Origin: Pontiella desulfatans
Lineage (GTDB): Bacteria; Verrucomicrobiota; Kiritimatiellia; Kiritimatiellales; Pontiellaceae
Direction: 5' to 3'
Assembly: GCF_900890425.1 (NCBI RefSeq)
Contig: NZ_CAAHFG010000001.1
Location: forward strand, 1,984,001 to 2,048,000
DNA: 64,000 nucleotides
The translations under genes were made by a program, and so were the position numbers. Below are positions 1 through 64,000 of the stretch, piece after piece. Within the stretch, counting starts at the first letter, position 1; the number at the start of each line of letters is the position of its first letter. Below the pieces are notes generated by a model that did no database searches, had not been told where the DNA came from, and worked only from the letters and a program-made list of their open reading frames with translations.

Positions 1-131
1 GCGTTGCGTTGTACTGGGCGCGTCCGAAGGGAAAAGGCGTTCCGTTTAATCAGACGATTTCATCGCCTCATCAGTCCAAGACGGCATCCATTCGCTTTGA
101 ATCCCCAATTTTCCATATAGGAGAAAACCAT

Positions 132-473
132 ATGAACAACAAAACCATACACATCAAAAGAACACGCAAGACAAGCCTGGCCGATGCACTCGCAAAAGGT
201 GCATTGATCTGGGGCCCGGCCTACTCGCTCGGGGCCAGCACGGCGGCCTATTGGCTGACGCGACTGCTCACGGACGCCGTGCCGGCCTACTCCGACATCT
301 TCATCGACTCGCTGGTCATCTTCCCGCTTTGGGGAATGGTTGGCGGAGCCGCCAAGTGGATGTTGATCAACAACAAGGCCAACCGAACCAAGCGGCCGCG
401 CGGACGGCGGGGCAGCATGAACCGCTTCATCCCCCGCATCCGCCCACGGGGCATGAAACCCAGCCACGCATAA
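132..473 (+). CDS. Small membrane protein, paralogue A
   Basis: This 113-residue protein is of unknown function. I chose the ATG at 132 because AGGAGA lies 6-7 nt upstream; the longer frame from position 9 has no such site. Two hydrophobic stretches (about residues 22-44 and 60-78) flank the motif PAYSDIFIDSLVIFP, and the tail is very basic (KRPRGRRG), as expected for a cytoplasmic end of a small inner-membrane protein. The next gene, 23 nt downstream, shares the pattern AKGALxWGxxYS and PAxxDIFxDSLxIFP, so the two are a tandem duplicate pair. No family is recognised. Confidence 0.7.
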   Translation: MNNKTIHIKRTRKTSLADALAKGALIWGPAYSLGASTAAYWLTRLLTDAVPAYSDIFIDSLVIFPLWGMVGGAAKWMLINNKANRTKRPRGRRGSMNRFIPRIRPRGMKPSHA

Positions 474-496
474 CCCCTCTTAACAAAGGAAAGAAA

Positions 497-832
497 ATGA
501 AAACAACAGAAACGAAACATAGAGATGAAAATGGAAGCACGTGGAAGGAAGCAACGGCCAAAGGTGCTTTGGTCTGGGGTTCCGTATATTCCACTGCATC
601 GTCCGGGGCTGCTTTTCTGCTGGCTCCGGTGATGACGGGAAGCTCGCCGGCCTTCGGCGATATCTTCATGGATTCGCTGATTATCTTCCCGACCGCCGGG
701 GCTGCAAAGGGGTTGCTAATGTGGCGAATGAACAAAGCCAGCAACGATGGCGAATCCGATGCTCTTGCCAAGTATACCAGCAAGGGCCGGAAGACCCACA
801 AACATCCGATACGGCTCAAGAAAGCCGCCTAG
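497..832 (+). CDS. Small membrane protein, paralogue B
   Basis: This 111-residue protein is a paralogue of the preceding gene, sharing the AKGALVWGSVYS segment and the PAFGDIFMDSLIIFP segment at the same spacing. It has two predicted membrane segments and a basic C-terminus (KGRKTHKHPIRLKKAA). I chose the ATG at 497 because AAAGGAAAG precedes it closely; the longer frame from 251 runs back through the upstream gene in another frame. A terminator follows at 843-875. Function unknown. Confidence 0.7.
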   Translation: MKTTETKHRDENGSTWKEATAKGALVWGSVYSTASSGAAFLLAPVMTGSSPAFGDIFMDSLIIFPTAGAAKGLLMWRMNKASNDGESDALAKYTSKGRKTHKHPIRLKKAA

Positions 833-842
833 CCCGGATACG

Positions 843-875
843 AAAAAAAGGTGCCCGCTGAAGGGCACCTTTTTT
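843..875. terminator. Bidirectional rho-independent terminator
   Basis: A GGTGCCC/GGGCACC stem with a six-base loop is flanked by A-runs on the left and T-runs on the right. It lies between the convergent ends of the paralogue pair (plus) and thioredoxin (minus) and can serve both. Confidence 0.85.
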
Positions 876-893
876 CATTCCGGTCGGTTGCGG

Positions 894-1214
894 TTATTGC
901 TCTGCGCCGATCGCGGAGACCAGGCCGGCCTGCTGCTGGAGGCCGACAAACTGCTGTTTGTTTTCGCCATCCTTGAGCAGGATCAACGTCGGGATGGAGC
1001 GGATGCCGTATTTGGCGGCCAGCTCCGGGTTTTCATCGACGTTCACTTTTGCAATGACCGCCTTGTCGCCGACTTCGGCGGCAACCTTTTCCAGGATCGG
1101 GGTCTGCATTTTGCAGGGGCCGCACCAGGGAGCCCAGAAATCGACCAGTACGACGCCACTCTTGGTTGCGTCTTCATAGTTGCTTCCACTCAGTTCAATT
1201 ACACCTTCAGCCAT
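894..1214 (-). CDS. trxA: Thioredoxin
   Basis: This is a cytosolic thiol-disulfide reductant of standard length (106 residues). The active site is WCGPC with Cys31 and Cys34, preceded by the usual VDFWAPW strand, and the cis-proline is in the IPTL motif near residue 75. It begins at an ATG with GGAGATGA upstream and ends against the shared terminator at 843-875. Nothing is missing relative to the family, so the call is firm. Confidence 0.95.
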   Translation of the reverse strand: MAEGVIELSGSNYEDATKSGVVLVDFWAPWCGPCKMQTPILEKVAAEVGDKAVIAKVNVDENPELAAKYGIRSIPTLILLKDGENKQQFVGLQQQAGLVSAIGAEQ

Positions 1215-1287
1215 GTTTCATCTCCAATGTTATTTTGAAATCAGACGGATCATCACATGATGCGTTCAAAAATAAAATACCAAAACA

Positions 1288-1794
1288 CTACCATTTGTTT
1301 GAATGGAGGCGTTCCTCGTCAAAACGGTATTCCGGCCCGAGCACTTCGTTGGGCACACCCATCGCCAGCAACGCGAACGGGGTGATCGATTCGGGGATGC
1401 CAAGAATCTTGCGGCAGACCTGCTCGCGCTCCTCCAGCGGGTGGATCGCGATCCAGACGCATCCAATGCCGATGTCGTGCGCGGCCAGCTGCATGTTTTG
1501 CGCGGCGCAGGAGCAATCCTGCGGCCAGAAGCCGGGATAGATCTCCTTCGAGACGTCCCCGCAAACCAGCACCATGAAGGTCGACTCCTCCAGCATTTCC
1601 GTTCCGCCCATTCCGGTGAACTGCTTGATCACCGATGGGTCGTCCATCGTTACAAAGTGCCAGGGGCGCGCGTCCGCGGCCGACGGGGCGTTCATGGCCG
1701 CCTCCAGAATAATCCTACGTTCCCCGTCCGTCACCGGTTCGGTAGTCCAGGTGCGTATGCTGCGGCGGGTCATCAGTGCCTTTATCGTTTCCAT
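1288..1794 (-). CDS. Nitroreductase family FMN-dependent oxidoreductase
   Basis: This 168-residue protein has the family start TRRSIRTW, the FMN-contacting region SAADARPWHFV and the C-terminal MGVPNEVLGPEYRF segment. Members use NAD(P)H and FMN to reduce nitro-compounds, quinones or flavins; the physiological substrate cannot be read from sequence. AAGGAA lies seven bases before the ATG. It is monocistronic as far as can be seen, with a 73-nt gap before the trx start. Confidence 0.9.
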   Translation of the reverse strand: METIKALMTRRSIRTWTTEPVTDGERRIILEAAMNAPSAADARPWHFVTMDDPSVIKQFTGMGGTEMLEESTFMVLVCGDVSKEIYPGFWPQDCSCAAQNMQLAAHDIGIGCVWIAIHPLEEREQVCRKILGIPESITPFALLAMGVPNEVLGPEYRFDEERLHSNKW

Positions 1795-1864
1795 GCAAAT
1801 TCCTTTCGTTGAGCTCTAAAGATACTAATCCCCCAAAGGAGCGCAAACGGTTTTCTCGGGAAAC

Positions 1865-2281
1865 TCAGGCCGCCAATACCGCTTTTAGATCATCCTCGAA
1901 GGCCTTGATGATTTCCGGTTCCTCTTCCTCCAACGCGACCAGACGGTGGCGGATGGCAACCCGGCGCGTCCAATCCGTTCCCGGTGCATGGAATTCATCA
2001 ACCAGCGCCTCCACTTCCGTGCGAACGTTCCTCGGGATGCAATCCAGGGCGCAACCACCAGGAAAAGAATCGCTCAGGCGCTCGAAATCCAACCAGCGAT
2101 AACCAACAATACGGACAACGGACAACAAGATGAACGAGCCACAGGCCACGCAGATTTCCGAAACTCCATGCAGGGCCAAGGCAATGACACACGAAAAAAG
2201 GTAGGTTGTGAAAACCACGATATAGAAGAGGAAAACCAATCGCCTAGCCATCTCGGAAGCGCTGTTTAGCTGACGAACCAT
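1865..2281 (-). CDS. Hypothetical membrane protein with two N-terminal TM segments
   Basis: This 138-residue protein has two predicted membrane segments (about residues 12-34 and 42-60) followed by an acidic cytosolic tail rich in Glu, Arg and Leu. I place the start at the ATG 2281, where GGAG lies eight bases upstream, rather than at the TTG two codons earlier. No family is recognised and it sits alone between the nitroreductase and the divergent rRNA methyltransferase. Confidence 0.6.
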   Translation of the reverse strand: MVRQLNSASEMARRLVFLFYIVVFTTYLFSCVIALALHGVSEICVACGSFILLSVVRIVGYRWLDFERLSDSFPGGCALDCIPRNVRTEVEALVDEFHAPGTDWTRRVAIRHRLVALEEEEPEIIKAFEDDLKAVLAA

Positions 2282-2397
2282 AACCAACTCTCCGCTTAAT
2301 TGACTGGATTATCGCCGTGCCACCGAATTCTGTCCACCATCATTTTGCTCCAAATCGTTTTGCCACAGCCCCTCCCCTCCTTTACTCTGCCGCCGCT

Positions 2398-3837
2398 ATG
2401 TATAAAAAGAAACAGCTGGTGAAGGTCGAGATCATCGATCTGGGCGACAAGAACCAATGCTTCGGACGCATGGAGGACGGCATTGCCATCTTTGTGCAGG
2501 GTCCGGCGGCGGTCGGCGACGTGGTGACGGCCGAAATCTTCAAGATTAAGAAGAAATACCTGGCCGCCCGAATGTGCGGATTGGTTAAGCCCTCCCCCCA
2601 TCGCATCGATCCGGCCTGCCCCTACTTCGGCCTCTGCGGCGGCTGCAAATGGCAGCACATGGACTATGCCGAACAAGTGCGCCTCAAGCGCAAGCAAGTG
2701 CAGGACGCCCTCGGGCACCTGGGAGGCTTCAAAGACATCGAATGCGACGAATGCATCCCCGCCCCCAACCTGTTCGGCTACCGGAACAAGATGGACTTTT
2801 CCTTCACCGACCTGCGCTACCTCACTCCAGCGGAAATGGACATCGACCCCGGCGACCATGAAAAGCCGCTCGACTTCGCCCTCGGGTTCCACGCCCCCGG
2901 TTGCTTTTCGAAGGCCATCGACATTAACCACTGCGACCTCTCGACCAACGAGATGAACCTCACCCTCAACACCGTCCGCAGGTTTTGCCTTGCCCATCGC
3001 ACGGAACTGCCGATCTATTCGACCCACTCGCACACCGGCGAGCTGCGCAACCTGGTGGTCCGCCACGGCGGGAATACCGGCGAATTCATGGTCAACCTCG
3101 TCACCAGCACCCACAACCCGGAGCTAATGAACAATCTCTGCGAGGAACTCAAGGCCGCCTTGGGCGACCGCATGACCACCTTCGTAAACAACACCACCTC
3201 CGCCAAGAACACCGTCGCCTTCGGCGAAAAGGAATACGTGCTCCATGGCCCCGGCTACATTACCGACCGACTCGGCGACTACACCTACCGGATCTCCGCC
3301 AACTCGTTTTTCCAGACCAACACCGTCCAGGCCGAAAAACTCTACAACCTGATTTTGGAACAGGCGCAGCTCAAGTCAACGGATGTGGTCTACGACCTTT
3401 TCTGCGGCACTGGCTCCATCACCCTCTTCGCTTCCAGCCATTGCAAGAAGGTACTCGGCGTCGAGCTGGTCGAAAGTTCTGTCCGCGACGCCCGGGAAAA
3501 CGCCAAGCGCCACAACATTGATAACTGCGAATTCATCAAACTCGACCTCAAGGACATCAAACATATCCGCAACGACATGGCCGATTTCGGCGCACCTGAT
3601 GTCGTCATTACTGATCCGCCGCGTGCCGGCATGAACCCCAAGGCGGTCATGGCCCTGCTGGAGATTGCGCCCCCCGCCATTGTCTACGTCAGTTGCAACC
3701 CCGCATCACTCGCCCGCGATGGCCAGATGCTCTGCGAAGAAGGACAATACAAACTCGTCTCCTGCCAGCCCATCGATATGTTTCCACAGACCAACCACGT
3801 CGAAAGCGTTGCGCGCTTCGAAAAAACCCTTTCATAG
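2398..3837 (+). CDS. rlmD: 23S rRNA (uracil-5-)-methyltransferase, RlmD/RumA type
   Basis: This is a 479-residue SAM-dependent RNA m5U methyltransferase. The order is an N-terminal TRAM-like beta-barrel (residues 1-65), the iron-sulfur cysteines in CPYFGLCGGC, the SAM site DLFCGTGSITLF, the DPPRAGMNPK motif and the catalytic cysteine in VSCNPASLARD. The ATG at 2398 fits the start of the TRAM domain although no clear ribosome site is visible; the open frame upstream from 2317 lacks homology. TrmA/RlmC/RlmD paralogues are hard to separate, so the modified uridine is inferred. Confidence 0.9.
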   Translation: MYKKKQLVKVEIIDLGDKNQCFGRMEDGIAIFVQGPAAVGDVVTAEIFKIKKKYLAARMCGLVKPSPHRIDPACPYFGLCGGCKWQHMDYAEQVRLKRKQVQDALGHLGGFKDIECDECIPAPNLFGYRNKMDFSFTDLRYLTPAEMDIDPGDHEKPLDFALGFHAPGCFSKAIDINHCDLSTNEMNLTLNTVRRFCLAHRTELPIYSTHSHTGELRNLVVRHGGNTGEFMVNLVTSTHNPELMNNLCEELKAALGDRMTTFVNNTTSAKNTVAFGEKEYVLHGPGYITDRLGDYTYRISANSFFQTNTVQAEKLYNLILEQAQLKSTDVVYDLFCGTGSITLFASSHCKKVLGVELVESSVRDARENAKRHNIDNCEFIKLDLKDIKHIRNDMADFGAPDVVITDPPRAGMNPKAVMALLEIAPPAIVYVSCNPASLARDGQMLCEEGQYKLVSCQPIDMFPQTNHVESVARFEKTLS

Positions 3838-3906
3838 GCACCTATTTCGGCGGCAAAAAGTCGCGGACTGCCATCGAACACCGTGGTAGGGTGCACACTC
3901 GATACC

Positions 3907-6900
3907 ATGAAAAAAACAATAAAAACAACCCGCATTGCCCGATTTTGGACGATGGCGCTGCTGCTGTTTTCCGGACAAGCCGTGTTTGCCATCGAACAGG
4001 TGGCCGACACCCGATTCAGCATCGACCGCGGCTTCTACGCCTCGGCGACCAACCTGGTTGTTTCGTCTGAAACGGTCGGAGCAACCATCGCCTACACCCT
4101 CGATGGAAGCGATCCGCGCACCTCGAGCAGCGCCATGCAAGGCCCCGCTCCGGCGACCATATGGATCGATCCGCAAAACAGCTCGGGGAAATGGCGTACG
4201 ACGCCGGGGGTGATGGTGCGGGCCTATGCTTACAAGGCCGGCATGCTCCCGTCCAACGTCGACACCCACACCTACCTCTTCATCGAAAAGGTGCGCACCC
4301 AGGGCGATATCCGCCCGGAGGGTGGTTCCGTCTTCTGGGAATCCACGGAGATGGATCCCGCAATCATCAATGATCCCGCCTACTCCAATGAGCTGGACGA
4401 GGCGTTGCTCTCCATTCCAACCCTGTCGATTGTGATGGATCACGAAGACCTATTCGGCGAAGAAGGCATGCACCGCAGCGACAACATGAATCTGGATTGG
4501 GAGCGGCCGTGCTCCATCGAACTCATCTATCCGGAAGGTCTGCGCTTTTCCGGGTTCAAGGGTTTCCAGATCGACTGCGGCATAAAAAACCAAGGAGCCT
4601 CCGACTACATGCATTCCCTCGGTTACGACCACAAGCAGTCGTTTGGCCTCCGCTTCCGCCGCCAATATGGCAGCGGCCAGTTGAACTACCCCTTCTTCGA
4701 ACATGCCCCCCTCAATGCCGACAGCGAATGCGGGTCTTACGACAAGCTCATCCTGCGCGCCGGCCACAACAAAAGCTACGGCATGTGGTGGGATGCCGAG
4801 CACACGGTCTACACCCGCGACCAGCTTTCGCGCGACCTCCAGATCGACATGACCGGCGTCGGCGGGCACGGATCGTTTGTCCACCTCTACCTCAACGGCA
4901 TCTACTGGGGGCTCTACAATCCATGCGAACGACTGGACGATGCCTTTGCGGCGAGCTATCTGGGCGGCAACGAGCAGGATTACTTTTGCTTCAAGGGAAA
5001 AGGCGGCGACACGGCCGGCGACAACACCCGCTTCTACGAATGGCTCAATACCACGTCGAAGAGTTCGGATCCTGCAACGTTGCACGAATACTGCAACATC
5101 GACAACCATGCCGACATGGTCATGTTCAGCATCTATGCGACCATTGGAGACTTTCCGCAATACTATGCCGGCATCCGCAACAATCCCGGCGGGCAGGTAC
5201 ACTTTTTCAACTGGGATGTCGAAGACTCGTTTGGTGGTGGCGGCAGACGCTCCTCCGACGATCCGTCGTATGGCACCATCAGCAACGACAAGTTCGCCGG
5301 TTTCGACAACATGTACGACAACAACCCCGAATACCGCATGAACTTTGCCGACCGCACCTACAAGGCCTGTTTCAATGGCGGGGTGCTGACCGAGGAACAT
5401 GTGCTCGAAAGCTGGAACCGGCTGTGCGACACCATCGAAAGCGCCATGGTGGCCGAGTCCGCCAGATGGGGCGACGAACGCGAAGGCGAAACCGGCACCA
5501 CCTATACCCGCAACGACCATTGGATACCCGCACGCGATGCCGTCACGGCCGGGATCATCGGGAAGACCGACAAGTTGGTAACGATGTTCCGCAATGATGA
5601 TTTATTGCCAACCGTTAAAGCCCCCCGGTTCAAGGAGGGCGGTTCGGTGATCGATGTTGCCCTAAAGGAAGTCGCTGCCGGCTTCAACCTTTCCATTGAA
5701 CGGGAGGGTTCGTCGGGAACCGTTTATTACACCACCGACGGCTCAGACCCGCGCGCGGTGGGCGGTGCAGTCCAGGGCACCGATGCCGGCGACGCAACCT
5801 CTCTCGTGCTCAACGCCAGCACCTGCGTCAAGGCGCGCACCCTCGACGGTTCAGTTTGGAGTGCCCTGCACGAAGCCACCTTCTTTATCGACCGCGATTG
5901 GAGCGACCTCAAGATCACGGAAATCATGTACAATCCGCAGGATGCCACCATGGCCACGAATGCCGCGATCACCTCGATCATAGGCGATGCCGGCTCCATC
6001 GACCCGAACTACACCAACCGCGCACTGCTTGTCTTTGCCGCCCCCCTCCCCATCGCCCTGACCGGCGGCGACAAAGTGCTGGTTTCCGGCGCCGCCAACC
6101 CGGCCAACAACGGCACCTTCTCCATTGCCAAGGTGATCTATGAAGGCAGCATTGGCCAAAACAGAACCCAGAACGTGTTGCTGACGGAAGCATTGGCCGA
6201 CGAATCGACCGGGGGCCTGACCGCCGACTTCCTCTACGACGGCGACCGCTTTGAATTCCTGGAGCTGAAGAATACCGGAGGAAGCCCCCTGCCGCTCAGT
6301 GGCGTAACGTTCACCCGCGGCGTCGACTACACCTTCCCCAACGGAACCATCCTCTCCCCCGGCGGGTTCGCGATTCTGGCCAGGAACCCGTGGGATTTCG
6401 CCAGGCGCTATCCCGCCGTAACGCCGCTCGGCTCCTTCCCGGCCAGCTCGCTCGACAACGATGGCGAACACGTGGAACTCGCATTCAACACCGGCATCCG
6501 GCACCAGGTGCTGGGAACGGTGACTTCATCCGAAGGATACGGCGCTGTGATTTTTCCCGCCGTCCCATCCGGCATTGGCGCCGGTGACCGGTTGAGGATC
6601 AGCCATGCCGGCTATCCTTCCAGCCAAAAAATGTTTACGATCCAATCGGTTGTTGGAAACATCGTGTTCGTGAATGATCCCCTCCCCACCGAACCCCAGG
6701 GAGCAAAAGCCCTCTTCTTCGATCTCATCACCAGCGTCGAATTCAACGACCGGGAACCGTGGCCGCGACCGGCCGACGGCTATGGATTTTCACTCACCCC
6801 AACCAACGCAAACCCGGTCGGCGACCAGGACTTGGCCGGTGCATGGCGGGCCTCGGCCAATGCCGATGGATCGCCTGGCGCCGACGATCCGGTTCCCGAA

Positions 6901-8658
6901 ATTGCCGGCATCAAGGTGAACGAGGCGCTGACGCATACCGACCAGCCCCAGCGCGACACCATCGAGCTATACAATCCCGGAGCCCAGATGGTCGATCTCG
7001 GTGGCTGGTTCCTGACGGACGACCGTGATCTCCCGCAGAAATGGACGATCCCCGCCGGTACGCTCATTTCGGCAAACGGCTACCAGGTGTTTTATGAAGG
7101 ACACTATGTGTCGACCAACCTGGAGTTTTCCGCCAACGAGTTTGGTTCGGCATTTTCGCTCGGCTCCACCGGGGACGACGTCTACCTGTTCTCCCCGACC
7201 CTCGGCTACAGCCATGGGTTCAGCGTTGAAGGCGCCTTTAACGGGATCAGCTTTGGGCGGTACCTGACCAGCCAAGGCGAAGAGCACTTCCCCTCGCAGC
7301 AACAGTTCACCCCCATGGCAACGAATTCCGAACCGCTCGTCGGTGCGGTCATCATCACGGAAATCATGTACAACCCGGCAGAAGGAAGCCACGAATATAT
7401 CGAGTTGTTCAACGCTTCCGCTTCCGCCGTCCCCTTGCATGATCCCGCCAACCCAACCAACACCTGGGAATTGGGAGGAATCGGTTTCGCGTTTCCAACC
7501 AACCACATCGCAATCGGCGCGGGTCAAGCTCTCTTGCTCGTTCGCGACACCACCACGCCGGAATGGTTCCGGTCGACCCACGGCATCCCGCCCGAAGTGC
7601 AGATCTTCACATATGACGGCAAGCTCGACAACGGCGGCGAAACCCTCACCCTCCGGGCGCCGGACGAACCGGTTCAGACAGGAACCCATGCCGGCAAGGT
7701 GCCCTACGTCGTCATCGATCGCGTGGCCTACGACGATGCCATGCCCTGGCCGGCCGAGCCGGATGGCGACGGCTATTCGCTGGAACGGATCGACGGCGCG
7801 GCCTATGGAAACGATGTCATCAACTGGCGGAAGAGCACTGTCTCCGGGGGGACGCCCGGTGTGGTAGACACAGTCCCTCCTGTTCCGTCGTTCACCGACA
7901 ACGACGGGGACGGCCTGGATGACAATTGGGAAACAACCTATTTCATGTCGACGAACCACCCCGGCGGAAACCCCGACGAAGATTACGACCTCGACGGGCA
8001 ATCCAACCTCGAAGAATTCATTAGCGGCACGAACCCCACCAATGAAGGTTCCCGTTTCGGGATTGCCTTGGCAACCGCGGCAACCAACGGCAGCACGCAT
8101 TTCGTGATCAGCTGGGATGCTGCAAACGACCGGATCTACGACGTCCTTTGGGCTCCAGGGCTCAACCAAGGTTTCCTGCTCCTCGAATCCGGCATCGCCT
8201 TCCCGCAAAACAGCTATACCGACACCGTGCACAGCGCCGGTTCCAGTTGCTTCTACCGCGTGGTTGTGCGGATGCCCCTTCCCGGCGACATCGATGCCGA
8301 CGGCCTGCCCGATGCCTGGGAATCCCTCTACTTTGCCAGCGCCGAGGCCGCCGCGGCAGGCATCGACAGCGATGGCGACCGCATGAGCAACATCGGCGAA
8401 TTCATTGCCGGCACCGACCCCACCAATGCGGCATCGCGCCTGGAGTTTTCCACCATCCGCCCATCAACGAACGGCCTCGTCCTGGAATGGAACGCCGTCA
8501 CCGGCCGCGTCTACCGCATCCACTGGGGCGACACTCTCGGCCAGCCGCTCCCGCCCTTGAGCCCGCCCATGCCCTACCCCCAAGGCACCTACACCGACAC
8601 CGTGCATGGCGCGGAGAACAAAGGCTTCTACGACCTCCGCGTCGAACTTGAAAAATAG
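3907..8658 (+). CDS. Giant secreted CotH / lamin-tail / calcium-repeat protein
   Basis: This 1583-residue exported protein begins with a signal peptide (KK followed by a hydrophobic core, cleavage near AVFA). It has two chitobiase-type modules with the YTLDGSDPR (near 58) and YTTDGSDPR (near 604) motifs. Between them lies a CotH-like domain (roughly 180-560, with the WGLYNPCERLDD and HFFNWDVEDSFGGG segments). Three lamin-tail domains begin near 668, 1002 and 1146, two of them with the ITEIMYNP opening. Two calcium-binding segments resembling thrombospondin-3/dockerin repeats occur near 1330 and 1460. CotH proteins are atypical protein kinases in spore-formers; here the combination suggests a cell-surface protein. 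No sorting tail is visible. It is monocistronic. Confidence 0.85.
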   Translation: MKKTIKTTRIARFWTMALLLFSGQAVFAIEQVADTRFSIDRGFYASATNLVVSSETVGATIAYTLDGSDPRTSSSAMQGPAPATIWIDPQNSSGKWRTTPGVMVRAYAYKAGMLPSNVDTHTYLFIEKVRTQGDIRPEGGSVFWESTEMDPAIINDPAYSNELDEALLSIPTLSIVMDHEDLFGEEGMHRSDNMNLDWERPCSIELIYPEGLRFSGFKGFQIDCGIKNQGASDYMHSLGYDHKQSFGLRFRRQYGSGQLNYPFFEHAPLNADSECGSYDKLILRAGHNKSYGMWWDAEHTVYTRDQLSRDLQIDMTGVGGHGSFVHLYLNGIYWGLYNPCERLDDAFAASYLGGNEQDYFCFKGKGGDTAGDNTRFYEWLNTTSKSSDPATLHEYCNIDNHADMVMFSIYATIGDFPQYYAGIRNNPGGQVHFFNWDVEDSFGGGGRRSSDDPSYGTISNDKFAGFDNMYDNNPEYRMNFADRTYKACFNGGVLTEEHVLESWNRLCDTIESAMVAESARWGDEREGETGTTYTRNDHWIPARDAVTAGIIGKTDKLVTMFRNDDLLPTVKAPRFKEGGSVIDVALKEVAAGFNLSIEREGSSGTVYYTTDGSDPRAVGGAVQGTDAGDATSLVLNASTCVKARTLDGSVWSALHEATFFIDRDWSDLKITEIMYNPQDATMATNAAITSIIGDAGSIDPNYTNRALLVFAAPLPIALTGGDKVLVSGAANPANNGTFSIAKVIYEGSIGQNRTQNVLLTEALADESTGGLTADFLYDGDRFEFLELKNTGGSPLPLSGVTFTRGVDYTFPNGTILSPGGFAILARNPWDFARRYPAVTPLGSFPASSLDNDGEHVELAFNTGIRHQVLGTVTSSEGYGAVIFPAVPSGIGAGDRLRISHAGYPSSQKMFTIQSVVGNIVFVNDPLPTEPQGAKALFFDLITSVEFNDREPWPRPADGYGFSLTPTNANPVGDQDLAGAWRASANADGSPGADDPVPEIAGIKVNEALTHTDQPQRDTIELYNPGAQMVDLGGWFLTDDRDLPQKWTIPAGTLISANGYQVFYEGHYVSTNLEFSANEFGSAFSLGSTGDDVYLFSPTLGYSHGFSVEGAFNGISFGRYLTSQGEEHFPSQQQFTPMATNSEPLVGAVIITEIMYNPAEGSHEYIELFNASASAVPLHDPANPTNTWELGGIGFAFPTNHIAIGAGQALLLVRDTTTPEWFRSTHGIPPEVQIFTYDGKLDNGGETLTLRAPDEPVQTGTHAGKVPYVVIDRVAYDDAMPWPAEPDGDGYSLERIDGAAYGNDVINWRKSTVSGGTPGVVDTVPPVPSFTDNDGDGLDDNWETTYFMSTNHPGGNPDEDYDLDGQSNLEEFISGTNPTNEGSRFGIALATAATNGSTHFVISWDAANDRIYDVLWAPGLNQGFLLLESGIAFPQNSYTDTVHSAGSSCFYRVVVRMPLPGDIDADGLPDAWESLYFASAEAAAAGIDSDGDRMSNIGEFIAGTDPTNAASRLEFSTIRPSTNGLVLEWNAVTGRVYRIHWGDTLGQPLPPLSPPMPYPQGTYTDTVHGAENKGFYDLRVELEK

Positions 8659-8702
8659 CGATCACTTTCCCGAAACCACCCATGTAGCAGGCATCTAACG
8701 GA

Positions 8703-9061
8703 TAGATTGAACAGGACTTTCCCCTGAATTTAATGGGTCGCAATCGCAACCGTCTTGGGGGTAGCCCCAAACGGCTTCCACAAAGTGAATCGGTTCTGAA
8801 TGTGCCAACGGCACAAGACAATTTAGCCTTGGGCAACGCCCAAGGAAACCGTAGGAAAGAAACACATTTGCCCTGTAGGGGCAACACAAGCGCCCTGAGG
8901 AGAATTTGTGTTGCCCCTACAGGGCAAAATAAAAAAAAGACCCCCAGAACCTTGGACTGCGTCCAAGGCTAAATTGTGTTGTGCCGTTGGCACATTTGCC
9001 TCTCCAAAGCAAAGGGGCAACAGGCAGTTGAAAAACTGGGGGAATGTCCTGGTAGATTGAA
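8703..9061. mobile_element. MITE-like nested palindromic element with 9-bp flanking repeat
   Basis: The 438-bp gap 8659-9096 has no convincing gene and is filled by this structure. A direct repeat TAGATTGAA occurs at 8703-8711 and 9053-9061. Just inside lie inverted ends CAGGACTTTCCCC (8712-8724) and GGGGAATGTCCTG (9039-9051), 12 of 13 paired. Further in, a 32-bp arm at 8801-8832 pairs with 8963-8994 (31 of 32), and a 23-bp arm at 8867-8889 pairs perfectly with 8906-8928. Several smaller hairpins sit within the arms. The layout (target duplication, terminal inverted repeats, no transposase) fits a non-autonomous element; the short open frames across it are by-products. Confidence 0.7.
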
Positions 9062-9096
9062 TTGACGACTCCCCTTGCTAGTGACACGTTACTCGT

Positions 9097-9597
9097 ATGA
9101 ACTCCTTCATTCTATTCATAGCGTCCTCACTGTTCATTAGCAGCTTGGCTTCAATAGTCTTCTTTTTCCGTTCAAAGCGCGCCATTCAAGGAAGCTGGCA
9201 CCGTCATTTAACCTACCCACTACCATTGAAGATGTTTGCCTTTTTTGGATCTTCGCTTTTTCTAGCCGCACTGTTATTCATTTTTCGAAACACCAGCTTC
9301 ATCGAAGCCATGCAGTGTACAGGTTATATCCTTCCTTTTTTCATTCTGGTTCTTTGCGGAACGATTGAAACCCTGTTCTTCGAAATACAATATGACGACA
9401 AGAAAATAGTTCAACGCTCTCCGTGGACGGGTGAGAAGGAGATCCCTCTAGATGACCTATGGGAGATGCAACACCACAAATTTTTAGATCACCTTATGCT
9501 CCGTTCAACCAATGGAACCACGATTCGCATAGCAAAGCATTTGAATGGTTCCGAAGAATTGACTGAGCTAGCAAAAATTGTCATTCAATCACTCTGA
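9097..9597 (+). CDS. Hypothetical low-GC membrane protein
   Basis: This 166-residue protein has three hydrophobic segments (about 1-24, 45-66 and 75-95) and then a soluble tail with the pattern FEIQYDDKKIVQRSPW and a second strand-rich part, resembling a small PH-like fold as found in other membrane anchors. It is clearly more AT-rich than its neighbours, which suggests transfer. It lies directly after the MITE-like element. No obvious ribosome site is seen before the ATG. Function unknown. Confidence 0.6.
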   Translation: MNSFILFIASSLFISSLASIVFFFRSKRAIQGSWHRHLTYPLPLKMFAFFGSSLFLAALLFIFRNTSFIEAMQCTGYILPFFILVLCGTIETLFFEIQYDDKKIVQRSPWTGEKEIPLDDLWEMQHHKFLDHLMLRSTNGTTIRIAKHLNGSEELTELAKIVIQSL

Positions 9598-9721
9598 GCA
9601 TATTTCCAATAATAGCCCATCTAGATGTTCCCCTTAGGCCAACCAGCTCGCTTCGAGTGCATTTAACGTGACGTTCACATGGTTTCACGTGTATTATGTG
9701 TAACCTTTAAAGGAGCGGGCT

Positions 9722-10465
9722 ATGTGCGAGACATGCGGATGCGGAACGGCGAACGAACACCATCATCACGAACATGGGGATGGACACCACTATCACCACG
9801 ACCATGAACACAGACACACCAAGACGGTGACGTTGGAGCAAAAGGTGCTGGCGCAGAACGATGCACTGGCCGACCAAAACCGTTCGTGGCTGGCCGAACG
9901 CGGCGTGGTGGCCATCAACCTGATTTCCGCACCCGGCTCCGGAAAAACCTTCCTGCTCGAAAAGACGCTCGAAGCGCTCGACGGAACGATCAAATGCGCC
10001 GTCATCACCGGCGACCAGCAGACCGACCGCGATGCCCAGCGCCTTCAAGGCAAGGGGGCCAAGATCCACCAGATCGAAACCATCAGCTCCTGCCATCTCG
10101 ACGCCCACCAGGTCTCGCATGCAATGGAAGCGGTGGTGGATGAAGGCACCCGGTTGCTGTTCATCGAAAACGTCGGCAACATGGTTTGCCCCACCGCGTT
10201 CGATCTCGGCGAAAGCTTTAAGGTCGCCCTGCTCTCGACCCCCGAGGGCGAGGACAAGCCGATCAAATATCCCGTCCTCTTTGCCACCGCCAAGGCCATC
10301 GTGCTCACCAAGATGGATCTCGCCGACGCGCTGGACTGGGATCTCGCCGCCTGCCGCAAATATATCCAGCACGTCCAGCCCGGCGCCAATGTCATCGAAC
10401 TCAGCGCCAAATCCGGAAACGGCATGGAAGCGTGGCTAAATTACCTCCAACGTCTAGTCCAATAG
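9722..10465 (+). CDS. hypB: Hydrogenase/urease nickel incorporation GTPase HypB
   Basis: This 247-residue SIMIBI GTPase delivers nickel during [NiFe]-hydrogenase maturation. The N-terminus carries the CETCGCG high-affinity nickel site followed by a long His-rich stretch (residues 13-32), a metal store found in many HypB proteins. The P-loop is SAPGSGKTF, and downstream metal-site and nucleotide segments (TGDQQTD, LTKMDLAD) are present. AAAGGAGC precedes the ATG. It ends 12 bp inside the convergent pseudouridine synthase. HypF is encoded 19 kb away; no hydrogenase structural gene or other hyp gene is in the window. Confidence 0.93.
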   Translation: MCETCGCGTANEHHHHEHGDGHHYHHDHEHRHTKTVTLEQKVLAQNDALADQNRSWLAERGVVAINLISAPGSGKTFLLEKTLEALDGTIKCAVITGDQQTDRDAQRLQGKGAKIHQIETISSCHLDAHQVSHAMEAVVDEGTRLLFIENVGNMVCPTAFDLGESFKVALLSTPEGEDKPIKYPVLFATAKAIVLTKMDLADALDWDLAACRKYIQHVQPGANVIELSAKSGNGMEAWLNYLQRLVQ

Positions 10466-11152
10466 TTGCCACCAGGGCGATTCCGCAGGATACGGCGCCT
10501 CGATGATGACCGGCTCTTTCAGCGTTGGGTGCACCACCTCAAGACGACGGTGGTGCAAGGCGATGGATCCATCCTTGGACGTTTGCTTCGCGCCATATTT
10601 TCCGTCGCCGGCGATCGGGCACCCGATGGCGGCGAGCTGGGCGCGGATCTGGTGATAGCGACCGGTTTCGAGATCCACCTGAAGCAAGGTCTGGTTCCCC
10701 GCTCGTTTGAGGGTGAGGTAGCTGAGTACGGCCCGCTGCGCCCCTTGGTCGCCCTCGCGGCACACCTCCGCGCGGTGGTTTTCGTGCGAAAGCCAATGGA
10801 CTAGCTGATCCGATGGTTTCTTCGGTGCGCCCTCCACCAACACGTGGTAAATCTTTTTGCAGTTGCGTTTGCGGATATCTTCGTTCAAGCGGGAGAGCGC
10901 CTTGCTGGTGCGGGCAAATAAAACAATGCCGCTGACGGCCTTGTCGATCCGGTGGACGGCGTTGAGAAAGACCGCCCCCGGCTTCCCCTTGTCCACCCGC
11001 ACCCATTCACGCGCCCAGTCCTCCAGGTTGCGCAACCCCGTGCCGCTATCCTGCGACAACAACCCGGCCGGCTTGTTCACCGCCAGCAGATGGTTGTCGG
11101 CATACAGCACAAAAGCGTCAAGTGCCTTTGAATCATAGGTTAAATCGCTCAT
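10454..11152 (-). CDS. RluA-family pseudouridine synthase
   Basis: This 232-residue protein has the family opening (VNKPAGLLSQ) and the catalytic motif HRIDKAVSGIVLFA, in which the aspartate is the nucleophile. The usual form is HRLDRxTSG, so this is a slightly divergent member. There is no N-terminal S4 domain, as in the shorter RluA/TruC/RluE-like enzymes. The RNA target (rRNA or tRNA) cannot be told. It converges on hypB with a 12-bp overlap of coding ends. Confidence 0.88.
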   Translation of the reverse strand: MSDLTYDSKALDAFVLYADNHLLAVNKPAGLLSQDSGTGLRNLEDWAREWVRVDKGKPGAVFLNAVHRIDKAVSGIVLFARTSKALSRLNEDIRKRNCKKIYHVLVEGAPKKPSDQLVHWLSHENHRAEVCREGDQGAQRAVLSYLTLKRAGNQTLLQVDLETGRYHQIRAQLAAIGCPIAGDGKYGAKQTSKDGSIALHHRRLEVVHPTLKEPVIIEAPYPAESPWWQLLD

Positions 11153-11281
11153 CCCGGCTCCACGGTTTCAACAAGTGTCGTAATTCGGCGTTGCATTGGC
11201 AAGCTCCCCGTCAGCCGTTTGAAGCAGCAATGCCTCAACGCCCACCCCATTCCCTCACATGCACAGGTTTGGGAACTCCCC

Positions 11282-11322
11282 GGCCGGCTCCAAGCACACT
11301 TGCGCAAGTGTGATTGGCCGGC
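11282..11322. repeat. Nested palindrome containing an 18-bp perfect core
   Basis: The core CACACTTGCGCAAGTGTG (11295-11312) is its own reverse complement and is framed by two GCCGGC hexamers (11283-11288 and 11317-11322) that can pair. It lies in the 227-bp gap after the phosphohexomutase gene, where nothing else is seen. There is no T-run, so it is not a standard terminator. The same core recurs inside a gene at 60457-60480. Confidence 0.8.
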
Positions 11323-11379
11323 ACTTGCCCTGATGCGGGAGGAGTGGTGTAGCCGCAGGAAAGAACCGGTTCGTCCGAT

Positions 11380-12864
11380 CTAGCTGGGCAATGCCAGCTG
11401 ATCGAAGCCGGACAGGAAGCCAACAACCTTTCGCTTGAGCGGATCGGTGCCGCCGGCAACATCGCTTTCGATGTTGATCGGGATCTGCGGATCGTGGAGC
11501 GACTTGCGAAGCAGGATCCATCCGTTTTCGGTGGTAACGTGCACGCCCTCGAAATTGTTCGGGGTCAGCGACCAGCCCGCTTCCTGTTCCACTAAATCCT
11601 TAAAGGCCTCCAGCACGTTTTCGGCATAGGCCGCAAAGTCGTCGACCATGATCTGTGGGCGGAATTCGATGGCCTCCGCCGGTTCGGGCAGCTCGGCGAT
11701 CAGCTCGTCGACCGTGCCCCCGCCCGCCGCCTTGAGCTGCGCGATTTTAATCAGGATCTTGGCGATCTGGTAGGCGCCATCGTCGAGGAAATAGTTTTCC
11801 TTCAGCGCGCCGTGGCCGGAGGTTTCCAGCGCGAGGAAACTCGGTGTGCCGGTTTCGTTCAAGCGGATGGCCTCGTTGATGACGTTCTTGTAGCCGCGCT
11901 TGAATCGGTGGTGGACTCCGCCCAGTTTTTCTTCGATCCACCATTTCAGGCCGGTCGAGGTGACGGAGTCGGTCACAATGGTGGTTCCGGGATGCTCACC
12001 GAGCACGATGGTGGCCATCAGCGCAATGAAGCGGTTGCGGTTGATCGGCTTGCCGTTTTTATCGACGGCACCGGCGCGGTCGACATCGGTATCGAAAATG
12101 ATGCCGAAGTCGGCGTTGTTATTCTTCACGGCGGCAATGATGGCATCCATTGCATCCGGGTCTTCCGGGTTCGGGATGTGGTTTGGGAAGGAACCGTCCG
12201 GATCGAGGAACTGGCTACCCGCCGTATCGGCACCGAGTGGATTGAGTACCTTTTCAACGAAGAACCCACCCGCCCCGTTTCCGGCATCGACCACGATTTT
12301 CAAGCCAGCCAGCGGTTTTTCGCTGCCCGCGCCCTCGCGGATGATTTGCACAAGATGCGCCGAATAGTCATCCATCAGCGTGACCGTGGAGGTGTTCGAC
12401 AGCTCGGCAGCTTCGATCTCGCCGGTGGCGGTGGCGAGGGTGAGGATTTCCTTGATGTCCTCCTTGCCCAATCCGCCTTCGCGGACAAAGAATTTCAGGC
12501 CGTTGCGGTTGAACGGCAGATGGCTGGCCGTCAGCATGATGGAACCGTCGTAGCCATGGTTCTCGAACACGGTCGACATGAACATGGCCGGCGTCGAGGC
12601 CAGCCCGCAGTCGAACACGGCACACCCGCCCCGCTCCAGCCCCTGGAACACGGCGGTCTTGATGGCCTCGGCGGAGAGGCGCGAATCGTGGCCAACCCCC
12701 ACCTTGAGGTTTGTCTTGCCCAGCTTTTTTTCCAGCCATTGGGCAAAGGCGTTTCCGATCGTACGGGCAATGTCCGTTGTCAGGTTGACCGGTTCCCCCG
12801 CCACCCCTTCGAGCGCCACCCCGCGCACATCGCTTCCATTCTGCAACTTGAAATATTTGTCCAT
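11380..12864 (-). CDS. Phosphomannomutase/phosphoglucomutase (alpha-D-phosphohexomutase)
   Basis: This 494-residue four-domain enzyme interconverts hexose 1- and 6-phosphates. The phosphoserine loop is TASHLPFNRNG, the metal loop is FDTDVDRAG (DGDxDR in most relatives, here the glycine is Thr), and the sugar-binding loop is ETSGHGALKENYF. I start it at MDKYF, where GAGGAAG lies six bases upstream, not at the ATG six codons earlier. Mannose versus glucose preference cannot be assigned. Transketolase lies upstream on the same strand, separated by a palindrome. Confidence 0.9.
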   Translation of the reverse strand: MDKYFKLQNGSDVRGVALEGVAGEPVNLTTDIARTIGNAFAQWLEKKLGKTNLKVGVGHDSRLSAEAIKTAVFQGLERGGCAVFDCGLASTPAMFMSTVFENHGYDGSIMLTASHLPFNRNGLKFFVREGGLGKEDIKEILTLATATGEIEAAELSNTSTVTLMDDYSAHLVQIIREGAGSEKPLAGLKIVVDAGNGAGGFFVEKVLNPLGADTAGSQFLDPDGSFPNHIPNPEDPDAMDAIIAAVKNNNADFGIIFDTDVDRAGAVDKNGKPINRNRFIALMATIVLGEHPGTTIVTDSVTSTGLKWWIEEKLGGVHHRFKRGYKNVINEAIRLNETGTPSFLALETSGHGALKENYFLDDGAYQIAKILIKIAQLKAAGGGTVDELIAELPEPAEAIEFRPQIMVDDFAAYAENVLEAFKDLVEQEAGWSLTPNNFEGVHVTTENGWILLRKSLHDPQIPINIESDVAGGTDPLKRKVVGFLSGFDQLALPS

Positions 12865-12897
12865 CACTCTTCCTCTATTCATTTATGTCAAAAGCCG

Positions 12898-12943
12898 AAA
12901 GGTCGAAAGTCGAAGGCCATCAGACCAAGGACTTTCGACCTTT
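12898..12943. repeat. Intergenic palindrome between tkt and the phosphohexomutase
   Basis: The arms AAAGGTCGAAAGTC (12898-12911) and GACTTTCGACCTTT (12930-12943) are perfect reverse complements over 14 bp with an 18-nt loop. There is no T-run. It resembles the other small imperfect palindromes scattered through this window. Confidence 0.85.
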
Positions 12944-12966
12944 GACTTCGAGTCCTAGACCGGGTG

Positions 12967-14946
12967 TTAGCCCATCAGGTCTTTGGCAACGTTGTAGACA
13001 TTGTCGGCGGTGAAACCGAATTTTTCCGCAAGCAGACCGCCCGGCGCAGAGGCGCCGAAGGTGTCCTTGCAGACGGTTGCGCCACAGCGGCCAATATATT
13101 TTTCCCACCCGAAGGAGGTGCCGGCTTCAACAACCATGCGCTTGGTGCAGCCATCGGCCATCACTTCGCTCTGGTAGGCGGCATCCTGCGCCTCGAACAG
13201 CTCGCGGCAAGGCATGTTGACCACGCGGACGTTGGTGCCTTCGGCGGCCAGCTTCTCGGCGGCGTCGAGCGTGATCTTCACTTCCGATCCCGTTGCGATC
13301 ATGAGCAGGTCCGGCAGGCCTTCGCCGCTCTGGAACATGGTGTAGGCGCCCTTCGCGAGCTGGCCGTCCATGTTGTATTTTTCGCGGTCGAGCACGGCGA
13401 GGTTCTGGCGCGTCAGGCAGAGGACGCTCGGCCCGGCGGTATTCTTCAGCGCGGCTTCCCAGGCGCATCCGGTTTCCTTCGGATCGCTCGGGCGGAAGAC
13501 CGTCACGTTCGGCATCATGCGCAGGCTGTTGATGGTTTCGATCGGCTGATGGGTCGGGCCGTCTTCGCCCACCCAGAAGCTGTCGTGGGTGAGGACGTAG
13601 ATAACCGGCAGGTTCATCAGCGCGGCAACGCGCAGGGTCGGGCGGACATAGTCGGCGAAGACCAGGAAGGTGGCGCCGTAGATGCGGAAGCCGCCGTGCA
13701 CCTGGATGCCGTTCATGATGGCACCCATACCGATTTCACGCACACCGTAGTGGAAGTTGCGGCCTTCGAAGGCGTCTTTTCCAATGTCGGCGTAGTCGTT
13801 GAGGTAGGTCATGTTCGAGCCGGCCAGGTCGGCGGAACCGCCGACCAGGAAGGGAAGCTCCTTGGCGAGCGACTGCAGTATTTTCCCGGAAGCGGAACGA
13901 GTCGCGATCGGGGCGTCAAATACCGGCAGTTTTTCGCTGAGGCCGGCCGGGATTTCCTGCGTCATGTGGATGTTCCACTGCGCGGCGAGGGCGGCGTTTT
14001 CAGTCTGCCATGCGGCAAAGTCGGCATTCCATGCCGCTTCAACTTTCTTCATTTCATCGAGACGGGCGGCGAAAACATCGCGCACGTCCTGCGGGACGAA
14101 GAATTTTTCTTCGGACATGCCGAGCGCCTTCTTGGTGAGGGCAACTTCTTCTTCGCCGAGCGGGGCGCCGTGGCAATCGTGGCTGCCTTCCTTGTTCGGG
14201 GAACCGAAACCGATCTTGGTTTCGCAAACGATGAAGGACGGTTTTTCCGTTTCGGCTTTCGCGGCATCGATGGCGGCGGCGATGGCGGCGTGGTCGTGGC
14301 CGTCGATGCGCTGGACCTGCCATCCGTAGGCCTCCATGCGCTTTTCGATATCGTCGGTGTAGGTGATGCGCACATCGCCTTCGATGGAGATGAAGTTTTC
14401 GTCGTAGAAGACGACCATTTTGCCTAGGCCGTGGTTACCTGCAAGGGAGAAGACTTCGTTGGAGATGCCTTCTTCGAGCTCGCCTTCGGAGCAGATGACG
14501 TAGGTGTGGTGGTCGACGATTTTCTGGGCTTCGGTGTTGAAGCGGGCGGCGAGCATTTCTTCGGCGATGGCCATGCCGACGGCGTTGCCGCAGCCCTGCC
14601 CGAGCGGGCCGGTGGTGGTTTCGACGCCGACGGTGTGGCCGTATTCCGGGTGGCCGGCGGTTTTGCTGCCCCACTGGCGGAAGTTCTGCAGCTCCTCGAT
14701 CGGCAGGTCGTAGCCGGAGAGATGAAGCAGGGAGTAGATCAGCATGGAGCCGTGCCCTGCGGAAAGAACAAAGCGGTCGCGGTCGGCCCAGTCCGGGTTG
14801 GCCGGATTGTGCTTGAGGTATTGCGTCCAGAGTACGGCGGCGACATCGGCCATGCCCATCGGCATGCCGGGGTGGCCGGAATTGGCGGCTTGAACGCCGT
14901 CCATGGCGAGTCCACGAATCGTGTTTGCTACTAGATTGAGATCCAT
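12967..14946 (-). CDS. tkt: Transketolase
   Basis: This 659-residue thiamine-diphosphate enzyme of the non-oxidative pentose phosphate pathway is full length. It has the SGHPGMPMG and AGHGSMLIYSL segments, the GPLGQGCGNAVGMA motif, the pyrimidine domain with VGEDGPTHQPIE and a C-terminal transketolase domain. The Mg/ThDP motif, GDG in most transketolases, reads SEGELEEGISNEV here, so the metal-binding Asp appears to be Glu. Rhamnulokinase ends 112 bp upstream on the same strand; a hairpin lies in between, so tkt may be transcribed separately. Confidence 0.95.
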   Translation of the reverse strand: MDLNLVANTIRGLAMDGVQAANSGHPGMPMGMADVAAVLWTQYLKHNPANPDWADRDRFVLSAGHGSMLIYSLLHLSGYDLPIEELQNFRQWGSKTAGHPEYGHTVGVETTTGPLGQGCGNAVGMAIAEEMLAARFNTEAQKIVDHHTYVICSEGELEEGISNEVFSLAGNHGLGKMVVFYDENFISIEGDVRITYTDDIEKRMEAYGWQVQRIDGHDHAAIAAAIDAAKAETEKPSFIVCETKIGFGSPNKEGSHDCHGAPLGEEEVALTKKALGMSEEKFFVPQDVRDVFAARLDEMKKVEAAWNADFAAWQTENAALAAQWNIHMTQEIPAGLSEKLPVFDAPIATRSASGKILQSLAKELPFLVGGSADLAGSNMTYLNDYADIGKDAFEGRNFHYGVREIGMGAIMNGIQVHGGFRIYGATFLVFADYVRPTLRVAALMNLPVIYVLTHDSFWVGEDGPTHQPIETINSLRMMPNVTVFRPSDPKETGCAWEAALKNTAGPSVLCLTRQNLAVLDREKYNMDGQLAKGAYTMFQSGEGLPDLLMIATGSEVKITLDAAEKLAAEGTNVRVVNMPCRELFEAQDAAYQSEVMADGCTKRMVVEAGTSFGWEKYIGRCGATVCKDTFGASAPGGLLAEKFGFTADNVYNVAKDLMG

Positions 14947-14989
14947 TTCAATGTTCCCCTATAGGTTTAATATTCCTGATTTCAAGAGT

Positions 14990-15020
14990 GCGGAGCCTCC
15001 CATAAATGGAGGCGCTCCGC
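14990..15020. repeat. Hairpin between rhaB and tkt
   Basis: GCGGAGCCTCC (14990-15000) pairs with GGAGGCGCTCCGC (15008-15020) with a two-base bulge. It could act as a weak terminator or processing site after rhaB. No adjacent T-run is present, so function is uncertain. Confidence 0.6.
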
Positions 15021-15058
15021 CATAAAGTTATTCCCAAAAAACTGGACAAAAGTCCTGA

Positions 15059-16510
15059 CTATGCCTGGCAGAACTCCCGCCATTTCTTGAGTGCGGACTT
15101 CCAGGTTTCCGTATCCTGAGGCTCGAACTCGCGGGTTTCGCCGGCAAAGGAGTTGCGTACGATTTCGCGGCCTTCCGCCAGGGAATCGATATCGCCCATC
15201 GCCAACATCTGCATGATCAGGTTTCCGGTGGCCGTGGCCTCCGTTGGCCCGGTTACCACCTTGCGGCCGGTGGCATTGGCCGCCAGCTGGTCGAGCAACG
15301 TATCCTTGCAGCCGCCGCCGACAATGCGGAGCGTGTCGAGGGTGCGCCCGGTCAGCTGCTCGAGCGATTCATAGACGCTGGCATAGAGCAGGGCCAGGCC
15401 TTCGTACGCCACGCGAATAATCTGCGCATGCGTCTCCGGGCGCCCCTGCCCCGTCTTTTCGCAATATTCCTGAATGCGGGCCGGCATGTCGCCCGGCGCA
15501 ATGAACATTTCGTCGCTCGGGTCGATGAAGAACTCAAAGGGCTCGGCCTCAAGCGCCATGTGCTCGAGCGCCGTCCAGGAATAGTCGAAGTCTTGTTCGT
15601 TCCAGTTGCGGCGTAGCTCCTGGATCATCCAGAGCCCGGAAAGGTTTTTCAGGAACCGGATGGTGTCGCAGACCCCCACTTCGTTGGTGAAGTTGGCCGC
15701 CAGCGACGCTTCGTTGATGACCGGCTCCGACAACTCGGTACCCAGCAGCGACCAGGTGCCGGAACTCAGGAAGGCGCACTGTTCGCCCTCGACCACCGGA
15801 ACGGCGGCAAACGCACTCGCCGTGTCGTGCCCGCCCACCGCCACAACGGGCAGACCGTCGGTCTCGCCAATCACGGTTCCCGGATCCACCAGCTCGGCAA
15901 ACAGGTCGGAGCGGATATTCAGTTTTTCAAGCAGGTCGTAGGCCCAGTCCTTGGTCTTCGGATTATAGAACTGGGAGGTGCTGGCGATCGAACGCTCGGC
16001 CACCATGTTGCCGGTCAGCCAATAGCTCAGCAAGTCCGGGGAAAAGAGCAGTTTCGTGGCACTGCGGTATTGGAACGAATCCTCAAGCGAGAGCGACATC
16101 ATCTGGTACAGCGTGTTGAGCTCCATGAACTGGATGCCGGTCTGGGCGAAAACCTCTTCCTTCGGAACCCGGAAAAACACCTTTTCAAACATGCCGACCG
16201 TCCGGCTGTCGCGATAGTTCACCGGATTGCGCAGCAGGCTGCCATCGGCATCGAACAGTCCGAAATCGACCCCCCAGGTATCAACCCCCATGGAAACGAG
16301 TCCGTCGCCATACTCTTTTTTCGCGAGGGCAATGCCCTCCCGGATGTTCCGGAAGAGATGGACGAAATCCCACAGGAGCGTTCCCCGAACCTCGGTCGGC
16401 CCGTTCCAGAACCGGTTCATCTCCTTGAGCGTCAGCTTGCCGTTATCCAAGGTTCCGACGATTGTGCGCCCGCTGGACGCGCCTAAATCAACTGCGAGAT
16501 AATGCTTCAT
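15059..16510 (-). CDS. rhaB: Rhamnulokinase (FGGY family)
   Basis: This 483-residue kinase phosphorylates L-rhamnulose in rhamnose catabolism, or a related ketose. It opens with the phosphate-1 motif VDLGASSGRTIVG, has the substrate-region motif GVDTWGVDFGLFD typical of RhaB, and the C-terminal half has the VGGGCKDTLLDQLAAN segment. It is the last gene of a tight minus-strand operon with a HAD phosphatase, two dehydrogenases, a PHP protein and a 2-oxoacid dehydrogenase. Other FGGY kinases (fuculokinase, xylulokinase) are possible but the motifs fit RhaB best. Confidence 0.88.
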   Translation of the reverse strand: MKHYLAVDLGASSGRTIVGTLDNGKLTLKEMNRFWNGPTEVRGTLLWDFVHLFRNIREGIALAKKEYGDGLVSMGVDTWGVDFGLFDADGSLLRNPVNYRDSRTVGMFEKVFFRVPKEEVFAQTGIQFMELNTLYQMMSLSLEDSFQYRSATKLLFSPDLLSYWLTGNMVAERSIASTSQFYNPKTKDWAYDLLEKLNIRSDLFAELVDPGTVIGETDGLPVVAVGGHDTASAFAAVPVVEGEQCAFLSSGTWSLLGTELSEPVINEASLAANFTNEVGVCDTIRFLKNLSGLWMIQELRRNWNEQDFDYSWTALEHMALEAEPFEFFIDPSDEMFIAPGDMPARIQEYCEKTGQGRPETHAQIIRVAYEGLALLYASVYESLEQLTGRTLDTLRIVGGGCKDTLLDQLAANATGRKVVTGPTEATATGNLIMQMLAMGDIDSLAEGREIVRNSFAGETREFEPQDTETWKSALKKWREFCQA

Positions 16511-16520
16511 TATTTTTCCC

Positions 16521-17204
16521 CTACTTCTTGTCGATCAATCCGGATAGTTGATCCAGATCCAATTCCATCAATGACTCAACAATACAATCGGCATCGGACA
16601 GGCGATCCGCACGCGCCGAATTTGTGACGGCGACGCATCGGCATCCGGCGGCCTTGGCCGCCGCAACACCGTCCGGCGCATCTTCAACCACAACACAACG
16701 TTCCGGCGGCAGGCCCAGCAGCTCCGCCGCCTTCAGGAACAACTCCGGATCCGGTTTTTTCTTCGTGACGTCGCTACCGGTCACATAGGCCATTTGGCCA
16801 TAGAACACCTGCGCCGACTTCAGCACCGCCTCCGATTTTTCGCGGGTGCTGCTCGTGGCGATGCCCACCCGGAAATCGTCCCGCACCAAGGCGCTGTCCA
16901 TAAGCTCCAACACCCCGGGAAAGGCCGGAAGCGGCTGGGCTTTGAGCATGGCGATAAAATACTCCTGCCGGGCAAGGGTTGCCGCCTCAACCTGCCCATC
17001 CTCAAGCTCAACGCCATGGATCCGGGCGGCGGCACGGACATATTCCGCCGCACCGCGTCCCAGACCGGCCTCGAAATCCGACCGGACCACGCCGCGGACA
17101 CCAAACAAATCCTCAAAAACCTTGATCGAGGCTTCTGCATTGACCCGCTCGGTGTCGGCAATCACGCCGTCCACATCGAAAATAAGACCGTACGCCCTAT
17201 CCAT
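16521..17204 (-). CDS. HAD-superfamily sugar-phosphate phosphatase or mutase
   Basis: This 227-residue protein is in the beta-phosphoglucomutase/GPH-like HAD subfamily. Motif I is FDVDGVIADTERVNAE, motif II is the ATSSTREKSE segment, motif III is the Lys in KKKPDPELFL and motif IV is VVVEDAPDG. A helical cap lies between motifs I and II. It is placed 10 bp from rhaB and 9 bp from the zinc-type dehydrogenase, so it most likely acts on a phosphorylated sugar of this pathway. The substrate is unknown. Confidence 0.88.
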   Translation of the reverse strand: MDRAYGLIFDVDGVIADTERVNAEASIKVFEDLFGVRGVVRSDFEAGLGRGAAEYVRAAARIHGVELEDGQVEAATLARQEYFIAMLKAQPLPAFPGVLELMDSALVRDDFRVGIATSSTREKSEAVLKSAQVFYGQMAYVTGSDVTKKKPDPELFLKAAELLGLPPERCVVVEDAPDGVAAAKAAGCRCVAVTNSARADRLSDADCIVESLMELDLDQLSGLIDKK

Positions 17205-17213
17205 GAATCTTCC

Positions 17214-18485
17214 TTAAATACCCGGTGCGTTTTCGAGCAGGAAGCGTTCGGCTTCCGGACTCCACAGGCCGTTTTCCTTTTCAACGATCTTGGCCAAGCC
17301 CTGGTAAAGCTCGCCTTCCATTCCGTCCAGCTCGTTGAGCGCCACCAACGGCATGCTGACGTTGTTGTAGACCAGCTTCTTGCCTCCGGGAATGTTCGGC
17401 AGGTTGAGCGTGGTTTCGATAACGGCATCCAGCCCGCCGACGTGCGTGACCATGGTGGACGGATTCAGTTTTCCGGCCTCCATCATCTTGAGCGACTCGA
17501 CCATGTCGTCGGTATTGCCGCCGCTGGTTCCAACCACATGCGTTGCCGCATAGTGAACGTTGTAGAAGTTGAACTCCGCGGAGAATTCCGGATTGGTCGG
17601 CCCGGCGAAAAAGTTAAGGCAGCCATCGAAAGCCAACAGCTTGTCGGCCTGCTCCAGCACCGGACGAACCGGGGCATAGACAAACACATCGTTGAAGCCT
17701 TCGCCCTTGGGGGTCAGCGACTTGAGGTAATCCACATCCTTGCCCTCTTCGGCGGTGTTGACATAGACCAGCTCAACGCCGTTGGCCTTGGCCTCCTCCA
17801 CCGTATAGATCGAAGCGGCGCGCTCAAGGCGGGCGTTGTCGATGTCGGTCACGACCAGCAGGCCGGGCTTGCGGTCGCAATGGATCGCATAATCGATTGC
17901 ACCCAGTCCCATCGGTCCAACGCCGGCCAGCAACGCCATCGCGCCGCCTTCAACAATGCCCATGTCGTGGACATAGCTGCCGGGCTTGGTGTGGTAGTTG
18001 GCGTGGAAGCCACCCACAATGCACGACATCGGCTCGGCCAGCGAACCGTGGTAGTAGGCTTCGCCGTTGAACGGCAGCAGGCAATCCTGCTCCATCACTT
18101 CCGCCGGAATAATGACGAATTGCGAGTCGCCGCCAATGTGGCGGTAGGAATAGCCTGGTGCCGAGAGGATGCCAACCGGGCCGTCCTCGTAGTTGATCGC
18201 GGGCTGGATCGAAAACTTGTCGCCCGCTTTAAAACGATCCGTCCATCTGCCGCCGACCTCAACGATCTCGCCGCAGAATTCGTGACCGATAATAATCGGA
18301 TCGTCTGAAACGTCATTGGGGATGCGTTTATGTTTCACGCCCTGCGACGCCGCTTTATAGGACGACATGCAGATGGAATCGGATACAATCTTGGCCAGGA
18401 TTTCGTTTTCGGCAATGGCCGGGAGTTCGAACTCCTCCAACCGCAAATCCTTCTCGCCATAAAGTCTAACTGCTTTTGTTTTCAT
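17214..18485 (-). CDS. Zinc-type medium-chain dehydrogenase
   Basis: This 423-residue MDR-family oxidoreductase resembles L-sorbose-1-phosphate reductase-like and sugar-alcohol dehydrogenases. The catalytic zinc region is SDSICMSSYK and GHEFCGEIVEVGG, and the Rossmann fold has LAGVGPMGLGAIDYA. The structural-zinc four-cysteine lobe of liver ADH is not seen. It lies between an SDR and a HAD phosphatase in the operon, 48 bp downstream of the SDR. An NAD-linked oxidation of a sugar or sugar phosphate is likely; the substrate is not known. Confidence 0.8.
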   Translation of the reverse strand: MKTKAVRLYGEKDLRLEEFELPAIAENEILAKIVSDSICMSSYKAASQGVKHKRIPNDVSDDPIIIGHEFCGEIVEVGGRWTDRFKAGDKFSIQPAINYEDGPVGILSAPGYSYRHIGGDSQFVIIPAEVMEQDCLLPFNGEAYYHGSLAEPMSCIVGGFHANYHTKPGSYVHDMGIVEGGAMALLAGVGPMGLGAIDYAIHCDRKPGLLVVTDIDNARLERAASIYTVEEAKANGVELVYVNTAEEGKDVDYLKSLTPKGEGFNDVFVYAPVRPVLEQADKLLAFDGCLNFFAGPTNPEFSAEFNFYNVHYAATHVVGTSGGNTDDMVESLKMMEAGKLNPSTMVTHVGGLDAVIETTLNLPNIPGGKKLVYNNVSMPLVALNELDGMEGELYQGLAKIVEKENGLWSPEAERFLLENAPGI

Positions 18486-18533
18486 AATGTGTTCTCCAAA
18501 AATTCAGGGGTTAAGGTTCAGGTTTCGATCTTC

Positions 18534-19613
18534 TTAATTGAGCATGACCTGCCCGCCGGTTACCGGGATGGCCTGGCCGGTTTCATACTTTTGCTCCACC
18601 GAATACATGATGGCTTTGGTGACGTCCTCGCCATCGCAGCCGCGGTTCATCGGGATCTGCGCTTCGTAGAAACGGCGGACATCCTCGATGGTTTTGGCAC
18701 CGGGCACCTTGCCGGTGTTGAGGTATTGCACGAACAAGCCACGCTCTGGATCGCTCCAAAGCGGCCCGTCGAAAAAGTTGCCGGGGCAGACCGTGTTGAC
18801 CTTGGTGTTGTCGACGACCAGTTCCTTGGCGAAACTCTGCACAAGGCCAACCGATCCGAACTTGGAACCGGCGTAGGCGCCGTTCTTGTTCGAGCCTTCG
18901 AGCGCCGACTTGGAGCTGATGCTGACGATGTCGGTGTAATAGTTGCCCTGCGGCTTGTTCATCAGTTCCATCACCGGTGCCGCATGTTTGGTGCACAGGA
19001 AGAACCCGACATAGTTGACGTCGGTCACGAACTCGAAATCCTTCAGCGAAAGTTCTTTCACGCTTCCCGCCTTGAGCACGCCGGCATTGCTGACAAACAG
19101 ATCGATGCCCCCCGTGGTTTTAACCACTTCGTCCACCATGCCCTTGACCGAATCCTCGTCGGTCACGTTGACCGCCACCCCGAAGGCCACGGTGCGGCCG
19201 GCCTGTTCGTTGAGATCCTGCGCCAGCTTCTTGGCACCCCCCACGTTCATGTCGGCAATGAAAACCAATGCACCGTTCTGGATGAGCGAGCGCACGATGC
19301 CTTCGCCGAAGCCCTGGGCGCCGCCGGTCACAACGCATACCTTGTTGTGCACCACGGCCGCGCGGCCTTCGAGCTTGATGGCATTCGATGTTCCGTTAAC
19401 CGCGTCGTCGTAGTCCTCGCCCAGCAGGAATGCGCCGGCGCCTTCAACGATGACCGAGCGCATGCCCTTCTCGAACTTTTCGGGCAACTCCTCGGCGGTG
19501 CAGGTCAGCTCCGCATAGTCGATGCTATCCTTGCAGACGACAATGTCGCCCTTTTCTCCATTAAAACTCAGTCCGCGCAACATCGGCGCGATCTCTCTGG
19601 CCTTCCGGTTCAT
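18534..19613 (-). CDS. Short-chain dehydrogenase with a truncated aldolase-like N-terminus
   Basis: This 359-residue protein has an SDR domain from about residue 90: cofactor motif TGGAQGFGEG, then catalytic Ser in SISSKS and Tyr/Lys in YAGSK. The first 85 residues include VEGAGAFLLGEDYDDA, which looks like the end of the class II aldolase module of the bifunctional rhamnulose-1-phosphate aldolase/lactaldehyde dehydrogenase family; the aldolase catalytic part is absent. With rhaB in the same operon, oxidation of a rhamnose-pathway intermediate is a reasonable inference, but the partner aldolase is not in the window. Confidence 0.8.
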   Translation of the reverse strand: MNRKAREIAPMLRGLSFNGEKGDIVVCKDSIDYAELTCTAEELPEKFEKGMRSVIVEGAGAFLLGEDYDDAVNGTSNAIKLEGRAAVVHNKVCVVTGGAQGFGEGIVRSLIQNGALVFIADMNVGGAKKLAQDLNEQAGRTVAFGVAVNVTDEDSVKGMVDEVVKTTGGIDLFVSNAGVLKAGSVKELSLKDFEFVTDVNYVGFFLCTKHAAPVMELMNKPQGNYYTDIVSISSKSALEGSNKNGAYAGSKFGSVGLVQSFAKELVVDNTKVNTVCPGNFFDGPLWSDPERGLFVQYLNTGKVPGAKTIEDVRRFYEAQIPMNRGCDGEDVTKAIMYSVEQKYETGQAIPVTGGQVMLN

Positions 19614-19641
19614 TTCAAATCTCCTTTATCGGATGGATCAT

Positions 19642-20940
19642 TCAGATCTGCTGAATCATCTCTTCCGGTTTGCTGTGGTCGGCAGTCTTGCCGATGGTTG
19701 CATAACGTTCGATGCGCTTTTCGAGGGAATCGGCCGCCCATGGATTTTCGGCACAGAACAGCGCGAGCTTGGGATCGGCCGCCGCCAGTTTTTCATGGGC
19801 AATCAACGCCCAGGCCGCATCGGCCAGGTGGGCAAATTCCGGCTCCAGCAGAATCGGGCAATTGAACGACTGGCGCGAACTGTTGATGTCCACCCCGCTG
19901 ATTTCCATCAACCCGTTTGCCTGGCAGAGCTTCTGCAGACGGACCAACTGCTCCTTGGTGTTGCGCGGCGGCATGTAGGTGATCGCCTTGAACCCGATCT
20001 TCGCCAGCTCCGGCACCAGGTCGTCGAGAAAATCGTCCTCGAACTTTTCGGCCTTCTTGTCGCCCGTCGGCGATTCGCCGACGTCGCCCAGATAGGCATA
20101 GGCCGGAATGGCGCCGATCTCGTTGGCAAAATCGACCGCCTGCTGGACATTGATGCATTCGTCGTAACCGGAAATCAGGAAAAACTCCGGAACCAACGAT
20201 GCCTTGAACGCACCGAGCAGGTCGTAGGCATAGTGCGGGTTGAATTCCTGCAGCAACAATTCGCGGAGGCTTCCGGCCAGCGGGATATCCATCTGTTTTT
20301 CAACAAAGTCCACCAGCGCCTGCCCCTTGCCGCACTGGTTGATCAGTTTCAGCGACAGGGCATAGAGAATATGCCGTTCGGTAATCGAACCGCCGTTGTC
20401 CGCTTGCGAGATCGCCACCACATCGGCATCGAAGTCGAGCGTCGGCGCGCCGCGTTCGGCCAGGATGGCGTTGAGCTTTTCAACTTCCTTGCGGTCGCGG
20501 GCAATGCGCGCGGCGTGGATCGGCTTCAGGAACTCCTCCAGCGCATCGAACTGCGTGGCGGGAATACCATGCAACGCGATGTAGGAAACGTTCGGTTCAT
20601 CGGGGTTGTTGGTCTTCCGACCTTCCATCGATGTGCCATCCATGTTGACGCGCATCTCGAAGCCGGCGGTACTCGCAATGTTAACCGCCTTGGCCGCTTC
20701 GAGGAATTCCGCGCAACCGGACACCGAATCGTGATCCATGATGCCCACCGTCCGCAGCCCGGCCTCCACCGCCTTAACCGCAATCATGGTCGGCGAATAG
20801 GGGCTGAAGGAATAGGTCGAGTGGACGTGGTTGTTCACTTCATCGGTCAGCGTTACGCCCTGCTTAAAGTCCTCGCCAAAGGCGCGGACCGTCGCGAGGC
20901 GTTCCTCGACCGATGCTGCATTTAGATTTTCATAAACCAT
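19642..20940 (-). CDS. PHP-domain metal-dependent hydrolase
   Basis: This 432-residue protein has an N-terminal PHP signature: NNHVHSTYSFSPYSP and GIMDHDSVSGCAEFLEAAK supply metal-binding His/Asp residues. Later metal-ligand candidates are in FEMRVNMDGT and the EISGVDINSSRQ segment. I start it at the ATG 20940, preceded by GGGAGA, rather than 22 codons upstream. PHP proteins hydrolyse phosphoesters; its position between the dehydrogenase complex and the SDR suggests a role in the same sugar pathway. The substrate is unknown. Confidence 0.8.
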   Translation of the reverse strand: MVYENLNAASVEERLATVRAFGEDFKQGVTLTDEVNNHVHSTYSFSPYSPTMIAVKAVEAGLRTVGIMDHDSVSGCAEFLEAAKAVNIASTAGFEMRVNMDGTSMEGRKTNNPDEPNVSYIALHGIPATQFDALEEFLKPIHAARIARDRKEVEKLNAILAERGAPTLDFDADVVAISQADNGGSITERHILYALSLKLINQCGKGQALVDFVEKQMDIPLAGSLRELLLQEFNPHYAYDLLGAFKASLVPEFFLISGYDECINVQQAVDFANEIGAIPAYAYLGDVGESPTGDKKAEKFEDDFLDDLVPELAKIGFKAITYMPPRNTKEQLVRLQKLCQANGLMEISGVDINSSRQSFNCPILLEPEFAHLADAAWALIAHEKLAAADPKLALFCAENPWAADSLEKRIERYATIGKTADHSKPEEMIQQI

Positions 20941-20951
20941 TGATTTCTCCC

Positions 20952-20979
20952 GTACGGGCGACATCCATGTCGCCCCTAC
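20952..20979. repeat. Operon-internal palindrome before the PHP gene
   Basis: GTACGGGCGACAT (20952-20964) and ATGTCGCCCCTAC (20967-20979) pair at 12 of 13 positions around a two-base loop. It lies between the E1 stop and the PHP gene ribosome site, where a hairpin could affect mRNA stability or coupling. Confidence 0.8.
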
Positions 20980-20986
20980 CTTTTCA

Positions 20987-23440
<2,454 letters not shown>

Positions 23441-23464
23441 GGGTTTTCTCCTGATTAATTCTAC

Positions 23465-25183
23465 TTAAAATTGAAACATGGTTGAGCGGATAACTTCTCC
23501 AACGGTCGGATGCGGGAACACGATCTCCTGCGCGTCTTCCACCCGCAGGCCGGATTCGATCATGGCGGCAACCCCCCAGATGAATTCCGAACTGTAGGCG
23601 CCAAAGGCGTGCACCCCGAGAATGGCGCGGGTGTCGGCATCGATAACCACCTTCACCTGCCCCGGCCCCTTTTTGCCGTTTTCGGCAAGGAAGCGCCCAC
23701 TCATGATCAGCGGGAGCGTTTTGGAATCGACCTTGTGCCCGGCTTCGGTGGCTTGCTCTTCGGTCATGCCGCAACCGGCGATTTCGGGCATGGAATAAAC
23801 CGCCCACGGAATGGCGTTGGTGCGGAAGCGGTCCTTCTTGCCCAGGATGGTGTTCAGGGCCACTTCGCCCATGCGGGTGGCGGAGTGCGCCAGCTGCGAC
23901 TTGCCGGTCACATCGCCAATGGCAAAAACGTTCGGCAGGTTGGTACGCTGCTGGTCGTCGGTCTTGATGCCGCGCCGATCGAAATCCAGCCCGGCTTCCT
24001 CGAAGCCCATGCCGGACAGGTTCGGCGACCGACCAACCGACATCAAAACGATGTCGGCGTTGATCGATTTTTCCTCGCCCGATTTGGTGACGAACTTCAC
24101 GTCGTGCCCGTCGATCGCCGTCACGCGGCAGCCGAGGTTGAAATTCACCTTGCCCTTGAGCGCCTTGCGGAAGGCGGCCGCCTGGCCGTTGTCCATGAAC
24201 GGGATGATTTCGTCGAGCATCTCGATCACGTCGACCTTGACGCCGAGGCTGCTGAAGAAGCTGGCGAACTCGACTCCGATGACCCCGCCGCCGATGACGG
24301 CCAGCGATTTGGGCATGGATTCCACGCTGAGGATTTCCTTGCTGGTCATCACGTGCGGCTGGTCGGCGCCGGGGATCGGCGGAACAAACGGCGAACCGCC
24401 GGTGGCAATCACGACGTTGTCGCCTTCATAGACCGTACCGGCAACTTCCACCTTGCGGGAACCGATCAACTTGGCTTCGCCGTAGAGCACTTCGACCTTG
24501 TTCTTTTTCATCATGGCCGCAACACCACCGCGCAGGGTTTCGATCACGTCCTGCTTCCAGGCCATGGTTTTCGCGAGATCGAACTTCACCTCGCCGGTGG
24601 TCACGCCGAATTCCGGAGCTTCCTTGGCGTGCACATAATGCTTGGCGGAATTGAGCAGCGTCTTGGTCGGGATGCAACCCCAGTTGAGGCAAACGCCACC
24701 GAGATATTTCTTTTCGATCAGCAACACCTTGAGGCCCTTGTGCCCGGCCCGTTCGGCCATTTCGTAGCCGCCAGGGCCCGCGCCGATGATAATGATGTCG
24801 TATGCAGCGCCGGTGGAGCTGGATACTTGAGGCTGGACACTTGGAGCGGGGGCCGCTGCGGGTTTGGCTGGTTCTTCGGCCTTGGGGGCCGGAGCGGGAG
24901 CGGCAGGTGCCGCATCCGCAGGACGCATCGCGCTGATGTCTTCGCCGGGAGCGCCGATGGCCGCGATGACCTTCAGCACTTCCACATCGGCGTCGGCCGG
25001 GTAGAAGATTCCAAGAACCGTTCCAGCCTCGGGGGCTTCCACTTCGAAGGTGGCTTTATCGGTCTCCACTTCGCAGAGCGCCTGTCCCGCCGTGACGGCA
25101 TCGCCTTCCGCGACCTTCCATTCAATGATGATGCAGGATTCAACAGACTGTCCCTGCCTCGGCATGAGTACTTCAAGTGCCAT
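23465..25183 (-). CDS. lpdA: Dihydrolipoyl dehydrogenase (E3) with N-terminal lipoyl domain
   Basis: This 572-residue flavoprotein reoxidises dihydrolipoate using FAD and NAD. Residues 1-80 form a lipoyl domain with the lysine in ETDKATFE, then an Ala/Pro-rich linker, then the FAD motif IIIGAGPGGYEMAERA, the redox disulfide in GGVCLNWGCIPTK, the NAD motif IGGGVIGVEFASFF and a C-terminal His/Glu pair region HAFGAYSSEF and FPHPTVGE. The start is the ATG 25183, preceded by AAGGAGA; the open frame extends 29 codons further without support. It overlaps nothing and follows E2 by 10 bp. Confidence 0.94.
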   Translation of the reverse strand: MALEVLMPRQGQSVESCIIIEWKVAEGDAVTAGQALCEVETDKATFEVEAPEAGTVLGIFYPADADVEVLKVIAAIGAPGEDISAMRPADAAPAAPAPAPKAEEPAKPAAAPAPSVQPQVSSSTGAAYDIIIIGAGPGGYEMAERAGHKGLKVLLIEKKYLGGVCLNWGCIPTKTLLNSAKHYVHAKEAPEFGVTTGEVKFDLAKTMAWKQDVIETLRGGVAAMMKKNKVEVLYGEAKLIGSRKVEVAGTVYEGDNVVIATGGSPFVPPIPGADQPHVMTSKEILSVESMPKSLAVIGGGVIGVEFASFFSSLGVKVDVIEMLDEIIPFMDNGQAAAFRKALKGKVNFNLGCRVTAIDGHDVKFVTKSGEEKSINADIVLMSVGRSPNLSGMGFEEAGLDFDRRGIKTDDQQRTNLPNVFAIGDVTGKSQLAHSATRMGEVALNTILGKKDRFRTNAIPWAVYSMPEIAGCGMTEEQATEAGHKVDSKTLPLIMSGRFLAENGKKGPGQVKVVIDADTRAILGVHAFGAYSSEFIWGVAAMIESGLRVEDAQEIVFPHPTVGEVIRSTMFQF

Positions 25184-25193
25184 GGTTTTCTCC

Positions 25194-26537
25194 TTATCCT
25201 GCGAGGGTGAGTTCGAATGCGGCCAGCTTGGTGCGCATGCTGGCGAGGAAGCGGGCGGCAGGTGCGCCATCCGCGGCGGCGTGGTCGAAGGTCAGCGAGA
25301 GCCCCATGTGCGGGACAAACTCAACATCGGCGCCTTTCATGACCGGCTTGGGTTGGATGGAGCAAACGCCCAGGATGCCAACCTCCGGCGCGTTCAGCAC
25401 CGGCGTGAAGCTTTCGATGCCCATGGCGCCGAGGTTGGTGACGGTGAAGGTTCCACCGCTGAGTGCGTCGGGATCGATGGTGCCTTCGATGCAGGCCGTT
25501 GCCAAACGCTTGGTTTCGGCGGAAAGCTGCTTGAGGGTCATCAGGTTGGCGTAGCGGATAACCGGAACCATCAGGCCGCGCGGTGTATCGACCGCGAAAC
25601 CAAGGTGCACGTTGTCGAACTCGACAATCTTGTTGCCGAGCATGTGGGCATTGAGCTCGGGGAATTCGCCGAGGGTTTTGATGGTGGCGTAGAGGACGAC
25701 ATCGTTGATGCTGATTCCGCCGACACCGGCTTCTTCCGGAGCGTTCTTGCACTTGGAGCGGTAGCCCAGTACGGAACGGGCATCGGCCGAGGTGTTGAGC
25801 GTGAGCTGCGCGGTGCTTTGCAGGGAGTTGAGCATGCGGCCGGCAACCACCTTGCGAACGCCCTTGACCGGGATTTCCTTAACCGTGCCCGGGAAGTCCA
25901 TGGAAGCCACCGCTTCGGCAACGGCTTCGGGGGCAACGGCCATCAGGTCGGCGGCGGTAACCCGTCCGCCCATACCGGTTCCCGCTGCCGGAATCGCCAG
26001 ACCTTCGGCGGCGGCCTTGGCGGCGGCGGCCGGTGTGACGGCCTGCGCGGCGGCAACATCGCGTTCGATCACGCGGCCCCCCGGCCCGGAACCGGCAACT
26101 GTGGAGATATCAACGCCTTTTTTCTCGGCGAGGTTTTTCGCTCGGGGCGACGCCAGTCCGGTGACACTGGATGCTTGAGGCTGGATGCTTGCAACTACGG
26201 GCTTTTCTTCCACGACCGGAGCTTTTTCTTCCGAGCTTCCTGCATCAAGTGTCGTATCCGCCGCTTCGTCCGCAGGACGAAGTGCGCTAATGTCTTCGCC
26301 GGGATCGCCGATGGCGGCAATGACCTTGAGTACGTCGACATCCGCGTCGGCGGGATAGAAAATGCCGAGCACGGTTCCGGATGCGGTGGCTTCGACCTCG
26401 AAGGTCGCCTTATCGGTTTCCACTTCGCAGAGCGCCTGTCCTTCGGTAACGACGTCGCCCTCGTTCACTTTCCATTCGATGATGATGCAGGATTCAACGG
26501 ATTGTCCCTGTCTCGGCATTAGCACTTCAGTAGCCAT
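25194..26537 (-). CDS. 2-oxoacid dehydrogenase E2 acyltransferase
   Basis: This 447-residue dihydrolipoamide acyltransferase has a lipoyl domain (1-80, Lys in ETDKATFE), a linker, a peripheral subunit-binding domain (SPRAKNLAEKKGVDISTVAGSGPGGRVIERDV region; two halves seen near 150-185) and a catalytic domain ending in FDHAAADGAPAARFL, which carries the active-site His and Asp. The lipoyl domain is almost the same as that at the N-terminus of the neighbouring E3. It is the first enzyme gene after the DeoR regulator, 19 bp downstream. Confidence 0.92.
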   Translation of the reverse strand: MATEVLMPRQGQSVESCIIIEWKVNEGDVVTEGQALCEVETDKATFEVEATASGTVLGIFYPADADVDVLKVIAAIGDPGEDISALRPADEAADTTLDAGSSEEKAPVVEEKPVVASIQPQASSVTGLASPRAKNLAEKKGVDISTVAGSGPGGRVIERDVAAAQAVTPAAAAKAAAEGLAIPAAGTGMGGRVTAADLMAVAPEAVAEAVASMDFPGTVKEIPVKGVRKVVAGRMLNSLQSTAQLTLNTSADARSVLGYRSKCKNAPEEAGVGGISINDVVLYATIKTLGEFPELNAHMLGNKIVEFDNVHLGFAVDTPRGLMVPVIRYANLMTLKQLSAETKRLATACIEGTIDPDALSGGTFTVTNLGAMGIESFTPVLNAPEVGILGVCSIQPKPVMKGADVEFVPHMGLSLTFDHAAADGAPAARFLASMRTKLAAFELTLAG

Positions 26538-26556
26538 TGTTTATTCTCCTTGAATA

Positions 26557-27312
26557 TTACGATTTGATGATGCGCACATCGGCGATCGCCAATTCTTTTT
26601 CAAACTCTTTGGTTAAGTCGTGATCGGTAACGAGCGCATCCGCCGCATCGAACGGCAGAATGCGCGCAAAACCCGGCTTGCCGAATTTTGCGGAATCGGA
26701 AAGTACGACGACCTGATCGGCCTGTTCGGCCATCTTGCGAACCAGGTCGGCGCTTTCGACAAAGTGGGCGGTGAAGCCTTGCTTGACGGAGGCTCCGTCG
26801 ATGCCAATGAAGGCCTTCGAAACGTGGAACTGGTCGAGGGCAATGAGGGCCATGGGGCCAACAACGCCCTCCTCTTCCGGACGGAACTCGCCGCCAACGA
26901 GCGTGACGCGCACTTGCGGGTTGGTGCGGGTATAGGACAGCAGCAAGGTGTTGTTGGTAACAATGTGGATGCTTTTCTTGCCGAGCAGGTATTTGGCGAT
27001 CAGCGCCGTGGTGGTTCCGGCGGAAACAATGATGGTGTCGCCATCCTCGATCATGGCGGCGGCGGCTTTGGCAATGTCGCCCTTAATTCCTTTATAGGCC
27101 TGCATGCGCTCCCGGATCTTGGAATGCTGGGCAGGAACCGCACCGCCGTGCGTGCGAACGAGCAACCCTTCCTCTTCCAGCGCGGCGAGATCGGCGCGGG
27201 CCGTAACGACGGTCACGTTCAGCTTTCTAGCCAAATCGGACACCCCCACGCTGCCCTCCTCCATGAGGAGATCGAGAATGATCGATTTACGCTCTGCAAA
27301 GCTTGAACTCAT
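26557..27312 (-). CDS. DeoR/GlpR-family transcriptional regulator
   Basis: This 251-residue repressor has an N-terminal winged helix (ERKSIILDLLMEEGSVGVSD through LLVRTHGGA) and a C-terminal sugar-phosphate-sensing domain of the SIS/DeoR-C type (SAGTTTALIAKYL, FIGIDGASVKQGFTAH). Family members respond to phosphorylated sugars. It is the first gene of the long minus-strand operon, so it probably autoregulates the operon in response to a rhamnose-pathway phosphate. Confidence 0.92.
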   Translation of the reverse strand: MSSSFAERKSIILDLLMEEGSVGVSDLARKLNVTVVTARADLAALEEEGLLVRTHGGAVPAQHSKIRERMQAYKGIKGDIAKAAAAMIEDGDTIIVSAGTTTALIAKYLLGKKSIHIVTNNTLLLSYTRTNPQVRVTLVGGEFRPEEEGVVGPMALIALDQFHVSKAFIGIDGASVKQGFTAHFVESADLVRKMAEQADQVVVLSDSAKFGKPGFARILPFDAADALVTDHDLTKEFEKELAIADVRIIKS

Positions 27313-27407
27313 ATACTTACTCGCTATCCATTCGCTTTCGTTTTGCTTTGTTATTGGCTTGTTTCTACCTTTTATCTGGCTTCCGTCAACCTTTTATTGA
27401 GTTTTTT

Positions 27408-27446
27408 TACAAAAAAAACAGGCACTGGAGAAGTTCTCCAAATGCC
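27408..27446 (-). terminator. Terminator downstream of the fucosidase gene
   Basis: Read on the minus strand, GGCATTTGGAGAA pairs with TTCTCCAGTGCC (two internal mismatches) and is followed by TGTTTTTTTTG. It lies 48 bp after the fucosidase stop. Confidence 0.8.
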
Positions 27447-27493
27447 CGTTTTAAACGGAAACAAAGCCATTTTGGCGCAATTACGCCGGTTTT

Positions 27494-28972
27494 CTAAAAA
27501 CCGATCCTGAAAACATAGGCCGCTTCGCAGGGTTTCGCCCCTGGAACGGAAATATGCAGTGCCTCGCGGTCCTGCTTCCATTTGACGGAATTGGAACCGC
27601 TGATGAACTCGACCGACGCTACCTTGCGCGGTTCATGCGGGTTTCCGATTGCGAGCGACTCGATGGAAAACCTTCCATCATCCGGCCAGCCAAGTGCGGT
27701 GGCGTAGAGCATGCCATCCTTGGTTGTGAACCGGATGTCTTCGGCGCCTGCCTCCTTGTTGTGCTTTTCGGAATGGTGGCCTTTGCTGACCTTGGTCGGA
27801 CCTTCCCCATAGATTTTCCACGGACGCGTATCGAACAAGGCCTCGCCGTTGACCTCCAACCATTCCCCCATTGCCACGAGGATTTCCTTCGCCTCGTCCG
27901 GGATGGTGCCGTCGGCCTTTGGGCCAATGTTGAGCAGCAGGCATCCGTTCTTGCTGACAATATCGATCAGCTCGTCGAGCAGGTAGTCGGCCGTCTTGTA
28001 TTCTTCGTTTTCAATGTAGCCCCAGGAAATCTTGCCGACCGACGTGTCGGTCTGCCAGGGATATTCGTAGACGTCGGACATGCGGCCGCGTTCGATGTCG
28101 AGCACGATAAGGTCTTCCGGGAAGCAGTGGTATTTCATGTTCTTATCCTGGAAGACGACGCCTTTGTTCCAATCCAGCCCCTTGTTGTAGTAATAGGCCA
28201 GGATTTTTTTATGCACCGGCTCCCAGCCGGGTTTATCCAGGCCATAGTCGAACCAGAGCAGATCGGGCTGATAGGAATCGATGATATCGGTGGTGCGGTT
28301 CCACCACAGATCGAGGAATTCCTGATCCGGCTTCGAGTCCTTGTCGCGCGGATACCAGTAGAGATCGGCAAATTGGGGATCGTTGGTGTCCCATTTGGGA
28401 TCGGTGGTTTTATAGTAGATCCGGTTCAGCGCGAAGTGCGACGACACGCCGAACTTCATGCCTTCGGCGCGGCAGGCATCGGCCAGCATGCGCATCACAT
28501 CCTTTTTCGGCCCCATGTCGGCCACGTTCCAGCGGGTGTGGTTTGATTTATACATGGCAAAGCCATCGTGGTGCTCGGCCACGGGAACGACATAGCGCGC
28601 ACCGGACTGCCTGAACAGCGCGGCCCATTCCTTGGCATCGAACTTTTCGGCCTTGAACATGGGGATGAAATCCTTGTAGCCGAACTCGGAGGGATCGCCA
28701 TAGTTTTCCTGATGGTGGCGGAAGGCATTCATGCCCCCCTTGTTCCAGCCCGGATCGTACATGCCCGGCGGATATTTTTCCGACATGAAAGCCGGCACCG
28801 CATAAGGGCCCCAGTGCAGGAAGATGCCGAACTTGGCATCGCGGAACCATTCCGGCACCTGGTAGCGGCTGCGGATCGACTCCCAATCCGGTTGATAGCG
28901 GAAGGATTCCGCCTCAACAGTCGATGTCGCGATGGCCAATCCCAGAAAGAGGGCGACTACATATTTATTCAT
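27494..28972 (-). CDS. Exported alpha-L-fucosidase, GH29
   Basis: This 492-residue retaining glycosidase starts with a signal peptide (MNKYVVALFLGLAIA, cleavage near VEA). GH29 landmarks are FGIFLHWGPYAVPAF, the EHHDGFAMYKS segment, and LLWFDYGLDKPG, whose aspartate is the expected nucleophile. It cleaves alpha-L-fucosyl groups from glycans in the periplasm or outside. I start at the ATG 28972 because it gives an intact signal peptide; a start 16 codons upstream is possible. The neighbouring deoxysugar operon could process related sugars. No sulfatase is seen nearby. Confidence 0.93.
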   Translation of the reverse strand: MNKYVVALFLGLAIATSTVEAESFRYQPDWESIRSRYQVPEWFRDAKFGIFLHWGPYAVPAFMSEKYPPGMYDPGWNKGGMNAFRHHQENYGDPSEFGYKDFIPMFKAEKFDAKEWAALFRQSGARYVVPVAEHHDGFAMYKSNHTRWNVADMGPKKDVMRMLADACRAEGMKFGVSSHFALNRIYYKTTDPKWDTNDPQFADLYWYPRDKDSKPDQEFLDLWWNRTTDIIDSYQPDLLWFDYGLDKPGWEPVHKKILAYYYNKGLDWNKGVVFQDKNMKYHCFPEDLIVLDIERGRMSDVYEYPWQTDTSVGKISWGYIENEEYKTADYLLDELIDIVSKNGCLLLNIGPKADGTIPDEAKEILVAMGEWLEVNGEALFDTRPWKIYGEGPTKVSKGHHSEKHNKEAGAEDIRFTTKDGMLYATALGWPDDGRFSIESLAIGNPHEPRKVASVEFISGSNSVKWKQDREALHISVPGAKPCEAAYVFRIGF

Positions 28973-29053
28973 GGAAACACTCCGGTTGCTGACTTGAGGC
29001 ATACAGCTTCCAGTATCCATGTTGCACTGGCTACTGTTCTTTTGGCTATGGGG

Positions 29054-29518
29054 CTACCACCGGGTGAACGGTTTTTGGGCCAGGTGCGAATTATAGAAAC
29101 GCACGTCGCCGGAAACCTCTTCGCCCGCCCAGGCGGGCAGCTCGAACGGCTGGTCTTCGGAGTCGAGTTCGATCTCGGCCATGATCAGGCCGGCATTGGC
29201 GCCCATGAACACATCCAACTCCCAGGTCATGCCGACGTGCTCGATGAGATAGCGTGTTTTTTCGACGGGCGCGGTGGCGCAGAACTGCAGCATGCCTTCG
29301 GCATCGATGACCGGGATTTCATATTCGTATTCCGAGCGCGACAATCCATAGGTTGCCCCCTTGATGGTCAGGAACGCCTTTTCACCCATCACGCGGATGC
29401 GCACCGTCTTGTCGCGGTCGGAGGCGAGATAGCCCTGCTTGCAAACGAGTCCATCGTCGGCGTGCTCCTTCCACGAATCATCCTTCACCAAAAACTTGCG
29501 TTCTATTTCGATGCCCAT
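29054..29518 (-). CDS. CYTH-domain protein
   Basis: This 154-residue protein opens with the CYTH signature IEIERKFLVKDDSW (ExExK), followed by basic and acidic tunnel residues (KTVRIRVMGEKAFLTIKG, YEYEIPVIDAEGML). The family includes class IV adenylate cyclases, thiamine triphosphatases and tripolyphosphatases; bacterial single-domain forms of this size are usually triphosphatases. It overlaps the end of hypF by 16 bp, so it is translated from the same message. Confidence 0.9.
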   Translation of the reverse strand: MGIEIERKFLVKDDSWKEHADDGLVCKQGYLASDRDKTVRIRVMGEKAFLTIKGATYGLSRSEYEYEIPVIDAEGMLQFCATAPVEKTRYLIEHVGMTWELDVFMGANAGLIMAEIELDSEDQPFELPAWAGEEVSGDVRFYNSHLAQKPFTRW

Positions 29519-31665
29519 TTCCTTGCTCCAATCATGGCCTGGCCCACCGCGAGGCCGCTGTCGTTGGGATAGGTGGAAAACAGTAGTTCAAACTCGTTGC
29601 CCACGATCCTTTTAATGCGTTCGACCAACAGGCGGTTTTGGAAAACGCCCCCGGCAAACACCCATGGAAGCCTGCCGTGCTTCCCCGCAAGTTGCTTCCC
29701 GCAACAATAAACGATTTCCGCCAGTGTGTTGTGGAAGCGGGCGGCCAGCACCGCAGGCGTCACTCCTTTTTCCAGTTCATCCAGCAAATCAAGAATCATC
29801 GGTCGCCAATCGATTTGCCCGTCCTTGATTTCAAACGCCAGGTCGCCGCACTCCGAACCATCGGCAACGGCTTCCAGCCGCATGGCCGCCTCGCCATCGA
29901 ACGTCGGTTTTTCGCAGATACCGAGCATACAGGAAACCGCATCGAACAAGCGCCCCATGCTGGAGGTCATCGGGCAGTTGATTCCTGCCTTGATTTGAGC
30001 AGACAGGAATGTCGGCCTATCCTGCAATTGAAGCAACAACGAATCCGCCACCCGCCGAGGATCCTTCACCGCCGCGTCGCCCCCCGGCAAGGCAAATGGT
30101 CGCAGCTGGAACTTGCGCTCGAAGTTTTCCGCATCATAGAGCAGCACCTCCCCGCCCCAGATCGTTCCGTCGGTCCCAAAACCGGTGCCATCGAAGGCAA
30201 AGCCAATGGCTTTTCCGGCATAGGCTCCAACCAGATGCGCATGGTGGTGCTGGACGGCAACGGAGGGGACCTTGTTTTTTTTCGCAAAGGCGATGGCCTG
30301 CTGCGTTGAAAAATAGTCGGGGTGGAGATCGTGCACGACGAGATCGGGTTTAAGCCGGAAACAATCCAGCTCGCGTTGAATCGCCTGCTCCAGCACAAGC
30401 TGGGTTTCCGGATTTTCCAAGTCGCCGACATAGGGGTGCAAGGTTGCCTGCCCATGGTGCGCCAAGGCGAAGGTGTTTTTCAGGTCGGCACCGTAGGCCA
30501 GAATACATGGAACCGAATCACAAGGCATCGAGACCGGGGCAACGCCGCGCCCGGGCCGAAGCACGATGGTTTGGTTGCCATGAACCGCACAGACGGGATC
30601 ATCGCAACGGTTGACGATGTCGCGATTGTGCAGAATGAAAACATCGGCGATGTCCGCCAGCTTTTTGCGGGCGGCGGCGTTGGTGTGGATCATCGGTTCG
30701 GCGGAATAGTTTGCGCTGGTCATCACGACCGGATGCGGGAAGCGGTCGAACATCAGTTCGTGCATCGGGCTGTAAGGAAGCATAACGCCCAGCGTATCCA
30801 GCCCCGGAGCAATTTGGGCAGGCAAGGAGGCCCGCCCCACATCATTCATCTTAAGCAGCACAATCGGTCGTTCCCGGCAGCGCAGCAACCGCTCCTCTTC
30901 CGGGGAAACTATGCAAATGGTCTTAACCCATTCAAGATCCGGTACCATCAGGGCAAACGGCTTGGCCTCTCGCCCCTTCCGTTTGCGAAGCGTTGAAACC
31001 GCGGCGGTGTTGAGCGCATCGCAGGCCAGGTGAAAACCGCCAATGCCCTTGACCGCGACGATCCGCCCCTGCTCCATCGACTCCAACCAAACCTCTTCCC
31101 AGTTATCCGGCTCCATGCGCGGGCCGCATTCGGGACAGGCGATCGGCTGGGCATGGTAGCGGCGGTCGGAGGGATTGGTGTATTCGGCATTGCAGGCCGG
31201 GCACATGCCGAACGTGCGCATGCTGGTTTGCGGTCGGTCGTAGGGTAGGTTTTCAATAATCGTGAAGCGCGGGCCGCAGTTGACGCAATTAATGAACGGA
31301 TAGCGATGGCGACGGTTCATGGGTTCGAACAGCTCCGTGCGGCAGTCGTCGCAAATGGCAATGTCCGGGGAAATGCGCTGGAGTGCTTCGCCATGGATTT
31401 CACTTTCAACAATTCGGAAACCCGAGGGGCAATCCGGGGTTCGATGCTCCCGGGTGGTGATGGAATCGATCCTTGCCAATGGAGGAGGATGGCTCTGCAG
31501 TGCGGCCAGGAACGGTTCCGGATCGCCGTAGAGTTCGATATGCACGCCATCGAAATTGTTGCGGACGGTTCCCGCGAGGCCCAGCCGGTTTGCCGTCTGC
31601 CACACCCAGGGGCGGAATCCCACCCCTTGCACAATTCCGGTGATGTGGATCGCAAGGCCAGTCAT
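29503..31665 (-). CDS. hypF: Carbamoyltransferase HypF
   Basis: This 720-residue protein makes the carbamoyl group that becomes cyanide of the [NiFe] centre. In order it has an acylphosphatase domain (GIVQGVGFRPWVW), two zinc-finger pairs (CDDC, CVNC; CPAC, CPEC), a YrdC domain and a Kae1-like domain with HHHAHLVGAYAG. The ATG 31665 overlaps the aminotransferase stop as TGATG, so the two are coupled. Its partner HypB is 19 kb away; other hyp and hydrogenase genes are not in the window. Confidence 0.95.
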   Translation of the reverse strand: MTGLAIHITGIVQGVGFRPWVWQTANRLGLAGTVRNNFDGVHIELYGDPEPFLAALQSHPPPLARIDSITTREHRTPDCPSGFRIVESEIHGEALQRISPDIAICDDCRTELFEPMNRRHRYPFINCVNCGPRFTIIENLPYDRPQTSMRTFGMCPACNAEYTNPSDRRYHAQPIACPECGPRMEPDNWEEVWLESMEQGRIVAVKGIGGFHLACDALNTAAVSTLRKRKGREAKPFALMVPDLEWVKTICIVSPEEERLLRCRERPIVLLKMNDVGRASLPAQIAPGLDTLGVMLPYSPMHELMFDRFPHPVVMTSANYSAEPMIHTNAAARKKLADIADVFILHNRDIVNRCDDPVCAVHGNQTIVLRPGRGVAPVSMPCDSVPCILAYGADLKNTFALAHHGQATLHPYVGDLENPETQLVLEQAIQRELDCFRLKPDLVVHDLHPDYFSTQQAIAFAKKNKVPSVAVQHHHAHLVGAYAGKAIGFAFDGTGFGTDGTIWGGEVLLYDAENFERKFQLRPFALPGGDAAVKDPRRVADSLLLQLQDRPTFLSAQIKAGINCPMTSSMGRLFDAVSCMLGICEKPTFDGEAAMRLEAVADGSECGDLAFEIKDGQIDWRPMILDLLDELEKGVTPAVLAARFHNTLAEIVYCCGKQLAGKHGRLPWVFAGGVFQNRLLVERIKRIVGNEFELLFSTYPNDSGLAVGQAMIGARKWASK

Positions 31666-32642
31666 CAATCAAACACGTTGGTAAGGCGGGAGCTGTCGGG
31701 CACCATTTCCTCTTTGAGCATGTCGAACAGCCGCTGGGCGATGGGCCCCGGTTTTCCGTTGCCGACGGGATTGCCTTCGAACTTGGTGACCGGCGTCACA
31801 TTCGGGGTTGTTCCATAGATGTGGACCTCCGCCGCGGAACGGACGGCGCCCAGGTTGATCGGGCGGAACTCGGCCGTGGTGAGGACGCGCTCAGCCTTCA
31901 GTTGCTGTGCAAACTCCATGGCCCGCTTGGCGGTGGTGCCGGCCAACACCCGTTCGGGCGGCGGCATGAACAGCTCCTTGCCCCGTGTAACGATGCCAAT
32001 GTTTTCAGTGGCTCCTTCGCCCAGGAAACGGTTTTCATCGAGCGTGACCGTGAAGTCGACCCCGAGGTCGACCGCCTCCTTTTTCATGAGGACGTTGGGG
32101 AGATAGTTGCAGGTCTTGACCTGCGCGAAGATGCCGGGCTTGATCGGCACTTTGCTGATGGCCACACTGACTCCCTCTGGCAGCGCCTCTATGCAGGCAT
32201 GCTTCAACTCGTAGACCACGACATAGAATTCGGAACGGAAACAGTCGTATGGATTGATTCCCATCGTCCCCTGGCCGCGGGAAACAAGAAGACGAACCAA
32301 GGCGTTGCGTTTCCCTCCCGCTAGAACGGTCTGGACAATGATGTCGGCCATGGCATCCATGGCAACGGGAAGTTCGATCCCAATCGTTCCGCACGATCGT
32401 TCGAGACGGGCCAGGTGGTCTTGGAGGTTATAGATGTTGCCATCCATACATTTGAACGACTCGAACACTCCGTCGCCCCGGTGCACCATGTGGTCGTCGA
32501 CCGGCACGGCCATCAGGGATTGGTCGGTCACGATGCAGTCGACGACCGAGGAATACATGGCATAAAGTTTTTTATCGGTATTCGGCAGGCGCGCCATCCA
32601 TTCGTCGCGGCCGACCACCTCTTTTTTCGTCTTGGCAGACAT
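31665..32642 (-). CDS. Class IV PLP aminotransferase (branched-chain/D-amino acid/ADC lyase type)
   Basis: This 325-residue fold-type IV PLP enzyme has VHRGDGVFESFKCMDG near residue 55, the PLP lysine in QVKTCNYLPNVLMKKEA, and the phosphate-binding region GATENIGIVTRG. Class IV includes branched-chain aminotransferase, D-amino acid aminotransferase and aminodeoxychorismate lyase; the sequence does not settle which. AAGGAG precedes the ATG. It is the first gene of the unit with hypF and the CYTH protein. Confidence 0.85.
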   Translation of the reverse strand: MSAKTKKEVVGRDEWMARLPNTDKKLYAMYSSVVDCIVTDQSLMAVPVDDHMVHRGDGVFESFKCMDGNIYNLQDHLARLERSCGTIGIELPVAMDAMADIIVQTVLAGGKRNALVRLLVSRGQGTMGINPYDCFRSEFYVVVYELKHACIEALPEGVSVAISKVPIKPGIFAQVKTCNYLPNVLMKKEAVDLGVDFTVTLDENRFLGEGATENIGIVTRGKELFMPPPERVLAGTTAKRAMEFAQQLKAERVLTTAEFRPINLGAVRSAAEVHIYGTTPNVTPVTKFEGNPVGNGKPGPIAQRLFDMLKEEMVPDSSRLTNVFD

Positions 32643-32757
32643 ATTGCTCCTTAAATTAGATCAAAGAACTATTGCTTATATGGCCGTTAATTGGAATTAA
32701 TTTCCGAGCGTCTTATGGGAAGATAGTGCTAATTCAAAAATAAAAGGGATTTTTGTC

Positions 32758-33708
<951 letters not shown>

Positions 33709-33720
<12 letters not shown>

Positions 33721-33765
33721 ATTGGAAGACTCGCCAGCCTTGCTCGTCAAGGATTACGCATTACG
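33709..33765. repeat. Palindrome that contains the stop codon of the UXS gene
   Basis: CGTAATGCGTAA (33709-33720) and TTACGCATTACG (33754-33765) pair perfectly over 12 bp with a 33-nt loop. The left arm encodes the last residues and the TAA stop of the decarboxylase. Confidence 0.85.
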
Positions 33766-33782
33766 AATTACTCGTTACGTTT

Positions 33783-34514
33783 CTACATCCCCATCTTCTT
33801 AAAGATGAACTCCGGTATGTGGCGGATGATCAGCATGATGTAGCGCCACATCCAGAGCGTGTAGACCGTATTGTGCCCTTTTCGCATGCCGTTGTATACG
33901 GCATCGGCCACTTGCTCGGGGGAAGCCGTTAGCGCGGCGGGCAGTTCCAGGTTTTCGGTCATCTTGGTGCGGCAAAAGCCCGGCTTGACCGTCATGACGT
34001 GAACGCCTTTTTTTGCAAGACGGTTGCGAAGTCCGGACAGATAGGCCGTAAGCCCCGCCTTGGCGCTACCGTAGATATAGTTGCTCTGTCGGCCGCGATC
34101 CCCCGCAACCGAGCTGATGGCGGCGATCGATCCGCTACCGCGTTTTTCAAAATCGTTGGCAACCACGCCAAGCATCGTGGCCATGCCCGTGAAGTTGATA
34201 TCGATGGTTCGCCGAATATCTTCGATATCTGCCCGCACCTCGACCTGATCGCTCATATAGCCAAAACAAGCAATCACCGCATCCGGCTTCGTCTCGAGCG
34301 ATTCATACAGCTTCCGGTGACTCGAATAATCGGTCGCATTGAATTCCAATGTCTGGATCTCCGTTCCGGCACGCACCCGCAGGTCGCTGGCGATGGGTTC
34401 TAAAAGCTCCTTTTCCAGTGCCGCCAAGGTCAGGCTCCAGCCCTCGGCCGCATATTTTTTGGCAATGGCCTGCGCCATGTCCGACGTAGCCCCCAATATC
34501 AAAACATTCTTCAT
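33783..34514 (-). CDS. DprE2-like short-chain dehydrogenase
   Basis: This 243-residue SDR has ILGATSDMAQAIAKKYA at the N-terminus, ISSVAGDRGRQSNYIYGSAK with catalytic Tyr/Lys, and a C-terminal hydrophobic segment MWRYIMLIIRHIPEFIFKKM. That tail and the pairing with an oxidase match DprE2, which with DprE1 epimerises decaprenylphosphoryl-ribose to arabinose in mycobacteria. The oxidase lies 105 bp upstream on the same strand. By inference the pair acts on a polyprenyl-phosphate-linked pentose here; no polyprenyl phosphoribosyltransferase is seen in the window. Confidence 0.8.
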   Translation of the reverse strand: MKNVLILGATSDMAQAIAKKYAAEGWSLTLAALEKELLEPIASDLRVRAGTEIQTLEFNATDYSSHRKLYESLETKPDAVIACFGYMSDQVEVRADIEDIRRTIDINFTGMATMLGVVANDFEKRGSGSIAAISSVAGDRGRQSNYIYGSAKAGLTAYLSGLRNRLAKKGVHVMTVKPGFCRTKMTENLELPAALTASPEQVADAVYNGMRKGHNTVYTLWMWRYIMLIIRHIPEFIFKKMGM

Positions 34515-34537
34515 TTCCTGATCATCCGTTTTTTTTT

Positions 34538-34611
34538 AACCACTAATTCACACTAATTATCACTAATCTCCCTACTGGCTCATTAGTGCCGATCAGTGAA
34601 GATTAGTGGTT
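34538..34611. repeat. Imperfect palindrome built on ACTAAT/ATTAGT
   Basis: The arm 34538-34567 (AACCACTAATTCACACTAAT and on) pairs with 34582-34611 at about 23 of 30 positions. It fills the gap between the DprE1-like and DprE2-like genes. Confidence 0.75.
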
Positions 34612-34618
34612 CAAAATC

Positions 34619-35956
34619 TTAACCCGTTATACCTATGCGTTTTGATTGCAAGGAGGCGAATTTTGTTTCGCCTTCGTTGAGCATGGCGATGGCCTGCTTG
34701 AACTCGGCGGCGTTGGGATAGGTCTTTTCAAACAGGGCGGCATCCATGCGCGAGTCTTTCGCCAAGTAGAGCCGCCCGCCATAGTCGGCCACCATCGCGT
34801 CGAGTTCCTTGAACAACTCCATGGCCTTGTGCGAGATCGGAAAGTCGAGCGCAAGGGTGTAGCCGGCCATCGGGAACGACATGAAGCTTTCCTGCTCCCC
34901 AAACAACTTGAGCACCGCGAGGAACGACCCCAGTCCGCTTTCCGTGATCCGTTCCAGAATCTTGTGCATGCCCTCCCGCCCGGCTTCCATGGGGATGACA
35001 AACTGGTATTGGGTGAAGCCGCGTTTTCCATAAATGCGGTTCCAGTCGCCGATGGCATCGAGCGGATAGAAGAAGGCGTTGTAGTCGATGATGTGCTTGT
35101 GGGTGCCGGGACGGCACTTGTTATAGTAGGCGAAATTGAAGGCCTTCATCGTTAGCGGATTGAGGGCGAAGTTCGGGAAGTTCACCGGAATGCCAAGATT
35201 CAACCCCGACTTGAGATGCAACGGGGCATCCTTGTGCGCGGGGCTAACCAGCTCGGCGGTGCTCGCATGTTCGCCGCGCATCATGATGCTGCGCCCGAGC
35301 GAATCGCCCTTGGCCAGGCAGTCGATCCATGCCACGGAATACGTCCAGTCGGTCGAGGCCTCGAAGCAATCCATGATCTCGCCCAGGTTGGCCGCGCGCA
35401 CGGTTTCTTCCCGGATATAGGCGGACTCGATCCGGCGAAGGCGGAAGCTTGCGTTCAGGATGATCCCGGTCAATCCCATCCCTCCAATCGTGACCTTGAA
35501 AAACTCGACGTTTTCAGTCGGCGAGCAGCTCACCACCGATCCATCGTTCCGCATGATGTCCATCGAGAGAATGTGCTGCCCGAACGAACCATCGACATGG
35601 TGGTTCTTGCCATGCACATCGGCCCCGATGGCTCCGCCTACGGTGATCAGCTTGGTACCGGGCGTGACGGGGAGAAACCACCCGCGGGGAACAAACACGT
35701 CCAGGATTTCGGAAAGCATGACGCCCGCCTGGCAGCAGAGTTCACCGGTTGAATCGTCAAAGGAAATAAATTTATTGAATCGGCGAGTCAGCAGAATTTT
35801 TTTCTGCAGAGAAGCATCGCCATACGAACGCCCGTTTCCATAGGCGATCACCTCGCCAGGCCGTTCGAGTTTTTTTCGAAGCTGTTCGGCCGTATCGAAT
35901 CCGCCAACGTCCGCCTCGATTACGGGATAGTTGCCCCAGTCTGAAATCTTGCGCAT
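34619..35956 (-). CDS. DprE1-like FAD-dependent oxidase
   Basis: This 445-residue VAO-type flavoprotein has the FAD motif GNGRSYGDASL and the segment PGTKLITVGGAIGADVHGKN, followed by HHVDGSFGQHI, matching mycobacterial DprE1. Near the C-terminus it has LYLAKDSRMDAALF, where the essential lysine of DprE1 is kept. The cysteine attacked by benzothiazinones in DprE1 (in a CVDF context) seems to be Ala in LALDFPI, by alignment from memory. It should oxidise C2 of a prenylphosphoryl pentose before reduction by the DprE2-like partner; the true substrate here is unknown. Confidence 0.82.
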   Translation of the reverse strand: MRKISDWGNYPVIEADVGGFDTAEQLRKKLERPGEVIAYGNGRSYGDASLQKKILLTRRFNKFISFDDSTGELCCQAGVMLSEILDVFVPRGWFLPVTPGTKLITVGGAIGADVHGKNHHVDGSFGQHILSMDIMRNDGSVVSCSPTENVEFFKVTIGGMGLTGIILNASFRLRRIESAYIREETVRAANLGEIMDCFEASTDWTYSVAWIDCLAKGDSLGRSIMMRGEHASTAELVSPAHKDAPLHLKSGLNLGIPVNFPNFALNPLTMKAFNFAYYNKCRPGTHKHIIDYNAFFYPLDAIGDWNRIYGKRGFTQYQFVIPMEAGREGMHKILERITESGLGSFLAVLKLFGEQESFMSFPMAGYTLALDFPISHKAMELFKELDAMVADYGGRLYLAKDSRMDAALFEKTYPNAAEFKQAIAMLNEGETKFASLQSKRIGITG

Positions 35957-36094
35957 GTAAACCTCTCCGAGGCTTGGTTATCAGTTATTTATTAATGGTT
36001 ACAGGAGACATCTACAGGAAAACGCTAAATGATGCCACCGCAAAGAAACAAAGGTCTTGATTCTTTACCCATTACGCAATACGCATTATGCACC

Positions 36095-36472
36095 ATGAGT
36101 GCAGTAGAAATCATTTGCCGGAATTGCGGGGCGGACACCTTGCTTAAACGCGAGGCCGTATACGATGGCTTTACCAAGACCGGGGAAAAGCGACTTTGCT
36201 CTTCGTGCGGATTCGAATATGCATCCGAGTCCGACGTCCCGTTCAAGGCCAAGGCCAACGAACCCCGGATTTTCACCGATGCCGACCGCTCAGCCAAGGT
36301 CGAGGTTTTCGACGAAACCGAAAACCGCCAGCTATGCCGCTACTGCGCAAACTATATCGTGAATCCATTCACGCAATTCTGTTCCGTGCACAAAAAGGAA
36401 GTGCAGGCCACCGACACCTGCGGTCGCTTTGAACAAGCGACCGACAAGGACGACTCGGATTCCCCGATATAG
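36095..36472 (+). CDS. Zinc-ribbon cysteine-rich small protein
   Basis: This 125-residue protein has two metal-binding candidate sites: CRNCG with CSSCG near residues 8-40, and CRYCANYIVNPFTQFCSVHKKEV near 75-100 with a further Cys in DTCGRF. The arrangement suggests two zinc ribbons. The start at 36095 is chosen because the first Cys pair follows it; the frame extends 22 codons upstream but there is no ribosome site for either. Function unknown; a nucleic-acid or protein-binding role is only a guess. Confidence 0.65.
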   Translation: MSAVEIICRNCGADTLLKREAVYDGFTKTGEKRLCSSCGFEYASESDVPFKAKANEPRIFTDADRSAKVEVFDETENRQLCRYCANYIVNPFTQFCSVHKKEVQATDTCGRFEQATDKDDSDSPI

Positions 36473-36475
36473 GGT

Positions 36476-36793
36476 TTAGCCAACCTTGTGAAGCGGCTCG
36501 GTTTTGCGGCTGTGCAGGAAATGCAGCGCCGTCAGGCACTTGTTCCGCTGGGGGCAGATCAATCCGCAATATTCCACGCGCCATTTTTCGCCCATGGCCG
36601 CCAGATCGTGCGAATTGAAATCCTGCTCGGCATCCTGCCACGCCACACATCGTCCTTCCGCCTTGGAAAGGTCGAGGCGATGGTCACCGACCGCGCGCCG
36701 ATATTGGACAATCTCCCAGTCGATCAGTTCGTGTATCCCTGCACACTGAAGACTGCTTTCACTTACTCCCGATGTATTTGTCTTTTTTTTCAT
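36476..36793 (-). CDS. Conserved-looking hypothetical protein
   Basis: This 105-residue protein has four cysteines (in SSLQCAG, GRCVAW, EYCGLICPQ and RNKCLTAL contexts) that may bind metal. GGAG lies seven bases upstream of its ATG. It ends 3 bp from the convergent zinc-ribbon gene. No family is recognised. Confidence 0.55.
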   Translation of the reverse strand: MKKKTNTSGVSESSLQCAGIHELIDWEIVQYRRAVGDHRLDLSKAEGRCVAWQDAEQDFNSHDLAAMGEKWRVEYCGLICPQRNKCLTALHFLHSRKTEPLHKVG

Positions 36794-36857
36794 GTTTTAT
36801 CTCCGCTAACAACAAGCAGAGATAAGCATCAAGAATGCCAAGGTTGGCGCTTCTTCG

Positions 36858-37367
36858 TTAATCTTCGATTAGAACTCGCGTGATCTCCCCGATATACATG
36901 CGGTGGAAATCTTCCTTGGGATAGTTTTTCATGATGGAGTCGTCGAGGAAGTTGGCCGGCTCCATATCCTGGAAATAGAGCTTCCGGCACTCGAGCACCA
37001 TGCGCGCCTGCTCGAAATAGACCGAACCGTTGTCCGCCGCCAACGGGGTGAATCCGCACTCGCCGGCCTTGTCGGTTTCGCGCCCGGTGCGGGAACCGCA
37101 AAAGTTGAGTTGGGGTTTATATTTTTCGTCAAAGAACGAAAGTGTGAACACATCGCCCTGCTCCATGAATTCGTAGGTGTAGCGCTGCGGCCGGACGAAG
37201 CAAAAACAGACCGGCTTGAACCATAGTTCGCCCATGCCCCCCCAGCTGGCGGTCATGGTGTTGAAATGCTCCGGTGTTCCGGCACTCAGCAGCATCCATT
37301 CCTTGCCGATCAGGTGGATCGGATTGCCGGGAATTTCGAGCGGATTGATTTCCTTTAACGTCTTCAT
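36858..37367 (-). CDS. Flavin reductase-like (FMN-binding split barrel) protein
   Basis: This 169-residue protein has the flavin reductase-like pattern WMLLSAGTPEHFNTMTASWG then FCFVRPQRYTYEFM, typical of FMN-binding split-barrel proteins that hold flavin for partner enzymes or reduce it with NAD(P)H. The substrate is unknown. Its ATG overlaps the stop of the upstream DNRLRE gene (ATGA), so translation is coupled. Confidence 0.85.
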   Translation of the reverse strand: MKTLKEINPLEIPGNPIHLIGKEWMLLSAGTPEHFNTMTASWGGMGELWFKPVCFCFVRPQRYTYEFMEQGDVFTLSFFDEKYKPQLNFCGSRTGRETDKAGECGFTPLAADNGSVYFEQARMVLECRKLYFQDMEPANFLDDSIMKNYPKEDFHRMYIGEITRVLIED

Positions 37368-38047
37368 TCCTCCATCTCCTTCAGCGTTAGGATTAATTTG
37401 GGAGCATGCCCCCCGTCCTTCGAGTACAATTCAAAGAATCCGTCTTTTGCGGTTCCCCACAAACCCAATGTAACCACCGGGGCAGACGATGCCCGCGTTT
37501 TCTCCAGCCAGGCAATATTCCCGACGGGAACCTTGATCCATACATCCTTGGTCCATGCGAGGTTTTCAAGCGTGGCAATCGGCGCCTCCCACAGAGCGGA
37601 ATCGGCAAGGCCTTTCAAGGCCACCCCCGCGGCAGATTCCCATGGTTGATCGCGAAAAGCGCGCATTCCAAAGCTAACCTCGCCCGGTCGGGCATTCGGT
37701 CCACGAACGCCCAGGGAACCGCCCCCCTCAACCCATGCCGCGTTGTTTGTGGTCTGGGCCATGGGCGCCACCACCACCCGAACGGGACCGGGTTCCGTGT
37801 TTTTCATTCTAACGTGGAATTCGGCACCGACAATCTCGTTGGTGACCCCCGACAAATCAAAACCAACAATGGATCGTATGGACGGAGCATAGGCAATCAA
37901 CAAAACCGGGCTCCCTCCATTGTTTTGGTTTCGCTGATTGCTCCGGCCAAAGGTGTCTTTCGAGGCCTCCAGCTCCAGAATATTCGTGGTGCCGAGTGCG
38001 GTTGATGCGGCGGCAAGAATCGATAGCAGATAAAATACGCGTTTCAC
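37364..38047 (-). CDS. Exported DNRLRE-type protein
   Basis: This 227-residue protein starts at a GTG (38047) preceded by AAAGGAGACCCC; the annotated ATG 12 codons earlier lacks a site. Residues 1-20 are a signal peptide (KRVFYLLSILAAASTALG). The mature part has the DNRLRE-like pattern: ASKDTFGRSNQRNQNNGGSP, SIVGFDLSGV, and NAAWVEGG through the C-terminal strands. Such domains are found in surface and polysaccharide-active proteins. It overlaps the flavin reductase gene by 4 bp, an odd partner. Confidence 0.75.
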   Translation of the reverse strand: MKRVFYLLSILAAASTALGTTNILELEASKDTFGRSNQRNQNNGGSPVLLIAYAPSIRSIVGFDLSGVTNEIVGAEFHVRMKNTEPGPVRVVVAPMAQTTNNAAWVEGGGSLGVRGPNARPGEVSFGMRAFRDQPWESAAGVALKGLADSALWEAPIATLENLAWTKDVWIKVPVGNIAWLEKTRASSAPVVTLGLWGTAKDGFFELYSKDGGHAPKLILTLKEMEE

Positions 38048-38161
38048 GGGGTCTCCTTTAAATATAATGCAGAATAACGACAACGAAGCAGTGAAACAAG
38101 CAGGATGAAGACCACAAACCTAGAGGAATGCCCCCGGATACGGCCTTTAAAATAGAGGTTT

Positions 38162-38560
38162 TTAGGCCAGGAAATCGCGCTGGAACCGGCGAAGGCAATC
38201 CTTGAGCGCATCGGAATCAATCAACTTTCCCGCCTTCTGCACAGAAACGATCACGCGCTTGCGTCGATCACTCTCCAGCCATTTCTCATGGATTGTTCTG
38301 ACTTCGAGGGCATAGAGCGTGAGGTGTACCCGCTCGCCGCTTCTGATGACCACCTTGGTGCGATAGGCCTTTTTCTTGAGGAGCTTGCCTTTAACCCCGG
38401 CCTCTTCATAGGCTTCAAGCTCGGCCGTGCCCAGCTTTCCCCGATCCTTCTCGTATCTCCCCTTGGGGAATATCCAATACCCGCTGGCGCTCGTAACAAG
38501 CACCACCTTGAGTTCGCCGTCTTCATGCACGAATGGAATCGCGCCATATTGTTTTTGCAT
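38162..38560 (-). CDS. Nudix hydrolase with an altered Nudix box
   Basis: This 132-residue protein resembles DIPP-type Nudix enzymes (IPFVHEDGELKVVLVTSASG, then FPKGRYEKDRGKLGTAELEA). The box runs from GRYEKD to YEEAGV. The metal-binding Glu residues of the second half are kept (ELEAYEEAG), but the conserved Glu at position 7 is Arg and the conserved Arg at position 15 is Leu. Activity is therefore uncertain. A CYTH-CHAD gene lies 107 bp upstream on the same strand. Confidence 0.82.
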   Translation of the reverse strand: MQKQYGAIPFVHEDGELKVVLVTSASGYWIFPKGRYEKDRGKLGTAELEAYEEAGVKGKLLKKKAYRTKVVIRSGERVHLTLYALEVRTIHEKWLESDRRKRVIVSVQKAGKLIDSDALKDCLRRFQRDFLA

Positions 38561-38667
38561 GCTTCCGTGTTCCTAAATCAAATCATCAACGCAACAGAAT
38601 AAGTGATACAGAACACCATCCCCCTACAAAACAAAAACCATTTTTTCTAATCATTCCGTTTTTCCTT

Positions 38668-40167
38668 TCAAGCTTCATTCGAGAACAGCGTGGTGAATTG
38701 TTTGCGGATTCGGTCGTTGGAAACCCCGGCAAGCCCGGTCGCCACTTCCCCGCGCGCCGTGCCCTGGAGCCGGCAGAGGGTCGCAATCAACGCATCGATG
38801 CTCTCGGCGAGCCGGAGGCCCTTTTTTCCCTTCACCGAATGCGCTTCGGCAAAGTTCGCAAGCGATCTGCGCTGCACCGAATAGTCGTTGAAGCGCCCCA
38901 GGACATCCTGCAATCCCTTCAGCGATTTAATCAGCGGCTTGATCGACGCCTCAGGAAAAAGGGGACTGAAGAACTCCATCAGGTAGCGCAGCTTCTTGCA
39001 CTGGATCCTCAACTCATGAATCTGGGCATCCGGTGTTGAGGAATCGATGGACGGCGCAATGCGCGCGATTTTATTGTAGCGCGCCAGGATCAGCCGCCTC
39101 GCAAAATGGATCGTCGGCTCGTCCGCCGCCTCGCCTTTTTTCTTTGGGACATTCAGCCGCCGCATCCGCTGAGCATAGTCCGGGCCCAGGAGCAAGGAGC
39201 GAACGCCATCGAGGGCACCCCGACGCTCGCGCGCGAAGACACCAAACATGACATCGAGCCCCTCATGCAACGACTCCGGAACCATTCCGTAATAGCCATC
39301 CTTGTCCATGAGGCAGACATCCAGATCTCGCAGGCGGTTGGTCTGCTTCATGACTTCGGCCAGCTCCGCCTTAAGCTTCGCATTGGCGTCCCCGGCATAA
39401 ACGCCTTTGAACAAACTTAACAGGGAGCGAACCCGGCGCAGGCTTACGCGGTAGTCGTGAACGAACTCCGTATCGAGGTCGTCGACGATTCCCTGCTCGT
39501 TTTGGCGGGCCACGCCGAGGAAGGTGCGGACAAGGGTTCCGGCGCTATCGAAAATCGGGGCATTGCCATCGAGGACAACCTCGGGTTTGAATTCGTAGGG
39601 CTTGCGCTTCATTCCAAGCAACCGGACATAGTCGACCATTCCGGAAGCCGTAAAGCCATCGGCCAGCAACGCCTTTTCCAGCAGGGCATGGTCTTCACCA
39701 CATCCGCGCAACGGATGCGCTGAAGCATACGTTGCCCGCTTGCTTCCCTTTGCCAACACCGTTGCGGAGAGCCGGACGACGGTCTTTTCCATTTCATCCC
39801 GCACCGCAACCTTGATTTGCTTCAGTTCAATGGCGCAAAATGGAAGATACGCCCGGAGGGTTGATCGCTCCAGCAGGAGCCTCCCGACCGGGCCGCCCCT
39901 TAGGTCGCCCGCGAATTTCCAGGTTCCGGAAATCTCCTGTTCCGTCATTCTTCCGCTAGCGAGGTCTGCCAAGGCCACCTTGTTCTTCATCTGCAACAGC
40001 ACCCATCCCGACCGACGGAGATGGCCATCGAACGTATCCAGCAACACGCCGCCAATCCCATTTTCGGAGAGGAGGGAAACCGAGTATCCCGGCGGTAATC
40101 CGTTCGCGAGCGATGCCCTCCGGAAAGAGCCCGTTCGACAGAAGCTGGATGGAGCGCTTGGCAACAT
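38668..40167 (-). CDS. CYTH-CHAD domain protein
   Basis: This protein is about 499 residues long from the ATG 40167. The N-terminal part has a degenerate CYTH pattern (DTFDGHLRRSGWVLL), and residues from about 240 form a CHAD domain with conserved basic and His residues (VHDYRVSLRRVRSLLSLF, IHELRIQCKKLRYLMEFF). CHAD domains bind inorganic polyphosphate. The start is uncertain: no good ribosome site is seen, and the frame extends to 40272, overlapping nothing on the other strand except the HAD upstream region. Confidence 0.8.
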   Translation of the reverse strand: MLPSAPSSFCRTGSFRRASLANGLPPGYSVSLLSENGIGGVLLDTFDGHLRRSGWVLLQMKNKVALADLASGRMTEQEISGTWKFAGDLRGGPVGRLLLERSTLRAYLPFCAIELKQIKVAVRDEMEKTVVRLSATVLAKGSKRATYASAHPLRGCGEDHALLEKALLADGFTASGMVDYVRLLGMKRKPYEFKPEVVLDGNAPIFDSAGTLVRTFLGVARQNEQGIVDDLDTEFVHDYRVSLRRVRSLLSLFKGVYAGDANAKLKAELAEVMKQTNRLRDLDVCLMDKDGYYGMVPESLHEGLDVMFGVFARERRGALDGVRSLLLGPDYAQRMRRLNVPKKKGEAADEPTIHFARRLILARYNKIARIAPSIDSSTPDAQIHELRIQCKKLRYLMEFFSPLFPEASIKPLIKSLKGLQDVLGRFNDYSVQRRSLANFAEAHSVKGKKGLRLAESIDALIATLCRLQGTARGEVATGLAGVSNDRIRKQFTTLFSNEA

Positions 40168-40310
40168 GGTTTCACTATAGGGATTACCCTCCAACTGGCA
40201 AGCAATGCGAGACGCCGCATCGCCGAATGCCCCCGAACGGCAAACCGCAAAAGCGATGTTTTTCATTCCCAAGGCTTGGCAAATTGCCGCGTATGGAAAA
40301 GGATAGCGCC

Positions 40311-41201
40311 ATGAACAAACTTGAAGACATCATCCTGAAAAACTGCCCCGCCCTTGCCCCGTTGCCGACGGGGGCCGAGGCGAAGCTGAACCGGCTCAAC
40401 GGCGTGAAGGCCGTATTGTTCGATGTGTATGGAACGCTCTTTGCTTCCGGATCGGGCGATGTGGGAACCGCGGCGGCGACCGATACCGCCGAGGCGCTGA
40501 CCCAGTCGCTGGTGGTGGCCGGATTTGAAGGAGAGCTGGAGCAGGCCGGCCTGATTGGGAAGGATATGCTGAAGTCCGAAATCCTGGAATGGCACAGGGC
40601 CGGACACAAAGCAGGCGCCGATTTCCCGGAAGTGGAAATCACCAAGGTTTGGAAAAAGATGATCGACTCGTTGCGCCACACGCAGACGCTCTCCACGGCG
40701 GAGACCGATTTCGACCAAATCCGTCGGTTGGGCCTTGAATACGAATGCCGCGTGAATCCGGTGTTTCCAATGCCCGGTTGCATCGAAACGCTGCGCACCT
40801 TGAAGGAACGGAAACTCCCGCTCGGCATTGTTTCCAACGCGCAATACTACACGCCACTGCTCTTTTCCGCCTTCTTCAAGCAGACGGTCGAGGAGATCGG
40901 CTTCGATCCGGAATGCTGCGTTTGGTCCTTCAAGGAACTGAAGGCCAAACCTTCGGCCGATCTGTTTCCGAAGGCCGCCCGATATCTGGAAAAGAACCAC
41001 GGCATCCAGCTTTCGGAAACGGTCTATGTGGGCAACGACATGCTTAACGACATCTACACCGCCAGCCAGGCCGGTTGCAAAACCATCCTCTTTGCCGGGG
41101 ACCAACGCTCATTGCGCCTCCGCGAAGACGACGAGCGGTGCAAAAACCTTAAACCGGACGCCGTTATCACCTCATTGGCCCAGCTACCGGAATTGGTTTA
41201 A
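40311..41201 (+). CDS. HAD-family hydrolase
   Basis: This 296-residue protein has motif I FDVYGTLFASG, motif II SNAQY, a lysine in the ELKAKPSADLFPKAA segment and motif IV VYVGNDMLNDIYTA. The region between motifs I and II is a helical cap. The aspartate nucleophile and the Asp after the Rossmann strand are present, so it is likely a phosphatase or dehalogenase-like enzyme; the substrate is unknown. An alternative ATG lies 18 bp upstream. Confidence 0.85.
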   Translation: MNKLEDIILKNCPALAPLPTGAEAKLNRLNGVKAVLFDVYGTLFASGSGDVGTAAATDTAEALTQSLVVAGFEGELEQAGLIGKDMLKSEILEWHRAGHKAGADFPEVEITKVWKKMIDSLRHTQTLSTAETDFDQIRRLGLEYECRVNPVFPMPGCIETLRTLKERKLPLGIVSNAQYYTPLLFSAFFKQTVEEIGFDPECCVWSFKELKAKPSADLFPKAARYLEKNHGIQLSETVYVGNDMLNDIYTASQAGCKTILFAGDQRSLRLREDDERCKNLKPDAVITSLAQLPELV

Positions 41202-41262
41202 CAGAATAATTAGGACATACTAATTTTCCGAACGATCGGATTATTCTTTCTTAATTATTCTG
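41202..41262. repeat. Palindrome joining convergent HAD and PHP gene ends
   Basis: CAGAATAATTA (41202-41212) pairs perfectly with TAATTATTCTG (41252-41262). The right arm contains the stop codon and last residues of the PHP gene on the minus strand. Confidence 0.8.
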
Positions 41263-42099
41263 TTTCGATTTTGCGTCCTTGAGCAGGGCCAGTGCTTCGT
41301 CGGGGACGCGGAGCTGGCCGAAGCCGGTTCCCAGCTTGAGGTCGGGTGTGTTGCCGCCATGGAAGTCGGTTCCACCGGTACAAACCAAACCGAACTCCTT
41401 GGCCCAGCCGGAAAAGCGGGCAATGTTTTCGGGATGGTGTTCGGCATAGTAGGCCTCGATGCCACCCAGCCCCTGCTCCCTCAGCTCCCGAACCAGCGCC
41501 TTGAGTTGCCTTTCGGGCATATAGATGGTGGCGGGATGCGCCAAAACGGACACCCCGCCGGCCCGACGGATCAGCTCGATGCACTCGCTGGCGGTATAGC
41601 GATACCGCTCGGAATACGCGGGGCGCCCCTTCGCCAGCAACAGATCGAAGGCCGCCTTTCGGGATTTCACATGGCCCCGCTTCACCAGGGCCGCGGCAAA
41701 ATGCGGGCGCCCCACCACATCGGCGCCGGCCTCCTGCTCAACATCGCTCCACATCAGCACATAGCCGAGCTTGTTGAGCTTCTTGAGAATTTCGACATTG
41801 CGCTCCTCGCGCCCCTCGCGGACGGTGTTGATCTTCTCCAACAACACATCGTTGGCAGTATCGATGAAATACCCGAGGATATGCATCGTGCCGCGTTCGC
41901 ATTCCGCGCTCAGCTCGATGCCCGGCACGGCCTCGACCGGCGAATCCGCGGCCGCCGCCATCAACGGGGCAATGCCCCCGACGGTATCATGGTCGGTCAG
42001 GGCCATGGCCGAAAGGCCACGCTCCTGCGCCATCTTAATCAGCTCTTCCGGTGTGTTCGTGCCGTCCGAAAAGACCGAATGTACGTGTAAATCAATCAA
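41251..42099 (-). CDS. PHP-domain phosphoesterase (RNase AM/YciV type)
   Basis: This 282-residue protein opens LIDLHVHSVFSDGTNTPEEL, the PHP motif, then LTDHDTVGGI, EGIELS-like VPGIELSAE, and HPATIYMPE and GGTDFHGGN near the C-terminus, which complete the metal sites. I set the start at a TTG (42099) because AGGAG lies seven bases before it and homology begins there; the frame upstream to 42213 shows no homology. Relatives hydrolyse 3',5'-nucleoside bisphosphates or trim RNA 5' ends. Confidence 0.88.
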   Translation of the reverse strand: MIDLHVHSVFSDGTNTPEELIKMAQERGLSAMALTDHDTVGGIAPLMAAAADSPVEAVPGIELSAECERGTMHILGYFIDTANDVLLEKINTVREGREERNVEILKKLNKLGYVLMWSDVEQEAGADVVGRPHFAAALVKRGHVKSRKAAFDLLLAKGRPAYSERYRYTASECIELIRRAGGVSVLAHPATIYMPERQLKALVRELREQGLGGIEAYYAEHHPENIARFSGWAKEFGLVCTGGTDFHGGNTPDLKLGTGFGQLRVPDEALALLKDAKSKQNN

Positions 42100-42337
42100 C
42101 TGAAATCTCCTGAATAAATCCCGTCCAGTATAATGATTGTGTTTGCAATACCAACCCTTCGTTGGTTCAAAATGGGCGCACGGCACGGAAAGAGGCAAAA
42201 AATGATGCTCCACCTGGCCGCGCGGGGGACAAGATTACCTGAACGGTCGCATTTCAGTCGGTTTGGGTTGCGCCCGCCGAGTTGGATTCGTAAAGTCCCC
42301 CCGTTTTAAAGAACCGTTAACCTGATGGAGATAAATC

Positions 42338-43231
42338 ATGACCCCAGCTGCTACCAAAATTGAACTTCCAGGCATTGAAAAATTCAAATCTGGAAAAGTC
42401 CGCGAAGTCTACGATCTTGGCGACCAATACCTGTTTGTCGCCTCCGACCGCATTTCCGCCTTCGATGTCGTCATGCCCGACGGTATTCCAGACAAAGGCA
42501 GCGTACTGAACATGATTTCCAAGTTTTGGTTCGATCGCACCGGCGACGTCGTTAAAAACCACATGATTTCCACCGATGTGGCCGATTTTCCCGCTGAACT
42601 GCAGGAACACGCCGAGCTGCTGAAAGGCCGTTCCATGCTGGTGAAGAAAGCCGAACTACTGCCGGTCGAGTGCATCGTGCGCGGCTACCTCATCGGCTCC
42701 GGCTGGAAGGAATACCAAAAGTCCGGTACTATCGGCGGCATGCCGCTGCGCGCCGGCTACGAAATGGCCGGAAAACTCGACGAGCCGATCTTCACCCCGT
42801 CCACCAAGGCCGACGAAGGCCACGACGAAAACATCTCCACCGAGCAGATGAAAGAGATTGTCGGTGAAGAACTGGGGCAGAAACTGGTGGATATCAGCCT
42901 CAAGCTTTACAAAACGGCCGCCGACTATGCGCTGACCAAGGGCATCATTATTGCCGACACCAAATTCGAGTTCGGCATGATCGGCGACGAGCTGATTCTG
43001 ATCGACGAAGTGCTCACGCCCGACAGCTCGCGCTTCTGGCCGGCCGACACCTACAAACCGGGCTCTTCGCCCTTCTCGTTCGATAAACAGTTTGTCCGCG
43101 ACTACCTCGAAACCCTCGATTGGGACAAAACCCCGCCCGGCCCCGTCCTGCCGGATGAAGTCATCGAGAAAAGCCGCGAAAAATATCTCGAGGCCTATCG
43201 CCTGCTTACCGGCGAAGAACTGAGCTGCTAA
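42338..43231 (+). CDS. purC: SAICAR synthetase
   Basis: This 297-residue enzyme ligates aspartate to CAIR in purine synthesis. It has the N-terminal SGKVREVYDLGDQYLFVASDRISAFD, the GYLIGSGWKEYQKSGTI ATP-grasp region, FTPSTKADEGHDENIS and IADTKFEFGMIGDELILIDE, all typical for the longer plant/yeast-like form. GGAG precedes the ATG by seven bases. A REP-like repeat follows within 11 bp of the stop. The 238-bp gap before it holds only a short hairpin. Confidence 0.96.
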   Translation: MTPAATKIELPGIEKFKSGKVREVYDLGDQYLFVASDRISAFDVVMPDGIPDKGSVLNMISKFWFDRTGDVVKNHMISTDVADFPAELQEHAELLKGRSMLVKKAELLPVECIVRGYLIGSGWKEYQKSGTIGGMPLRAGYEMAGKLDEPIFTPSTKADEGHDENISTEQMKEIVGEELGQKLVDISLKLYKTAADYALTKGIIIADTKFEFGMIGDELILIDEVLTPDSSRFWPADTYKPGSSPFSFDKQFVRDYLETLDWDKTPPGPVLPDEVIEKSREKYLEAYRLLTGEELSC

Positions 43232-43241
43232 AAAGAAAATC

Positions 43242-43364
43242 TGGAGTGCGGTGGCAACGAGGTACGAGGCGACACCGCTTTTGCGGGCGCACCGCACCGT
43301 TGAACCGTAAAAGCGGTGTGGCGCGTTGCTTCCCACCGCACTCCAAAACGGTTGCCGCACCCCA
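43242..43364. repeat. REP-like palindromic repeat, copy 1
   Basis: This 123-bp element has an outer stem GTGCGGTGG with CCACCGCAC and an inner stem CGACACCGCTTTT with AAAAGCGGTGTGG, so it folds into a double hairpin. A second copy at 45245-45364 matches it at roughly nine in ten positions and in the same orientation. The repeat starts 11 bp after purC and ends 55 bp before the RAYT-like transposase. Confidence 0.85.
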
Positions 43365-43419
43365 GAATATTCTTAAAAAAACAATTAACTACCGCGCTTC
43401 TTCTCGCTATTCTTCAGCC

Positions 43420-43962
43420 ATGAACCGCGAAGCTGACTATTGGCCGCATGCGCCCATGCATTCCCTGTCGGAACAGGGTGTCTACATGGTCACCGCAGGA
43501 ACCTATCAAAAGCAGCACTTCCTCAATGCACCCGACAAGCTGACCCTTTTTCGCGACCTGCTTTTCAGCTTTGCCGCGGAATTCGGCTGGCAGTTGCAGG
43601 CCTGGGCCATCATGGCCAACCACTATCATTTTGTGGCCGTCTCGCCCGCAAGCGCGGAATCGTTGCGGCGCTTCATCGGCAAACTGCATGAATATAACGC
43701 CAAAAAACTCAACCGGATCGATCAGGCCCCCGGACGTAAAGTCTGGCACAACTATTGGGATTCACACATCACCCACCAAACCTCCTACTATGCCCGCCTG
43801 CGCTATGTGCACCGCAACCCCGAGCACCACGGCATCATTGATCAGGCCGCCAACTATCGCTGGTGCTCGCAGGCCTGGCTCGAACACCACGCCGACCGCG
43901 CATTCGTCAATACCCTCGCCAAATTCAAAACCGACCGCATTTCCGTGCGCGATGATTTTTGA
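43420..43962 (+). CDS. REP-associated tyrosine transposase-like (RAYT) Y1 protein
   Basis: This 180-residue HUH endonuclease-like protein has the metal-binding HxH in NHYHFVAVSP and the tyrosine region HQTSYYARLRYVHRNP; RAYTs use one tyrosine there to cut single-stranded palindromes. It opens EQGVYMVTAGTYQKQHFL, as in the TnpA-REP group. REP-like copies lie 55 bp before it and 1.3 kb after it. It lacks IS200 ends, as is typical for a domesticated single-copy RAYT. Confidence 0.88.
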   Translation: MNREADYWPHAPMHSLSEQGVYMVTAGTYQKQHFLNAPDKLTLFRDLLFSFAAEFGWQLQAWAIMANHYHFVAVSPASAESLRRFIGKLHEYNAKKLNRIDQAPGRKVWHNYWDSHITHQTSYYARLRYVHRNPEHHGIIDQAANYRWCSQAWLEHHADRAFVNTLAKFKTDRISVRDDF

Positions 43963-43963
43963 A

Positions 43964-44018
43964 AAAAGGTCCTAGAGAAAAGGTCCTGGAGAAAAGGTCC
44001 TGGAGAAAAGTTCTGGAG
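43964..44018. repeat. Four tandem copies of a 14-bp unit
   Basis: The unit AAAAGGTCCTGGAG occurs at 43964 (one change), 43978, 43992 and 44006 (one base short, one change). It begins right after the RAYT stop and ends 20 bp before the IS110 transposase stop, so it forms the outer edge of the IS110 insertion. Confidence 0.85.
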
Positions 44019-44038
44019 CAACAGTGCTTAACAGCAAC

Positions 44039-44953
44039 CTAAATTTCAGCATTTTTCACGGCGGAGTTAGCAGCGATGAGCAACTTTCTCATGACCGCCG
44101 TAAGCGCGACCATTTTTGGGCGGTGGTTTTCATTTACCAGACGCTGGTAGAACTCGCGAAGAACTGGGTTGTATGTCCTGGCATTCATGGCAGCCATGTA
44201 CAGGCAGGAACGCAACCTTCGGCGCCCGCCACAGACATGCCGCCTGCCGGACTTGCCCCCGCTGTCCCGGTTGAAGGGGGCGAGTCCCGCCAGCGACGCG
44301 ATTTCCCTGCGCGAAAGCGTGCCGATCTCAGGGAGGTGGGCGAGCAGGGTCACCGCATTGACGATGCCCAGGCCTTTGATGGACTGGATACACTTGGCCT
44401 TCTGCGTCATGGTTGCGTCTTCGGCAAGGGTATCTTTGATTTTCGCTTCGATTTTCTCGAGCTGCTTTTCAAGCCACTTGAGATGCTGCTTGATCAGTCT
44501 GACCATCTCCGGCTCGTCGGCAGTTCCCAAGCGGTTCTTCTCGGCCGTATGCATGTCGCTCAGGTGCACCCTTCGATCAACGAGGGCGGTGAGCCTGCGC
44601 TGCGTCGCCGAAGGCTTCTCGGAGGGCTTGGGGTCGGTGTGCGACGCGAAGTCGCGGATCATCCGCGCGTCGATCGGATCGGTCTTGGCGATCTGCCCCA
44701 TGCCCAGCGCGAAGTGCCGGACGCGCGACGGGTTCACGATGCTCGCGGTGCCGCTGGCGGCCATCACCATCCAGGCGGCCATGCGTTCGTAGCCGCCCGT
44801 GGACTCGAAGACATAGTGGGCGCTGCCCGCCCAGTTCATCAGCGCCGTGGCACCCTCGCAGGTGTTGTCGAAGCGACGCGCTGTTTTTCCGTTGAAGGCA
44901 TCCAGATGCTTCTTGGAAACATCGACGCCACAGTATACTTTTTCCTTGTTCAT
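44039..44953 (-). CDS. IS110-family transposase
   Basis: This 304-residue DEDD transposase has the RuvC-like acidic residues in CGVDVSKKHLDA, FESTGGYER and AKTDPIDARMIRDF, and the C-terminal transposase domain with IKGLGIVNAVTLLAHLPEIG and GGKSGRRHVCGGR, which supplies the catalytic Ser. It is full length with AGGAG before its ATG. IS110 elements excise without terminal inverted repeats and their target choice is set by a bridge RNA, encoded near the transposase. Confidence 0.92.
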   Translation of the reverse strand: MNKEKVYCGVDVSKKHLDAFNGKTARRFDNTCEGATALMNWAGSAHYVFESTGGYERMAAWMVMAASGTASIVNPSRVRHFALGMGQIAKTDPIDARMIRDFASHTDPKPSEKPSATQRRLTALVDRRVHLSDMHTAEKNRLGTADEPEMVRLIKQHLKWLEKQLEKIEAKIKDTLAEDATMTQKAKCIQSIKGLGIVNAVTLLAHLPEIGTLSRREIASLAGLAPFNRDSGGKSGRRHVCGGRRRLRSCLYMAAMNARTYNPVLREFYQRLVNENHRPKMVALTAVMRKLLIAANSAVKNAEI

Positions 44954-45244
44954 ATTTGCTCCTACTTGCTAATGCGAGCTCGCTCGTACGGCTCATGCAA
45001 CAGTTCGAGTTCAATATGGCAACCATCCGGCGGATCCGGGCTCCAGAACGTTCGCCAAAGGCGAACCAGTGCGGCACGATCTCACCGGACGGGAACCTCT
45101 CCCGGCTGGCCGGCCGGGGGAGGCACTCCTCTACGAGGATTGCACAACCCCTTTCACGGGAAAAAGGATTTCTCCGACGTTATAGAAATTCATTCTCAAA
45201 ATCCTTTTTCCCTACCTGTTTTGAGTTGGTTGGAGAAACATACA
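44954..45244 (-). ncRNA. Candidate IS110 bridge RNA region upstream of the transposase
   Basis: This is the non-coding leader of the IS110 transposase, where IS110-group elements encode their bridge RNA. It holds a 14-bp perfect stem (45158-45171 with 45199-45212), a GC-rich hairpin CCTCTCCCGGC/GCCGGGGGAGG around 45098-45126, and a GTTCGCC/GGCGAAC hairpin near 45049-45066. The exact RNA ends, target loop and donor loop cannot be read by eye. The 501-bp gap up to the antitoxin holds only this and the repeat copy 2. Confidence 0.55.
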
Positions 45245-45364
45245 AGTGCGGTGGCAACGAGGTACGAGGCGACACCGCTTTAGCGTACGCACCGCACCGT
45301 TCAACCGCAAAAGCGGTGTGGCGCTTCGCTTCCCACCGCACTCCAAAACGATTACCGCACTCCA
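45245..45364. repeat. REP-like palindromic repeat, copy 2
   Basis: This copy matches that at 43242-43364 in the same orientation, with differences mostly in the central loop. Its double-hairpin stems are intact. It lies just outside the IS110 leader and 90 bp before the antitoxin gene. Confidence 0.85.
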
Positions 45365-45454
45365 GGTTGCCGTCCGCCCCATACCGGGATGACAAACGGT
45401 CATTGACACTTTGCCGGTTGCGTACCATATTTGTGCCCACACTTGGAGGCAGGT

Positions 45455-45691
45455 ATGAAAACGGTAAGCGTGCGCGAAATGCGGGATCACATCGGACAAG
45501 TCCTCAGCAGCGCCGAGCTGGGCGAAACGGTGATTATCAAGCGGCACGGCCGGAAGATTGCAAAACTGGGGCCGCTGGATGCAACGGAAGCAGGCCTGCC
45601 GAGTATGAAAAAATTGCGCGATCAAATTTCCAACAAGGGAAAGGCGCTCAGCAAAGCGGTCATCGACGAGCGGGAAGAGGAACGTTACTGA
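45455..45691 (+). CDS. Phd/YefM-family antitoxin
   Basis: This 78-residue protein has the Phd fold opening MKTVSVREMRDHIGQVL and the ETVIIKRHGRKIAKLGP strand, then a C-terminal toxin-binding tail. It starts at the ATG 45455, preceded by GGAGG. The PIN toxin gene begins one base after its stop, so both are co-translated. The antitoxin dimer should bind the promoter and repress the operon. Confidence 0.88.
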   Translation: MKTVSVREMRDHIGQVLSSAELGETVIIKRHGRKIAKLGPLDATEAGLPSMKKLRDQISNKGKALSKAVIDEREEERY

Positions 45692-45692
45692 G

Positions 45693-46112
45693 ATGCCGTA
45701 TATCGATACCAGCGTTCTGGCGGCCTATTATTGTCCTGAAGCGGCAAGTTCCCGAATTGAGAAAACCCTTGAAAAAACCGCGAACCCCACCATAAGCCAG
45801 CTGGTTGAAACAGAACTTTATTCCGCTGTTGCCCGCAAAGTCCGCATGAAGGAAATGACCCGGCAAGACGGCAACCTGATCCTCTCGCAGTTTAATCTTC
45901 ATCTTGAGCAACGGCTGTACCGCATGCTGCCCGTGGAAACACGCCACTACCATGTTGCCCGCGAGTGGATCGGTCGCTTTGATACCGCTTTAAGGACGTT
46001 GGATGCGCTGCATCTTGCAATCGCATATTCGGAAAACCTCACCTTGCTGAGTGCCGACCACCACTTATGCAAAGCCGCGGATTATTTTGGAATCAGCGTC
46101 CAATCCGTCTGA
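45693..46112 (+). CDS. vapC: PIN-domain toxin, VapC type
   Basis: This 139-residue protein has the PIN acidic site: Asp in YIDTSVLAAYY, Glu in VETELYSAVAR, Asp in LRTLDALHLA, and Asp in LSADHHLCKAA. VapC toxins cut tRNA or rRNA; the target is unknown. It pairs with the upstream Phd-type antitoxin (a common mixed Phd-VapC arrangement). The xerC/D gene starts 13 bp after it but is probably not part of the module. Confidence 0.9.
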   Translation: MPYIDTSVLAAYYCPEAASSRIEKTLEKTANPTISQLVETELYSAVARKVRMKEMTRQDGNLILSQFNLHLEQRLYRMLPVETRHYHVAREWIGRFDTALRTLDALHLAIAYSENLTLLSADHHLCKAADYFGISVQSV

Positions 46113-46125
46113 ACCCTAAACCGAC

Positions 46126-47013
46126 ATGAACGCACTTTTAGAAAGTTTTCTGGACTACATTTCGCTGGAGCGCGGGTTGAGCATCAACACGCGGAAGGCG
46201 TATGCCGATGACATCGGTCAGTTCCTGAGCTTTCTCGACCAGAAAGGCGTGACCTCGCTCAATCAGGTGAGCCGGAAACAGGTGCTCGACCACCTGATGG
46301 CCATGAAAGCCAAGGGCATGTCGACCAACTCAATATCCCGCCATCTGGTCTCCATCAAGGTTTTCTTCCGCTACCTGCAGCAGGAGGGGCTGCTGGATAA
46401 AAATGTGACCGACACGATGGATTCCCCCAAGCTGTGGAAAATCCTGCCGGACACGCTGTCGGAGAAGGAGGTTGATCTGCTCCTGAAAGCACCGGACATG
46501 CGCACGCCGCTGGGGGTGCGCGACCGCGCGATCCTGGAACTGTTCTATGCCTCGGGCCTGCGTGTTTCGGAGCTGGCCAACCTGCAGCTTCCCGCCCTGC
46601 ACCTCGACGACGGCTACATCCGCGTGATCGGAAAAGGCCGCAAGGAGCGCGTCATCCCCGTCGCCCGCGATTCCGCCAACCTGCTCGAGTGCTATCTCGA
46701 AGAAGTCCGCCCCATGCTGTGCGACAACCCGCATCTGCAAAATGTTTTTATCTCCAAACGGGAAACGGCGCTCTGCCGCCAGCGCCTTTGGCAGATTATT
46801 AAAAAATATACGAAAGATGCGGGCATCATGAAAAACGTGACGCCCCATACGCTGCGCCACTCCTTTGCCAGCCATCTGCTGCAAAACGGCGCCCCGCTGC
46901 GGGTCATCCAGGAAATGCTGGGCCATGCCGACATTGCCACCACCCAGATCTACACCCACGTCGACCCCAACCGCCTGAAGGCCATCCACCAGCAGTTCCA
47001 CCCGAGGGCTTGA
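46126..47013 (+). CDS. xerD: Tyrosine recombinase XerC/XerD
   Basis: This 295-residue recombinase resolves chromosome dimers with a partner. It has the SAM-like N-terminal domain, then catalytic Arg in [10 protein letters not shown], the [15 protein letters not shown] box (His, Arg), the [14 protein letters not shown] segment with the nucleophile Tyr. Length and motifs are standard for XerC/D rather than a phage integrase. The partner gene is not in the window. It lies between the vapC toxin and the gspF gene. Confidence 0.9.
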
Positions 47014-47019
47014 TGGCAA

Positions 47020-47038
47020 ACGAAGCTTCCAGCTTCGT
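47020..47038. repeat. Small hairpin after the recombinase
   Basis: ACGAAGCT and AGCTTCGT pair over 8 bp around TCC, 7 bp after the stop codon. Without a T-run it is a weak terminator at best. Confidence 0.5.
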
Positions 47039-47132
47039 CTACATTTGTGGCTTCCATTCCGCCCCGCTTCCATTATTCTTTTCAGGATCATTGGAAATAA
47101 ATCCGCGGCACGGCCGTTTATCATAGGTTGCT

Positions 47133-48383
47133 ATGGCTCATTTTAAATATATAGGTCGCTCGAAGAAGGGCGAAAAGGTCGAGGGCGTGGTTGAATCGAA
47201 CGATCGTGCCGGAGCGGTGCGCGTCATCGAATCGATGGGGCACATCCCGGTCTCCATCACCGAGACCACGAAGACGCATAAACAGAATAGTGCCGCCGAG
47301 GGCAAAAAACGGTTGAAGTTCGAGCTAGGCTTTCAACGCAAGCCGAAGATGAAACTGCAGGATCTACTCCTTTTCTCTCGCGAGCTCTCCGACCTCGTGG
47401 CTTCAGGCATGACCATTGGGCGCGCACTGCACACCCTCTCCGCCCGCAAGGACGAGTCTGCCGTAGGGAAAATCGTGGTCACCCTTCGAGACGAGATTGT
47501 CCAGGGCACCTCGCTCTCCGACGCCCTGGAACTCTATCCGGAAACCTTTTCATCCCTCTACATCAACCTTGTGCGCGCCGGCGAAGCCAGCGGAAACCTC
47601 CCCCTCGCCCTGGAGAATGTCTGTGTCCACTACGAGCGTGTGCAGGATGCAAAAAGCAAGGTGATTTCGGCCCTGGTCTATCCGGCCATCGTCATGATCG
47701 TTGGCGGCCTTGCGGTGATCGGCCTGATGATTTTCATTGTGCCGAAGTTCGCCAACACCTTCGATGAAATGGGCGCCACCCTGCCGAAACCAACCCTGGC
47801 GCTGATGGCCATCAGTAACTTTGTCACCCATTATGGTCTGATTCTCGCGGGGGTCATCACAGGCCTCGTCATCATGCTGAAAAAATGGGTTAAGCACGGG
47901 GTTGGCCAGCAGCTTTGGCACAAAACGCAATTGCGCATACCGATCATGGGTTCCATCATCACGACGAATGCCTACGCCCACTTTTCCCGGACGCTGGGCA
48001 CGTTGCTGCAAAACGGGGTTTCGGTGCTTCCCGCCCTGGGCATCGTGCAGAAGACCATCGACAACGTGGTGATTTCCGGCGAAATCGGCAAGGCACGCGA
48101 CCGGGTGACCGACGGCGCCAGCATTTCGAAGCCACTCGCCCAGGGCAAGGTGTTCCCGCGCCTGCTGATCGATATGCTGGCCGTTGGCGAGGAAACCGGA
48201 GATTTGGCAGGTTGCCTAACGCATATTACCCGCCGCTACGACACCGAGCTGGACCGCATGGTTAAAACCTGCACCACGGTGCTCGAACCCCTTTTGATCG
48301 TTCTGGTTGCGATGGTGGTTGGCGGCATTGCCGTCTGCCTGCTGCTACCCGTGCTGACCCTGACCGATTCCCTGCATATTTAA
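47133..48383 (+). CDS. gspF: Type II secretion/type IV pilus inner-membrane protein GspF/PilC
   Basis: This 416-residue platform protein has an N-terminal FKYIGRSKKGEKVEG segment, two T2SSF domains with the repeated core (LVASGMTIGRALHTLS and LLQNGVSVLPALGIV), and membrane segments near residues 185-205, 230-250 and 385-412. It organises the pseudopilus assembly machine. It is followed at once by two pseudopilin genes, but no GspE ATPase or GspD secretin is in the window. Confidence 0.92.
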   Translation: MAHFKYIGRSKKGEKVEGVVESNDRAGAVRVIESMGHIPVSITETTKTHKQNSAAEGKKRLKFELGFQRKPKMKLQDLLLFSRELSDLVASGMTIGRALHTLSARKDESAVGKIVVTLRDEIVQGTSLSDALELYPETFSSLYINLVRAGEASGNLPLALENVCVHYERVQDAKSKVISALVYPAIVMIVGGLAVIGLMIFIVPKFANTFDEMGATLPKPTLALMAISNFVTHYGLILAGVITGLVIMLKKWVKHGVGQQLWHKTQLRIPIMGSIITTNAYAHFSRTLGTLLQNGVSVLPALGIVQKTIDNVVISGEIGKARDRVTDGASISKPLAQGKVFPRLLIDMLAVGEETGDLAGCLTHITRRYDTELDRMVKTCTTVLEPLLIVLVAMVVGGIAVCLLLPVLTLTDSLHI

Positions 48384-48407
48384 AACACCAACGGAAGGAG
48401 AGCTCCC

Positions 48408-48806
48408 ATGAACAAGGATAAACCAAGCAAACACCTAAGCAAAAAATCGGGTTTTACCCTGATTGAAATCATTCTCGTGGTCGTCATCATCGGCATTCTG
48501 GCGAGTATTGCCGTACCGCGCATGGGCGGCCGAACCGAGCAGGCCAAGATCGCGAAAGCCAAGCAAACCATCAACACCCTGAGCATGGCCGTGCAAGAAT
48601 ATGAAATGATGAACGGCAACTATCCCTCCAGCCTCGAAGGCTTGCTCGACGAATCGAAGGGCGGCCCGTTCCTCGAACGCAAGGTGGTTCCGAAGGATCC
48701 CTGGGAAAAACCGTTTATGTATTCCGCCCCGGGCTCGCACAACTCCCACACCTTCGACCTCTCGTGCACTTCCGCCAAGGGTACGGTCATCAATAACTGG
48801 GAATAG
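48408..48806 (+). CDS. gspG: Type II secretion major pseudopilin GspG
   Basis: This 132-residue pseudopilin has the prepilin cleavage site KSGFTLIEIILVVVIIGILA (Gly before Phe; Glu at +5) after a 19-residue basic leader, and a globular head with the MMNGNYPSSLEGLLDESKGGPF and KDPWEKPFMYSAPGSH segments characteristic of GspG. AAGGAG precedes the ATG. It is encoded 24 bp after gspF. Confidence 0.93.
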   Translation: MNKDKPSKHLSKKSGFTLIEIILVVVIIGILASIAVPRMGGRTEQAKIAKAKQTINTLSMAVQEYEMMNGNYPSSLEGLLDESKGGPFLERKVVPKDPWEKPFMYSAPGSHNSHTFDLSCTSAKGTVINNWE

Positions 48807-48825
48807 GCGCGGCCATGCCGCGGGA

Positions 48826-48906
48826 ACCTCGAACTTTGAACATGGAACTTTGAATGAAGAAATCCGACTCTTCGATGTTCGGTGCTGGATGTTCGAAGTT
48901 CAACGT
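48826..48906. repeat. Imperfect palindrome spanning the start of the second pseudopilin gene
   Basis: Left-hand copies of GAACTTTGAA and GAACCTCGAAC (48826-48855) face right-hand GTTCGATGTTC-like copies (TTCGATGTTCGGTGC, TGTTCGAAGTTCAACGTTC; 48875-48906). The element starts in the intergenic gap and runs into coding sequence. Confidence 0.6.
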
Positions 48907-49471
48907 TCGATCCTCCGGCTTCACGCTGATGGAGGTCATCCTGGTGATGGTCATCATCGTCGTGATCTCCGGCATTTCGTTGCCCTACTTCGCCAGCTCC
49001 TTCCGGGGATCGCAGTTGCGGACCGCCGCCCGCACCATCAACCGGATGGCAAAATATGCGCGCAGCATGGCCATTATGCGGGAGGAAACAATGACCGTCG
49101 CGTTGAACCGCGATACGATGGAAATCTTTTTGGGGGGTTATCTGGCCTCCGCGACCAACAGCGCGGATGGGGAGATCGACCAGGATGTCCTCAAGCGCCT
49201 GGGCTATGTTGATGGCGACGATTCCTCCGGTTCCACGGGAGGCATCGACAAGGAAGTCCACCGCTTCCTGTCGGACGGCCTGAGCGTGAAGGATTTCGAT
49301 AAGGAATGGACGGACGAGGACGACGAAACCCCCGACCTTCATCTGGTACGCTTCTATCCCAATGGCCAGTGCGAATGGTTCAAGCTGGAATTGGCAGACA
49401 GCAATGGCGACGGCGTCCTGCTGGAAATCGACCCCATTTCCGGAAAGATGACCTCGGAATTCATACAATAG
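48854..49471 (+). CDS. GspH-like minor pseudopilin
   Basis: This 205-residue protein has a prepilin cleavage motif SSGFTLMEVILVMVIIVVIS after a long 22-residue leader, then a head with a possible GspH pattern (NRMAKYARSMAIMREETMT, NRDTMEIFLGG). The leader is encoded within the palindrome at 48826-48906. The initiation site is weak (GGA at -9). A single long alpha-helix after the cleavage site is expected. The assignment to GspH rather than GspI/J is tentative. Confidence 0.75.
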   Translation: MKKSDSSMFGAGCSKFNVRSSGFTLMEVILVMVIIVVISGISLPYFASSFRGSQLRTAARTINRMAKYARSMAIMREETMTVALNRDTMEIFLGGYLASATNSADGEIDQDVLKRLGYVDGDDSSGSTGGIDKEVHRFLSDGLSVKDFDKEWTDEDDETPDLHLVRFYPNGQCEWFKLELADSNGDGVLLEIDPISGKMTSEFIQ

Positions 49472-49548
49472 TTTTCAGGCCACTTCGTTTGATGTGGGCC
49501 GCACGACGCGGGGCAGCACGCAAGACCAAGCCAGAAATACGTTGGAAA

Positions 49549-50139
49549 ATGGATAATACGGACATTGAATGCATCAACGCCTACCTGGGAGGCGACGCCA
49601 ACGCGCTGGAGCCGCTGGTGGAAAAATACAAGCGTCCGCTCTATTCCTTCATCCTGAAAATGACCGAAGGCCGCGAGGATGCGGACGAAATTTTCCAGGA
49701 AACCTGGTTCCGTGCCCTGAAGAACATCCAAAAGTTCCAGCACAAGAATTTCCTGAACTGGTTGTTCCGGATCGCCCACAACCTGGTGATCGACCGGGCA
49801 CGGCGGAACAAGAAAAACGTATCGTTGCAAAGCAGCATCGGCGGGGACGACGGCGACAGCACACTGGAGGATCATTTGGCGGCCCCCGGCATCACCCCCG
49901 CCGAGGAATCCGGAGGAACCATGCTCGGAAAACAGATAGAAATGGCCGTAGAAACGCTATCGCCGGACCAAAAGGAAGTGTTCCTTCTGCGCATGTATGG
50001 CAACGCTTCCTTCAAGGAAATCGCCAAATTGCAGCAGTGCTCGATCAATACTTGCCTAGCCCGAATGCAATATGCACTCGGTAAGTTACGTTCTATTCTC
50101 AAGGAAGAATACGAAGAGTTGCAGGAGGCCATGCCATGA
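49549..50139 (+). CDS. ECF sigma factor
   Basis: This 196-residue sigma-70-family protein has region 2 (EKYKRPLYSFILKMT, DADEIFQETWFRALKN, NWLFRIAHNLVIDRARR) and region 4 (LSPDQKEVFLLRMYG, SFKEIAKLQQCSINTCLARM). It has no region 1 or 3, as in ECF factors. Its stop overlaps the ATG of the anti-sigma gene by 4 bp. Its location just after the pseudopilin genes suggests, but does not prove, a link to secretion. The target promoter is unknown. Confidence 0.92.
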   Translation: MDNTDIECINAYLGGDANALEPLVEKYKRPLYSFILKMTEGREDADEIFQETWFRALKNIQKFQHKNFLNWLFRIAHNLVIDRARRNKKNVSLQSSIGGDDGDSTLEDHLAAPGITPAEESGGTMLGKQIEMAVETLSPDQKEVFLLRMYGNASFKEIAKLQQCSINTCLARMQYALGKLRSILKEEYEELQEAMP

Positions 50140-50603
50140 AATGCCAAGATGCGGAACAACGAATACTATTACACGATTCCGGTGAAATGCCACCCAAGCA
50201 GGCGGCCGCCCTGGAATCACACCTGCGTAGGTGTGAACCCTGCAACCAGTTCCAGCAGGCCCTGGCCGAGTCGCACAAGGTGTTCCAAATCCAGGAAGAG
50301 CCCTCCGCCAAAGCGTTGCAAAACGTGTTGCGGGAAGCTCGCCGGCATGCCCCGGAAAAGAAACAGGCGAACCTATGGTTCCTCAAGCCCGCCCTTGCCA
50401 TGGCGGCGGTAGTGGCCATTGCTCTCGGGTTCTTTTTCAGCACCTCCGCCTCCGACAAGGTCGGCATGGAGCTGACGGTCTCCAAAACCCAGCTGATGGA
50501 AGGCGAAGACCAGATGGTCAGCCTAATGTACGACGGTTTGTCCGAAGACGACCTTGCCTTCAACTTCCTCATGACCTACGAGGGAACCCTGGCCTCCCTC
50601 TAG
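50136..50603 (+). CDS. Zinc-finger anti-sigma factor
   Basis: This 155-residue membrane protein has an N-terminal zf-HC2-like ZAS motif: CQDAEQ then HLRRCEPCNQFQ, with His and two Cys. A single TM segment lies near residues 88-104 (FLKPALAMAAVVAIALGFFF) and a short outside domain follows. Such proteins hold their cognate ECF sigma factor at the membrane. Overlap with the sigma gene supports pairing. A terminator follows at 50634. Confidence 0.88.
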   Translation: MKCQDAEQRILLHDSGEMPPKQAAALESHLRRCEPCNQFQQALAESHKVFQIQEEPSAKALQNVLREARRHAPEKKQANLWFLKPALAMAAVVAIALGFFFSTSASDKVGMELTVSKTQLMEGEDQMVSLMYDGLSEDDLAFNFLMTYEGTLASL

Positions 50604-50633
50604 CAAACACCCCTATTCACCATGAAATGGATT

Positions 50634-50670
50634 GGCCGCGAAGGACCCAACTTCGCGGCCTTCCTGTTTT
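50634..50670 (+). terminator. Terminator after the sigma/anti-sigma pair
   Basis: GGCCGCGAAG pairs with CTTCGCGGCC around a short loop and is followed by TTCCTGTTTT. Confidence 0.85.
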
Positions 50671-50718
50671 AACCAACCGGGCGGATACCTACTTATAGGA
50701 AATTAACTTGAAGAGTCT

Positions 50719-50792
50719 CACCACAGAGCGCACGGAGGCACAGAGCAACCAATATATCTGCCACCCTCTGCGTCTCTGTGAACTCTGTGGTA
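50719..50792. repeat. CACAGAG palindrome, copy 1
   Basis: CACCACAGAGCGCACGGAGG and onward pairs imperfectly with CTCTGCGTCTCTGTGAACTC and onward. The element shares its end sequence (ACCACAGAG with CTCTGTGG) with the element at 55311-55381. It fills the gap between the anti-sigma terminator and the YyaL gene. Confidence 0.8.
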
Positions 50793-50803
50793 AAAAATTC
50801 AAA

Positions 50804-52927
50804 TCAGTTTAATTTGGTATTAAAACGACGCCTAAGCTCCTCGAGCGAATTAATGGGTTTTTCGCAGGCAAAGTTGCGGCAAAGGTAGACCGTTGGTTTT
50901 CCTTCCACCTGGTTTTGATCCTTGGTGAACGGTGCAAGCCGGGCCAGTTGATCCGAGTTGTCGGAATCCTTGAACAGCACGATCTTGCCCGGTTGGTGGA
51001 CCGAGTTGATGTGCTCCAGCAGGGCTTTGGTTTCCGGGTTGTCTTTTTCGCCGACCACCACAATTTCAACGGATTCGCCTTCGGCAAACTGAAGGGCGAT
51101 GAGAGCCTGCGAAAAATTGGATGGCGACCGGTCGATCATTCCGCTGAATGCCTTGCCGGTTTCCGCCGCCTGTTTTTCCAGCTCCGGCCTTCCCGTCAAC
51201 CGCGCCAGTTTGAGTAGGTTTAGCATCTGCACCGAGTTGCCGGATGGAATGGCACCGTCGTATAGCTCCTTCGGCCGGACGATCAGTTGCTCGGCATCGT
51301 CGGCCGTCATGAAATAGCCGCCCTTGTTCTCATCGCGGAACGATGTTGTCAGAATGTCGTTATAGTCCAGCGCGGTTTCCAGAAACTGAATATCGAAGGT
51401 GCTCTCGTAGAGTTCAAGCAGGCCGAAGATCATGAAGGCATAATCCTCCAGCTGCCCCGGCACGGCGGTATCGCTTTCGCGCCACCGATGCCACAGTTCG
51501 CCGGTTTCCATTCGCATTTCGGATTCCACAAACCCGTTGGCCTGAACGGCGGCATCAATATATTTTTGCTCTCCGAACGCCCGGCCCGCCTTGGCAAACG
51601 CGGCAATCATCAGCCCGTTCCAATCGGCCAGCACCTTGGTGTCCTTTAGCGGATGAATCCGGTTTTCCCGAACCTCGAACAGCTTTTTTCGGGAAATGGC
51701 CAGCACCGTGGAATCATCATCGCAAAGGATTTCGGAAAGGTGCGGAATGTTGTTTGGATTGATCTGCCCGGTCGATTCATCCCGGAAGTTGCCTTCCTCC
51801 CGGATGTTCCAGACCTGGGAAACAAAGTCGTAGTCATCGCCGACGATCGATTTCATTTCCTCGGACGACCAAATGTAGAAAAGACCTTCCTCACCTTCCG
51901 AATCGGCATCCTCTGCAGAATAGAAGCCTCCAGTCGGCGTAGTCATATCCCGAAGGACGTATTCGAGAATTTCTTTCGTGACCTGCCTATAAAGAGGCTT
52001 GCCGGTCAGCTCGAAAGCCTCGGTGTAGGCCATGGCGAGCAGCGCCTGGTCGTAGAGCATCTTTTCGAAATGCGGCAGCAACCAGGCGCTGTCTGTCGAA
52101 TAGCGGTGGAACCCGAAACCCACCTGGTCGAAGATGCCGCCCTTGCGCATTTCCTCGAGCGTATGCTCCACCGCCTTGATCCCCTCGGCCTCCCCCTGCC
52201 GCAGCAGAAAGATCAGCCGATGGGGCGTTGGAAACTTTGGCTGGAGCCCGAATCCACCTTTTCTTTTGTCATACTGGCTCAACAGCTCCTCATATCCAGC
52301 ATCGAGCAATCCAGCATCCAGTTCCTCCCCGCCCCCCGTTCCCTGCTGCTTCGCCAGCACATCGGTAATCTGGCTCGAGGAATCGAGCACCTTTGCTCGC
52401 TGGTTTTTCCAGGCGTGGTCAATACGCGGAATCAGTTGGCGCATGCCGATCCGTCCATAGCGTTGTTCCGGAGGAACATAGGTTGCCGCATGAAACGGCT
52501 TCTTGTCGGGGGTCATGAGGATGGTCAGCGGCCAGCCGCCCTGGCCGGTCATCATTTGCGCAACCGTCATGTAGATGTTGTCGATATCCGGTCGCTCCTC
52601 TCGGTCAACCTTGATGCAAACAAACGCCTCGTTCATCAACTGGGCGATTTCCTCGTTCTCGAACGATTCATGCTCCATCACATGGCACCAGTGGCAGGTG
52701 GCATAGCCGATGGAGAGAAAAATCGGCTTATCCTCTTTAGCCGCGGCTTCAAAGGCCTCCTCACCCCACGGATACCAATCGACCGGATTGTGGGCGTGTT
52801 GCAGTAGATACGGGCTTTTTTCATGGGCTAAACGGTTTGTGAATGAATGCATTGCGGTTTCCTTCCCGGTTCCGGCCGCGATATGCATCGCGGCCAGAAA
52901 CATTAGATGAAGCACGAGTTGTTTCAT
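50804..52927 (-). CDS. YyaL/SPATA20-like thioredoxin-domain protein (DUF255)
   Basis: This 707-residue protein has an N-terminal thioredoxin-like DUF255 domain with [18 protein letters not shown] and [11 protein letters not shown], followed by an (alpha/alpha)-barrel resembling N-acylglucosamine 2-epimerases. The first 24 residues look like a signal peptide ([19 protein letters not shown]), while many homologues are cytosolic and start near [19 protein letters not shown] (residue 26), an alternative start. The CHWC pair could be redox active. Function unknown even in well-studied relatives. Confidence 0.88.
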
Positions 52928-53022
52928 GGCCCATCAATATAGTACCGATATGGTTTTATAACGAGCGGCATCTGGCGCTTTTTTTTTATCCTGGAAAAAA
53001 GGAATTCTTTAGGAAAATGGGC

Positions 53023-53051
53023 TTGCCGTCCGCCCCGCACCTACGTATATT
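53023..53051 (+). promoter_or_regulatory. Sigma-70 type promoter of rpsB
   Basis: TTGCCG (53023-53028) and TATATT (53046-53051) are separated by 17 bp. This predicts a leader of about 100 nt before rpsB. Confidence 0.65.
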
Positions 53052-53064
53052 CCGCCGCTTAATT

Positions 53065-53081
53065 AACCGGAAGTCCCGGTT
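53065..53081 (+). promoter_or_regulatory. Hairpin in the rpsB leader
   Basis: AACCGG and CCGGTT pair around AAGTC. rpsB leaders often carry S2-binding structures for autoregulation; whether this one does is not known. Confidence 0.4.
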
Positions 53082-53160
53082 AGAAGCGAAGGCCGCCTGC
53101 TACCTCGGGTGTGTCAAAGCGGATTGTTTATATATAGAGTAAACTATAAGGAGAGGTAAA

Positions 53161-54336
53161 ATGGCGGATACATTCACCAAAACCATCGCTGTTGCCGACC
53201 TGCTTGACGCAGGCCTGCACTTCGGCCACCAGACCAAACGTTGGAACCCGAAAATGAAGCGCTATATTCACGGCGCGAAAAACGGGATCTACATCATCGA
53301 CCTGAACAAGACCCTGTCGCAGCTCGAACTCTCGAAATTGTTCCTGAAAGACGTCGTCCTGCGCGGCGAAAAGGTGCTCTTCGTCGGCACCAAGAAACAG
53401 GCGCGCGAAATCTTCAAAAACACGGCGGAAGACACCAACCAGCCCTACGTCATCCATCGTTGGCTCGGCGGCATGCTGACCAACAACAAAACCATCCGCT
53501 CCTCCGTGGCCCGCATGCGCGAGCTGCAGAAAATGGAAAAAGACGGCTCCATGGACAAACTTCTTAAGAAAGAGGTTTCCGTGCTTCGCCGCGAGCTGAC
53601 CAAACTCGAACGCAACCTGACCGGTATCGGCAACATGGAAAAGAAGCCGGGCGCCCTGTTTGTGGTCGACCTCAAGCGCGAGCACCTCGCCCTCGCAGAA
53701 GCCAAGCGCCTTAACATCCCGGTTGTTGCCCTCGTTGACACCAACGCCGACCCGGATCTCGTCGACTACCCGATTCCCGGCAACGACGATTCGCTTCGTT
53801 CCGTTGGCCTGATCTGCGAAGTCCTCGGCGAAACCATCAAGGCCGCCGACGCCGAATACGCCGCGAAAGCCAAGGCCGAGCGCGAAGCCCGCGAAGCGGC
53901 AGAAGCCGTTGAACGCGAAAAAGCCAAGGCCGCCCGCGAAGAGCGCCAGAAGAAGGAAGCCGAAGAGAAGAAGAAGCGCGAGGAAGTGCTGAAAAAGATC
54001 AAGGAACAGAAAAAGAAAGCGGATGCCGCCAAGAAGGCCGAAGCCGCCGCTGCCAAGGAAGCCGCCGCCGCTGAAGCACCAGTCGCAGAAGAAGCCGCAC
54101 CGGTAGTTGAAGAAGCTGCCCCGGTCGCAGAAGAAGCCGCACCGGTAGTTGAAGAAGCTGCTCCTGTCGCTGAAGAAGCTGCCCCGGTAGCCGAAGAAGC
54201 TGCCCCGGTAGTTGAAGAAGCCGCACCGGTTGCCGAAGAAGCACCCGTGGAAGAAGTGAAGGAAGAAGCTTCCGCAGAAGAACCGAAGGCGGAAGCTCCG
54301 GCTGAAGAAGAATCTGAAGAGAAAAAAGAAGACTAA
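53161..54336 (+). CDS. rpsB: 30S ribosomal protein S2 with a long C-terminal extension
   Basis: This 391-residue protein has the whole S2 core (LLDAGLHFGHQTKRWNPKM, FVGTKKQAREIFKN, RWLGGMLTNNKTI, IPVVALVDTNADPDLVDYPI) in the first 235 residues. It continues with a Lys/Glu/Ala coiled-coil-like part (236-305) and then repeats of the EEAAPV type to the end. S2 is usually about 230-260 residues. AAGGAGAGG precedes the ATG. The tsf gene follows 17 bp later. Confidence 0.96.
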   Translation: MADTFTKTIAVADLLDAGLHFGHQTKRWNPKMKRYIHGAKNGIYIIDLNKTLSQLELSKLFLKDVVLRGEKVLFVGTKKQAREIFKNTAEDTNQPYVIHRWLGGMLTNNKTIRSSVARMRELQKMEKDGSMDKLLKKEVSVLRRELTKLERNLTGIGNMEKKPGALFVVDLKREHLALAEAKRLNIPVVALVDTNADPDLVDYPIPGNDDSLRSVGLICEVLGETIKAADAEYAAKAKAEREAREAAEAVEREKAKAAREERQKKEAEEKKKREEVLKKIKEQKKKADAAKKAEAAAAKEAAAAEAPVAEEAAPVVEEAAPVAEEAAPVVEEAAPVAEEAAPVAEEAAPVVEEAAPVAEEAPVEEVKEEASAEEPKAEAPAEEESEEKKED

Positions 54337-54353
54337 CTCCGGAGACTTATAAA

Positions 54354-55214
54354 ATGGCTATTACCACAGCAATGATTAAAGAACTTCGCGACGCCACCAG
54401 CCTCGGCATCGCGGACTGCAAAAAAGCACTGGAAGAAACCGGTGGCGATTTCGACGCAGCGGTTAAAATCCTGCGCGAAAAGGGCGCGGCCGTTGCGGCC
54501 AAGCGCGCTTCCAAGGAAGCCAAGGAAGGCATGGTTGCCGCACTCGTGGCCGACGACGCCAAAAGCGCCGGCATGATCGAAGTTAACTGCGAAACCGACT
54601 TCGTTACCCGTAACGAAGATTTCCAGGCCTTCGTGGAAGAACTCCGCGGAGAAGCGCTGAACTTCGAAACCGACGCCATGGCCGCCGGAGTTGCAGACAA
54701 GGTTGAAGACAAGATGGGCACCATCGGCGAAAAGATCCAGTTCCGCCGCAATGTCAAATTGGCCGTCGACGGCATCGGCTCCGTTGCCTCCTACATCCAC
54801 ATGGGTGGCAAGGTTGGGGTTCTGCTGGAACTCGGCTGCGAAAAGGAAGAAACCATCGCCAACCCGGTGTATCAGGAACTCGCGAAGGATCTGACCCTGC
54901 ACGTTGCAGCGGCCGCTCCGGAATTCCTGAACCGCGACGAAGTCCCCTCCGAAAAAGTTGAAGAGGAACAGGACATCATGCGCACGCAGATGAAAACCGA
55001 AGACGAAGAAAAAGGTAAATCCCGTCCGGAAGAAATGATCGAAAAGATCCTGATCGGAAAAACCAACAAGTTTTTCTCCCAGATCTGCTTCCTGGAACAG
55101 GGCTTCGTGAAGGAAGACAAAGTCTCCATCACCGACCTGATCGCTGAAAAAGGCAAGGAACTGGGCGACACCATCACGGTGAAGCAATACGTCCGCTACC
55201 AGCTCGGCGCATAA
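54354..55214 (+). CDS. tsf: Elongation factor Ts
   Basis: This 286-residue nucleotide exchange factor for EF-Tu has the N-terminal UBA-like part (IKELRDATSLGIADCKKALE), the TDFVTRNEDF motif and a C-terminal dimer/coiled segment. It forms the common rpsB-tsf pair. GGAG is 8-10 bases before the ATG. The operon ends at the terminator 55238-55269. Confidence 0.97.
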   Translation: MAITTAMIKELRDATSLGIADCKKALEETGGDFDAAVKILREKGAAVAAKRASKEAKEGMVAALVADDAKSAGMIEVNCETDFVTRNEDFQAFVEELRGEALNFETDAMAAGVADKVEDKMGTIGEKIQFRRNVKLAVDGIGSVASYIHMGGKVGVLLELGCEKEETIANPVYQELAKDLTLHVAAAAPEFLNRDEVPSEKVEEEQDIMRTQMKTEDEEKGKSRPEEMIEKILIGKTNKFFSQICFLEQGFVKEDKVSITDLIAEKGKELGDTITVKQYVRYQLGA

Positions 55215-55237
55215 TTCAATCGCCTGCGATTGAATGC

Positions 55238-55269
55238 AAAAAGCCCGTCATTGCGACGGGCTTTTTTTG
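55238..55269 (+). terminator. Terminator of rpsB-tsf
   Basis: AAAAAGCCCGTC pairs with GACGGGCTTTTTTT around ATTGC. A second hairpin, ATTCAATCGC with GCGATTGAAT, lies just before it (55214-55235). Confidence 0.9.
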
Positions 55270-55310
55270 TGTTCGTGAAACGTGATGATTGATACCTGAT
55301 TCGTTTTTTT

Positions 55311-55381
55311 ACCACAGAGGGCACTGAGGCCCAGAGGAGCGGGATTGCACTATTTCTCTGTGCCTCCGTGTCCTCTGTGGT
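55311..55381. repeat. CACAGAG palindrome, copy 2
   Basis: ACCACAGAGGGCACTGAGGC faces CTCTGTGCCTCCGTGTCCTC and TGTGGT. It is related to the copy at 50719-50792. Nothing else is seen in this gap apart from the terminator. Confidence 0.8.
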
Positions 55382-55447
55382 GAGACCATTCAAGCTAAGT
55401 TCCTATGAGACGTGACTAACCTCGGGGGAACGATCACGCCTCAATCG

Positions 55448-56884
55448 TCACTCTTCACTTTGCACGTTTTTCTTCACGGTGCGCCAGTCGAGTCCGGTGC
55501 GGCGGGCCACTTCCCCATAGTTGCCGTAGGTCTCATAGAGGTCGCGGCAATATTTTTCGACGAGTTCCTTGGCAGAGAGGTTTCCGGCCTCGACGGCGTG
55601 GCTTAGCGCCACATCCCCATCCGCTACCGCTGCGGTATCGCCGGTGTAGGTGCCGGTGATCATGATCCGCCGGATGGCCTGCTCGAGCTCGCGGACATTG
55701 CCGGGCCAGGCATAGCTCTTGCCGACATCCTCCTTGAGCTTTGCAACGATGGGGAGCTGTAGTTCGTGTCCGCAAATCCGTTCGAGCAGGTGCGTTGCCA
55801 GCATATCCAGCTCGCGCGGGGTTTCGCGGATGCGCAGGCGCAATGGCGGCATGGTGATGATATCCGAGCAGAGGCGGTAGTAGAAATCGTCGCGGAAGGC
55901 TCCATCGCGCCGCAGGGAATCGATCGGCCGGTTGGTGGCGGCAATGACCCGCCCCTTGAACCGCAGCTGGTCGTGGCTGCCCACGGGCGAGAAGGTGCGC
56001 TCCTGCAGAATCTGAAGCAGCTTGATCTGGACGGGAATGCCAACATCGCCAATCTCATCCAGGAAGATGGCACCGTGCGGACTGCACCGCGAAAAGATGC
56101 CTTCGTGCTTTTCGATCGCCCCCGTGAACGCGCCCTTGCGATGGCCGAACAACTCCGACTCGATCAACGATTCCGGATACTGCGAAAGGTTGATCGAAAC
56201 AAATGCGCGGGTAAAACTTTCCTCGAACTTTTGGGCGTTGGGGTTGAAGGGAATGAAGCCGGAGCGCCCGATCGCCGCGGCGGCCGCGCCCTTGCCCGTA
56301 CCCGTTTCCCCAAGCAGCAGGGTTGAAAAATCCTCCATGCGGTTCCACAGGCATCCTTCGTACCACGAAATGTCGTGCGTAAAGATGTTGTCCCACAGCT
56401 GCGCCCGCAACCGCTTCATGCAGGGACTCTCGCCGACCAGCCCCTTGGAGATGAAAAAGTAGGCGCGGCGAACCTGGTAAAAAATCGCGACATAGCGGCA
56501 GGCGTCGGCGTGCTCGAATCCATACCGGGTGAGATCCTCGAGGCACTGGTAGGCGAACGGGGCGCGACACGATTCATCGCCGGCCTTAACCTGTTCCACG
56601 ATCAGGCTGTCGAAGCGCTCCATATAGCGATGGAACACATAGAAGAGGATGCTGACGGCGATCGCACGCACCTCCTCGTTCCCATCGCGATTGATCACAA
56701 TGCCCCCCGCTTTTTCCAAGGAGCGGATATGCTCGCCCAGCTTCCTGAGCAGGGGTTCGAGCGTGGCTTCCCAGTGCACCGTATCGTCCGCCCCCACAAT
56801 CTGCCGGTCAATCTCAACCCGCTTGTCACTGAACGGATTGCTGAACGCCGCCTCGGCCACCATCTTAAAAAATCCCGTGCTCAT
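55448..56884 (-). CDS. Sigma-54-dependent transcriptional activator
   Basis: This 478-residue AAA+ protein has Walker A GETGTGKG (192-199), the sigma-54-contacting GAFTGA motif (GHRKGAFTGAIEKHEG), Walker B GAIFLDEIGD, a YYRLCSDIITMPPLR arginine segment and a C-terminal helix-turn-helix (YGEVARRTGLDWRTVKKN). The first 180 residues are not a receiver domain; they look like a helical sensor with unknown ligand. The gene is divergent from the operon at 57059, whose promoter is of sigma-54 type, so this protein is probably its activator. Confidence 0.92.
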   Translation of the reverse strand: MSTGFFKMVAEAAFSNPFSDKRVEIDRQIVGADDTVHWEATLEPLLRKLGEHIRSLEKAGGIVINRDGNEEVRAIAVSILFYVFHRYMERFDSLIVEQVKAGDESCRAPFAYQCLEDLTRYGFEHADACRYVAIFYQVRRAYFFISKGLVGESPCMKRLRAQLWDNIFTHDISWYEGCLWNRMEDFSTLLLGETGTGKGAAAAAIGRSGFIPFNPNAQKFEESFTRAFVSINLSQYPESLIESELFGHRKGAFTGAIEKHEGIFSRCSPHGAIFLDEIGDVGIPVQIKLLQILQERTFSPVGSHDQLRFKGRVIAATNRPIDSLRRDGAFRDDFYYRLCSDIITMPPLRLRIRETPRELDMLATHLLERICGHELQLPIVAKLKEDVGKSYAWPGNVRELEQAIRRIMITGTYTGDTAAVADGDVALSHAVEAGNLSAKELVEKYCRDLYETYGNYGEVARRTGLDWRTVKKNVQSEE

Positions 56885-56997
56885 GCACAGGATGAATACA
56901 TACCATTCACATTATGTCCAGAACGTCTTTTCATGTTTACGGAGCAATATCGCGCAATACGCATAAAACCAACAGCTTGCGCCAACCTATCTTCCGC

Positions 56998-57013
56998 TGG
57001 CACACCCCGTGCA
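56998..57013 (+). promoter_or_regulatory. Sigma-54 (-24/-12) promoter
   Basis: TGGCACACCCCGTGCA matches the consensus TGGCAC-N5-TTGCA in all but one base, with GG at 56999-57000 and GC at 57011-57012 spaced by the required 12 bp. Transcription would start near 57024, 35 bp before the ATG at 57059. GCAATA repeats near 56944-56958 could be activator-binding sites, but this is only a possibility. Confidence 0.85.
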
Positions 57014-57058
57014 ATAGGGGCATCTGATTAAAGTTACTTTCCAATTAAAGGAGCGGAA

Positions 57059-60000
57059 ATGAAGCACACATTCAAATGGTTGAACCTCAGTCAATTTACC
57101 GGTGCGTTTAACGATAACGCCTTCAAGATGACCGCCATCATTGTTTTGGCCCAACTGCTCGGACAGGAAAGCCTTCCACAGATCATTGCCATCTGTTCGG
57201 CGCTGTTCGTGATTCCCTTCCTGCTGTTTTCCAATGCGGCAGGTGCGCTGGCGGATCGATTCAGCAAGCGCGACATCATCGTAGCCAGCAAATGGATGGA
57301 AGTTGGCCTGCTGGCGCTTGCCCTCCCCGCCCTGCTCTCCGGTCTGGCCTGGCCTCTCCATGCCCTGCTTTTCCTGCTCTGCACCCAGAGCGCGCTCTTT
57401 GGCCCGGCCAAACGCGGCATTGTTCCGGAGCTGGTTGAAGAAGGCGACCTTTCCCGGGCCAACGGATTCCTCACGGCGGCAACCTATGCCGCCATCATTC
57501 TTGGCACCGCCCTGCCCGCGCTGCTGATCGGCTACCTGAACCTTAGCCCGTTCTATGTGCTTGCCGTCTGTGCGGCATTTGCGGGAAGCGGCACGCTGGC
57601 CTCCTATCGCATTGCCGATGTGCCCGCCTATGGCAAACGGAATTCCGCTTCCCCCTGGATTATTCCGGACGTAGTGCGCGCCATGAAAAACCTCCGTTCC
57701 GACCCATGGGCGCAACAGGCCGTGTTCGGTCTTGTGCTGTTCGGCGCCATTACCGCGCTCTTCCAGCAAACGCTGGTGATCTATGGCCAGGAAGTCCTCG
57801 GCCTCAGCATCGAAAGAAGCCCTATCCTCTTTCCGCTTGCGGCCATCGGCATTGGGATCGGCGCCCTGCTCACCGGTCGCTTTTCGAAACATACGATAGA
57901 AATCGGGCTCATTCCGGTGGGCGCAATCGGCATCATGGTTGCAGCCATCAACCTTGGCATTTCCACCTCCCCGATCTGGATTGGTTTATGGATCGTTGCC
58001 CTCGGCATCTGCTGCGGCATGTTCGTGGTTCCCATCAACGCCTTTCTCCAACAGCGAATCCCGGCCGATCGCCGCGGCGAAGTTTTCGGGGCATCCAGCT
58101 TCCTGGGCTTCAGTGCGATGGTGGGCTCGTCGGCCCTGTTTTACCTGCTCACCAAAGTCCTGCACGTCGATGCGCGTGGATGCGTCTTGGTCACGGGGCT
58201 GATCGCCGCCGTACCGGCCGTGCTGGCCTGCGTTCGCCTGCCGGGTTTCCTCACCCGCTTCGGCATTATGCGCCTGGTGCATCGGCTCTATAAAATCCAG
58301 TTCCAGGGGCTCGACAACCTGCCGCGCGAAGGCGGCGCCCTGCTCATCTGCAACCACACGGCCTATGCCGATGCCCTGCTGCTGCAGGCGGCCACCGGAC
58401 GCCCGATCCGTTTCGTGATGTCGCGCGACGTATTCAAAACCTGGAAGTGGGCCTATCCCTTCTTCAAGCTGACCGACTGCATTCCGATCCACACCTCCGA
58501 CGGCCCGCGCGCCCTCGCCAAGTCGCTTCAGGAAGCGCGCAAGGCCATGGAAGACGGCGCCATCGTCGGCATCTTCCCGGAAGGCGCGCTGACCACCAAC
58601 GGCAATCTAATGCAATTCAATAAGGGCTTCGAAAAGATTGCCAAAAACAGCGGATGCCCGATCATCCCGGCACATATCGGCAACATCTGGGGCAGCATCT
58701 TCAGCTTCAAGGGCGGAAAGCCCGGACTCCGCCGCCCCGAACAATTCCCGCGCCCGGTTACCGTGCGCTTCGGCAAGCCGCTTCCCACCCAGACCCCGGC
58801 CGATGAAGCCCGTCGGGTCATCGCCGAACTGGGTGCCGAACATGCGACCGAACAAAGCCATCTCCCCTGCAAAACGCTCAGCCATCAATTCATCAAGCAG
58901 GCGCGCCGCAATTGGTTCCGCCCGATTGCCTCCGACACGCTCGGCCAAAAAGCTTCATACGGAAAACTGCTGACTTGCGGCATTGCGCTGGCCAACCGGC
59001 TCAAGCCTTGCATCAGGAACCAGAAAAACATCGGCATCTTCATGCCCACATCGCTGGGGGGAGTCATCGCCAACCTCGCGGTCACCCTCTCCGGAAAAAC
59101 CAGCGTCAACATCAATTGGACGGCATCCGCCGAAGCACAGCGTTCGGCCATCGAACAGGCGCGCATTAAATATATGATCACCTCGCGCCGCTTCCTGCAG
59201 AAAATGGAACAGCCCGACCTGCCCGTGCGCTGGCTCTATCTCGAAGACCTGCTCAAAAACCTGGGGCGCGTCGAAACGTTCCGCGCCATCCGCGCCGCGC
59301 TCTTCGCATCGCCGAAGCATCTGGCCGGCGGACGCGAACCGCAACCGTCCGATGTCGCAACCATCATCTTTTCCTCCGGCACCACCGGCACACCGAAAGG
59401 CGTGATGCTGAGCCACTCAAACCTTCTTTCCAATGTGGAATCCACCCAGGCCGTGCAGGCGTTCAGTAAGGACGATGCCATGTGCGCCATCCTTCCGCTG
59501 TTCCATGCCTTCGGCTTCCTCGGCCTGCTGTGGTGGCCGCTGCTCAAGGGGATCCGCGTGGCCTACCACCCCAACCCGCTTCAGGCCGATCGCGTCATCC
59601 GCCTGATCAAGGAGGAACGGCTGACCACGCTGTTGGCCACCCCCACCTTCCTGCAAGGCTATATGCGCAAGGCGAAGGCCGAAGAGCTGAAAACCCTCCA
59701 AACCGTCATCACCGGAGGCGAAAAGCTCCGCCCCGAACTGGCCGACCGGTTCGAGGAAAAATTCGGCACCCGGCCCATGGAAGGCTATGGATGCACCGAA
59801 CTTTCCCCGGTCGCCCTGCTCAACACGCGGAACGGCCACCGTTCCGGTAGCGCCGGCCAACCCCTCCCCGGCGTGGCCGTGCGGATCGTCCACCCCGACA
59901 CCCGCGCAACACTCCCCGACGGCGAGGAGGGCCTCATGCTGATCAAAGGACCGAACGTGATGCAGGGCTACCTCAACCAACCCCAAAAGACCGCCGAAGC

Positions 60001-60394
60001 GCTGTTGGATGGCTGGTACAACACCGGCGACCTTGCCCGCATGGACCCGCAAGGATTTGTCCATATCAGCGGGCGCCGCTCCCGCTTCAGCAAGATCGGC
60101 GGAGAAATGGTGCCGCACGGGGCGGTCGAGGAAGCGCTCCAGCAAGCGGCCGAAACCGAAGAACCCTGTGTTGCCGTGGTCGGCATCGAAGACGAGCGCA
60201 AGGGCGAACAACTCGCCGTTTGCTGCACCGCCCTAGCCGGCGACCCGGAAAACCTCATCGCCAAACTCCGCAACCTCAATCTGCCCAACCTCTGGATTCC
60301 GCGGCCAGCCAACTTTTTCCCTGTGCCCGAGATCCCCCTGCTCGGCACCGGAAAACTCGACCTGTGTGCCCTCAAAACCTTCGTGGAGGCCTAA
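57059..60394 (+). CDS. LplT-PlsC-acyl-ACP synthetase fusion
   Basis: This 1111-residue protein joins three functions. An MFS transporter (residues 1-395, about 12 TM segments, opening LNLSQFTGAFNDNAFKMTAI) resembles LplT, the lysophospholipid flippase. A PlsC-type acyltransferase domain follows with NHTAYAD near 431 and FPEGALTTNG. An AMP-binding synthetase comes last, with FSSGTTGTPKGVMLSH near 768 and YGCTELSPVA. LplT-Aas proteins re-acylate lysophospholipids. It is the first gene under the sigma-54 promoter, with AAGGAG before the ATG. Confidence 0.9.
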   Translation: MKHTFKWLNLSQFTGAFNDNAFKMTAIIVLAQLLGQESLPQIIAICSALFVIPFLLFSNAAGALADRFSKRDIIVASKWMEVGLLALALPALLSGLAWPLHALLFLLCTQSALFGPAKRGIVPELVEEGDLSRANGFLTAATYAAIILGTALPALLIGYLNLSPFYVLAVCAAFAGSGTLASYRIADVPAYGKRNSASPWIIPDVVRAMKNLRSDPWAQQAVFGLVLFGAITALFQQTLVIYGQEVLGLSIERSPILFPLAAIGIGIGALLTGRFSKHTIEIGLIPVGAIGIMVAAINLGISTSPIWIGLWIVALGICCGMFVVPINAFLQQRIPADRRGEVFGASSFLGFSAMVGSSALFYLLTKVLHVDARGCVLVTGLIAAVPAVLACVRLPGFLTRFGIMRLVHRLYKIQFQGLDNLPREGGALLICNHTAYADALLLQAATGRPIRFVMSRDVFKTWKWAYPFFKLTDCIPIHTSDGPRALAKSLQEARKAMEDGAIVGIFPEGALTTNGNLMQFNKGFEKIAKNSGCPIIPAHIGNIWGSIFSFKGGKPGLRRPEQFPRPVTVRFGKPLPTQTPADEARRVIAELGAEHATEQSHLPCKTLSHQFIKQARRNWFRPIASDTLGQKASYGKLLTCGIALANRLKPCIRNQKNIGIFMPTSLGGVIANLAVTLSGKTSVNINWTASAEAQRSAIEQARIKYMITSRRFLQKMEQPDLPVRWLYLEDLLKNLGRVETFRAIRAALFASPKHLAGGREPQPSDVATIIFSSGTTGTPKGVMLSHSNLLSNVESTQAVQAFSKDDAMCAILPLFHAFGFLGLLWWPLLKGIRVAYHPNPLQADRVIRLIKEERLTTLLATPTFLQGYMRKAKAEELKTLQTVITGGEKLRPELADRFEEKFGTRPMEGYGCTELSPVALLNTRNGHRSGSAGQPLPGVAVRIVHPDTRATLPDGEEGLMLIKGPNVMQGYLNQPQKTAEALLDGWYNTGDLARMDPQGFVHISGRRSRFSKIGGEMVPHGAVEEALQQAAETEEPCVAVVGIEDERKGEQLAVCCTALAGDPENLIAKLRNLNLPNLWIPRPANFFPVPEIPLLGTGKLDLCALKTFVEA

Positions 60395-61128
60395 TGAAAA
60401 ACGCAATCGCCATCCTCTTGATCAGCCTGGCCTGCCTGGCGGTCGCCCTGCGCCCCACGCACACTTGCGCAAGTGTGCGTGAAGGGGAAACCGTCGTCCT
60501 GCTCCATGGTCTTGTCCGCTCCAGCCGGGCCATGGCCAAACTGGAGCGGGAGCTGGTGGCCGAAGGCTACACCGTGATCAACCACGACTACCCTTCCACC
60601 TCAGCCAGCATCGAAGTGCTGACCAACGATATCTTCACCGCCCTGGCCCCGAGGATCAGCAAGGCCCAAACCGTGCATTTCGTCACCCACTCCATGGGAG
60701 GGATCATCCTGCGCGAACATCTGGAACACCACGACCTGCCCAACCTCGGCCGGGTGGTCATGCTCGCCCCACCGAGCCGTGGCAGCGAAGTGCCGGACAA
60801 GCTGGGCCGGCTCAAACCGTTCCGATGGATCAACGGGCCAGCCGGGAACCAGCTCGGCACCGGAGCCAACAGCCATCCGCTCCGGCTAAAGGAACCGAAG
60901 TTTGAACTGGGCATCATTGCGGGCGACCGCTCGATCAACCCGATTCTCTCCCTGCTGATTCCGGGGCCGGACGACGGCAAGGTTTCGCTGGCGCGCGTCA
61001 AACCGCAGACCTTCACCGACTACACCCAACTCCACGCCACGCATCCGTGCATCGGGCGGAACCGCAAAGCGATCGAACAAACCAAATATTTTCTCGAACA
61101 TGGACACTTCAAAGGAGACCGAGCATGA
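60394..61128 (+). CDS. Exported alpha/beta hydrolase (lipase/esterase-like)
   Basis: This 244-residue protein has a signal peptide (MKNAIAILLISLACLAVAL) and a hydrolase core with VVLLHGLVRSSRAMAKLE, the nucleophile Ser in VTHSMGGIILREHL, a candidate acidic residue in PGPDDGKVS and His in LHATHPCIG. It starts on the final base of the preceding stop (TAATG). The sequence between the signal peptide and the mature enzyme, THTCASVR, is encoded by a 24-bp palindrome. It could release acyl chains from a lipid for the synthetase; that is inference. Confidence 0.82.
   Translation: MKNAIAILLISLACLAVALRPTHTCASVREGETVVLLHGLVRSSRAMAKLERELVAEGYTVINHDYPSTSASIEVLTNDIFTALAPRISKAQTVHFVTHSMGGIILREHLEHHDLPNLGRVVMLAPPSRGSEVPDKLGRLKPFRWINGPAGNQLGTGANSHPLRLKEPKFELGIIAGDRSINPILSLLIPGPDDGKVSLARVKPQTFTDYTQLHATHPCIGRNRKAIEQTKYFLEHGHFKGDRA
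60457..60480. repeat. 24-bp perfect palindrome inside the hydrolase gene
   Basis: The sequence from ACGCACACTT to AAGTGTGCGT reads the same on both strands. It contains the core also found at 11295-11312. Confidence 0.9.
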
Positions 61129-62852
61129 ATGGTAAAATCAAACTGGCCCTTGCGACCGGCCACGACATGGCGGAGATCGACCAAATCCGACACCGCGTCT
61201 ACGCAACGGAACTGGGCCAATTCCGCCCGTCCCCCGAAAAAACGCTTCACGACCGGAACGATGTCGACAGCATCTATATTGTGGCATTTGAAAAGGGCGA
61301 ACTGGTTGGCTTTGTCGGCGTCACCCCTCCCCAGAGCCCGAGCTACTCGATCGACAACTACCTTGCCCGCGATTCGGTCCCTCTGGATTTCGACGATGCC
61401 CTGTTCGAAATCCGTGCGCTGACGGTTGTCGATCAATTGCGTGGCACGCCGGTGGCCCCGGCACTCATGTATGCCGCATTCCGGCTGATCCAGGACGGTG
61501 GCGGAAAACAACTGGTCGCCATTGGGCATCGCAACGTGCGCAGCATGTACATCCGGCTCGGCATGCGCCCGGCAGGACAACGGTTCCAATGCGGCCGACT
61601 CGACTACGAATTGCTGACGGCTTCCTCCGAAAACATCGAAACGGAACTGACCCGGTTCAAAACCCGGCTGGATCGGCTTGAACGGCAGGTGGACTGGCAA
61701 TTGGATGTTCCATTCCGCGCCCCGGTCGAATGCTACCACGGCGGCGCATTTTTCGATGCCATCGGCAACACCTTCCACGATCTCGCCCGCCGGAACGAAA
61801 TCATCAACGCCGACGTACTCGACGCCTGGTTTCCACCTTGCCCGGAAGCGCAGCAGGCCCTGCACGAACACCTCGGGTGGATCATGCGCACGTCGCCACC
61901 CAACCATGCCGAAGGTTTGACGCAGGCCATCGCGCAAGCACGCGGCATCCAACCGGGCAACATCCTGCCCGGCGGCGGCTCCTCTCCCTTGATCTTCCTT
62001 GCGTTCCGGCACTGGCTCACCCCGGCATCCAGGGTGCTCCTTTTGAATCCAACCTACGGGGAATATGCCCACGTGCTGGATAAGGTGGTGGGATGCCAGG
62101 TCGAGCGCTTCAACCTGCGGCGCGAGGACGGCTATGCGGTTGATACCGAACGGCTCGCGGCCAAACTCCGCGAAGGCTTCGACCTGGTGGTCTTGGTGAA
62201 TCCCAACAGCCCGACCGGGCGCCACATCCCCCGCTCCCGCCTGGAGGAGCTGCTCGCGACCCGCCATCCGAAAACACGTGTTTGGATTGATGAAACCTAT
62301 GTCGAATACGCTGGCCACGAACAATCGCTCGAACCGTTCGCGGCCCAAAACACCGGAGTGGTTGTGGTGAAATCCATGTCGAAGGTCTACGGGCTGAGCG
62401 GGCTTCGGGTGGGACATCTTTGCGCGGCCGCCAAGACCCTGGAACCCTTGCGTGGCCTCACGCCGCCCTGGTCGGTTAGCCTGCCGGCCCAAGTGGCGGC
62501 GGTTCACGCATTGCGCTGCGTGGATTATTACAACGGCCGCTACCAGGAAACCCATCGCCTAAGGGCCGGGCTGATGGATGGTCTCCGATCCCTGGGCATT
62601 GAGGAAATCGTGCCCGGCATCGCCAACTTTATCCTGTTCCACCTGCCCGGCCACGGACCCGATGGAAAGAGGGTCATCGACCAGTGCCGGGAGCACGGGC
62701 TTTTCATCCGCGATGCAGCGGATATGGGTTCGGGCATGGGCGACCGGGCCATACGGATTGCCGTGAAGGACGCCGCCACCAACGACCGCATGCTCGGTAT
62801 GCTTGGACACGCACTCAACCCCATTGCGGCAAAGGAGGTTTGCCGTGCTTAA
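61125..62852 (+). CDS. Autoinducer-synthase-like GNAT fused to a PLP aminotransferase
   Basis: This 575-residue fusion overlaps the hydrolase by 4 bp (ATGA). Residues 1-190 resemble LuxI-type or N-acyl amino acid synthase GNAT domains: EIDQIRHRVYATELGQF, IVAFEKGELVGFVGVTPP, LFEIRALTVVDQLRGTPVA. Residues 210-575 are a class I/II aminotransferase resembling HisC/CobD: GGGSSPLIFLAF, NPNSPTGRHIPRS, IDETYVEYAG, and the PLP lysine in KSMSKVYGLSGLRVGHL. The likely reaction is acylation of an amine coupled to transamination or decarboxylation, but the product is unknown. Confidence 0.82.
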   Translation: MNGKIKLALATGHDMAEIDQIRHRVYATELGQFRPSPEKTLHDRNDVDSIYIVAFEKGELVGFVGVTPPQSPSYSIDNYLARDSVPLDFDDALFEIRALTVVDQLRGTPVAPALMYAAFRLIQDGGGKQLVAIGHRNVRSMYIRLGMRPAGQRFQCGRLDYELLTASSENIETELTRFKTRLDRLERQVDWQLDVPFRAPVECYHGGAFFDAIGNTFHDLARRNEIINADVLDAWFPPCPEAQQALHEHLGWIMRTSPPNHAEGLTQAIAQARGIQPGNILPGGGSSPLIFLAFRHWLTPASRVLLLNPTYGEYAHVLDKVVGCQVERFNLRREDGYAVDTERLAAKLREGFDLVVLVNPNSPTGRHIPRSRLEELLATRHPKTRVWIDETYVEYAGHEQSLEPFAAQNTGVVVVKSMSKVYGLSGLRVGHLCAAAKTLEPLRGLTPPWSVSLPAQVAAVHALRCVDYYNGRYQETHRLRAGLMDGLRSLGIEEIVPGIANFILFHLPGHGPDGKRVIDQCREHGLFIRDAADMGSGMGDRAIRIAVKDAATNDRMLGMLGHALNPIAAKEVCRA

Positions 62853-63360
62853 CATCGCCGCAGCCTGGGTGGGTTTTGCGCTCGGATGTGTTTCCGGGGC
62901 GATCCCCGGCCTCTTTTTCCACAAGATGGATTGGCTGGGTGGCTACACGTCCTGGCCCCGCCGCCTGATCCGGCTTGCCCACATTTCCTTTTTCGGGATC
63001 GGCTTCCTGAATCTCGGCATGGGCCTGACCAGCAAGGCGTTGGGTATCGAGCCAGGCATCGCGTCCCCGTTGATGCTGGCCGGCGCGGTATTGATGCCGA
63101 CCGTATGCTATGCCAGTGCATTCAAACCGATCTTCCGCCACCTGTTTTTCATTCCAGCCGGGTCGGTATTGGCCGCGATCCTTGTATTTCTGGTCCATGT
63201 AGACGAAGCATCCTGCTCCGTTACGAACGAACACACCTCCGCAACCCCAGCCTTGCACACCCTAAACGATCAACGCACGTCATTCACCCCAATGGAGATG
63301 GTGATTGAGACGAACAGGAACAATCTTCCATCTACGATCAAGAAAGGACAACAACCATGA
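62845..63360 (+). CDS. Small membrane protein of the sigma-54 operon
   Basis: This 171-residue protein starts at a GTG (62845), with AAGGAGG five bases upstream, and overlaps the previous gene by 8 bp. It has about four membrane segments (residues 3-22, 44-64, 72-90 and 104-125) and then a soluble tail. No family is recognised. Overlaps on both sides suggest obligatory co-translation with the biosynthetic genes. Confidence 0.72.
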   Translation: MLNIAAAWVGFALGCVSGAIPGLFFHKMDWLGGYTSWPRRLIRLAHISFFGIGFLNLGMGLTSKALGIEPGIASPLMLAGAVLMPTVCYASAFKPIFRHLFFIPAGSVLAAILVFLVHVDEASCSVTNEHTSATPALHTLNDQRTSFTPMEMVIETNRNNLPSTIKKGQQP

Positions 63361-64000
63361 ACATTGCATTCATCGCCATGAGCGGTATCCGCGCATGCGA
63401 CACCGAACTACTCGAACTCGGGCTCACCCTCCCCGGCTTCGTGGAGCGCAGCAAACAGATCGCGTCGCTCCCGAGCCTCGGTCTCCTCACACTGGCCGGC
63501 ATGACGCCGAAGCGCCATGAAATCCACTATTTCGAGGTTCCTAACGTCGCATCTAAATTGACGGCCGTCCATTTAGATGCAACACCCGACTTGGTGGCCA
63601 TCTCGAGCTACAGTGCGCAGATCGACGAAGGATATCAGTTGGCGCAGCGCTACCGCGCCGCCGGTGTGCCGGTGGTAATGGGCGGCCCCCATGTAACCGC
63701 CCAGCCGCACGAGGCGCAGAAATATTGCACCTCCGTTATCCTCGGCGAAGGGGAGGCGGTTTGGCTGGACGTGCTGAGGGATGCCGAGGAAGGGAACCTC
63801 AAGCTCATCTATGATGCGCGCAAGTGCGACTTCAGTCTGGCGGACGCCCCCATGCCGGCCTTCGAGCTGCTGGATATTTCCAACTACAACCGGCTCACCG
63901 TACAGACCAGCCGGGGGTGCCCGCACAACTGTGAGTTTTGCGCGGGGTCGAATTTGATCTGTAGCCACTACAAGCAGAAACCGGTGGAGAAGGTTTTGGC
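63357..64000 (+). CDS. Cobalamin-binding radical SAM protein (3' end outside the window)
   Basis: Only the first 214 residues are visible. The N-terminal half is B12-binding-like (VAISSYSAQIDEGYQLA, VMGGPHVTAQPHE, ILGEGEAVWLDVL), then the [4Fe-4S] motif GCPHNCEFCAGS follows after TVQTSRG. B12-radical SAM enzymes methylate or rearrange unactivated carbons, often in lipids (hopanoid and bacteriochlorophyll enzymes are examples). It overlaps the membrane protein by 4 bp (ATGA). The product is unknown. Confidence 0.88.
   Translation, partial: MNIAFIAMSGIRACDTELLELGLTLPGFVERSKQIASLPSLGLLTLAGMTPKRHEIHYFEVPNVASKLTAVHLDATPDLVAISSYSAQIDEGYQLAQRYRAAGVPVVMGGPHVTAQPHEAQKYCTSVILGEGEAVWLDVLRDAEEGNLKLIYDARKCDFSLADAPMPAFELLDISNYNRLTVQTSRGCPHNCEFCAGSNLICSHYKQKPVEKVL

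Follow-up and report, generated by a model that had tools for sequence, protein, structure and literature searches.

A nested MITE-like element in Pontiella desulfatans with a core of inverted Acido-Lenti-1 units and a candidate HUH/Y1 transposase partner

The stretch of Pontiella desulfatans DNA analysed here (64 kb, referred to as the window) carries at positions 8703-9061 a foldback structure of about 350 bases with nested palindromes, as had been described previously from its letters. The genome to which it belongs (8.66 Mb in six contigs, approximately 95 % complete) is referred to as the own genome. The element was covered by mechanical ORFs alone, with no real gene inside, and a tRNA search of the window returned none. 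Its ends are formed by the 9-bp direct repeat TAGATTGAA, for which no third occurrence was found on either strand of the window, followed on the inside by inverted ends (CAGGACTTTCCCC at the left, with its reverse complement at the right). These terminal inverted repeats (TIRs) had been given as 13 bp; the inverted ends were confirmed, with 12 of the 13 positions pairing, and the right TIR is set off from the right direct repeat by one base (G).

Within these ends, positions 8799-8845 and 8950-8996 form a 47-nt arm pair that is 87 % paired, the outer 32 bases of which pair at 31 of 32 positions when read from the sequence, in agreement with the 32-bp arm of the preliminary description. The 23-nt arm nested inside it pairs at 100 %, and both of the small hairpins with an AAC loop were located in the left part of the core (Table 1). 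Folding of positions 8799-8997 as single-stranded DNA gave -75.1 kcal/mol, compared with -25.9 kcal/mol (sd 3.1) for 200 shuffles (z -16). The core was found to consist of two inverted copies of the Rfam family RF01687 (Acido-Lenti-1) enclosing two inverted half-units. Each Acido-Lenti-1 unit comprises the hairpins H2 and H1 plus a linker (CTAAATTGTGTT in the + unit of the window). The reuse of AAC loops, which had been taken as a sign of built-in design, is real as repetition and is explained by the inverted arrangement of these two-hairpin units; neither the Rfam motif nor the link to HUH transposases had been recognized. A model constructed from own-genome units only, without the loci of relatives (R1), matched this element alone in the window.

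Table 1. Features of the nested element, with positions in the window
Feature	Position	Strand	Evidence
Left copy of the 9-bp direct repeat (putative target duplication)	8703-8711		Sequence match
Left TIR of the outer shell	8712-8724	+	12/13 vs 9039-9051
Left outer arm, with its own inner hairpin (fold)	8712-8798		With H1, 93 % identical to C2:1318275-1318378
Full RF01687 unit, inverted (H1 8801-8815, linker, H2 8827-8845)	8801-8845	-	29.9 bits, E 5.5e-5 (short stretch), below gathering score; R1 69.7 bits (seed member)
TTAG 5' of H2 on the strand opposite Rfam's; proposed guide tetranucleotide (putative role)	8823-8826	+	TTAG in 31/31 own units, NNAG in 55/57 units of relatives
Half-unit (H1-type hairpin, then AACACAA)	8867-8889	+	23-nt perfect arm; same half-unit beside tnpA in L021
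Half-unit, inverted copy	8906-8928	-	23-nt perfect arm
Full RF01687 unit (H2 8950-8968, linker, H1 ~8980-8994)	8950-8994	+	37.2 bits, gathering score 37; R1 69.2 bits (seed member)
TTAG 5' of H2 in the second unit; proposed guide tetranucleotide (putative role)	8969-8972	-	Same foot survey
Right outer arm	8998-9052		No further own-genome copy at E ≤ 0.001
Right TIR of the outer shell	9039-9051	-	Ends one base before the direct repeat
Right copy of the 9-bp direct repeat	9053-9061		Sequence match

The own genome contains one full copy of the outer shell and one additional left arm. The latter, located on contig C2, matches the left arm and H1 of the window over 104 bp (93 % identity); its first base coincides with the start of the TIR, and it stops at H1, where it is fused to another element. 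When the window was scanned for 9-bp repeats abutting 13-bp TIRs, this site (12/13) and one site of 10/13 were found, whereas 30 Markov-simulated windows yielded three 10/13 sites and nothing higher, so that none of the 30 reached 11/13 or more together with a 9-bp repeat. Occurrences of the TIR pattern in the own genome (approximately 95 % complete), with up to one mismatch, were at background level (22 forward and 21 reverse matches, compared with 17 and 27 for the reversed pattern), and the suggested search for an autonomous IS with the same ends therefore gave nothing above that level. For the only other exact TIR (L091), a second end was not found in the stretch that was read, and there was no Rfam match at E ≤ 0.1. 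HUH transposition, as in IS200/IS605 elements, is not known to generate a target duplication. This, together with the single complete copy, the one-base offset of the right TIR and the background-level TIR counts, would fit an alternative in which the repeat and the TIRs arose by chance and the Acido-Lenti-1 core is the sole mobile part; given the exact start of the C2 copy and the outcome of the simulations, we regard this alternative as improbable. The MITE in the window is real as a shell. The earlier interpretation of a MITE-like element with target duplication thus holds for the outer layer, on account of the C2 arm and the simulations, but not for the core, which is a separate dispersed repeat. 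The outer layer resembles DDE-type MITEs in being short and gene-free, with TIRs and a target duplication, and differs from them in that the body consists of the units of another element and no autonomous partner was found in the own genome.

An empty site was sought among 40 relatives, two of which (L130 and L131, both of the same genus) possessed the neighbouring genes. The element was absent from both, but an empty site lacking the element alone was not found, as the whole 1.8-kb stretch 8659-10453 was missing. In both of these genomes the flanking CotH-like gene abuts or overlaps a pseudouridine-synthase gene, by our reading of the gene names. The absent stretch holds the element, an ORF of 166 aa and what we read as a hypB-like gene. 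Since the element and its surroundings are absent from L130 and L131, this is not a single-copy sequence conserved at the locus.

A total of 40 RF01687 matches were identified in the own genome, and a search with the element itself, as had been proposed, found about 20 other places, matched over the core and mostly at 70-80 % identity. Outside the densest cluster, on contig C4, all 12 pairs of neighbouring units were ordered - then + and were 127-150 nt apart. The units are thus inverted, many-copy, intergenic hairpin repeats, as is characteristic of REPINs, the gene context having been read at the window and at the C4 cluster. Covariation was analysed in 31 own-genome units, which were picked from the 39 that could be located out of 40. 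In this set, the 13 base pairs were kept in 97.3 % of cells, eight pairs varied on both sides, and there were 62 double-change cells compared with a shuffle mean of 20.

The same quartet of units also occurred in a second MITE family of the own genome, which has imperfect TIRs of 24 bp. Five copies of 240-251 bp hold the quartet of the window core; of these, L028 and L029 have clear 8-bp duplications and L033 and L040 have duplications of 7-9 bp, with none seen in L026. In addition, L145 carries the quartet plus a further insert, a single H1 hairpin (ATGTGCCAACGGCACAT) occupies the position of the quartet in L144 (83 bp), L147 (~53 bp) has neither, and the quartet was also found without a recognized shell. 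The existence of copies with the quartet, with a single H1 and with none indicates that the quartet is a module gained or lost within MITEs. An alternative is that the element is an ordinary DDE-type MITE and nothing more, the quartet being a MITE body copied by the transposase of the shell, with no present role for an HUH enzyme. Within the second family, shell-driven spread suffices, since the five quartet copies, although near-identical in their bodies, were inserted at separate sites and duplications accompany four of them. We nevertheless consider this alternative unlikely as a general account, because one quartet occurs in different shells and outside any, is missing from L144 and L147, and consists of units that accompany tnpA genes across phyla, as described below.

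The densest cluster of units (approximately C4:1090720-1092010) encloses a single gene for a Y1_Tnp protein of 150 aa (G000:C4:1091094-1091543). The layout comprises full units, a half-unit, this tnpA, an inverted half-unit, an inverted full unit and further units, and the core in the window corresponds to this layout with 16 nt replacing tnpA. An attC/integron or CRISPR-like array was considered for the cluster and dropped on reading the sequence, which has two-hairpin units around a Y1 gene. Among the 19 Y1 matches in the own genome, units were present at the C4 locus only, the 18 others having none in their 3-kb loci. The own genome contains one such tnpA and one divergent relative, and several genomes of relatives contain more than one. 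The divergent gene (L070, G000:C1:812688-816032) scored 154 bits with the A1 profile and is flanked by short GC-rich hairpins only, with no Acido-Lenti-1 unit. A weak Y1_Tnp match at 43510-43791 of the window (+ strand; 25.2 bits, cut-off 23), which is 34 kb away from the element, has no adjoining unit (L085).

The protein encoded at the C4 locus matched Y1_Tnp with 71.7 bits and the NCBIfam IS200 model with 53.8 bits, under the cut-off of 55. In an alignment of 27 relatives D54, H55, W95, Y115, H122 and H123 were invariant, and H57, Q96 and Q119 were nearly so, giving the motifs DHVH, WQ and Y---Q--HH in addition to a conserved FQEEYREFL region. The available text of PMC6006769 describes TnpA_Y1 subclass 1.2 by a length of about 148 aa, the motifs DH[IV]H, WQ and Y---Q--HH and a conserved C-terminal part, with the entry 'REP: no'. 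On length and motifs, the C4 protein fits this description and is a candidate member of the subclass. Class 3 TnpA_Y1 (Acidobacteria, CnGA foot) was rejected, its motif as given in the same text (NHVH, Y----Q; PMC6006769) being at variance with P0001. A search of PDB sequences with the C4 protein gave no match at E ≤ 0.001. The AlphaFold model of a homologue with 78 % identity (L099; pLDDT 86.5, pTM 0.79) aligned with ISDra2 TnpA over 108 residues (Z 16.0, rmsd 2.7) and with the REP-bound TnpA_REP structure 4er8 at Z 9.9, and the C4 protein family is accordingly predicted, on modelling, to have the HUH/Y1 fold of IS200/IS605 TnpA.

A contig scan yielded 30 loci encoding related proteins, from Kiritimatiellales, Verrucomicrobia, Planctomycetes, Acidobacteria, Lentisphaerae, Fibrobacteres, Bacteroidetes and others. 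The Rfam model at its gathering score matched 10 of these tnpA loci, and R1 matched 22 at E ≤ 0.01. Most of the R1 matches (56 of 62) lay within 500 nt of tnpA, although this zone made up 19 % of the flanking sequence that was searched. At all 22 loci the nearest unit was no more than 82 nt from tnpA; in L123 a unit overlaps the decayed gene. The units were mostly on the - strand upstream and on the + strand downstream. All eight loci missed by R1 (L116, L117, L118, L119, L121, L122, L124 and L125) were flanked by inverted repeats that scored above every one of 100 shuffles; overall, such flanks were found at 22 of 33 loci. Every one of the 30 loci therefore has either units or inverted flanks, which departs from the statement that subclass 1.2 lacks REPs. 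In the available text of PMC6006769 that statement is a descriptive remark and not a defining motif.

RF01687 matches were found in 29 of the 30 genomes with these loci (24 over the cut-off), the exception being the genome of L124, and in none of 14 control genomes. Across the phylum (194 genomes), with tnpA scored as present where the best match exceeded 130 bits and three genomes at 60-74 bits left out, the distribution (both/tnpA only/RF01687 only/neither) was 32/5/11/146 (P 4.3e-22, uncorrected for kinship); with these three counted it was 32/8/11/143 (P 6e-20, likewise uncorrected for kinship). Thus 11 of 43 genomes with RF01687 had no strong tnpA match and five of 37 with tnpA had no RF01687. 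A unit was located within 600 nt at 14 or more of the 38 tnpA places checked in the phylum, among the best unit matches listed. The association was weaker in 296 Bacteroidota genomes (43/93/18/142, P 2.2e-5, without correction for kinship), where 11 of 25 hand-picked tnpA places had a listed unit no more than 700 nt away. The flanks of three tnpA relatives from Bacteroidota (L124, L125 and L153) have the same two-hairpin style, are partly tandem and are poorly caught by RF01687.

Read on the complement of Rfam's strand, H2 is immediately preceded, at its 5' side, by TTAG in all 31 own-genome units. At the same foot, 55 of 57 full-length units from relatives had NNAG (NTAG in 35, GTAG in seven). 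On Rfam's strand A.C mismatches outnumbered G.U pairs by 11:1 in the own genome and by 16:3 in relatives. The NNAG foot and the excess of A.C over G.U favour the opposite strand; the argument is suggestive and in part circular, as R1 contains these bases, some of the mismatches are at the loop-closing pair and the units share descent. In the available text of PMC8266576, known REPs carry GTAG at the hairpin foot, and in one system cleavage was lost when the third or the fourth base was altered. With their TTAG/NNAG foot, instead of GT[AG]G, the units appear to act in a REP-like manner and yet fall outside the canonical GTAG REPs.

An alternative is that Acido-Lenti-1 is a structured RNA, i.e. 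an sRNA gene or 3'-end element whose nearness to transposase genes is incidental or regulatory. Rfam lists RF01687 as an sRNA, and the available part of the 2010 paper has the entry 'RNA? y' in its table (PMC2864571). Hairpin covariation suits RNA and single-stranded DNA alike, and the units sit between genes. An RNA gene would not be expected in inverted copies on both sides of tnpA and in inverted pairs elsewhere, in at least 100 matches per genome (G052, G056 and G060), or with more A.C than G.U on its own strand, and we consider the RNA interpretation highly improbable. The presence of the hairpins around the gene for a single-stranded DNA transposase in many bacteria suggests that Acido-Lenti-1 is mobile DNA rather than an RNA gene. 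Acido-Lenti-1 is reportedly found near group II introns. The term 'group ii intron' is absent from the main text of PMC2864571.

The window element is therefore likely to be a nested non-autonomous mobile element, in which a quartet of Acido-Lenti-1 two-hairpin units of REP type, with an HUH/Y1 partner acting in trans, lies within a MITE-like shell. The core may be read as an inverted quartet in the manner of a REPIN, with two half-units between two full units, and the repeat would be the DNA with which a small HUH/Y1 transposase (TnpA_Y1, subclass 1.2) is partnered. As the sole such gene is embedded among units of this kind at C4, the core in the window was presumably served in trans. We propose that the units fold when the DNA is single-stranded (during replication, on the lagging strand) and that the transposase would bind the hairpins on the strand opposite the one annotated in Rfam. 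The NNAG at the 5' foot of H2 (TTAG here) could then serve as a guide, like GTAG in known REPs, and nicking and rejoining through the tyrosine of the enzyme would spread or rearrange the units. The shell, with its TIR CAGGACWTTCCCC and 9-bp duplication, would have been inserted by a putative DDE-type transposase.

Several known systems share part of this arrangement. REPs and REPINs with TnpA_REP (RAYT), or REPtrons, likewise consist of short intergenic hairpins in inverted pairs with a transposase gene among them, a foot tetranucleotide and an HUH/Y1 enzyme. Acido-Lenti-1 differs in having two hairpins per unit and an NNAG foot, and the enzyme has Y---Q--HH (subclass 1.2), whereas class 2 is listed with Y--NP in the available text of PMC6006769. 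IS200/IS605 elements are similar in having hairpins at their ends and a small HUH/Y1 TnpA, the fold being that of ISDra2/IS608 TnpA; here there are few transposase copies, many units and a symmetric inverted array, the NCBIfam IS200 score is just under the cut-off, and the own genome does not have the several near-identical transposase genes by which IS200/IS605 elements are recognized. TIRtrons/TIRYT (Di Nocera et al. 2013; PMC3733652) are tyrosine transposase genes with inverted-repeat flanks, some 'double palindromic' and some forming repeat families, Acidobacteria included; the available text of that paper, to which this comparison is confined, connects them with neither RF01687 nor subclass 1.2. 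Relative to the published RNA family, the window units match the RF01687 model, one of them at the gathering score, and are read here as DNA units of the opposite strand that occur in inverted pairs and around tnpA. A literature search covering listings and text passages of the accessible papers found no link between RF01687 and a transposase. In its behaviour, Acido-Lenti-1 is a REP-type DNA unit of two hairpins that is linked to HUH transposases of subclass 1.2, with REPtrons and TIRtrons as related prior art.

These results provide an Rfam family of unknown function with a concrete partner and with a mechanism open to testing, and a transposase subclass reported as REP-less with REP-like partners. 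In Tannerella forsythia, copies of Acido-Lenti-1 downstream of KLIKK protease genes have been interpreted as possible regulators (available text of PMC13298647); these and other RF01687 'sRNA' annotations may represent mobile DNA. From the nesting of the MITEs it appears that a single small element is subject to two kinds of transposition.

A more specific possibility, which we consider rather doubtful, is that the HUH enzyme of subclass 1.2 cuts and joins DNA at H1 and in this way exchanges modules between unrelated MITEs, the single-stranded DNA transposase assembling composites that DDE transposases then spread. This is based on the single H1 in place of the quartet in L144 and on the C2 arm, which ends exactly at H1 and is there joined to a different shell. 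If correct, the Rfam 'sRNA' family would be the toolkit of one single-stranded DNA transposase in several phyla. L144 may reflect loss of the quartet or its gain by the sister copies, and slippage between near-identical H1 copies would equally yield L144. A similar short insert (CGCGAAGCGAGGCTTGAGGAACGAAAGCAA...) was present inside the Acido-Lenti-1 quartet in L145 (~245-300) and in L031, perhaps representing a further family of small repeats for which these elements are a target.
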